From Verrucomicrobiota bacterium (GTDB lineage Bacteria > Verrucomicrobiota > Kiritimatiellia > CAIKKV01 > CAITUY01): a stretch of DNA of 38,341 bases. Within the stretch, counting starts at the first letter, position 1. Every line of letters starts with the position of its first letter. The notes beneath the pieces were generated by a model. The model ran no database searches and had not been told where the DNA came from. It worked only from the letters and a program-made list of their open reading frames with translations. The stretch covers positions 1 through 38,341 of the forward strand of contig JAABPW010000339.1 in the NCBI GenBank assembly GCA_011391785.1, read 5' to 3'. The position numbers were made by a program, and so were the translations under genes. Shown here one piece after another: positions 1 through 38,341 of the stretch.

Positions 1-2
1 AT

Positions 3-854
3 GTTCTGCTGGCGGGTTCCGGTTCCTACAATCCCCGATATCATCAGGAGTATCATTCGCCGCTCCTGCCGGATCTGATTCCCGTGCATATGGGGCCGGG
101 CAACGGGCTCTGGGTGGCCCTTGATGGATGGTACGCGGCCGTAAACGGGGCCGATGCCGTTCCCGATGTCTCGATCGGTCGCCTGCCCGTACTATCCGGG
201 CCTGAGCTCGCTGCTGTTACGGACAAAATCGTGGCATTCGAGGGAGTGCCGGCAAATGAGTTTCCTCGTGACGGGGTGCTGATGGTGTGTGACACGAATG
301 CTCCGGGCTACAACTTTGACAAGGCGGCGGATGACTTGATCGCTGCACGGGTCGATACCAATGTCTATTATGTCGACTATGTCCGTGGTACCAATGCCAC
401 GCCGAGACCGGATATTATGGGCAAAATTAATGACGGTTTCTTTCTGGTGAATTACTTCGGGCATGGTGCTAGTGATCAGTGGTCAGGCTTGCCCATGCTG
501 CTTACTGAAGATGTCGTTGGTCTTATGAACAACCATTATCCTGTTGTTTCGATGATGACCTGCCTGAACGGGGCCTTCCAGGGTAGCAAGATCAGGTGTA
601 TGGCATCGTGGTTTCTCTCTGTTACGAATCATGGCGCTTCCGCCTGTGTGGCGGCCAGTGGCCTGGCCTCCTTGAATGCGGCCGAGCCTTTCATGAAAGG
701 GTTTTACAGCGGGGTGCTTGGGGAGCGCAGGATGAGGATCGGGGACTGTATGATGCCAGCTTATGAAGCTCTGGCTGCGAGCTTGGGCATGAATGTCACG
801 GAGCTGCAATTCCTCGAACTGCTTGCTGATCCGGCGATGATCGTGAATCCATAG
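3..854 (+). CDS. C25 (gingipain-like) cysteine peptidase, C-terminal part; 5' end truncated by window edge
   Basis: Frame is open from position 3 (VLLAGSGSYNPRYHQEYHSPLLPDLIPVHMG...). C25-like motifs: DVSIGRLPV, His motif NYFGHGASDQW, Cys motif MMTCLNGAF. Ends TAG at 854. Confidence 0.8.
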   Translation, partial: VLLAGSGSYNPRYHQEYHSPLLPDLIPVHMGPGNGLWVALDGWYAAVNGADAVPDVSIGRLPVLSGPELAAVTDKIVAFEGVPANEFPRDGVLMVCDTNAPGYNFDKAADDLIAARVDTNVYYVDYVRGTNATPRPDIMGKINDGFFLVNYFGHGASDQWSGLPMLLTEDVVGLMNNHYPVVSMMTCLNGAFQGSKIRCMASWFLSVTNHGASACVAASGLASLNAAEPFMKGFYSGVLGERRMRIGDCMMPAYEALAASLGMNVTELQFLELLADPAMIVNP

Positions 855-862
855 AGGGAAGA

Positions 863-2179
863 GTGACAAGTCTTGAAACAGCATGGGTGCTGGAGGCGGT
901 ATCGCGCTGGTTGCGTGCACCGTCCGAGCTGCTTGCCTGCCCTGATTCTCTGGATCCGGATCGGCTCGGGACGATTTTGGAGCAGAACAGGCTGCTTCCC
1001 CTGTTCCAGTCCATGTACTTATGCCTTCCCCAAGGGGAGGCGTGGATCCGATCCCGTGAACGTCTCGAATCCGTATACCAGAATAGCCTGTTGCAGGGGC
1101 TCCGGCAGCTCAAGTCCGGGCAGACACTCATGGAGACACTGGCAAGGGCGGGGATCGGAAGCCGTGCGGTCCGGGGCCCTTTCTTTGCTGAGGATGTCTA
1201 TGGGGATTCGGCACTCCGGCTCAGCTCGGATATCGATATCCTCGTTTCTCTGCAGGATCGGCGGCGTGCATGGAAAGTTTGCCAGGCGGCTGGGTATCGG
1301 TCCCTTGAGTGGGAGAGTCCCCTGTGGCCCCTTGACCGGCACCGCATCCATTGGCGGCTCCAGCGCGAGGGGGATCCGGTTGTGTGCGAGCTCCACTGGG
1401 CCGTTGAACCGGTATATGGAGCCATGACGCTGGACTATGAAGCTCTGGTGCGTGATTCGACGCCTACGCAGCAATTTCTCTCTCTTTGTCTGCATGCCGG
1501 GGAGCATATTCTCGAGCGGCTCGGCGGGACGGTTCGACGTTGCTCACCGCAGGCGGTTCGACGTTGCTCACCGCAGGCGCCTAGTCCTACTCCGGAAGAG
1601 GCGATGGAGCAGGGGATGCTTTTCCGCTGGCTTGATGTGGCCATGTTCCTGCGTAAATATGGTGATGTCCTCGATTGGGATTGTATGGACAGGCAGGCTC
1701 GGGATCGTCGGGTCAGTTCAAGTCTGGTGCTATGCCTCAAGGGGGTGAGGGACTGGTTCGGGCTATCGCTTCCCGGCGAAGTCGATTTGTTGCTGCTGAA
1801 GTGGGAGGAGTCAGCCTTACGGCAAAGGTCTCTCGGGTTGCGTCGTCGTCTTGAGGTGTGGTGGGAAGGGCGATTTACACCTGGAGGACTTCAGACATCC
1901 TTGCCTGATGTCTTGTATTTTCTCTCTCCCCATGCTGCCTTCTTTGCCCCGTCCAGTGGTATCACCTTGATGCTTCGAAGGGTAAGACACAGCATTAAGG
2001 CCTTTGCGGTGTTGTCCCTGGAGCTGATGTCCTACGCCTGTTTTGCGTCCATCACCGCCATCAGGAAGATCGCCGCGACGGAGCGTGCCTCCCACATTGA
2101 GCGAAGCACTTCTTTAAATGTGGGCGGCGCGCTCCGTCGCGGCGATCTCTCACAAGGTGATGCCGGAGGTCATTTATGA
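863..2179 (+). CDS. Nucleotidyltransferase family protein (PF14907-like)
   Basis: GTG start 9 nt after the previous stop; LRLSSDIDILVSL (DxD) and HWRLQREGDPVVCELHWAVEP pattern typical of PF14907 proteins found near RiPP/HprK-like genes. Confidence 0.75.
   Translation: MTSLETAWVLEAVSRWLRAPSELLACPDSLDPDRLGTILEQNRLLPLFQSMYLCLPQGEAWIRSRERLESVYQNSLLQGLRQLKSGQTLMETLARAGIGSRAVRGPFFAEDVYGDSALRLSSDIDILVSLQDRRRAWKVCQAAGYRSLEWESPLWPLDRHRIHWRLQREGDPVVCELHWAVEPVYGAMTLDYEALVRDSTPTQQFLSLCLHAGEHILERLGGTVRRCSPQAVRRCSPQAPSPTPEEAMEQGMLFRWLDVAMFLRKYGDVLDWDCMDRQARDRRVSSSLVLCLKGVRDWFGLSLPGEVDLLLLKWEESALRQRSLGLRRRLEVWWEGRFTPGGLQTSLPDVLYFLSPHAAFFAPSSGITLMLRRVRHSIKAFAVLSLELMSYACFASITAIRKIAATERASHIERSTSLNVGGALRRGDLSQGDAGGHL
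1531..1578 (+). repeat. Two perfect tandem copies of a 24-bp unit (ggttcgacgttgctcaccgcaggc), in-frame in the nucleotidyltransferase gene
   Basis: Direct reading: 1531-1554 = 1555-1578; encodes VRRCSPQA-VRRCSPQA. Confidence 0.95.
2067..2148. repeat. REPIN/BIME-like inverted repeat: two head-to-head 32-nt units flanking an 18-nt loop
   Basis: 2117-2148 aatgtgggcggcgcgctccgtcgcggcgatct versus reverse complement of 2067-2098 aatgtgggaggcacgctccgtcgcggcgatct; 30/32 identical, outer 19 bp perfect. Confidence 0.85.
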
Positions 2180-2976
2180 AGCCTTATGCCATGCTCTCTC
2201 TTGTCGTTCTTGCCCTCTCCGCCTCCGCCCATGAGTTCAATGACGATTATGGCGATACTGCCGCTATTAGCCAGCCAGTAACCATGGGGTCGAATGTGTT
2301 GGGGCGAATTGAGATTGATGTGGACGAGGACTGGTTTTCATTCCAATCATCCTATTCCACCAACAAGGAAATTATCGTCACTGTGGCAACCGGAACTTTG
2401 TGGAACAGCACAGCGGGGCTGTCGGCTCCGGACGGGGTCATGACGCTCGTCGGTACCGATTCGGTGGTGTCCGTCACATCCCGTGTGTCATGGATCCATA
2501 TCGGTCCGCCAGTAACTTATTTTGTCCGAGTTGCGGGGTTTGCCAGTTTTACAACGGGAACTTATACGATCGCGGTGAATGAACTGCCATTTCAGGATGA
2601 CGATCATGACGGAATGGCGGATGCCTGGGAAATTGCCTGTTTTGGAAATACCAACCAACCTGCTTCGGGAGTCTCCGGGGACTATGATCAGGATGGGAGT
2701 TTCAATATTGATGAGTTTCGGGCGGGCACCCAGCCAACCAATGAATACTCGCGGCTTCGTGTAACCGGGCTCAGTGCCACAAACGGGCCTTCTTCCGTGT
2801 CATGGGCTGCGGAGCCCTATCGCTTTTATGATGTCGAAGTCTCCACTAACTTGATGGTTGGCGGGTGGGATTACCTCGGTACGGTCACTAATCTCAATTC
2901 GCTGGGAACGCTACGCTATGACGACCCGACCGTTCCCGTGTCGCCAATCCGTTTCTATCGCGTGCGATGTTTGTAG
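2176..2976 (+). CDS. Secreted protein with signal peptide and Ca-binding-type (thrombospondin-3/dockerin-like) repeat
   Basis: MKPYAMLSLVVLALSASAHE signal peptide; DDDHDGMADAWE and GDYDQDGSFNIDEF motifs; ATGA overlap with the upstream gene. Confidence 0.75.
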   Translation: MKPYAMLSLVVLALSASAHEFNDDYGDTAAISQPVTMGSNVLGRIEIDVDEDWFSFQSSYSTNKEIIVTVATGTLWNSTAGLSAPDGVMTLVGTDSVVSVTSRVSWIHIGPPVTYFVRVAGFASFTTGTYTIAVNELPFQDDDHDGMADAWEIACFGNTNQPASGVSGDYDQDGSFNIDEFRAGTQPTNEYSRLRVTGLSATNGPSSVSWAAEPYRFYDVEVSTNLMVGGWDYLGTVTNLNSLGTLRYDDPTVPVSPIRFYRVRCL

Positions 2977-2978
2977 TC

Positions 2979-3440
2979 ATGATTACGAATGACGATATTC
3001 TTGACCTTCTGTCCTCTGCCATCCAGTCCGGTGACGGTGTCCGCCTCGCCGTTTCCGGGCGCAGCATGGGGCCTGCCTATGCCGCGGTGTCCGAGATCCA
3101 GGTCACCCCGTGTGAACCCGCTTCAATCACGCTCGGACGACTGGTTGTTTTTCAGCGTGACGGTCGCTGGGTTGTTCATCGCGTTATGAGGCGGAGGCGA
3201 GGGCTGGATGGCACCGTGTATCTCACCAAGGGCGATGGACTTGCCCGGCTGGACCTGCCTGCGGTGAAGTCATCGGACATCAAGGGAGTGGTTTCCAGCT
3301 TGGGATTGAAGGACGGATCCCGCGTTGATCTCCTGTCTTTCCTGTCGCGTGTCCAGTCCGTCTGGCTCGTCATCCGCTACTGGATCGGTCGGGTCATATT
3401 ACCGACCGGCAGAGCTCCAGAGCCCGCGCATCAGGAGTGA
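2979..3440 (+). CDS. S26 (SipW/Sec11-like) signal-peptidase-family protein
   Basis: SGRSMGP (Ser), VVHRV (His in place of the bacterial general-base Lys), YLTKGDGL. ATG 2979 preferred over the track start 2967, which overlaps the upstream stop. Confidence 0.7.
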   Translation: MITNDDILDLLSSAIQSGDGVRLAVSGRSMGPAYAAVSEIQVTPCEPASITLGRLVVFQRDGRWVVHRVMRRRRGLDGTVYLTKGDGLARLDLPAVKSSDIKGVVSSLGLKDGSRVDLLSFLSRVQSVWLVIRYWIGRVILPTGRAPEPAHQE

Positions 3441-4266
3441 AGTCCAGCCCGTAGGCCGGAACACCCTCAAGAATGGCGTGGCAAGACTCCAGAGTTCGGG
3501 CAGGGCCGCCGGGCATGAACACCGGAATGAAGGACGTGGTGAGCATTTTAGGCAGGCTCTCCGCCAAGGGTAGTGGGTGAAGGCGGTTCGAGGAGGCCTG
3601 ATTCAGGAAGAATATTCCCGCCAGAGGACCAGTTCCCGGGTTAACCTGGTTTTCTTCTCCGTGCCAGGGGCTGGCACCGGCTATTGCCTTGCCGTTCTTG
3701 CAGTGGATCAGGTTACGCTCATCGTTCAGGATGGTGGCCCCGTGCATCCGCCAGAGGCGGGCGAGGGTGGTTTTTCCGGCACCCGACATTCCGGCAAAGA
3801 TCAGGACCTTGCCATCTACCAGAATGCTGCTGGAATGCATCATGACGCCGCCGAGGTGGCATATCCGTCCCAGGACAACGGCCCGGTCCTGGGGATGGTA
3901 GAGGGGGCGGAGAACGGTTGTGCCGAACTGGGGTTCGGGAATCAACAACTCCCCGGTGGAAAAATCCGGCGCCATCCGGGCTGCCTGACGCCAGCCCCCG
4001 GACTGGATGTCAAAGATGTCGATCTCCAGTCGATTCTCATCATATAGACGAGTACGCCAGATTCCGTTGTCCCAGAATATTGATTCAGTGTCGCAAGGAC
4101 TGATGGCGTTTGAGACAAGTCTGGGTTGATAAACCGCATCGGGTATGAGGGCTGATGCGGGGATGATGAAAGGGTCGTATTCAGCGGGAGGGATAAGTGG
4201 GAGTGTGCTAAATGGCTGGGTGACGCGGAAAATGATTTCGGCCAATGAAAAATCCAAGTGAGCCAC
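3394..4266 (-). CDS. HprK-like (HPr kinase/phosphorylase-related) peptide kinase
   Basis: P-loop AGMSGAGKTTLARLWRMHGATILNDERNLI; GTG start 9 nt after the peptide ORF stop. Confidence 0.75.
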   Translation of the reverse strand: MAHLDFSLAEIIFRVTQPFSTLPLIPPAEYDPFIIPASALIPDAVYQPRLVSNAISPCDTESIFWDNGIWRTRLYDENRLEIDIFDIQSGGWRQAARMAPDFSTGELLIPEPQFGTTVLRPLYHPQDRAVVLGRICHLGGVMMHSSSILVDGKVLIFAGMSGAGKTTLARLWRMHGATILNDERNLIHCKNGKAIAGASPWHGEENQVNPGTGPLAGIFFLNQASSNRLHPLPLAESLPKMLTTSFIPVFMPGGPARTLESCHAILEGVPAYGLDFTPDARALELCRSVI

Positions 4267-4275
4267 CGGTAATCG

Positions 4276-4455
4276 TTAGGACGGATCAAAAGAGGATGCA
4301 GGATCCATAAACGGCAAAAGCGTGCAACACCCGTTTGTGATGGCTCCCTCAATCCGGGTCTGCTTGCTACAACTGGCGAAAAGGACAAGATTCTTGTCCT
4401 CGAATTTAACCTCGGTAATCGAAGGTGGAATATAAGGTTTCTTTTCGCTCATCAT
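4276..4455 (-). CDS. Candidate RiPP precursor peptide (58-59 aa)
   Basis: MMSEKKPYIPPSITEVKFEDKNLVLFASCSKQTRIEGAITNGCCTLLPFMDPASSFDPS. Small Cys-containing ORF between rSAM and kinase genes; YxxPxI leader-like motif; AGGGA upstream of ATG 4455/4452 (track start at 4461 is TTG). Confidence 0.75.
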   Translation of the reverse strand: MMSEKKPYIPPSITEVKFEDKNLVLFASCSKQTRIEGAITNGCCTLLPFMDPASSFDPS

Positions 4456-4476
4456 GTCCAATCCCTGTTTAAAAAA

Positions 4477-4505
4477 AATATAGTGTAACAGGTGGGGAAA
4501 GGCAA
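4477..4505 (-). promoter_or_regulatory. Putative sigma70 promoter dedicated to the precursor gene
   Basis: Minus strand: TTGCCT (4505-4500), 17-nt spacer, TATATT (4482-4477); predicted start about 15 nt before the precursor ATG. Confidence 0.5.
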
Positions 4506-4512
4506 TGAAATC

Positions 4513-5565
4513 TCAGGCCCTTTTTTCCTCTTCCACGAGCCGGCAGAAGAAAGGCGGGGCGCCGGAAAGGGTGCCGGTCTCGAGGAGTGAATAGGCCACG
4601 CAGGATTGGCAACGGCTACGATCCTCGCAGGTGTCGCAGGCCCCCCCTGGGGCTGGGCGGTTGCGCAATTCGGTGATATGGGCCTGCCATGCCGCCAACG
4701 TGGGTTTGCTAGTCATATCGAACGGATCCCGGCGCCAAGACATGCAGGGATGCGCCTGATGGCGGGAATCCACATGAACGGTTAGAAGTCCTGCTCCGCA
4801 CTCAAAAAGGTGCTGGCGGCGGGGTGTCGAGGTCATGTCGCTAGTTTCTCCCGCCAGGCGTTCCCTGTCGCGCTGGCGGAATCGGGCGATCGCGGCAGGG
4901 TCGAGGCGCTCAGTGAGGGGGGATGCATCCCCGTCGAGGCACGGATGGACGATGGCGTCGTACCGGAAGTCGCACCCCAGCCCGAGGGCCCATTCCCGAA
5001 TGGCCTCGATTTCATGGGCATTGGTCCGCAGGACCATGGACTTCAGGCGGAGCAATATCCCGCGCCTGAGCAGGCCGTCTACAGCACTCCGGAATCGCCG
5101 GTATGAACCGGGTATTCCTGTGACAGCCTCGTAGGTGGCCTCCGTATGTCCATAGGCGGTGAGTTCAATCCGCCGTGGCGGGTGATTGGCGAGAAAGGCC
5201 ATGAGGTCCTCATCCAGGAGCGTCCCGTTCGAGAACAGTGTCAGGAAAAACCCGTTGCGTTTCGCCGCCAGATAGATAGGCTTGAAGTCCTTGCGGGCGA
5301 AGGGGTCGCCGCCAGTCAGGACAAGGAAGAGGACACCGAAATCACGCAGGGTATCAAGGACCTGGATAACCTCGGAGGTTGTCCGGTCCTGCCGGTTCAC
5401 TTCTTCATAGCGGAGAAAGCAATGGCGGCATTCGAGGTTGCAGGAGGAGGTCAAGTCCAGGGACGCGGAGACAGGGAATGCGGGGGGGGATTCCTGTTGT
5501 GCCAGCAGGTCCTGCGCGAATGCGCCAGATGTGATCTGGCCGTCATGGCATTCGGATCCCGGCAT
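4513..5565 (-). CDS. Radical SAM / SPASM-domain peptide-modifying enzyme
   Basis: CNLECRHC (CxxxCxxC), LTGGDPFARKDF, C-terminal SPASM-like cysteines (FECGAG...HPCMSW...CDTCEDRSRCQSC...FFC). ATG at 5565 with GGAG upstream; the track start at 5751 overlaps the PqqD-like gene. Confidence 0.9.
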   Translation of the reverse strand: MPGSECHDGQITSGAFAQDLLAQQESPPAFPVSASLDLTSSCNLECRHCFLRYEEVNRQDRTTSEVIQVLDTLRDFGVLFLVLTGGDPFARKDFKPIYLAAKRNGFFLTLFSNGTLLDEDLMAFLANHPPRRIELTAYGHTEATYEAVTGIPGSYRRFRSAVDGLLRRGILLRLKSMVLRTNAHEIEAIREWALGLGCDFRYDAIVHPCLDGDASPLTERLDPAAIARFRQRDRERLAGETSDMTSTPRRQHLFECGAGLLTVHVDSRHQAHPCMSWRRDPFDMTSKPTLAAWQAHITELRNRPAPGGACDTCEDRSRCQSCVAYSLLETGTLSGAPPFFCRLVEEEKRA

Positions 5566-5569
5566 GGTG

Positions 5570-5848
5570 TCACTCCTGTATGGCGCCAATAGCCGTAAGC
5601 CGCTCAAGGACCCGCTGGACATCGCCCCGGGCGGTTGCCTCGCTGACGTCGTATTGTGCGACCAGCCTGGCAACCAGTTCGTCTTCGGTAATGCCCGGGG
5701 AAATCTGGCGCCAGATGAACCCGGACGTTTCGTTGAGCGTGTAGAGGGCATCGAGTCGTGCCGGACCGGTTTTCATCGGAACCAGAATCAGGTTGTCCCG
5801 GACCGTGCGTTCCACCACGTCCTTGCTTTTTATAAACTGTCGTGCCAT
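5570..5848 (-). CDS. PqqD-family RiPP recognition element protein
   Basis: LILVPMKTGPARLDALYTLNETSGFIWRQISPGITEDELVARLVAQYDVSEATARGDVQRVLERL: PqqD pattern (LNETSGFIW, V..F/VL..L). Confidence 0.85.
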   Translation of the reverse strand: MARQFIKSKDVVERTVRDNLILVPMKTGPARLDALYTLNETSGFIWRQISPGITEDELVARLVAQYDVSEATARGDVQRVLERLTAIGAIQE

Positions 5849-5874
5849 GAGGTATTTCCGTAATGGTCAGGGTT

Positions 5875-6621
5875 TTAAAAAGTGTCGCTTCCGGAGAGTT
5901 TCATTTCCATCATGTCGCCATAGAAGGCGAGGGACATGATGGATTCCGCGAGGTCGTCGGGGTGGAGCGTGACGCGGCGGTGGTTGTCGATGATCGCGAA
6001 GGAGAGGATATCGTCCACCATGGCCAGGCCAATGGCGCCGCAGGGGATGGACATGTTGAGCTTGAGGGCTTCCTCGTAATGTGCGGGAGTGGCTTTGCCG
6101 CAGGGGGAGGTCAGCTGCACAAGGGGGTGACCATCCTTGTCCTTGCCGGAGAAGTCAACCCGGATTGCCTGGGACCGGCGATCCCGCAGGGTCACAATGA
6201 CCACGAAATCCTGGTCGCTTCCCTCCATCGTGGCCGGCAGTCCCTTGATGGCGGTACTGACAAGGTCCTTGTCCGAGAGCATGCCGGAGGGGGCAGCATG
6301 CCCGCTGGATTTCTGAAGGAGCCATTCCCGCCAGGCCAGGGTCTTGTCGCCGAAATCCTGGCCGGTGATGGTTTTCAAGGCGTCGATGACATCGGTTGTA
6401 TTGCGCCCTTGTTCAAGCAGGGTGATCAGGGGAAGGATCACGGTGTTGTCGCCGACTTCCGTCAGGATCCGGATCGCTGCCCACCGGATGCCTTCATCCC
6501 GATCCTGAAGGAGCGGGATGACCGCCGGCAGGACTCCCGGTCCCGCCCCAATGGCGGCATCCATCGTTTCCGACCGCGTCTTGATGTTGTACAGCCCGCG
6601 CCTGATAAAATCGGTATTCAT
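5875..6621 (-). CDS. HEAT-repeat protein with C-terminal YbjN/CesT-like domain
   Basis: VLPAVIPLLQDRDEGIRWAAIRILTEVGDNTVILPLITLLEQG HEAT-type helices; C-terminal half resembles YbjN / type III chaperone-like proteins. Confidence 0.5.
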   Translation of the reverse strand: MNTDFIRRGLYNIKTRSETMDAAIGAGPGVLPAVIPLLQDRDEGIRWAAIRILTEVGDNTVILPLITLLEQGRNTTDVIDALKTITGQDFGDKTLAWREWLLQKSSGHAAPSGMLSDKDLVSTAIKGLPATMEGSDQDFVVIVTLRDRRSQAIRVDFSGKDKDGHPLVQLTSPCGKATPAHYEEALKLNMSIPCGAIGLAMVDDILSFAIIDNHRRVTLHPDDLAESIMSLAFYGDMMEMKLSGSDTF

Positions 6622-6685
6622 ATGCTCTCCCAGAATCGATGGAGAACCTTAATAGGAGATATGGGGGGTAAAGTCCAATCGATTC

Positions 6686-7909
6686 CTATTCCCGCCGCAA
6701 ACTCTCGATCGGATTGAGGCGGGCGGCGCGCCAGGCCGGATAAAAGCCGAAGAAGATGCCTACCCCGGCGGAAAAGGTGAGGGCGAGCAGGATGGCGCTG
6801 GCGGAAATCATCACCGGCCAGTGGTTTACCTTGGCCACGATGTTGGCGACGCTGATTCCCAGGCCAATTCCGATGATTCCCCCGGCTCCGGACAGGGCCA
6901 CGGCCTCGGCCAGGAATTGCATCAGGATGTCCCTGCGCCGGGCCCCGACCGCCAGCCTTAACCCGATCTCCCGCGTCCGCTCACTGACGGCCACCAGCAT
7001 GATGTTCATAATGCCGATACCGCCCACGGCCAGTGAAATGGAGGCGATGATCGTCAGTAGCATGGTCATCAGGCTCGATACCTGAGTGATCATCTGGGTC
7101 ACTTCGGTCATGTCGGTGATGGTGAAGTCATCATCGGTTGTCTGGTTAAGACGGTGCCGTTGGCGCAGGATCTTCGAAATTTCATCTTTTGCCGCAGGGA
7201 GGGCATCCATGGAAACCAGGCTCATCATGAGCTGGTTGACATTGTTGAACGGCGAATTCTGGAGGACGCGCCGGACGGTGGTCCAGGGGGCGATAATGGT
7301 GTCGTCCTGATCCTGCCCCCACGCCGCGCTTCCTTTCTTCGTCATGACGCCGACCACCCGGAAAGGCATGTTCTTGATGCGGATCGTCTTGTTCAGGGGA
7401 TCCTCGCCTTGGAATAGATTCTCGGCAACGGTTTGTCCCAGTACGCAGACCCGTGCTGCGCTGCGCAAATCCGAATCGGTGAAGAAGGAGCCTGAGGCCA
7501 CATCCCAGCTCCGGACTTCCTGGTACTGGACATTGACTCCCTGTACGGAAGTCGCCCAGTCATTCTCGCGGTAGATGCATTGCCCGCCCGCGCGGACCAT
7601 AGGACTCATGGCCTGAACCATCGGGCATTCGCGCAGGATCGCTTCGCCATCCTCGGCGGTCAAGGTCTGCTGGGTGCCGGCTCCGCCGTGGAAACCGCCG
7701 GTTCTCTGGCTGCCCGGGAAAATCATCAGGAGGTTGTTGCCCATGCTGCTGATCTGGTTTCGCATGGTCACGGAGGCACCTTGCCCAACGGCCACCACGG
7801 CGATCACGGCGGCAATGCCGATGATGATTCCCAGGGCGGTCAACAGGGAGCGGGTTTTATTCCGGACCAGGGCCCGCATGGCGATGCGAATAGTGATAAG
7901 GCCGGTCAT
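6686..7909 (-). CDS. MacB-type ABC transporter permease (FtsX/MacB_PCD)
   Basis: N-terminal TM then ALGIIIGIAAVIAVVAVGQGA; C-terminal SISLAVGGIGIMNIMLVAVSERTREIGLRLAVGARRRDI. Confidence 0.93.
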   Translation of the reverse strand: MTGLITIRIAMRALVRNKTRSLLTALGIIIGIAAVIAVVAVGQGASVTMRNQISSMGNNLLMIFPGSQRTGGFHGGAGTQQTLTAEDGEAILRECPMVQAMSPMVRAGGQCIYRENDWATSVQGVNVQYQEVRSWDVASGSFFTDSDLRSAARVCVLGQTVAENLFQGEDPLNKTIRIKNMPFRVVGVMTKKGSAAWGQDQDDTIIAPWTTVRRVLQNSPFNNVNQLMMSLVSMDALPAAKDEISKILRQRHRLNQTTDDDFTITDMTEVTQMITQVSSLMTMLLTIIASISLAVGGIGIMNIMLVAVSERTREIGLRLAVGARRRDILMQFLAEAVALSGAGGIIGIGLGISVANIVAKVNHWPVMISASAILLALTFSAGVGIFFGFYPAWRAARLNPIESLRRE

Positions 7910-8571
7910 ACGATCTGCCCGTCCTTCATTTGGATCACCCGTTTGGCATAGCGGGCGATGTCCGGCTCGTGGGTGACCATGACGATGGTGATGCCCTCGC
8001 GGTTCAGTTCCTGGAACAGGGCCATGATGTCATCGGCGGAACGGCTATCGAGGTTTCCTGTAGGTTCGTCCGCCAGGATGAGTGGTGGCTGGTTGACCAG
8101 TGCCCGGGCGATGGCGACCCGCTGCTGCTGGCCGCCTGAGAGCTGGCCCGGATGGTGGCCCAGCCGGTTTTCGAGACCGACCCGGGTCAGGAGTGAGCGC
8201 GCCCGTTCCTGGCGTTCGGCTGCACTGATTTTGGGGCCGTAGTAAAGCGGGAGCTCCACGTTTTCCAGGGCGCTGGTGCGTGCCAGGAGGTTGAAGTTCT
8301 GGAAGACAAATCCGATTTTCTGATTACGGATGCGGGCCAGGTCATCGCTGCTTAACCGGCTTACTTCCTTGTCGTCCAGCAGGTAGGTTCCCGAGTCCGG
8401 GCGATCCAGGCAGCCGAGCAGGTTCAGCAACGTACTCTTGCCGGAGCCGGAATGCCCCATGATGGCGACGAATTCCCCCGTGTCGATGGTGGCGGTAACC
8501 GAACGGAGTGCGGGAACGTCCACCTCCTCCATGTGGTACACCTTCGAGATTTCTTTGAGTGAGATAAGCAT
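7906..8571 (-). CDS. MacB/LolD-type ABC transporter ATP-binding protein
   Basis: Walker [13 protein letters not shown], signature [15 protein letters not shown], Walker [13 protein letters not shown]; 4-nt overlap with the permease gene. Confidence 0.95.
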
Positions 8572-8617
8572 ATACCAGTTTCTCGCCTGAACCCCGAATC
8601 CTGATTCCTGATCCCTT

Positions 8618-9865
8618 TTACCGTGTTGCCCGCCGCCCGGCCCTTGGCATCTGGGGAGTAAAGGGATTGACGGTCTTTTCGTTGTTGGACTTTACCTGAA
8701 TGCCGGTGATGATCAGTTGTCCCTCGGCCAGGGAGTGGGAACCCTTGATTTCCGTGAAGGCGCCGTCGGTGATGCCCAGCGACACTGAAGCGGGATGAAT
8801 CCGGCCGGTTTCCGGGCTCTGCACCCAGATGTCATGTGTCCGGTCAGCGCGGTCGGATTTGCCTTTGCCTTTGCCTTTGGCTGGAGTCGCATCCTCGGCA
8901 TCATTGCTCTCCTCGGGCTTGAATCGCAAGGCCGCATTCGGCACCTTGAAGACATTCGCATGGCGGGCTACCTCGCAGATGATGTCGGCCGTCATGCCCG
9001 GGAACAGCTTAAGGTCCGGATTGACCGCCTCGATAATGACGGGATAGGTGACGACATTCTGGACGGTGCTGGCGGCCATGCGGACCTGGGTCACCGTTCC
9101 CGTGAAGACTTGCTCATTGTAGGCGTCCACCGTGAAGGTCACCTGCTGTCCTGCCGCCACAGTGCCGATATCAGCCTCCGGGATGCTGGCTTCCACCTGG
9201 ATTTTCTGGAGATCGGTGGCGATGGAGAAAAGGACCTGGGCGTTGAAGCTGGCAACCACCGTCTGGCCTTCACTGACATTGCGGTTGATGACGACCCCGT
9301 CCACGGGGGAGCTGATGGTGGTGTAGCCGAGATTGGCCTGTGACAGCTGCAATGCCGCTTTGGCCTGCGCCACGGCCGCCTGAACCACCTTGAGTTGGGC
9401 GGTAAGGGTGTCGCGCGTTGCCTGGGCCGAATCCAGATCGGATTGAGACAACATTTCCCGCGCGGCCAGGGTTTTCGTGCGCTCCAGTTCCTTTTCCGCC
9501 TGGGTCAATTTCGCCTGGGTCTGCTCAACATTCGCCTGACTCTGGATGAGGTTGGCCTGGTCCTGCGCGAGGCGTGCCTGATAAGTCGTAGGATCGATCT
9601 GGGCCACGAGATCGCCTGCCTTCACCCGGCTGTTGAAGTCAACATAGAGTTTCAGGATGGGGCCGTTGACCTGGGTGCCCACTTGGACCAGCTTGATGGG
9701 CTGGATGATGCCGGTGGCCCGGACGGTCTGGGCCACATCACCCCGCTCGAGCGGGACGGTCCGGTAATTGGGAGCCCCGTTATTCCCGGAGGCCCAGGCC
9801 CGGTAAGCGAAAAACGCCGCAATGCCTGCCGCCAGCAGGACAAGACTGATGATCCATCGTTTCAT
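8618..9865 (-). CDS. MacA-like periplasmic adaptor (HlyD/RND adaptor family)
   Basis: Single N-terminal TM, VRATGIIQPIKLVQVGTQVNGPI, coiled-coil hairpin, SPVDGVVINRNVSEGQTV, C-terminal beta domains. Confidence 0.92.
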   Translation of the reverse strand: MKRWIISLVLLAAGIAAFFAYRAWASGNNGAPNYRTVPLERGDVAQTVRATGIIQPIKLVQVGTQVNGPILKLYVDFNSRVKAGDLVAQIDPTTYQARLAQDQANLIQSQANVEQTQAKLTQAEKELERTKTLAAREMLSQSDLDSAQATRDTLTAQLKVVQAAVAQAKAALQLSQANLGYTTISSPVDGVVINRNVSEGQTVVASFNAQVLFSIATDLQKIQVEASIPEADIGTVAAGQQVTFTVDAYNEQVFTGTVTQVRMAASTVQNVVTYPVIIEAVNPDLKLFPGMTADIICEVARHANVFKVPNAALRFKPEESNDAEDATPAKGKGKGKSDRADRTHDIWVQSPETGRIHPASVSLGITDGAFTEIKGSHSLAEGQLIITGIQVKSNNEKTVNPFTPQMPRAGRRATR

Positions 9866-9867
9866 GG

Positions 9868-11262
9868 TTATTCCTCTCCCGCGGCGTGTTTCAACTGTGC
9901 GATTGCCGCCTCATAGTCGAATTTCGCCTTAACCTGTTCCGCCCGGGCACTGGTCAGCGCCACCTGGGCATCCGTGACCTCCACGGCGGAGGCGGCCCCG
10001 AGGCGATACCGTTCACTGACTAGATCCAGGGTTTCCGTCGCCTGCCGCACGAGCAGGTCGGTGAGCGGCAGGCGTTGTTGTGCGCTATCCAGCTGGTTGA
10101 GCGCATTTTGAAGATCCTGGAAAATCTGCTGCTCCCGGTCCGTGATTCGTGCCCGGACACTCCTGAGGTTGGCGACCATTTCGCGAATGCGCCAGGACTG
10201 CCGGCGGCCAGTGAAAAGCTGGACCGAGGACTGCAGGGCGGCAGACAAGTTCCAGATCAGGGGGAGATGGCCTCCGCTGAGACCGTATTTGGCCTGGAGT
10301 CCCAGTTCCGGGTAAAGGGAGGCGATGGCCTCGTCCACGGCGGCGTTGGCGGCGCGTTCATTGGCCTGCAGGGCGCGCAGACCGGGGTGGTTCCGGCGGG
10401 CCCGGTTCATGAGTTCGGGTGCCGTGGCGGGCGTGAAGACGGAGTGAGTCCCGGGTTGCTGGGTGTAGCCAGGCTCCTCCGCCAGCCCTAGGGTCCGGTT
10501 CAGGGCGGCCCGGGCATCCGAGAGGCTGTTCTGGACCTTGATTAAATCCAGTTTGGCATTACCCAGGTCGACATCCGCCTTGGTCAGGTCATAGCGGGTC
10601 CGGCGGCCGACTTCCTGGAATGCCTTTACCTGGTCGAGGCGGACGGTGTATTGGCGAACCGCATCCCGGGCAACCTGGGACAGTTCCGATGCCTTGCCCA
10701 GGTTGTAGAAGGCGTTGCGCACCGCGAAGGCGACATCACTGCGGGTGGAACGGAGGCTTTCCGCCGCGGAAATCTGGCGGGCGTAGGCCTGGCGGACAAC
10801 CGCCGGGGTTTTACCGAAGTCATAGACGAGCACATTCAATCCCAGGGACCCGCTGAACGAATTGTCGGCGTGATAGCTTCCTGGCTGTCCCTCCGAATTT
10901 GCCGTCGAACGGCTTCCGCCTGCACTGGCGCTGAGTTGCGGCCAGTAGGCGGCCCTGGCCTGATACACCTGGGCGGTGGCGGCAGCCAGGGCCTGTTCGG
11001 CCTGGACAACGGAAGGGTGGTAGGTGAGGGCGATTTCCAGAGCCCGGTCGAGTTTCAGGACGGTGTTCGAGGATAGACCGACCTCATTGGCCAGGAGTAG
11101 TCGCTCTCCCGGGGGGGGGTGGTCGCCCTTCTGGATGCTCCGGGCCTCCCGGATGGTGGCGCACCCGGCGCCGAAGCACAAGCCTAAGGCCAGCATCACA
11201 ATGGCTGGAAAAACAGATGATGTCACGGTTCTCATAATACAGGTCATAAATAGTACACTCAT
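9868..11262 (-). CDS. TolC-family outer-membrane efflux lipoprotein
   Basis: Lipobox-like LCFGAGC; two OEP repeats (LDRALEIALTYHPSV..., LDLVSERYRLGAASAVEVTDAQVALTSAR). Confidence 0.9.
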   Translation of the reverse strand: MSVLFMTCIMRTVTSSVFPAIVMLALGLCFGAGCATIREARSIQKGDHPPPGERLLLANEVGLSSNTVLKLDRALEIALTYHPSVVQAEQALAAATAQVYQARAAYWPQLSASAGGSRSTANSEGQPGSYHADNSFSGSLGLNVLVYDFGKTPAVVRQAYARQISAAESLRSTRSDVAFAVRNAFYNLGKASELSQVARDAVRQYTVRLDQVKAFQEVGRRTRYDLTKADVDLGNAKLDLIKVQNSLSDARAALNRTLGLAEEPGYTQQPGTHSVFTPATAPELMNRARRNHPGLRALQANERAANAAVDEAIASLYPELGLQAKYGLSGGHLPLIWNLSAALQSSVQLFTGRRQSWRIREMVANLRSVRARITDREQQIFQDLQNALNQLDSAQQRLPLTDLLVRQATETLDLVSERYRLGAASAVEVTDAQVALTSARAEQVKAKFDYEAAIAQLKHAAGEE

Positions 11263-11342
11263 AACGGATTAGCGCACCATTTTATTGTGGAAAAGTCATC
11301 CGGCCGTGAATGGCTCCGGAAGGGACGTGATGGATCCTGACG

Positions 11343-12083
11343 TCAAGCGTCAGTCGTTTTCACAGCTTCAAGCACCAGGTCGGTGGCAAACGTGATCGGC
11401 AGTACCCGTTCAATCCAGTAACGTCCTGGCAGGCCGGAATAACGCTTGGGACCCTTTGCCTGCCGCACAACACGGAATCCCGCCTTGGTCAGCAGGGCTT
11501 TAATGCCCCTCAGGGTATAGCGATTCAGGGTATGATAAGAGGTGGGTCCGTTGTAATCGCGGCTCTCCTTGCCGAGTAGGCACATTACCCGCCGATACCA
11601 GGAAACCTCGTTCGGAACATTTACGATGATGGAACCACCCGGAATCAGGATCCGCCGGCACTCCTTGAGGAAGGAAAGGTCGTCAGGGATGTCGTCCAGC
11701 ACGGAGGACACGACCACGACATCGAAGGTGCTATCCCCCATCGGGATGGCTTCATTCAGGTCATGATTGATGACGTGGATCCCGTGTCTTGCGCGTGCGA
11801 TGGCGGAGCATTCCGGCAAATCCATGCCCGTCACGTCGTTGCCCTGATCCCGGATCAGGGCGGTGATGTCGCCCCAGTGACATCCCAGATCCAGAACCTT
11901 CCGGCCGGTGCCCACCCATTTGAGGATGGCCTGGGTGACGGGCAAGTCCATGGGGTTGATGGCCGTCGCATTGCTTTCCGGGATAAAGCGTGAGGTGAGC
12001 CGGTAGTGTTCCTCGACCTGTTGAACGCGATGGGAAAGATTCTTGTCTTCAGTGACGGGTTTTTGGGGTGCTGCTTCGATCAT
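11343..12083 (-). CDS. Class I SAM-dependent methyltransferase
   Basis: VLDLGCHWGDITALI, GMDLPE, FDVVVVSSVLDDIPDDLSFLKECRRILIPGGSIIVNVPN. Start uncertain (12083 or the track's 12176). Confidence 0.8.
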   Translation of the reverse strand: MIEAAPQKPVTEDKNLSHRVQQVEEHYRLTSRFIPESNATAINPMDLPVTQAILKWVGTGRKVLDLGCHWGDITALIRDQGNDVTGMDLPECSAIARARHGIHVINHDLNEAIPMGDSTFDVVVVSSVLDDIPDDLSFLKECRRILIPGGSIIVNVPNEVSWYRRVMCLLGKESRDYNGPTSYHTLNRYTLRGIKALLTKAGFRVVRQAKGPKRYSGLPGRYWIERVLPITFATDLVLEAVKTTDA

Positions 12084-12430
12084 AAATGCAACCAATTCAA
12101 TATTTCTCAGTCGATAAAAACTGAATGGCGGCCCGACCACTCCACAACCCTGCTCCTGAAGAAGATTCAGCAGCACCCTTATTGAAATCCAGTAAACACG
12201 GTGGTTTCATGCCTGTAAAGACCTATATGCCATTCCCGTCCACTATTATTTGTTGTAACGCTGAAACGAACCCGAGTCTGATTTGTAATGTTATTATTCT
12301 GCAGGAGCGCCATATGACTGAATAGCGGGTGGTGAACGCGCCATTTCTTGTGTTCTGCCATCATATTTCTCTTTTTCTGACGAGGTTTCTACGTTAGAAC
12401 TACAAAACGGTAAATATATCGGGGGATATC

Positions 12431-12931
12431 ATGGCCTCAGCAAAAATTCGAAAAGCAGGTGGAGGACGGCCTCCGAAATTCAGAGAGTCCCGCAAGCCGA
12501 TCACGGTGACCTTGCCGGAGCGGGTGTTGAGGGCTTTGGAGTTGGTTAATCCGGACAGGGCCGTTGCCATTGTGAAGTGTGTCGAGGCGGTTATTGGAAC
12601 CGGTTCAAAGGGCAGGTCTTCCGTGGAATTGGTGGAGGTTCTGCCCGGCAAATCCCTGATTGTGGTCGGATCCTGCCGGTCCCTTCGCCAGCTCGAGTGG
12701 CTACGGCTGGTCGAGATTGCTCCCGCCCGTTTCCTGCTGATCCTGCCCGCCGGGATGCCGGTGGAGCGGTTGGAGGTGGAGCTCAACGATCTGCTTGATG
12801 ATCTGGGCCCTGCTGAGGTGGACGAACGAGCCCTGTTGGCAAGGCTGCGCGAAATCGTTGTCCAGCAGCGCCGGCAGAAAACAGTATCCAAGGCCGAGAT
12901 GCTTTTCGTGGATGTGAAACGCAACAGCTAG
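12431..12931 (+). CDS. Hypothetical protein with ribbon-helix-helix-like N-terminus
   Basis: GGRPPKFRESRKPITVTLPERVLRALELVNPDRAVAIVKCVEAV; no clear homolog recognised for the remainder. Confidence 0.5.
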   Translation: MASAKIRKAGGGRPPKFRESRKPITVTLPERVLRALELVNPDRAVAIVKCVEAVIGTGSKGRSSVELVEVLPGKSLIVVGSCRSLRQLEWLRLVEIAPARFLLILPAGMPVERLEVELNDLLDDLGPAEVDERALLARLREIVVQQRRQKTVSKAEMLFVDVKRNS

Positions 12932-12947
12932 TTGCGAGCTTGCCGGA

Positions 12948-14807
12948 TTACTCCCCGCAATTTCCGGGATCCGTTTCCGGCATCAGCATGGCGTTGCTGA
13001 ACTCCATCTGGAATTCCGGCGCGAGCGACAGGTCAATGTGGCGGACTTTGCCGATGAGGCTGATGGCATAGTTCTTTTCCTGGGAGGACAGCAGGGCCCG
13101 CTTGGCGCCAAAAGACGAGGTGTTGCCCACGAACCGGATCCGGCTGCAGGGGATGGGGGGCAGCATTCCGATCCGGCGGGCATGGTTGCGGCGGATGAAG
13201 TTCCCGAAGCCGCCTGCCAGCAGGATTTCGCCAATATCGGCGGGATCGACCCCGGCCATGTTCAGCAGGATATTGATGCCTGCCCGGATGGCGGCACTGG
13301 CGAGTTGAAGCTCGCGCACATCGCGCTGGTAGAGGAGGATGGGGCTTCCGGTGGCCGACTTTGCGGCGGGCACGAGCAGGAAATGGGTTTCGCCCTTGTC
13401 TTCCACGAGCCGCTCCCGGAGTGCCGGTGCCAGATCCCGGGGCGCCTCGGCGGGGGGCAGGATGCGCCCCGTGGAATCCAGGATGCCCACCCTCAGCATT
13501 TCGGCGGCCACATCAATCAGGGCGGTTCCGCAAAGTCCGGCCGGCTTGGTATTGCCGATGACGTTCAGGCTGACATCGCCATTCAGGATAATCTTTTCGA
13601 TGGCGCCGCCGGTGGCGCGCATGCCATTGGTGATGCGCGCCCCCTCAAAGGCGGGACCTGCCGCCACGGAGGTGGCCAGCATCATGTCCCCGTGTTTCAG
13701 TACAATTTCCCCGTTCGTTCCGATATCCACCAGCAGGGTGGGCTGGGTGGCGCGGTCAAGCCGTGTGGCGACGATTCCCGCGGTGGTATCGCCCCCGACG
13801 AAGCCGCCGATCTGGGGGAAAACATAGACTTTCGCGCAGGGATGGACATGGAGCGCAAGATCCGAGGCGGAAAATTCCAGCGCCTCGCGGAAAGCGGGAA
13901 GGAACGGAATTTCTCCCAGGGCCGAGGGGTCGATGCCGCACAGGATCTGCTGCATGGTGGTATTGCCTGCGAAAACCACTTCATAAATAGACTGCCGGTT
14001 GACAGACGCCTTGCGCTCCAGTTCATCGATGATCCGGTTGATTCCGTCCAGAACCGAGGACTGGAGTTGCTGCAGGCCGCCTTTGCCTGTGCGGCACTTC
14101 TGGATCCGGGAGATGACGTCATCGCCGAAGGATGTCTGGGGATTTACCCGCGCGGCCACGGCGATGTCGGCGCCGGTCACGAGATTGACCAGCGTGCCGA
14201 CCAGGGTGGTGGTGCCGATATCGAAAGCGATGCCATAACAGGAGGCGGAGGTGTCGCCGGCTTCAACCGCAATGACTTCGTTATCCACCTGCACGGCGGT
14301 GATCATGTTGTTCGGAGCGCGTAGCAGGCCGGGCAGGGTGCGGATGGCAGCGATGCCAAGCGGGGCCGTAACGCCCGCAGCCCTCAACCGCTCAATGTCG
14401 GAGCCCGATTCCCCCGACGGGGCAGGTAGCGGGGGAATCACGGTTTTCCGTACCCGGGGATCGAGGTCCATGACGCCGCCGCTGTCGCTGGTGAGGATCT
14501 GCTGGTGTGTCTGGAACAGGGAGGAGTCCGGGATTTCAATGGTGAGTGGTCCCGTCACACGAGCCTGGCAGGCCAGGCGGAACCCTTCGGCAATGCGGGC
14601 TGCGCCCACTGTGGCGATCTCGTTGTCGGACGGCGCGCAGTTTCCGCCACGGATCCGCACGAGGCACTTGGAGCATTTGGATACCCCGCCGCAAGGGGTA
14701 TGGATAATAAAGCCGGCGCGGGCAGAAACCTCGAGAAGGGTGGTTCCCGGCAAGGCATGTACGGTGCGGCCGGATGGCTGGAAAACAATTTTGACTTCTT
14801 TTGGCAT
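12948..14807 (-). CDS. Ferredoxin-ASKHA protein, reductive activator of corrinoid proteins (RACE/RamA-like, DUF4445)
   Basis: 2Fe-2S motif CGGVSKCSKCLVRI...C; ASKHA motifs AFDIGTTTLVGTLV, LLVDIGTNGEIVL, ILLAGGFGNFI. ATG at 14807 with GAGGAG upstream. Confidence 0.88.
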   Translation of the reverse strand: MPKEVKIVFQPSGRTVHALPGTTLLEVSARAGFIIHTPCGGVSKCSKCLVRIRGGNCAPSDNEIATVGAARIAEGFRLACQARVTGPLTIEIPDSSLFQTHQQILTSDSGGVMDLDPRVRKTVIPPLPAPSGESGSDIERLRAAGVTAPLGIAAIRTLPGLLRAPNNMITAVQVDNEVIAVEAGDTSASCYGIAFDIGTTTLVGTLVNLVTGADIAVAARVNPQTSFGDDVISRIQKCRTGKGGLQQLQSSVLDGINRIIDELERKASVNRQSIYEVVFAGNTTMQQILCGIDPSALGEIPFLPAFREALEFSASDLALHVHPCAKVYVFPQIGGFVGGDTTAGIVATRLDRATQPTLLVDIGTNGEIVLKHGDMMLATSVAAGPAFEGARITNGMRATGGAIEKIILNGDVSLNVIGNTKPAGLCGTALIDVAAEMLRVGILDSTGRILPPAEAPRDLAPALRERLVEDKGETHFLLVPAAKSATGSPILLYQRDVRELQLASAAIRAGINILLNMAGVDPADIGEILLAGGFGNFIRRNHARRIGMLPPIPCSRIRFVGNTSSFGAKRALLSSQEKNYAISLIGKVRHIDLSLAPEFQMEFSNAMLMPETDPGNCGE

Positions 14808-14965
14808 CTTGAACACTCCTCAAAGAGTAAAAAGTACAGCAAAGGGATGAACCGTTCAAGGTCGAGGTTTTAAATCGAGGGGGCCGTTACAGGAGGGCGC
14901 CCGTGCCCCGTTGCAAAGTCGAATAACTTGTCAGAGGTGGGGAAGCGTGTTTATTATCTGCCCCC

Positions 14966-15589
14966 ATGAATGAGAAATCTTCGCTGAGAATTGCGATACT
15001 GGGATCGGGCAAGGGCAGCAATGCCCAGGCGATCATGGATGCCGTCGCGGCGGGCCGGCTGAACGCCCGGGTGGTGTGTGTGCTCTCGGACGTGCCGGAT
15101 GCGTTTATCCTGGAGCGTGCGCGCCGCCAGTCGATTCCGGCTGAATTCGTGAGTGCGGCCCCCTTCAAGACCAAGCTGGATGGCGAGGGTGAGCAGCGGT
15201 ACCTTGAGGCGCTACGGCGCCATGAGGCCCAGGTGGTCGTGCTGGCCGGGTTCATGAGGATTATCAAGGGCGGGCTGCTGGCCGCCTATGCGAACCGGAT
15301 CATCAATATCCATCCCGCGCTGTTGCCGGCGTTCCCCGGGACCGAATCCTGGAAACAGGCGCTCGATTACGGCGCCAAGGTGGCAGGCTGCACGGTGCAT
15401 TTCGTGGATGCCGGGACCGATACCGGACCGATCATTCTCCAGAAGGTTGTGCCGGTTCTGGATGACGACTCCGCCGCCTCCCTCCATGCCCGGATCCAGG
15501 AACAGGAGCACATAGCCTTTCCGGAGGCCTTGCAACTGATCGCGGCGGGAAAAATCCGGGTCGAAGGCCGCCGTGTCCGGACCAGCTGA
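14966..15589 (+). CDS. purN: Phosphoribosylglycinamide formyltransferase
   Basis: ILGSGKGSNAQAI, VLAGFMRII, INIHPALLPAFPG, GCTVHFVDAGTDTGPII. Confidence 0.95.
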   Translation: MNEKSSLRIAILGSGKGSNAQAIMDAVAAGRLNARVVCVLSDVPDAFILERARRQSIPAEFVSAAPFKTKLDGEGEQRYLEALRRHEAQVVVLAGFMRIIKGGLLAAYANRIINIHPALLPAFPGTESWKQALDYGAKVAGCTVHFVDAGTDTGPIILQKVVPVLDDDSAASLHARIQEQEHIAFPEALQLIAAGKIRVEGRRVRTS

Positions 15590-15674
15590 TGCGGGCCGGG
15601 TAAGATAATGATGGACGGTTTTGGGGGATTCGCCTAGTATCCCGCCGCTTTAGCCCGATGGGAAGGGGCTTTGA

Positions 15675-16562
15675 TTGAAAGGAATTGCCATGAACAAGTT
15701 GATATTGGGGTTACCCAAGGGCAGTCTGCAGGACGCCACGTTTTCGATGTTCCAGAAGGCCGGGTTCAAGGTCTCGGTGGGATCACGTTCGTATCTTCCC
15801 ACCGTGGATGACGTCGAAATCGATGCGCGCCTCATCCGGGCCCAGGAAATCAGCCGGTATGTTGAGCTGGGCGTGCTGGATGCCGGGATCACCGGGTTCG
15901 ATTGGATCCAGGAGAACGGGTCCGAGGTTCATGAGGTTGCCGACCTGATCTATGCCAAGCAGGGCATGCGCCCCGTCCGCTGGGTCCTGGCCGTGCATAA
16001 CGATTCCAAGATTCAGTCGGTCAAGGACTTGCAGGGCAAGCGCATCGCCACCGAGGCGGTCGGCCTGACCAAGCGGTATCTCGAGAAGCACGGCGTCCAG
16101 GCCGAGGTGGAATTCTCCTGGGGAGCCACCGAGGTGAAGGTTCCGGAGCTGGTGGATGCCATCGTCGAGCTGACCGAGACCGGATCTTCGTTGCGTGCCA
16201 ACAACCTGCGCATCGTGGATGTGGTGCTGACGTCCACCACCAAGTTCATTTCCAACAAGAAGACCTGGCAGGACGGATGGAAGCGCGGCAAGATCGAACA
16301 GATCGCCATGCTGCTCCAAGGAGCGCTGGCGGCGGAATCCCGCGTGCTCCTGAAGATGAACGCCCCGACGGCCAAGGTCGACGAAGTCTCAAAAATCCTG
16401 CCTGCCCTGCATGCCCCCACGATCAATCCGCTGGGTGACAAGGGGTGGGTGGCGATCGAATCCGTGGTGGAAGAGAAAATTGTCCGGGAAATCATTCCGG
16501 CATTGAAACGCGCGGGAGCTGAGGGTATCATCGAACTCCCGTTGAATAAGGTGATCCGGTAA
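15675..16562 (+). CDS. hisG: ATP phosphoribosyltransferase (long form with C-terminal regulatory domain)
   Basis: [73 protein letters not shown]-terminal [22 protein letters not shown]. Confidence 0.93.
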
Positions 16563-16608
16563 CGGTCGGATTGCAGATGGGTTTTGAATAACGCAAAGGA
16601 GTAATGCT

Positions 16609-16698
16609 GTGGGTTCCATTAAGAAAAAACGCCGGGCCAAGATGTCGAAGCATAAATACAAGAAACGCATGAAGGCCATGCGGCACAAGAACAAGTAA
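16609..16698 (+). CDS. bS22 / AURKAIP1-COX24-domain-like small ribosomal protein (29 aa)
   Basis: Own translation: MGSIKKKRRAKMSKHKYKKRMKAMRHKNK; GTG start, GGAG 7 nt upstream. Not in the supplied ORF track (below 60 aa). Confidence 0.82.
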   Translation: MGSIKKKRRAKMSKHKYKKRMKAMRHKNK

Positions 16699-16714
16699 GA
16701 CAGGGAGTCGGAAC

Positions 16715-18265
16715 ATGCGGGCAGTCATTTATTGCCTCGCGCTGGCTCCGCTCCTTGTTCTTGCCGGTTGCGGCACAGTTCATTACTCATCACCCCCGGT
16801 GACTGACGGGGGGTCGCTATCCCCATCCGATTCCAATCGGGCGGAGGCCATGGCTCATTACAGCCAGGCGCTTGTTTCCGAGGTTACTCTTGGCGAGGCC
16901 CGGTCCAGCTTGGTTCATTTCAGGAAGGCCTCTGAATGCGATCCTTCCAATTTCCTGCTTGCCGTCAAGGTGGCGGTGGATTTCATCGGCCACAAGGACT
17001 ACCCTGGCGCCGTTGCCGTTCTCAAGCGGACTGTTCCTCATCATCCTGAGTCCCTGGAGCTCCAGCTCCTGCTCGGGACGGCCCTGCAGGGGATGGGGAA
17101 CCTTGATGCCGCCCGAGCCTCCTTCAATTCCGCCCTCAGGCTAGCCCCCGGCCGGCACGAGGGATATGTCAGGCTTGGGGTGCTCCATGTGCTTCAGGGG
17201 AACCCCCGTAAGGCCCTTCGCCTGGTTGATGCCGGGTTATCCCGCGTGAAAAATACCGCGCCGATTGTCGAGTTCTGTGTCAACGTCGGACAGATCTACC
17301 TGACCGGCGGTGACGCCGGGAACGCGACTCCCTTCGTGGAGAGGGCGTATCGGTGTAATCCCGGGTCGGATGCCCTGCGCGAGTTGCTGGGACGGTGTTA
17401 TGCGGCGGATGACCGGACCCGTGCCGCCATTGCGGAGTTTTCCGCCCTTTCGGAAAAGGCGCCGAAGAACAGCGCCTATGCCACTATGCTGGGCACGCTC
17501 TACGAGCGGCAAGAGCAGTGGGACAAGGCTCAGGAGGCGTTCAAGCGGGCAGTCGGGGGCTATTCGCCGGATCCGGAGGCTTGGTTCCGGCTGGTCGCCC
17601 TTCAGATTGCAAAGGAGCCTGATGCCGCCCTCGCCACCCTTGAGGCGTGGGGCAAGTCCTGTCCCGCCGATATGAAGTCCTACGTTTTCATGGCGCTACT
17701 TTATGTGCAGCTTGAACGGTATGAGGAGGCGCTGGCCCAATTTGAACGGGTTGAAAAGGAGATGGAGCAGGACGAGGCTGTGGCCCGGACCGTCCAGCCT
17801 CTTTTCTATTTCTGGTACGGCGAGGTGTGCGACAAGGCGGGGCGGTCTGCGGATGCGGAGCGGCTATTGAAGCAATACTTGTCGCTGTGTCCTGATTCGC
17901 CGCAGGCCTTGAACGCGCTTGCCTATCTGTGGGCGGAGCGGGGACGCTATCTTGACCAGGGCCTTGAGTATGTTACGCAGGCGCTCAAGGCGGAGCCTGA
18001 CAATGGCGCCTATCTGGATACACTGGGATGGATCTGCTACAAGAGGGGTGATTTTGCGGGAGCGCTCAGGCATTTGACGCGTGCGGCGCGCCTGGAAGGG
18101 GATGATCCCGTCATTCTGGATCATCTTGGTGATACCCTGGCCCGTCTGGGGCGGCAAGACAAGGCGATCCGGATGTGGCGGAAAAGCCTTGAACGTGACC
18201 CGGGCCAGAAGGCGATCCGGGAAAAACTCATCCAGGCGGGTGCCGACAAGAGGAAGTTACCTTAA
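16715..18265 (+). CDS. TPR-repeat lipoprotein
   Basis: MRAVIYCLALAPLLVLAGC lipobox; multiple TPR units (e.g. LQLLLGTALQGMGNLDAARASFNSALRLAPGR). Confidence 0.85.
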   Translation: MRAVIYCLALAPLLVLAGCGTVHYSSPPVTDGGSLSPSDSNRAEAMAHYSQALVSEVTLGEARSSLVHFRKASECDPSNFLLAVKVAVDFIGHKDYPGAVAVLKRTVPHHPESLELQLLLGTALQGMGNLDAARASFNSALRLAPGRHEGYVRLGVLHVLQGNPRKALRLVDAGLSRVKNTAPIVEFCVNVGQIYLTGGDAGNATPFVERAYRCNPGSDALRELLGRCYAADDRTRAAIAEFSALSEKAPKNSAYATMLGTLYERQEQWDKAQEAFKRAVGGYSPDPEAWFRLVALQIAKEPDAALATLEAWGKSCPADMKSYVFMALLYVQLERYEEALAQFERVEKEMEQDEAVARTVQPLFYFWYGEVCDKAGRSADAERLLKQYLSLCPDSPQALNALAYLWAERGRYLDQGLEYVTQALKAEPDNGAYLDTLGWICYKRGDFAGALRHLTRAARLEGDDPVILDHLGDTLARLGRQDKAIRMWRKSLERDPGQKAIREKLIQAGADKRKLP

Positions 18266-18268
18266 GCT

Positions 18269-19339
18269 ATGGCTGCGATTCATCAGTTGGTTGCCGGGTT
18301 CAGCCGGGGCGATGCCATCAGCAATGAGGCGGTGGTGCTGCGCCGCCTGTTCCGGGACTGGGGCTATGACTCGGAAATCTTTTGCGAGCAGCGCCGGATC
18401 CTTCCCGAACTCCGGCAGGACGCCCGCGACCTGGATACGCTGAAGTCGGTCTGCCGTCCTGAGGACATGGTGTTTCTGCACCTGTCGATCGGATCCCGTG
18501 CCAATGAATTATTCCCGACGCTTCCCGGCAAAAAAATCCTGCTCTACCACAACATCACGCCCCCCGATTACTTTTCCCTGGTGCAGCCCTCCACGGCGGC
18601 TGACCTGGCCCGTGGCCGCGCCCAGGCCCGGGCGTTGGCCGGGGTGGCGCAAGTCAATCTGGCCGACAGCGCGTTCAATGCCGCCGAGCTGGCGGAGTGG
18701 GGGTATCCGCCCGCATCGGTTTTCCCCCTGATGCTGGATTTCGCGAAACTGGGCGGGGCATCCGACCGGGCCACCCTGCGGCGGTTTGCGGATGGCCGGA
18801 CCAATATCCTGTTCGTGGGCCGGTGTGCCCCGAATAAGAAAATCGAGGATGTGATTGCCGCCTTCGCCTTTTACCAGAAAGGCGTCGATCCCGATTCCCG
18901 CCTGATTCTGGCGGGTTCATTCGCGGGCACCGAGCGGTATCAGCGCCTGTTGCTGACCCTGGTCCGCGACCTGCGGCTGGAGAACGTTGTGTTTACCGGT
19001 TCCATTCCCCAGGACAGGCTGAACGCCTGTTACCGCAGCGCCGATGTGTTCCTTTGCATGAGCGAGCACGAGGGGTTCTGCATCCCGCTGGTCGAGGCTC
19101 TGGTTCACCGCGTACCCGTGGTGGCGCGGGCGGTGGCCGCTGTCCCCGAGACACTGGGCGGGGCCGGCATCCTGTTCCACGGCAAACCCTTCGAGGCCGT
19201 GGCGGAGATGATGGGACGATTGAACCGGGACGAGGTGTTCCGCCAGGCCGTCCTTGCCCGCCAGAATGCCCGCGTGGCCGCCTTTCAGTCCCGCGACCTG
19301 GGGAGCGAACTGCGCGGGCTTCTGACGCCGCTACTCTGA
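18269..19339 (+). CDS. Glycosyltransferase family 4-like protein
   Basis: NILFVGRCAPNKKIEDVIAAF, VFTGSIPQDRLNACYRSADVFLCMSEHEGFCIPLVEALVHRVPVVAR. Confidence 0.9.
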   Translation: MAAIHQLVAGFSRGDAISNEAVVLRRLFRDWGYDSEIFCEQRRILPELRQDARDLDTLKSVCRPEDMVFLHLSIGSRANELFPTLPGKKILLYHNITPPDYFSLVQPSTAADLARGRAQARALAGVAQVNLADSAFNAAELAEWGYPPASVFPLMLDFAKLGGASDRATLRRFADGRTNILFVGRCAPNKKIEDVIAAFAFYQKGVDPDSRLILAGSFAGTERYQRLLLTLVRDLRLENVVFTGSIPQDRLNACYRSADVFLCMSEHEGFCIPLVEALVHRVPVVARAVAAVPETLGGAGILFHGKPFEAVAEMMGRLNRDEVFRQAVLARQNARVAAFQSRDLGSELRGLLTPLL

Positions 19340-19359
19340 ACACTGAACACTTTGTTCTC

Positions 19360-22230
19360 TTACGAGCATCCCATCGAATTGCCGCAGTTATGGCAGCGGT
19401 AGCAGGCGCCGTTCCGGGTGGTGATGTGGCCGCACTGATCGCAGACGGGCGCATCTTCCTGGTTCTGGATCTGGCTTAACTGCTTGCCGGAGGCCGGGGA
19501 GTTCTCGTTCTGGACGACCGGCGCGGCGGTCGATTTTCCGGGAACAGGCGCTATGTCGGTGGAGGCACCGTTCGGGAAGGTGACGTCCAGCCAGCGGAAG
19601 ATGTAATCCACGAGCGATTTCGCGATCGGGATGTCCGGGTTATCGGTATAGCCGCTGGGCTCGAAGCGGCTGTGCGAGAACTTGCTGACCAGGGCGTGCA
19701 GCGGCACGCCGTACTGGAGGCACAGGGAGATGGCGGTGCCGAATGCATTCATGATGCCGCCAACCGTGCTGCCTTCCTTGGCCATCGTGATGAACAGCTC
19801 GCCCGGACGTCCGTCCTCGTAGAGACCGACCGTCATATAGCCTTCATGTCCGCCGATGGAGAACTTATGGGTGATCGACCGCCGGGTGGACGGCATGCGG
19901 GCACGGAACGTGCGTTCCAGGTCATCCTTGGTGGCGACTTCGGCGGTGCGGGTGCCGTTGTGCATCGCGTCCGCGCGGCTCGTGTTGAGCGGCTGGGTGC
20001 GCTTGGATCCATCGCGGTAGATGGCGATGGCCTTGAGGCCGAGTTTCCAGCCATCCATGTAGGCCTGGACAATATCCTCAACCGTGGCTTCCTTGGGCAT
20101 GTTGATGGTCTTGCTGATGGCGCCGGAGAGGAACGGCTGCACGGCGGCCATCATCTTGAGATGCGCCTGGTAGGAGATGCAGCGGGTGCCTTTCTTGGCC
20201 TTGAAGGCGCAATCGAAGACGGGCAGGTGCTCGTCCTTGAGCCCCGGTGCGCCCTCGATGGTTTCCTGGTCATCCACATACTTGAGGATGGAAGCCACGT
20301 TGCCGTTGTAGCCGAGCTTGCGGAGTCCTGACTCCAGGGTGCGGTTGATGAGCTTGATCAGCCCGCCGCCCGCGAGTTGCTTGTATTTGATGAGGGCGAT
20401 GTCGGGCTCGATGCCGGTGGTGTCGCAGTCCATCATGAAGCCGATGGTCCCGGTCGGGGCCAGTAGCGTGACCTGGGCGTTGCGGAAGCCGGTTTTCTCG
20501 CCGGCGCGCTGGACCTGGCTCCAGATGGTGGCGGCGGCCTTGTAGAGCTGGGGCGGGCAAAGCTTGCTGTCCACCTCGAGCAGGGCGTTGGCGTGCATGC
20601 GGATAACGTTGAGCATGGGCTCGCGGTTTTTCTCGTATTCGCTGAAGGTGCCGCGGACAACGGCCATCTCGGACGAGGTGGAATAGGCGTGACCGGTCAT
20701 GATGGAGGTGACGACGGCGGCGAAAGAGCGCCCCTCGTCGCTGTCATAGGGGAGCCCGAGGCTCATCAGGACGGCGCCGAGGTTGGCATAGCCGAGGCCG
20801 AGCGGACGGTAGAGATGCGAGTTGGTCGCGATTTCCTCGGTCGGGTAGCTGGCGCTGCCGACCAGGATTTCCTGGGCGATGATGAAGATCCGCACCGCGC
20901 TGCTGAAACGCGCGACGTCGAGGTTGCCCTCGGCATCCATGAATTTCATGACGTTCAGGGAGGCGAGGTTGCAGGCGCTGTTGTCGAGGAACATGTATTC
21001 CGAGCAGGGATTGCTGGCGTTGATGCGTCCGCTGTTGATGCAGGTGTTCCAGCGGTTGATCGTGGTGTCGTACTGGACCCCCGGGTCGCCGCAGAGGTGC
21101 GTGCCTTCCGCGATCAAGTCCATCAGGTCGGTGGCGGAATGGGTTTCCACGACTTCGCCGGTTGTCACCGCCCGGGTATGCCATTCGCCGTCGTTCTCGA
21201 CCGCCTTCATGAATTCATCGGTGAGGCGCACGGACAGGTTGGCGTTCTGGAACATGACCGAGGAATAGGCGTCGCCGCCGAAGGATCCGTCATAGCCCTG
21301 GTCAATCAGGGCCCAGGCCTTTTTCTCCTCGTTGGTCTTGCAGGTGATGAAATCCTCGATGTCGGGATGCGAGATCTTGAGGCTCTGCATCTTGGCGGCC
21401 CGGCGAGTTTTCCCGCCGGACTTGATCACGGCCGCGACCTGGTCGAACACCCGCATGAAACTCAGGGGACCGGACGGGGTTCCGCCTCCGGAGAGTTTCT
21501 CGCGGCTGCTGCGGAGCGTGCTCAGGTCGGTTCCGGTGCCCGAGCCGTACTTGAAGAGCATGGCTTCGGTGCCCGCCAGGCGCATGATGTCCTCCATCGT
21601 GTCCTTGACGGACTGGATGAAGCAGGCGGACGCCTGGGGGTGCTTGTAGTTGTCGCGTGACGATTCGATTTTGCCGGTTGCAGGGTTGAAGAAGTAACTG
21701 GACCGGCTGTCCGAGGTGGCGCCGTATTGCTCGTGCAGGCCGACGTTGAACCATACGGGGCTGTTGAAGGAGCCGTACTGGTTGATGCACATCCAGGCGA
21801 GCTCGGCGTAGAACGTCTCGGCATCCTCGTCCGTGGCGAAGACGCCGTCCTTGCGGCCCCAGTCGGCGATGGCCCGCGCCACACGGTGAACGAGCTGGCG
21901 GACGGAGGTTTCGCGGATCGGGGTGTTCAGCCCGCCGTAGAAATATTTCGAGGCAACAATGTTGGTGGCGAGCATGGACCAGGACTTGGGAACCTCGATG
22001 TTCTCCTGGACGAAAATGACGGTACCCTTGTCATCGGTAATGGAAGCCTTGCGCAAATCCCAGTCAATCCCGTCGAAAGGATTCGCTCCGGGTGCCGTGA
22101 AGACGCGATCTACAGCCATGCCCTTGCCGTTGCGGGCAGAGGTGTGTCCATTGGTGCGCTTGGGTCCACTTTTTGAGCTGGGATTTGTGGATTTCCGGGG
22201 GGCTTCTGCAATCTCTTTTACGTCAGACAT
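19360..22230 (-). CDS. nrdJ: Vitamin B12-dependent (class II) ribonucleotide reductase
   Basis: NPCSEYMFLDNSACNLASLN, GTGTDLSTLR, APTGTIGFMMDCDTTGIEPD, C-terminal Cys cluster CDQCGHITTRNGACYRCHNCGNSMGCS; AAGGAG before ATG. Confidence 0.95.
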   Translation of the reverse strand: MSDVKEIAEAPRKSTNPSSKSGPKRTNGHTSARNGKGMAVDRVFTAPGANPFDGIDWDLRKASITDDKGTVIFVQENIEVPKSWSMLATNIVASKYFYGGLNTPIRETSVRQLVHRVARAIADWGRKDGVFATDEDAETFYAELAWMCINQYGSFNSPVWFNVGLHEQYGATSDSRSSYFFNPATGKIESSRDNYKHPQASACFIQSVKDTMEDIMRLAGTEAMLFKYGSGTGTDLSTLRSSREKLSGGGTPSGPLSFMRVFDQVAAVIKSGGKTRRAAKMQSLKISHPDIEDFITCKTNEEKKAWALIDQGYDGSFGGDAYSSVMFQNANLSVRLTDEFMKAVENDGEWHTRAVTTGEVVETHSATDLMDLIAEGTHLCGDPGVQYDTTINRWNTCINSGRINASNPCSEYMFLDNSACNLASLNVMKFMDAEGNLDVARFSSAVRIFIIAQEILVGSASYPTEEIATNSHLYRPLGLGYANLGAVLMSLGLPYDSDEGRSFAAVVTSIMTGHAYSTSSEMAVVRGTFSEYEKNREPMLNVIRMHANALLEVDSKLCPPQLYKAAATIWSQVQRAGEKTGFRNAQVTLLAPTGTIGFMMDCDTTGIEPDIALIKYKQLAGGGLIKLINRTLESGLRKLGYNGNVASILKYVDDQETIEGAPGLKDEHLPVFDCAFKAKKGTRCISYQAHLKMMAAVQPFLSGAISKTINMPKEATVEDIVQAYMDGWKLGLKAIAIYRDGSKRTQPLNTSRADAMHNGTRTAEVATKDDLERTFRARMPSTRRSITHKFSIGGHEGYMTVGLYEDGRPGELFITMAKEGSTVGGIMNAFGTAISLCLQYGVPLHALVSKFSHSRFEPSGYTDNPDIPIAKSLVDYIFRWLDVTFPNGASTDIAPVPGKSTAAPVVQNENSPASGKQLSQIQNQEDAPVCDQCGHITTRNGACYRCHNCGNSMGCS

Positions 22231-22505
22231 GGGGCGAACTCCTTGATCATCATCATCTTACACTAATAAAAAAACACCAGAAAAAGAGCCCATCACTACA
22301 AAATGTAGGGCTGATGCGCACGACATTTCCAGAGTTACCACTACCCATTGTGGTTCGCAATTAGAAAAACGGAAAATTTTGATGTTTTTTTGACAGGCAC
22401 GATAAGTAGTCGTAATATGTTTATAATGAGATTGATATGGATATTTTTGTCGGTATGGCGACATTACGGGGAGCCCGATTTGCAAGGGTTTCCGTGCTTG
22501 TCCAG

Positions 22506-22552
22506 CCACAATATATTGTGGATAATATTAGTCTTACCACAAGGGGTTGATG
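22506..22552. promoter_or_regulatory. Putative tandem NrdR boxes upstream of nrdJ
   Basis: Perfect 16-bp palindrome ccacaatatattgtgg (22506-22521), close to the NrdR consensus acaCwAtATaTwGtgt; degenerate partner ccacaaggggttgatg starts at 22537, 31 bp away. Confidence 0.55.
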
Positions 22553-22590
22553 GCCAGTGATGGCTTAAAAAACGGGCTTAGCCGGAAAAT

Positions 22591-24000
22591 CTACCGTTTC
22601 CGCGGTTGTTTTTCCACAAACTCAGCGCGGACGCGAGCCTTGGGAATAAGTTTGACGGGGGCGCCTTCGAGGCCGAATGCCTTGCGCAGGTTTTTTATCA
22701 GGTATTGCCGGTAGGCATCGGGAAGCCGCTTGGGATCATTGACGAACAGGCCGATGCGAACGGGCTTGGTGCCCATTTGGGTGGCATAATAGATTTTGAA
22801 GCGCTTGTTTTTCATGACGGGCGGCTGCACCCGCTCGTAGGCTTTCATGATGGTGCGGTTGAGCAGGCCGGTTGGAAGATGCGTCTGGACCTGTTTGGCA
22901 ACCTCGTCAATGGCGGCAAGGCATTGGCGCATATTGAACCCGTCCTTGGCCGAGACGAAGACGACGGGAACCCAATCCATGAAGGGCAGTTCCCGGCTGA
23001 GGGCATCGAGGTACTCCCGCTGGGTGGCATGGCCCATCAGGTCCCACTTGTTGATGATCAGCACGCAGCCCTTTTCCGCCTCCTCGATGAGGTTTGCGAT
23101 GGCCTTGTCCTGCAATGACGGGCCCTGTGAGGCGTCAATCATCAGCACCACGACGTCCGCGCGCTCGATACTGGCCTCGGCACGGAATATACTATAGCGC
23201 TCAACGGCACCATCGACCTTTCCGAGTTTGCGCATGCCGGCGGTATCAGTGAGAAGATAGTGTCGTGCGGTGGGGCCCGATCCGACGGTGAAGGGGATGT
23301 CGATGCTGTCGCGCGTGGTGCCGGGGACTTCCGAGACGATGACGCGTTCACGGCGGATGATGCGGTTGATGAAGGAGGACTTGCCGGCGTTGGGGCGGCC
23401 CACCACCGTGATTTTGAGCTGCTCTGCGGCGGCGGGGGTGGTCACGGGCACGGTCACGGCTGGCAGGGTATCGGCCACATGGTCGAGCAGTTCCTGAAGA
23501 CCGCGGTTATGCAGGGCCGAGACGGGAAAAATAGGGAAGCCGAGCCGCTCAAACGGGTCGGTGAGTTCCTCGCGCTCCGCGTTGTCGCATTTGTTGATGG
23601 CAATGATGGCGGGAATCCCCTTGCGGCGGATCAGGCGCGCCACCTCCTCATCGAGAGAGGTCAGCCCGGCCTCGACGTCCACCACGAGGATGACCAGGGT
23701 TGCATCCTGGATCGCCGTTTCGGACTGCTGCCGGGTTTCGGTGGCGATGAAATCCGGGTTGGAGGCGCGGTTGAATTCCGTCAATCCGCCGGTATCCACG
23801 AGATCGAAGGCCTTGCCGCCCCATTCCGTGTGGGTGATGAGGCGATCCCGCGTGACCCCGCATTCCTCGTGGACGATGGCGAGGCGCCGGTTCAGGATAC
23901 GGTTGAACAATGCGGATTTGCCGACGTTGGGACGTCCCACGATGGCAACAACCGGATGCGTGGCGGAGAGTTCAGGAGCGGGGGTGTTTGTCGTGGGCAT
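22591..24000 (-). CDS. der: Ribosome biogenesis GTPase Der (EngA)
   Basis: Two GTPase domains: GRPNVGKSALFNRI...NKCD and GRPNAGKSSFINRI...NKWD; C-terminal KH-like region. Confidence 0.95.
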   Translation of the reverse strand: MPTTNTPAPELSATHPVVAIVGRPNVGKSALFNRILNRRLAIVHEECGVTRDRLITHTEWGGKAFDLVDTGGLTEFNRASNPDFIATETRQQSETAIQDATLVILVVDVEAGLTSLDEEVARLIRRKGIPAIIAINKCDNAEREELTDPFERLGFPIFPVSALHNRGLQELLDHVADTLPAVTVPVTTPAAAEQLKITVVGRPNAGKSSFINRIIRRERVIVSEVPGTTRDSIDIPFTVGSGPTARHYLLTDTAGMRKLGKVDGAVERYSIFRAEASIERADVVVLMIDASQGPSLQDKAIANLIEEAEKGCVLIINKWDLMGHATQREYLDALSRELPFMDWVPVVFVSAKDGFNMRQCLAAIDEVAKQVQTHLPTGLLNRTIMKAYERVQPPVMKNKRFKIYYATQMGTKPVRIGLFVNDPKRLPDAYRQYLIKNLRKAFGLEGAPVKLIPKARVRAEFVEKQPRKR

Positions 24001-24598
24001 GGGCTTTCTCGAGTTGTCGGATTCCATCCGAAATATACTGTAACGCGGAGATCATGGTGAAGCCGGCGGCGGCCCACAACATCCAGGGAAACCCGGCGGC
24101 GGGAGCCTGGCCGAGCACCCACAGGATCAGGCCCATCTGGAAGAAGGTGGCGATTTTTCCGGAGATGCGTGGCTGGACAGTGGTGTGCCCAACGGTCATG
24201 TGGATGAGGATGGAGCCCATGATCAGGAAGACGTCACGGCTGATGACCAGGCCCACATACCAGAGCGGCAGGTGGGGGTTGAAGCAGGATTTCGCCCAGG
24301 GGCCCGAGAGCAGGATCAGGGAGGAAATCAACAGGGCCTTGTCGGCAAGGGGATCGAGGATGGTGCCCAGCCGGGTGATTTCATTGCGGGACCGGGCGAA
24401 ATAGCCGTCCAGGGCATCCGTCAGGCAGGTGGCGACATAAACCATCAGGGCGGCCCAGCGCAGCCACTCATTGGGCCGGTTTTCGGAGACGCTATTGATG
24501 TAATAGAGGGTGAGTATCACGAAAACAGGGATAAACAGGAGCCGCCCGATGGTGATCCGGTTGGCAAGCGTCAGGTTTGCTGTCCAGAGGCTTCTCAC
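23972..24598 (-). CDS. pgsA: CDP-alcohol phosphatidyltransferase (CDP-diacylglycerol-glycerol-3-phosphate 3-phosphatidyltransferase)
   Basis: TLANRITIGRLLFIP; CDP-OH-P motif DALDGYFARSRNEITRLGTILDPLAD. Confidence 0.9.
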   Translation of the reverse strand: MRSLWTANLTLANRITIGRLLFIPVFVILTLYYINSVSENRPNEWLRWAALMVYVATCLTDALDGYFARSRNEITRLGTILDPLADKALLISSLILLSGPWAKSCFNPHLPLWYVGLVISRDVFLIMGSILIHMTVGHTTVQPRISGKIATFFQMGLILWVLGQAPAAGFPWMLWAAAGFTMISALQYISDGIRQLEKAHAHDKHPRS

Positions 24599-24748
24599 AA
24601 TATGTAGGTCCCTTGCATTTAAGGGCGAGGATATCTGATGCGAGGGGGAAATGCAATGTTGCGGGCATTTATTATTCCTGAATTACGCGCTTCGACTTCC
24701 ATGGCATAAAAAAATTGGCATTTACGGAAGGGGGAGGTATACTGAACC

Positions 24749-26578
24749 ATGATTTTCCACGATTTGTGGAACGGTCATTCCATAATGATTCGACAAACAA
24801 ACAGGGATCCGGTTCGCATGGTAACTTGGTCGACCCGAGAGTGGCGCGCCCTGTCGGTTTCCCTGATGATTGCCTTTGTCGTGTCCCTGATGGGGGCCGC
24901 CATCAATTTCAACGATAGATTGATCGGCTTTTTCCGGCCCCATGCGAGCCAGCCGTTGGTTCTGTTCCTTATCAATTTTCTGGTGATATGGCTGATCGGG
25001 TTGCTGGTGGCCTCCTACTTGCGGTGGCGTCAGGCGGCCATGAAAAGCGCGGAGCTCGAGGATATCGTGGATAGCATCAGTCCGGATGTGCTCATGGTGG
25101 TCGATCCCGACCGGAATATCATCATGACGAGCGTTTCGGTGCTTCGAATGTTCGGGTTTGAACCCCTTGACGTGGTCGGCCGGAAGACGGATCTGCTGTA
25201 TGGTGACCGCCGTTGCCTCTCGGGCACGAAGCATGAGATCTATGATGCTTTGGAAGAGGAGGGGTTCCATATCGGGGTTGCCACCGGGATACGCCGTGAC
25301 GGCTCGAATTTCCCCTTGGAAATCATTACCGGCCTCCTCAAGAATCACGGGGGAAGTGTCCTGTTGTTGCGCGACATCACCGAGCGGAAGAATACCGAGG
25401 CGCAGATGATCCAGCAGGAGATCCAGCTGCGCCAGTCGCAGAAGATGGAGGCCCTGGGATTGCTGGCCGGCGGGGTGGCTCACGATTTCAACAACCTGTT
25501 GACCGCCATCCTCGGGTTCAGCCATCTGGCCATGACATCCCTTGAGGAGGATCATCCGGCGCGGGCGGATGTCAAGGAAGTGATCAACAGCGCCGAGCGG
25601 GCGGCCAAGTTGACGGCCCAGCTGCTGGCGGTGGGCCGGAAACAGGATATGGAAATCCGCCGGATGGATCTTAACGAGACGGTGGATGGGATGGCGCTTC
25701 TGCTCAAGCGCACGCTGGGCGAGGACGTGGTGCTCGACATCAGGCTGGGGGAGGATGCGGGACTGGTGGAAGCCAATCCGGGAGGTATCGAGCAGGTGAT
25801 CCTGAACCTGGCCGTCAATGCGCGCGACGCCATGCCTTCGGGCGGCAATCTCCTGATCCAGACGCAGCGGGTCAATCTGGACGAGGAGTACTGCAGGGTC
25901 CATGTGTCCGTGGATCCCGGCGAATACGGGCTTCTGACCGTGTGCGATTCCGGATGCGGCATGAAGCAGGAGGTCAAGGACCATGTCTTCGAGCCTTTTT
26001 TCACGACCAAGGAACGCGGGAAGGGGACCGGACTTGGCCTGTCCATGGTCTATGGGATTGTCCGGCAGTGTGGCGGTTATATCGACATGGAAAGCGAGCC
26101 GGGCGTCGGGACGAAATTCAGGATTTATTTCCGGGCTTTGAAGGAGGATACCCCGAGTGTCGGCAACGTGTCCATGGCGACGGCACGGAAATGCCGCGAG
26201 ACGATTTTGGTTGTGGAGGATGATGCCAGTGTCCGAGGGTTTGACGTCCGCATACTGGCCGGGCAGGGGTACCGTGTCCTGGAGGCGGCTTCGCCTGATG
26301 AGGCCTTGACACTGTGCCGCGCACACCAGTCAACCCTCGACCTGATTCTTTCCGATGTGATTCTTCCGGGCATGAGCGGCGTGACGCTGCTGGCCAAAAT
26401 CAAGGAGTTGTGTCCGGCCGTCAGCTCCCTTTATGTGACGGGATTCGATCAGCGGGCCGTCCTCGAGCATGGGGTGAATCCCAAGATTGACCCGTTGCTC
26501 ATCAAGCCCTACCGGCCGGATGAGCTGACCGACAGGGTGCGACAGGTTTTGGACGCCAAGCCGGATGCGGTGGTATGA
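24749..26578 (+). CDS. Hybrid sensor histidine kinase (2 TM, PAS, HisKA, HATPase, REC)
   Basis: LLAGGVAHDFNNLLTAILGFS (H box), ILNLAVNARDAMPSGG (N box), TKERGKGTGLGLSMVYGIV (G box), REC VVEDDASV...LILSDVILPGMSG...IKPY. Confidence 0.93.
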   Translation: MIFHDLWNGHSIMIRQTNRDPVRMVTWSTREWRALSVSLMIAFVVSLMGAAINFNDRLIGFFRPHASQPLVLFLINFLVIWLIGLLVASYLRWRQAAMKSAELEDIVDSISPDVLMVVDPDRNIIMTSVSVLRMFGFEPLDVVGRKTDLLYGDRRCLSGTKHEIYDALEEEGFHIGVATGIRRDGSNFPLEIITGLLKNHGGSVLLLRDITERKNTEAQMIQQEIQLRQSQKMEALGLLAGGVAHDFNNLLTAILGFSHLAMTSLEEDHPARADVKEVINSAERAAKLTAQLLAVGRKQDMEIRRMDLNETVDGMALLLKRTLGEDVVLDIRLGEDAGLVEANPGGIEQVILNLAVNARDAMPSGGNLLIQTQRVNLDEEYCRVHVSVDPGEYGLLTVCDSGCGMKQEVKDHVFEPFFTTKERGKGTGLGLSMVYGIVRQCGGYIDMESEPGVGTKFRIYFRALKEDTPSVGNVSMATARKCRETILVVEDDASVRGFDVRILAGQGYRVLEAASPDEALTLCRAHQSTLDLILSDVILPGMSGVTLLAKIKELCPAVSSLYVTGFDQRAVLEHGVNPKIDPLLIKPYRPDELTDRVRQVLDAKPDAVV

Positions 26579-26892
26579 TCGAGAGAATTGCCATTATCCG
26601 CAACAATCAGGGGATTCATTGTCGCCCTTCCGCCAAGATTGTCACCGAGGCCAGCCGGTTTCCCTGTGTCGTCCGGGTGATTGCCGAATCAGGCGATGCG
26701 GACCTGAAGTCGTTGCTCTCGCTTGTTTCGCTGGGATTGCAGGAGGGGTCGCGCATCAGGATCCAGGTTTCCGGACCCGATGAAGAGGCCGTCTGTGACC
26801 GTTTCGTCCAGCTTTTTGAGACTCATTTTGATTTCCCTCCGCTGTCGCTGGATGGCCGGAGCGGCATGGTAGATTCCCTGATTCCGGACTGA
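26575..26892 (+). CDS. HPr-family phosphocarrier-like protein
   Basis: NNQGIHCRPSAKIV (His-15-like) and DLKSLLSLVSLGLQEGSRIRI (Ser-46-like); ATGA overlap with the histidine kinase gene. Confidence 0.82.
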   Translation: MIERIAIIRNNQGIHCRPSAKIVTEASRFPCVVRVIAESGDADLKSLLSLVSLGLQEGSRIRIQVSGPDEEAVCDRFVQLFETHFDFPPLSLDGRSGMVDSLIPD

Positions 26893-27099
26893 TCAATAGT
26901 AGGGGGCTCTGGCGGTGAGGAACAAGCCCGCGATCCCAATGGCCGCCAGCGTCATTCCTGCCCGGAATCCCACTTTGGCAAGGCTTGGGCTCGTCAGCAA
27001 GGCAAGAACCAGAATGATGAGTCCCAGCCCGAGAACCAGGCCGCATAGGATCTGAGGTCCCGATGTTCTCATCCAATGCCTGAAGCGAGGTGTTGTCAC
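26893..27099 (-). CDS. Small two-TM membrane protein, hypothetical
   Basis: ILCGLVLGLGLIILVLALL and GMTLAAIGIAGLFLTA hydrophobic segments; fills the gap between neighbouring genes. Confidence 0.45.
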   Translation of the reverse strand: MTTPRFRHWMRTSGPQILCGLVLGLGLIILVLALLTSPSLAKVGFRAGMTLAAIGIAGLFLTARAPYY

Positions 27100-27250
27100 G
27101 GCCTGTTAATTCTCCTGATACCGGATGAATATAGCTCATTCCATGGTTCCGGCAACCCGAATCGCGACATTCAGCGGGCGCTGGCCGCTCTGACGTGGCG
27201 TGCCCCTGCAGGATAGGCTCCGCAATATGCCAAAACCTTTGTTTTAAGGC

Positions 27251-27279
27251 TTGACTTCAGCGCGACTCGGAAATATTTT
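27251..27279 (+). promoter_or_regulatory. Putative sigma70 promoter for the outer-membrane protein gene
   Basis: TTGACT (27251-27256), 17-nt spacer, TATTTT (27274-27279), then AGGAGG before ATG 27307. Confidence 0.55.
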
Positions 27280-27306
27280 TTGAAACATCTAAACAGGAGG
27301 TATGCC

Positions 27307-28512
27307 ATGAATAAGAAGGTTTTTTGCGTGTATGTGGCGGGGTTCAGTATTCTTTCAACGACAGCCTTGTGGGGTCAGGAATCGGCCTCCGGCGGCAAGT
27401 GGAGGATCAGTGGTGGCGTGTCTGTCCGTTCCGTCGGAACTGATCTGAATATCAGCGCGCCTGCGGCCTTGAGCGTTCACCGCGATCCGACCGGCCGGGG
27501 CGATGTCGGCTTCTATTCCGGTACCTCCGGCACCCTTGATTACGATGATGGCAGCATCGGTCCGGCTTATGGCTACGGTGACGGGGATTCCGCCAGCTGG
27601 TATGACGGCACCTGTTACAGCGTGATCGGCGGCGCCTCGCAGCTGGCTCCCACGGCTCGCCCCTATGATGGCACTACGCTTTACGACGAGTTGACGTTCC
27701 ATTCGACGCTCAGCGTCAATGAGTCCCATTACTCGGCCACCCCCTATGAGGGAACCGATGACAAGGACGTGGTGGCTCCCTACCTGCAATTGCGGCGTGA
27801 GATGGCGAGCCTTGGCGGGGTTTCCATCGGGGTCCTGGCGGGCTATTCGTTCGTCCAGTCGGATGCGTCCTCCGGCCAGCGCGCGCTGGCGCAGCAGAAT
27901 GTGAACCGCCGGACGACAACCTACGCCTATACCTACGACCACATCGGCGAATACTCCGGGGCCACTGCGCCCGGTGCCGAGTTCCCGTTTGTCGATGACG
28001 GCGCCTACACCTTCTTCGATACGGATTACGCCAACAGCAGCGGGTATAGCTCCACTGCGGATACCCCCGCCCTTGCGCCGCGCAAGGCGACCAGCTCCAC
28101 GTTGCAGGACCGCGCGCTCTACACGGCTACAGGTTCCGTGAACACGAAGCTGGATCTCCATGAAATCACGCTGGCGCCGGAGTTCACCGTGCCGCTCGGG
28201 AAGGCCGTCGTGGTCGGGATTTCCGTCGGCCCGACGATCAACATCATCAATGCCGAGATGGAGGCAAACCGCCGCTGGGTCCGCAACGGGGTCACCGAGC
28301 AGTCGGAAAATGCCAAGGACGACAACTCGGATGTGAAAATCGGCGTTGCCGCCGACCTGTCGGTGTTTGTCGACTTTACCGACCGGTTCTTCGGGCAGGT
28401 GGGCGCAGGCTACCGCTATGTGCCCTCCATCACGCTTGATGCTGGTTTCGCCTCCGGCGAAATCGACGCCTCGTCGTTCCAGGGGTCGGTTGGAGTTGGC
28501 GTCCGGCTGTAA
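27307..28512 (+). CDS. Outer-membrane beta-barrel-type secreted protein
   Basis: Signal peptide MNKKVFCVYVAGFSILSTTALWGQ; alternating-strand C-terminus ending in GSVGVGVRL; strong SD. Confidence 0.7.
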   Translation: MNKKVFCVYVAGFSILSTTALWGQESASGGKWRISGGVSVRSVGTDLNISAPAALSVHRDPTGRGDVGFYSGTSGTLDYDDGSIGPAYGYGDGDSASWYDGTCYSVIGGASQLAPTARPYDGTTLYDELTFHSTLSVNESHYSATPYEGTDDKDVVAPYLQLRREMASLGGVSIGVLAGYSFVQSDASSGQRALAQQNVNRRTTTYAYTYDHIGEYSGATAPGAEFPFVDDGAYTFFDTDYANSSGYSSTADTPALAPRKATSSTLQDRALYTATGSVNTKLDLHEITLAPEFTVPLGKAVVVGISVGPTINIINAEMEANRRWVRNGVTEQSENAKDDNSDVKIGVAADLSVFVDFTDRFFGQVGAGYRYVPSITLDAGFASGEIDASSFQGSVGVGVRL

Positions 28513-28530
28513 CGGTCAGCTTAAATCCTC

Positions 28531-28580
28531 AAAAAACCCACCCTGCGCGGCTTTCAGCTCTCGCATGGGTGGGTTTTTTT
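28531..28580. terminator. Rho-independent (bidirectional-type) terminator
   Basis: aaaaaacccaccc ... gggtgggtttttt inverted repeat just after the outer-membrane protein stop. Confidence 0.85.
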
Positions 28581-28982
28581 ATGTTTCCTTTTCTCGAGGA
28601 AGCTTCCTGTGATTTCGGCAACAACTCCGATCCCGCATCCGGCGGTGTAGCTGGCTAAATCAGACCAAAGGAATCCCGATCCGATGGTCACGGCGCCCAG
28701 GAAGGTTTTGCGGAATGCATTGATCCATTCCGCCTGATAAAGTTGACTGAATTCGACTCCGTAGGCAAAGGCTAGGGTTGCGGTGGCCAGGGTGGCGGTT
28801 CTGAGGCGCGGGAACAGGAACCCCAGGCCCAGAAACACCATAAGTGCCCACAGGGCGTCACCCCCGCATTTCACCACAAGCGGGGGCCACGTTTCCGAAA
28901 ACTCCGACCGGATCATGCAGCCTGCCACAATAACAATGGCGGTCAGCATCGCGTAATGCAGTCTGTTTCGCTTCGGGTTCAT
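28554..28982 (-). CDS. DUF2809-family membrane protein
   Basis: GGDALWALMVFLGLGFLFP, AYGVEFSQLYQAEWINAFRKTFLGAVTIGSGFLWSDLASYTAG. Confidence 0.75.
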   Translation of the reverse strand: MNPKRNRLHYAMLTAIVIVAGCMIRSEFSETWPPLVVKCGGDALWALMVFLGLGFLFPRLRTATLATATLAFAYGVEFSQLYQAEWINAFRKTFLGAVTIGSGFLWSDLASYTAGCGIGVVAEITGSFLEKRKHKKTHPCES

Positions 28983-29133
28983 GTGTTTCGCGGACTTTAT
29001 CGCCGATCCGGGGTTCCTGTCATCCGGAATTACATGAATTCACTCCCGGTTGAAGGTGATTTGGGGCTTGTCGCATGGAAAAGAGGGATGGTATTGATAA
29101 GGGTTGTTTTATGTGGCCAAGGAGAACGACAAT

Positions 29134-31221
29134 ATGCGGTTAGCATGGATACCGACGGGATTGGTTTTGATTCTTGTTCTTGCCGGGTGTCGCACCCGGC
29201 AGCGGGTGCCTGATTACCTGCCCCGTGAAGTGGTGGCCAATCAGGTGGGTCATGCCGTGGTGTACGAGATGGGTGATCCCCGCCGGACCCCCGGTGCCAT
29301 CGTGCAACCTGTTCATCCAACGGCTGAGATCCGGACTAACCCTGTAACCCCTCCTCCAACCGCGCCGGTCACCGGAGAGGTGATGGCTCCCGTCGGGAAA
29401 GGTGGGCCTGTTACCCCTGCGAATCCCCTGCGCCGCACGCTTTACGGGCAACCGGACGGGGTGTTGGTCACGGATAAAGGACTGCGCGAGGCCACGGTTT
29501 CATGGAAGGAACCAGCGGATGAGGTATACCGCTACCGGATCGAAAGGTCCGAATCCCCGGATGGTCCGTTTGTGAAATTGGCGGAGGTGTCGCCCCGCAA
29601 AAAGCAATATCGCGACAGAGGGACCGATGAAGTTCCCTTGAAGGACAGCACCTCCTATTATTACCAGATTGTCGCGCTTCTGGATCGCGAGGGCCCTGAA
29701 AGCATCCCGTCGAAGGTGGTCAAGGCCGTTACGGCGCCGCCCCCTTCGATTCCCGCTGGAGTCAAGGCGACGGCCCCCTCGTCCCGTGCCGTGAAGGTCG
29801 TCTGGGCTCCCTCCCCGTCGGAAGGTGTCACCTTGTACCGTGTTGAGCGCGCCAGCGCGATGTCGGGGCCGTTTGAGAAGGTGGGGGTGACGCGATCCCC
29901 GACCCTGACGGATGGCGGTACGGCCGCGTCCACCTTGAAGGACAGTACCCGGTATTACTACCGGGTAATCACCCTTAATCGTGTCGATGCCGAGAGCCAG
30001 CCGTCCGATCCGGTCGAGGTGCTCACGCTGCCCCCGCCCGCGCCGGTCCAGAAGGTGATGGCGACCGGGGACGAAGTCCGGTGCGTGCCCCTGTCCTGGG
30101 TTCCGAGCCCTGAGCCTGATGTGGTGCGCTATGATGTGTACCGGGCACGGTCGGCCGCGGGGTCTTTCCAGAAAATCGGATCGGTGGCCGGCCGTATGGT
30201 GGTGACGTATCTCGATGGTGGCGCCAATCCCGGGGACTTGGAGGACGAGGCCAGCTATTTCTACCGGATCAGGGCTGTCAATGCGGTTACCGCGGAGGGC
30301 GGTGATTCAGTGACGGTTTCCGCCACGACCCGTGGCATTCCGGCCGAGGTCGGCAGCGTGACGGCGGCCGCCGGCCGTCCTCGCGAAGTGCCGGTCACCT
30401 GGGTGGCCAGTCCCGACAAGGCGGTGGTTGGCTACGAGGTCTGGCGTGCCGAGGAAGGTTCCGAAGAGTGGCTCCAGGTGGGGCGTGTTATCGGGCGTCA
30501 CGTTACGAGCTATCTGGACCGGGGCGAGATCAAGCCGAAGCCGGGCCTGGGCCTGCTCAAGGACGCAACAGTTTACCTTTACAAGGTGATTGCCTTCAAC
30601 CAGGGCAATGTGAGGTCGTCGGCCTCCAGCGCGGCCAGTGCCCGGACGAAATCCCGGCCTGCCACGCCGGCGGGACTTTTGGCCACCACCAACAGTCCGC
30701 TTGGCATCAAGCTGACCTGGAAGGCAAATCCTGAAAAGGATATCAGCGATTACGTTGTCGAGGCGGCTGATGAGGCGGATGGTTCCTTCCGGAAACTGGT
30801 GACCGTGGTGGCGTCGAAGGCGGACGGGTTGTCGGCCTTGGAGATGGCTCTGGAGTCCGGCGCGACACGGTTCTACCGGGTCAAGGCCCTGGACAAGGAG
30901 GGGCTGGAGAGCGATTGGTCCGCGCCCGTCCCGGGGCGCGCCAAGCCTGTCCCCGGAATGCCGGTTTCGGTTGTGGCGCAGCCGGTGGGGACGAATGTCC
31001 GCCTGGTCTGGCAGGCGCCCGCCCAGCCGGATATCCGCCGCTACAAGGTGTGGCGCAAGAAGTTCCTGGGTTGGGAGTTGATTTCCACCACCGAACAGAC
31101 GAATTATCTTTTTGAATTTACGGAATTGTCCAAGCCGATGACGGTGGCCGTCTCGGCGGTGGACCAGGATGAGCTGGAAAGCGAGAAGAGCGACTCGCTT
31201 GAAATTAAACCCGGAATGTAA
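29134..31221 (+). CDS. Lipoprotein with multiple fibronectin type III repeats
   Basis: MRLAWIPTGLVLILVLAGC lipobox; repeated FN3-like blocks (KDSTSYYYQIVALLDREGPES, KDSTRYYYRVITLNRVDAES, EDEASYFYRIRAVNAVTAEG). Start moved to ATG 29134 (AAGGAG upstream). Confidence 0.85.
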   Translation: MRLAWIPTGLVLILVLAGCRTRQRVPDYLPREVVANQVGHAVVYEMGDPRRTPGAIVQPVHPTAEIRTNPVTPPPTAPVTGEVMAPVGKGGPVTPANPLRRTLYGQPDGVLVTDKGLREATVSWKEPADEVYRYRIERSESPDGPFVKLAEVSPRKKQYRDRGTDEVPLKDSTSYYYQIVALLDREGPESIPSKVVKAVTAPPPSIPAGVKATAPSSRAVKVVWAPSPSEGVTLYRVERASAMSGPFEKVGVTRSPTLTDGGTAASTLKDSTRYYYRVITLNRVDAESQPSDPVEVLTLPPPAPVQKVMATGDEVRCVPLSWVPSPEPDVVRYDVYRARSAAGSFQKIGSVAGRMVVTYLDGGANPGDLEDEASYFYRIRAVNAVTAEGGDSVTVSATTRGIPAEVGSVTAAAGRPREVPVTWVASPDKAVVGYEVWRAEEGSEEWLQVGRVIGRHVTSYLDRGEIKPKPGLGLLKDATVYLYKVIAFNQGNVRSSASSAASARTKSRPATPAGLLATTNSPLGIKLTWKANPEKDISDYVVEAADEADGSFRKLVTVVASKADGLSALEMALESGATRFYRVKALDKEGLESDWSAPVPGRAKPVPGMPVSVVAQPVGTNVRLVWQAPAQPDIRRYKVWRKKFLGWELISTTEQTNYLFEFTELSKPMTVAVSAVDQDELESEKSDSLEIKPGM

Positions 31222-31245
31222 TTTCAGAGACAAGGCAGGGCGACT

Positions 31246-32535
31246 GTGAAAAACCCATTCTCATATCTGTCCTCAGCCGAGCTGTCGGATGTCGGGCATC
31301 GCCGGAAAAACAACGAGGACTCCCTGGTGAGCCTTCCCGAGGCGGGCGTGTTCTGCGTGGCGGACGGCATGGGTGGCGTGCAGGGCGGTGAAGTGGCCAG
31401 CAAGGCTTCCGTGGACGCCCTGAAAAAGGAATTCACCGAATCCCCGGATGTGGGGTTTGCCATTACCGCCGATGCCTCCGCCAAGCTCGTGGAGCGCGCC
31501 CTGAATTCCGCCAGCGCCTGGATCAAGGAGCGGGCCGAGGGACTGGGCCTCAACGGAACCGGCAGCACGGCCGTGGTGGTGGTGTTTGACCGCGTAACCC
31601 CTTCGCAGGGGATCGCCTTGCATGCCGGCGACAGCCGGGCCTACCGGTTGCGGGGCGACAAGCTGGTCCAGTTGACCACGGATCATTCCGTCGCGGCGGC
31701 CGCCGGGCTCCCGGATGACAGTTCCCTTCCCGCTATGTTCCGCGGCGTGATCACGCGGGCGGTGGGATTGGACCGCCAAGTCCAGCTTGAGGCCACCGCA
31801 TTCGATGTGATGCCGGACGATATATTCCTGTTGTGTTCCGATGGCCTCAGCAAGATGGTGAGCGACCGCCGGATCCAGAAACTGCTCCGCAAGCATGCTG
31901 GCGATCCGCTTCCGGATGCGGCCAAGGTGCTCGTGGATGAGGCGTTGCAGGAGGGGGGCGAGGACAATGTGTCGGTTGTCCTTATCCGGGTGTCCGCGGA
32001 ACTGCCCAAGGGACCCACCATGGAGATCCCGCCCGAGACCCTTGCCTTGGAACAGCTTGAGATCAAGGCGGAGGGACCGGCTCCGGTTGCGCTCCATGAG
32101 GATCACGATGCCACCGGTCAGACCGCGGATACGGGCCATACGGCCAGCACCATGGCGGATCAGGGTTCTCCCACTCCCTCCGATGGCGGCAGGGGCGAGG
32201 GAGTGACGCCGGTCACCCCCGATTCGGGCCGGCCGGTCGCGCCGGAGACTCCCGACACGCCGGCCCAGCAACGACGGATGCCGCCCATCAAGCGGTCCGG
32301 GAAGGCTCTGCCATCATCGGGCCGGATGTGGTTGTGGGTGTTTCTGGCCCTGGTGTTGGTCGCTGTCGCGGGAACCTGGGGATACCTTGAGTGGCGGGCA
32401 CAACAGGAGGATGCGGGAAAGGCCGGTAGTCCAGCCGTGCCTGTGACCCCGACGAACACGGAGACGCATGTGGCCGAGCCCCTGGTTCCGGATCATGCGG
32501 CCTCGGCTGAACTCCATGGCGGGGCGCAGGAATGA
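31246..32535 (+). CDS. PP2C-family serine/threonine phosphatase with C-terminal TM
   Basis: SDVGHRRKNNEDS, VADGMGGVQGGE, HAGDSRAYRL, LLCSDGLSKMV, EDNVSVVLI; TM MWLWVFLALVLVAVAGTWGYLEW. Confidence 0.93.
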   Translation: MKNPFSYLSSAELSDVGHRRKNNEDSLVSLPEAGVFCVADGMGGVQGGEVASKASVDALKKEFTESPDVGFAITADASAKLVERALNSASAWIKERAEGLGLNGTGSTAVVVVFDRVTPSQGIALHAGDSRAYRLRGDKLVQLTTDHSVAAAAGLPDDSSLPAMFRGVITRAVGLDRQVQLEATAFDVMPDDIFLLCSDGLSKMVSDRRIQKLLRKHAGDPLPDAAKVLVDEALQEGGEDNVSVVLIRVSAELPKGPTMEIPPETLALEQLEIKAEGPAPVALHEDHDATGQTADTGHTASTMADQGSPTPSDGGRGEGVTPVTPDSGRPVAPETPDTPAQQRRMPPIKRSGKALPSSGRMWLWVFLALVLVAVAGTWGYLEWRAQQEDAGKAGSPAVPVTPTNTETHVAEPLVPDHAASAELHGGAQE

Positions 32536-35500
32536 CGGAAAGCGGCAAAGATCGGGTTGGCGATTACGATCTCCTGGAGCTGATTGGCGACGGGGCCCAG
32601 GGGCGCGTGTATAAGGCCATTTACCAGGGGGATGACGTCTCCAAGGTGGCTAAGGGCGAGATCGTGGCCATCAAGCTCATTCGCATCACCGGGGATGACG
32701 ACAAGCTGAGGTCCAAGTTCCAGGAACAGGCTGACATTCTGCGACGCCTCTCCCACACCAATATCGTGCGCTACCGCGACAGCTTCGCCTGGCATGCCGG
32801 GGAGTGGGATGAGGCCCAATGCCTGGTGATGGAATTCCTGGAGGGGGAAACCCTGACCGACCGGCTCAAGAAGGCCAGTACCGGCCTGGCCTGGCCACAG
32901 GTCGAGGAAGTTTTCGAGCAGTGCCTGGCGGGACTCATCCATGCCCGTGAACGCGGCATCACGCACCGCGACATCAAGCCGTCCAATATCTTCATCACCA
33001 AGGATGGCCAGGCCAAGGTGATTGATTTCGATATCGCCCGCAAGGATGACAGCGGGCAGATGAGCACGGCGGGCTGGAAGGGTACCTTTGACTATATGGC
33101 GCCCGACTTCATCGCCATCCAGGGATTCCGCGGGGATGAGGTGTCGGATATATTCAGCCTGGGGGTCTGTTTCTACCAGGCCCTGACGGGTGCCCTGCCA
33201 TTCGAGCCCTTGGGCGACACTGCGCATATCGGTTACCTGAACCGCTGGCGCGACGGGGCATCGCCCTCGCCCTCGTTTCGTCCCGGCGTGTTCCGGGTGC
33301 TGAGCAACGCGAAGCCCTTTGTGGCCAAATGCATGGCGCCAAAACGCGAGCACCGGTACCAGACCTTTGCCGCGATGCTGGAGGATTTCCGGAAGATCCG
33401 GTCACGCCGGATCCGCCACAAAAACCGCGATGAATATGAATTGCTGGCCGTGCTGGGACGCGGCGGGTTTGGCGAGGTGTTCAAAGCGCGCCGGATTTCC
33501 GACGGGAGCCTCGTGGCGGTCAAGCACCTGTTCGCCGAAAAGCAGTCGGACCGGTTCATCAAGGAAGCCAAGCTTGTCCAGCAATACCCGCATCCGAACC
33601 TCTGCAAATACGTCGATTTCATGGTGGTCGAGGGGACCGGGGGCGAGAAGCAGTATTTCCTGATCCTCGAGTTTCTGGAGGGAATGCCCGGCTGGACCCT
33701 TCGCACCCGGTTGAAAAATGAGAGCCGCCTGGAGGCCTCGGAGGGGATCCCGCTTTTCATCGGGTATCTCGCGGCGCTCCAGTTCCTGCATGAGAATTCA
33801 CGGCCGATTATCCATCGCGATATCAAGCCCGGCAACCTTTATGCCCCGGCCGGGCAGCCCGAAAAGGGGAAGATTTTCGATCTGGGCGTGGCGCGGGATG
33901 TGTCCGGAACGGTAACCGTGGGCGGGGTGCCCGGCACACTCGATTATATGCCTCCGGAGTTCGCGGATGTCAGCGGGGACCGCGGGTCGCCGCAGTCGGA
34001 TATCTATGCCCTCGGACTTTGCCTGTATGAATCCCTGGCGGGGAAGCCGGTGTATGACCGGTTGCCGACGGACATGAATTCGGCCTGGCTGGCCTTCCAG
34101 CAGCGGCTCAGAAAGCCTGTGGAACTGGCCTTCGAGGGAGAGGCGTTCCGGCAGTATCCCCGGCTCAAGATGGTGATCCTGAAATCCCTGGCGCCGCGTC
34201 CGGCGGATCGCTACCGCAGTGCCGCGGAGATGAAGAAGGACCTGGAGCATATCCTGGCCGGAACGGGCTTTGGCGACGCGCATGACGATGATTCGGTTTC
34301 CGAGATGACGATCGCCACCCTGCATTCGTTCTCGGATGACGGTGGCCTGCAGGCCCCCGAGCCCGGTGCCACGATGGGGACGAGGCCGCTGGAAGGGGCG
34401 GGGGGCACGATGCCCGCTCCCGTTGACCTGATGGCGGCCGGCCGCGCGGAGGCGGACAGGCGCAAGCGGCGCAGGAAATGGATCATGATCGCGGCTGCGG
34501 CCGCAGGTATTGTCCTTGTGCTGGGGGTCGGGATCTGGGCCCTATCCGCAATTTCCGGGAGTAATGCGGAGGCTGTGGCCGCGAAAATGGACCAGGCCAT
34601 GCAGGAAGTCGAACAGGTCACCGGTGAATTGAAGAGTCCTGTTCCCTCGGTGGCGTACGCCAGGTCGTTGAGTGAGGCCTATGCGAAGGCCGTGAAGACG
34701 GGCGAGAAATTTCCCGAATTGAGCGACCGCGTGGATGAGCAGCGTCGCCAGATGCGGAAGGCTGGTTCCACGTTGCCGGCTGAATTCAAGCGGGAGTTCG
34801 ATGCGGCCCTCGATGCCGGCAAGGCCGAAAAGGCCGCCGCCCTTCTGAAGGAATGGGAGGGGACGGAGAAGTTCGTGGATATCATGGGGTTCACGGCGGA
34901 ACGTTTTGCCGAACGGCGTGAGACCATGAAGACCGCCCTCGTGCGGGCTGCGATCGATCATGACCTCGCCGCGCTTCGTCAGGCCATGCCCGAGACCATT
35001 CAGACTGAGGCGTCGCTCGATGCGGCCGAGGCGGCGGCCGTGAAGCTCAAGGAATTGCGGGACCGGACCTGGGCCGGGTATGACGAGGCGGAGAAGCAGC
35101 AGCGGCTCGGGGCCCTGGCCTCCACGCTCTCTGAACGTGCCTTTCCCTATGTGGCCCGGCTCCGGGATGCGGCCCTGGGCAAGTACCGGGCGGGGCTGGA
35201 TGGGGATGCCGAACGGGCGGCCTTGCTGGGATTTGCCGAGAAGCGGCCCACCCTCGCCTGGGTTGTGCAGGCTTCGTTCCTGGATGCGAAAAACGGCGTG
35301 GAGGCGGCCCGGCAAAGCCGACTGGCCTCCGGTGGCCTGGCCAGGGTGATGGATCATGCCGCCAATGCCCGGGAAGTGGATACGGTAAAATCGGCTGCCA
35401 CGGAACTGGTTGAGCTGGAGCGCGCTCCTGATGCCAAGCTCCTGCCCGCCCAGGTGAAGGCGGCAGAGGCCGCGATTGCCGGCAAATACCTGTACTTTGC

Positions 35501-36587
35501 CCAGGGTCATGCCCAGCAGGCCAAGGCGGCTTATGATGCCGGCAAGATGCCGGAGGGTCAACAGGCGCAGAAGACGCTGGTCAGTCTGGTGGCGGACGTG
35601 CCGGACCGGTTTGGCAAGGCGGCGTTATCGGACCTGGCGAAGGAGGTCGAGACGCGGCGTGTGGCGATGGTGGCCAAGTCTTCCCAGGCCGCGGCAATCC
35701 GCAGCAAGGAGCTGACTGATGCCCAGAAAACCCTGGCTGAATTGCGCGACCGTATCCGCAAGGGCGATTTGCGGAGTTGTACCGATGGGGTGGGCGTGCT
35801 GGGGGGATTCGCGCAGTCGGCGTTGTCGGATCCGGATTTCAAGGCGCAGCGGGAGACGGTTGTGGCGGAGTATGTGCGCCTGGTCGAGAAAACACTCGCC
35901 CAGAAGGATCCCCTGGAGCAGCGGGCCCAGCGGGTGAAGGCGGTGGATGATATCCTGAACGCCACCGCGGCCGAGGTTGTTTTTGCAGGCCGCGTCCGGG
36001 CGTTGCGGGAGACCTTGTCCGGTCAGAAAACGGGATTCCTCCTGCGCCTCGTCAACCAGTCGGGCCAGTCGCTCCGGATATCCGGACAGGAGCTTAAGGA
36101 CAAGGTCACGCTGGACAAGGGGTCAACCCGGGAGTTGGAACTGCCGGTCCGCTCGGCAAATGTGTCGGCCTCCGTCCTGATTGAAGGGGATGCCGGTTCA
36201 AAATCCCGGATCGAAACCGTGACCCTGACCGGGGGTGGAGGCCGTGAGCTGACCCTGATGGCGCTGGAGAAGGCTGAGGCCGTTGTTGCTCCCGCGACTC
36301 CTACGGGCCCTTCCACGCCGCCTGTGACGCCCGTGGCGCCGGTGGCGGCGGCCGGGAAGGGGATGTTGACGATCACCTTGATTCCAAGGACGGCAACCCT
36401 CATGGTGGACGGCAACATCATCAAGACCGGCAGCATCGAGGTGACCCCCGAGGAGAACCATAAGGTGTTTGTCGAGGCACCGGGCTACAAGCCTTGGCTG
36501 CAGTATTACCGGGTACGCTCCGGCGAGAACCGGAAGGTCGAGATATTCCTCGAGAAAGCCGCCAAGAAGTCACTTTTTGGGCGGTAG
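32532..36587 (+). CDS. Transmembrane Ser/Thr protein kinase with two tandem kinase domains and C-terminal PEGA domain
   Basis: Kinase 1: IGDGAQGRVYKA, VAIKLI, HRDIKPSN, IDFDIAR. Kinase 2: LGRGGFGEVFKA, VAVKHL, HRDIKPGN, FDLGVAR. TM WIMIAAAAAGIVLVLGVGIWAL; PEGA-like MLTITLIPRTATLMVDGNII...VEAPGYKPW. Confidence 0.93.
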   Translation: MTESGKDRVGDYDLLELIGDGAQGRVYKAIYQGDDVSKVAKGEIVAIKLIRITGDDDKLRSKFQEQADILRRLSHTNIVRYRDSFAWHAGEWDEAQCLVMEFLEGETLTDRLKKASTGLAWPQVEEVFEQCLAGLIHARERGITHRDIKPSNIFITKDGQAKVIDFDIARKDDSGQMSTAGWKGTFDYMAPDFIAIQGFRGDEVSDIFSLGVCFYQALTGALPFEPLGDTAHIGYLNRWRDGASPSPSFRPGVFRVLSNAKPFVAKCMAPKREHRYQTFAAMLEDFRKIRSRRIRHKNRDEYELLAVLGRGGFGEVFKARRISDGSLVAVKHLFAEKQSDRFIKEAKLVQQYPHPNLCKYVDFMVVEGTGGEKQYFLILEFLEGMPGWTLRTRLKNESRLEASEGIPLFIGYLAALQFLHENSRPIIHRDIKPGNLYAPAGQPEKGKIFDLGVARDVSGTVTVGGVPGTLDYMPPEFADVSGDRGSPQSDIYALGLCLYESLAGKPVYDRLPTDMNSAWLAFQQRLRKPVELAFEGEAFRQYPRLKMVILKSLAPRPADRYRSAAEMKKDLEHILAGTGFGDAHDDDSVSEMTIATLHSFSDDGGLQAPEPGATMGTRPLEGAGGTMPAPVDLMAAGRAEADRRKRRRKWIMIAAAAAGIVLVLGVGIWALSAISGSNAEAVAAKMDQAMQEVEQVTGELKSPVPSVAYARSLSEAYAKAVKTGEKFPELSDRVDEQRRQMRKAGSTLPAEFKREFDAALDAGKAEKAAALLKEWEGTEKFVDIMGFTAERFAERRETMKTALVRAAIDHDLAALRQAMPETIQTEASLDAAEAAAVKLKELRDRTWAGYDEAEKQQRLGALASTLSERAFPYVARLRDAALGKYRAGLDGDAERAALLGFAEKRPTLAWVVQASFLDAKNGVEAARQSRLASGGLARVMDHAANAREVDTVKSAATELVELERAPDAKLLPAQVKAAEAAIAGKYLYFAQGHAQQAKAAYDAGKMPEGQQAQKTLVSLVADVPDRFGKAALSDLAKEVETRRVAMVAKSSQAAAIRSKELTDAQKTLAELRDRIRKGDLRSCTDGVGVLGGFAQSALSDPDFKAQRETVVAEYVRLVEKTLAQKDPLEQRAQRVKAVDDILNATAAEVVFAGRVRALRETLSGQKTGFLLRLVNQSGQSLRISGQELKDKVTLDKGSTRELELPVRSANVSASVLIEGDAGSKSRIETVTLTGGGGRELTLMALEKAEAVVAPATPTGPSTPPVTPVAPVAAAGKGMLTITLIPRTATLMVDGNIIKTGSIEVTPEENHKVFVEAPGYKPWLQYYRVRSGENRKVEIFLEKAAKKSLFGR

Positions 36588-37355
36588 GGTGACGGCCTTG
36601 AGCCACTTCTGCTCCAGGGTCTCCAGGGAGGGGATGTCCCGTGGAAAGGCGGTGGCGAGTGCGGTTTCGACCGGCTTGCCATCCCGCAGGGTGCGGCAGA
36701 ATTTCCCGAAGGATTCTCCGCCGCAGGTTTTGATGAGAAATCCCACCACGCTGGCGCTCTGGGCGTAGAAGAGACCAACGCGGGTACGATCCGCCTCCCG
36801 GCGGATATCCATGGTCATCAGGTCCTTCAGGGAGAACCGTTGCCCGGAAGAGGGCATGGCGGGAATGGATTTGCGGTCGGATTCTTCCCACTGGGCGAAG
36901 CCCTCGGTGAGCCAGAGGGGGATGTTCTCCTCCCCGATGAAGTCGGCGAGGATCAGGTGCGACATCTCATGGGGAAGCAAGGCGGAGAGGAATCCCTCGC
37001 CACTCTGCTTGTAGCTGGCGATTTCATGCTTTTTGGCGTTGGCCCGGCCGGCGGCCCAGCTGGGAGCGTTACAGGCGGTGGCGAAGGCCGCGGCGGTTGG
37101 ATAGATCATGATTTTGACCCGCTTGTCCCACAGCCAGAAATTCTGATAGCGCGTATAGCCGAGATCCGCCGCAATGGTGGAGTAATAGGATTCAGCCCGT
37201 TCCGAAACCGCCTTGGCAAGGGTCTCGTCTCCCGTGTGCATGACAATAAAATGGGTGGATGCCGTTTTCTGCCAGACAACCTCCTCCGCCGCCCTCAGCA
37301 GGGGCGCCAGGACCGTCATTCCGGCCAGAACCAACAGGATGTTTCGATGTGGCAT
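36570..37355 (-). CDS. Secreted gluzincin metallopeptidase (peptidase MA-like)
   Basis: Signal peptide; HEMSH (HExxH) in LLPHEMSHLILADFIGEENIPLWLTEGFAQWEE. Confidence 0.8.
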   Translation of the reverse strand: MPHRNILLVLAGMTVLAPLLRAAEEVVWQKTASTHFIVMHTGDETLAKAVSERAESYYSTIAADLGYTRYQNFWLWDKRVKIMIYPTAAAFATACNAPSWAAGRANAKKHEIASYKQSGEGFLSALLPHEMSHLILADFIGEENIPLWLTEGFAQWEESDRKSIPAMPSSGQRFSLKDLMTMDIRREADRTRVGLFYAQSASVVGFLIKTCGGESFGKFCRTLRDGKPVETALATAFPRDIPSLETLEQKWLKAVTLPPKK

Positions 37356-37521
37356 AGGTTGCCCTTAGCGGGAGTATTCACCCTTTAATGGCTTCGCGAA
37401 CTGAAAAATACTTTACCTGCTGTCATCTTGTCAATGGGAGGGGGCTTGATTGCCCTTGTTTTCTCAATCCGCCTGTGAGACATTTTTTGAACCTGCCCGA
37501 TTCGTGAACTTTTTTCCGCTT

Positions 37522-37537
37522 ATGCCGCCGGCGGCAT
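37522..37537. repeat. Perfect 16-bp GC-rich palindrome atgccgccggcggcat
   Basis: Direct reading; about 35 bp upstream of ATG 37573. Confidence 0.7.
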
Positions 37538-37572
37538 GTGAATCATTAACCAGGAATACGGAGACAATAACC

Positions 37573-38341
37573 ATGACTCGTTTATTCAGTTCGAAAAAAA
37601 TCGGGATCTCTCTTGCGGCCTTGGCAACCAGCCTCCTGCTCGTCGCGGCGCCAAGTTCGGGTGCCGCCAGCGAGGATGCGGCTGCTGCGAAAAAACAACT
37701 GCTCGAAATGACCGGGGGACGCCGCGTGAAGGTTGTGTGGGGGCAGCAGGCCAAGAACAACCGGGCCGTCTACAAGTACTTTGACACCAAGGAGGGGGTT
37801 ATTCGTGAATTGCCCTTTGACACGAGATCGGGAGATGTAGTCTTTGGTCAGATCTGGCTGACGCCGAATGGCCGCCGGGTGGTTGCGCTGACAGTCAAGC
37901 CGGATGGGGAGCGCACCCTGGTGATGTATGACACGGAGTCGAAGAAGGTCACAAAGCTTGCCGATGGTCCCGACTGCTATCCGGTTGCGATCTGGAATGA
38001 TCCCAAGACCAAAATCGACTGGGTCTACGTCAACGACTGTGCCGCAGAGGGGCCCCGGAAGCGGGGGTGGGATGCCGGGCGCGATAAGCTCTACAGGTTC
38101 CCGCTCGATAAGCCTGAGGCGCGGGAACTTTTCTGGGATCGTACCACCAGCCATGAATTCCTGTCGTTTTCGGCTGATGGCACGCACGCCTGTTTCGCTC
38201 CGGTATTCAGTAATATCGGCGACATGACCTACGCCTTTGACGCCGCCGGGAAGGTTGACCAGGACAATTCCAAGTTCAAGACCGCCGGGCACGGTTGCTT
38301 TTCCGGGATGATCGCTGACAACTCCTACCGCCTGTTTCATT
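37573..38341 (+). CDS. Secreted beta-propeller (WD40-like) protein, 3' end beyond window
   Basis: Own translation: MTRLFSSKKIGISLAALATSLLLVAAPSSGAASEDAAAAKKQLLEMTGGRRVKVVWGQQ...; open to the window end, absent from the ORF track; TolB/WD40-like strands (IWLTPNGRRVVALTVKPDGERTLVMYDTESKK). Confidence 0.65.
   Translation, partial: MTRLFSSKKIGISLAALATSLLLVAAPSSGAASEDAAAAKKQLLEMTGGRRVKVVWGQQAKNNRAVYKYFDTKEGVIRELPFDTRSGDVVFGQIWLTPNGRRVVALTVKPDGERTLVMYDTESKKVTKLADGPDCYPVAIWNDPKTKIDWVYVNDCAAEGPRKRGWDAGRDKLYRFPLDKPEARELFWDRTTSHEFLSFSADGTHACFAPVFSNIGDMTYAFDAAGKVDQDNSKFKTAGHGCFSGMIADNSYRLFH

Follow-up and report, generated by a model that had tools for sequence, protein, structure and literature searches.

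A radical SAM-linked precursor peptide with a conserved C-terminal serine beside an HprK-like kinase in Kiritimatiellia: a candidate doubly modified RiPP

The stretch analysed here (hereafter the window) comprises 38,341 nucleotides of a Verrucomicrobiota genome of the class Kiritimatiellia (assembly GCA_011391785.1, contig JAABPW010000339.1, positions 1 to 38,341). Its minus strand carries a four-gene cassette transcribed in the order PqqD-type RRE, radical SAM/SPASM enzyme, precursor peptide and HprK-like kinase (Table 1). Genes on the plus strand for a C25 peptidase, an NTP_transf_5 nucleotidyltransferase, a secreted-looking protein and a signal peptidase I (SpI)-like protein converge on the kinase gene, and the 3' ends of the SpI-like and kinase genes share 47 nt. 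A genus mate (genome G303, locus L087) has this cassette as well, converging in the same way.

Table 1. Cassette genes and neighbouring features in the window.
Feature	Position	Strand	Remarks
Precursor peptide, 59 aa	4276..4455	-	YxxP leader (YIPPSI), first core Cys, CC pair, C-terminal DPS before the stop
Codon of the terminal Ser (TCC) plus stop; putative phosphosite	4276..4281	-	Ser/Thr in 52/58 rSAM-linked homologs
HprK-like peptide kinase, 290 aa, GTG start	3394..4266	-	H144, P-loop GMSGAGKT (K165), D182-E183
Radical SAM/SPASM peptide maturase	4513..5565	-	Radical_SAM PF04055 E 6.6e-18; CNLECRHC; C-terminal SPASM-like Cys set
Discrete RRE, PqqD family, 92 aa	5570..5848	-	PF05402 E 8.1e-16
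Archaeal-type signal peptidase I-like protein, 157 aa, LppS-like leader peptidase candidate	2967..3440	+	TIGR02228 E 1.5e-10
NTP_transf_5 nucleotidyltransferase, LppN/PsmN-like candidate	863..2179	+	PF14907 E 1.9e-24
Peptidase family C25 (gingipain/PorU-like), truncated by contig edge	3..854	+	PF01364 E 8.6e-39
Secreted-looking protein without Pfam match	2176..2976	+	Present in a few relatives; 82% in genus mate

The longest open reading frame of the radical SAM gene begins at 5751, and an ATG at 5565 sits 4 nt past the PqqD stop; the best NCBIfam matches of its product were all under cut-off. The RRE protein is nearest to lasso B1-type chaperones (NF033530, E 1.1e-9, under cut-off), and the SpI-like protein scored 41.2 bits against TIGR02228 (cut-off 51.85) and carries the Ser/His/Asp motifs GRSMGP, VVHR and KGDGL. 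Upstream of the RRE gene and on the same strand lie genes for a MacB permease, an ATPase, a MacA-like and a TolC-like protein (6686-11262); this MacAB-TolC-type operon was dropped as a candidate dedicated exporter because it was not found near the genus-mate cassette. A RACo-type ASKHA protein (corrinoid-protein reactivator family), apparently unrelated, is also encoded near the cassette (12948-14816).

The initial annotation had called the kinase HprK-like from its letters, and family-level and structural comparisons agree. NCBIfam matches to HprK_rel_A, HprK_rel_B and ScmC were weak and all well under cut-off, placing the protein outside these named families, while a profile of 20 relatives matched L. 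casei HprK (E 2e-5) with the His, P-loop and DDR motif aligned. Foldseek searches with the AlphaFold model returned HPr kinases/phosphorylases as the best PDB matches; next came PEP carboxykinases, which are known to be structurally related. The C-terminal domain is thus modelled with the fold of an HPr kinase; the model is mostly confident from about residue 130, and no claim is made for the N-terminal half because residues 1-125 have pLDDT <50. A housekeeping role was ruled out, as the genome has a separate gene for a genuine HprK (C139, 182 bits). When inspected as a peptide HprK-like kinase, the protein has the catalytic His, the P-loop Lys and the first Asp (H144, K165 and D182, kept in nearly the whole family alignment), with Glu183 in place of the second Asp. 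Lasso kinases carry Asp-Asp here, whereas members of this family have either Asp or Glu behind D182; Glu is common and is shared by the window and the genus mate. The corresponding His, Lys and Asp-Asp of BsfK are important for its activity (PMC10368454).

Characterized HprK-like kinases act on RiPP precursors in two ways. PadeK, ThcoK, SyanK and PsmK phosphorylate lasso precursors at the C-terminal Ser (PMC9266682), whereas BsfK phosphorylates Ser3 of a lasso precursor (PMC10368454), and in the lppAKBSDN system of Paenibacillus alginolyticus, which yields the linear polyphosphorylated peptides (LPPs) described in 2026, deletions showed that LppK is needed for phosphorylation, with core Ser3 as the site, and LppS for leader removal (PMC13381572). 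With two known sites, C-terminal Ser and core Ser3, knowing the kinase is not enough to tell which residue is the target.

The precursor (minus strand, 4455-4276) translates as MMSEKKPYIPPSITEVKFEDKNLVLFASCSKQTRIEGAITNGCCTLLPFMDPASSFDPS, 59 residues ending SFDPS. The claim that it ends in Ser and is followed 9 nt later by the kinase gene was confirmed directly from the reading frames (4455-4276 and 4266-3394, the gap before the kinase GTG being 4267-4275). No family in Pfam or NCBIfam was matched by the precursor. Its ortholog in the genus mate aligns without gaps across all 59 residues, with YxPP, VKFED, NLV, SCSKQ, CC, LLP, PA and the final FDPS kept, and the last three sense codons differ by synonymous changes only (GAT CCG TCC in the window, GAC CCC TCT in the mate). 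The internal SS of the window precursor is AI in this ortholog, which weakens the pair as a phosphosite; the genus-mate comparison favours the terminal Ser as the putative site over the internal SS.

To extend this comparison, homologous kinases were collected; 43 of the 295 phylum genomes had them, as did 79 of 348 class genomes when the profile was used. We annotated 90 regions uniformly, together with five loci from outside the phylum; at least five exist there, recovered with one P-loop pattern, which indicates reach but not how many there are. Small YxxP reading frames adjoining the kinase were sampled as precursors with their last residue disregarded; start codons were set by hand, which leaves the C-terminus unaffected. 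This gave 58 rSAM-linked precursors, 56 from rSAM-bearing loci and two from genomes with the rSAM gene elsewhere. Dozens of genomes share the order of the reading frames, their frame and the C-terminal residue, with the precursor stop usually close to the kinase start, and the arrangement in the window is therefore more than chance.

The initial annotation had asked for precursor homologs to be aligned, naming a non-conserved C-terminal Ser as grounds for rejection; conservation is what was found, with Ser in 51 and Thr in 1 of the 58 rSAM-linked precursors. The remaining six end otherwise (L092 in GY, L104 in SA, L116 and L118 in PSL, L138 in AY and L052 in TG). Just before the last residue stands, in most cases, Gly (37) or Pro (9). 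Adding six looser candidates from rSAM loci (ending in D at L050, S at L140 and L145, F at L142 and L143, and G at L144) brings the S/T ends to 54/64 (84%). Clustering of the cores at 50% identity, last residue excluded, gave 40 clusters, 35 of which end mainly in S/T, and the terminal-Ser trait is scattered across many deep kinase clades. Ser makes up 7.1% of inner-core residues in the rSAM-linked precursors. One locus (L027) encodes two tandem precursors with near-identical leaders and different cores, both ending GS.

The rSAM-linked precursors share a second trait. In all 58, the first core Cys lies 18-22 residues past the leader Tyr, a spacing that is 20 or 21 in 51 precursors. This Cys usually precedes Lys, and 56 precursors have at least two; L116 and L118 have a single Cys and end PSL, lacking both a second Cys and a terminal Ser despite an rSAM and a kinase gene. 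By comparison, precursors of rSAM-less kinase loci showed neither a core Cys (0/13) nor a terminal S/T (0/13). Fisher tests gave p = 1.7e-14 for core Cys and 4.7e-10 for terminal S/T; relatedness is uncorrected, and since clustering removes it incompletely, these p-values are indicative only. Tracking of Cys with rSAM is the outcome expected of a Cys-modifying rSAM enzyme, and the rSAM enzyme probably modifies Cys. In two genomes the cassette is split (L031/L150 in G126 and L032/L149 in G038), with precursor and kinase apart from PqqD and rSAM; the distant rSAM there is 41% identical, has its own PqqD and has no precursor beside it.

Kinases in the rSAM-less class are catalytically intact too, so the presence of a kinase does not by itself predict a terminal Ser; that residue goes with the rSAM and not with the kinase, so these kinases must have another target. 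One rSAM-less sub-class suggests where it may lie. An internal GGNYVS motif occurs in 6/7 of its precursors, and its kinases form a supported clade of their own. Six of the loci (L023, L024, L048, L090, L091 and L132) encode Cys-free precursors with GGNYVS[PQ] and other terminal residues, and L126 has GGNYVDEP; most loci of this class have a transporter-sized ABC protein directly after the kinase. By analogy with Ser3 of LPP, the Ser of GGNYVS is a plausible alternative phosphosite, and this sister class looks like LPP proper in the phylum, with the motif Ser as its candidate phosphosite. A third class (L142, L143 and L144) has the kinase before PqqD and rSAM, a shared CDS[SG]W and ends in KTRF(G), and the Ser at core position 3 of these precursors recalls Ser3 of LPP.

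These classes, conserved in internal Ser but rare in the phylum, together with the action of LppK (PMC13381572) and BsfK (PMC10368454) on core Ser3, lend some weight to the idea that the window kinase also targets an internal Ser/Thr, either near the core N-terminus or among the PASS serines, the terminal Ser being kept for some other purpose, for instance substrate docking or recognition by a protease or exporter. Within the rSAM class itself, however, when cores are aligned on the first Cys, S/T reaches at most 31% in every other column, including those near the core start, against 90% at the C-terminus, so a Ser3 of the LPP or Bsf type is not conserved here; with the replacement of the window SS by AI in the genus mate, this makes an internal site unlikely. 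A kinase acting on the C-terminal Ser is the reading carried forward below.

The nearest characterized system to the window locus is LPP. Its parts are a precursor with a YxxP leader, a discrete RRE, an HprK-like kinase, an archaeal-type SpI, an NTP transferase and an MsbA-like exporter, and it was described from Bacillota (PMC13381572). The window matches it in the YxxP leader, the RRE (PF05402), the kinase, the SpI-like protein and the NTP transferase, and both lack a lasso cyclase; the MsbA-like exporter of the LPP core set was not found in the window, where only the MacAB-TolC-type operon is nearby. LPP therefore already provides an HprK-like kinase on a non-lasso RiPP. The two differ in that only the window has a radical SAM/SPASM enzyme and a Cys core, and in that its conserved Ser is C-terminal rather than core Ser3; the rSAM and the predicted kinase site at the C-terminal Ser are the new part beyond LPP.

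Lasso loci of the paeninodin type share with the window an HprK-like kinase, a conserved precursor C-terminal Ser, a discrete RRE and, in some loci, an NTP transferase, but the window has no macrolactam synthetase or B2 protease and has an rSAM and a Cys core instead. The initial annotation's description of a non-lasso, rSAM-modified peptide holds on both counts as far as gene content goes: a radical SAM/SPASM gene (PF04055) is in the locus, and a lasso reading was ruled out, since no lasso cyclase or B2 protease lies in the cassette and the PF13471 (one, marginal) and PF00733 matches of the genome are on other contigs. The Bsf system resembles the window in its diverged HprK-like kinase, discrete RRE and YxxP precursor and differs in its lasso precursor ending in Asp, its Ser3 site and the absence of rSAM (PMC10368454).

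PqqD, rSAM and an HprK-like protein had already been grouped in the SynChlorMet models of NCBIfam (ScmC/D/E/F), which resemble the window in a PqqD-like protein, a radical SAM/SPASM enzyme and a ScmC that weakly matches the window kinase family, although that cassette has two rSAM models. Membership was rejected on scores (kinase against ScmC 23.5 bits, cut-off 125; PqqD against ScmD 18.2, cut-off 100), as was membership of HPr-rel-A (HprK_rel_A 26.6 bits against 200; PqqD_rel_X 20.3 against 35). A literature search found no paper on the SynChlorMet cassette and no experimental description of an rSAM plus HprK RiPP, most subscription papers being outside its reach. Sacti- and ranthipeptides share an rSAM/SPASM enzyme and a Cys-containing core with the window, where the linkage type is only predicted; we know of no kinase in these rSAM/SPASM Cys-modified RiPPs. 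By the features compared, the locus is best read as an LPP- or paeninodin-like phosphorylation pathway with an added rSAM step, and it belongs to neither family.

We therefore propose, at a probability of about 0.72, that the product of the locus is a linear RiPP with two modifications. The PqqD-type RRE would bind the YxxPx[ILV] leader motif and present the precursor; the radical SAM/SPASM enzyme would act on the core at or through the first Cys, most likely forming a Cys-derived thioether cross-link; the kinase would place one or more phosphates on the C-terminal Ser; the SpI-like protein would cut off the leader; and the NTP transferase may decorate the phosphate further. We infer both reactions, their order and site, leader cleavage and decoration from gene content and sequence conservation, which support the initial interpretation of a kinase acting on the terminal Ser of a non-lasso, rSAM-modified peptide.

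Component counts depend on how fragmented the assemblies are and are given here for the 28 rSAM-class loci in which 4.5 kb or more flanks the kinase in each direction. PqqD was present in 25 and rSAM in 26, with C25 in 15; against the full pathway, the SpI-like and NTP-transferase genes occurred in 17/28 and 12/28 and in the window lie on the opposite strand to the cassette. The C25 peptidase is beside the cassette in 34/57 rSAM-class loci, often directly before the PqqD gene, and is possibly a dedicated processing protease or a partner of the product.

HPr kinases can double as phosphorylases, and an NTP_transf_5 gene is in the locus; both would fit a terminal Ser that is nucleotidylated, glycosylated or esterified by the NTP transferase or some other enzyme, with the HprK-like protein having a different activity or supplying an intermediate. 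PsmN does add hexoses in pseudomycoidin, but it does so on phosphoserine and requires earlier phosphorylation (PMC9266682), and the precursor typically adjoins the kinase, whereas NTP_transf_5 is found in under half of the well-flanked loci, so we regard this explanation as quite improbable. Least probable of all is a peptide-derived redox cofactor of the PQQ or mycofactocin style, with rSAM and PqqD forming the cofactor pathway and the kinase a regulator. MftC and PqqE are among the NCBIfam matches of the rSAM enzyme, all far under cut-off, but cofactor precursors are normally near-invariant and the cores here differ in length and sequence among genomes (40 clusters from 58). The tandem precursors at L027 also speak against a cofactor, as do the three different systems of the window genome: that of the window, one on C27 (rSAM, precursor ending GDGS) and one on C47 (no rSAM, ending IIE).

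Outside the group to which the window belongs, at least three genomes carry the same set, in Acidiferrales (L054), Thiolapillus (L053) and Anaerolineales (L052), with precursors ending KNS (and an SpI-like gene present), ISS and VTG, respectively. On balance, and with less assurance than for the pathway itself, we favour the view that these loci represent a distinct RiPP class, common in the bacterial class and with candidates in at least three other groups, defined by an rSAM-modified Cys core, a C-terminal Ser that is (poly)phosphorylated or capped with a phosphosugar, and signal-peptidase-like leader removal.

To our knowledge, phosphorylation of RiPPs is rare, the cases documented so far being lasso peptides and, from 2026, the linear LPPs. 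If the proposal is true, two unrelated chemistries, a radical SAM reaction and a terminal-Ser kinase, would be joined on one RRE-presented precursor across a large family. This family would offer dozens of natural substrates whose cores are strongly variable while the candidate phosphosite is fixed, and the rSAM-less sister class would provide a natural contrast for how such kinases choose between a terminal and an internal Ser.
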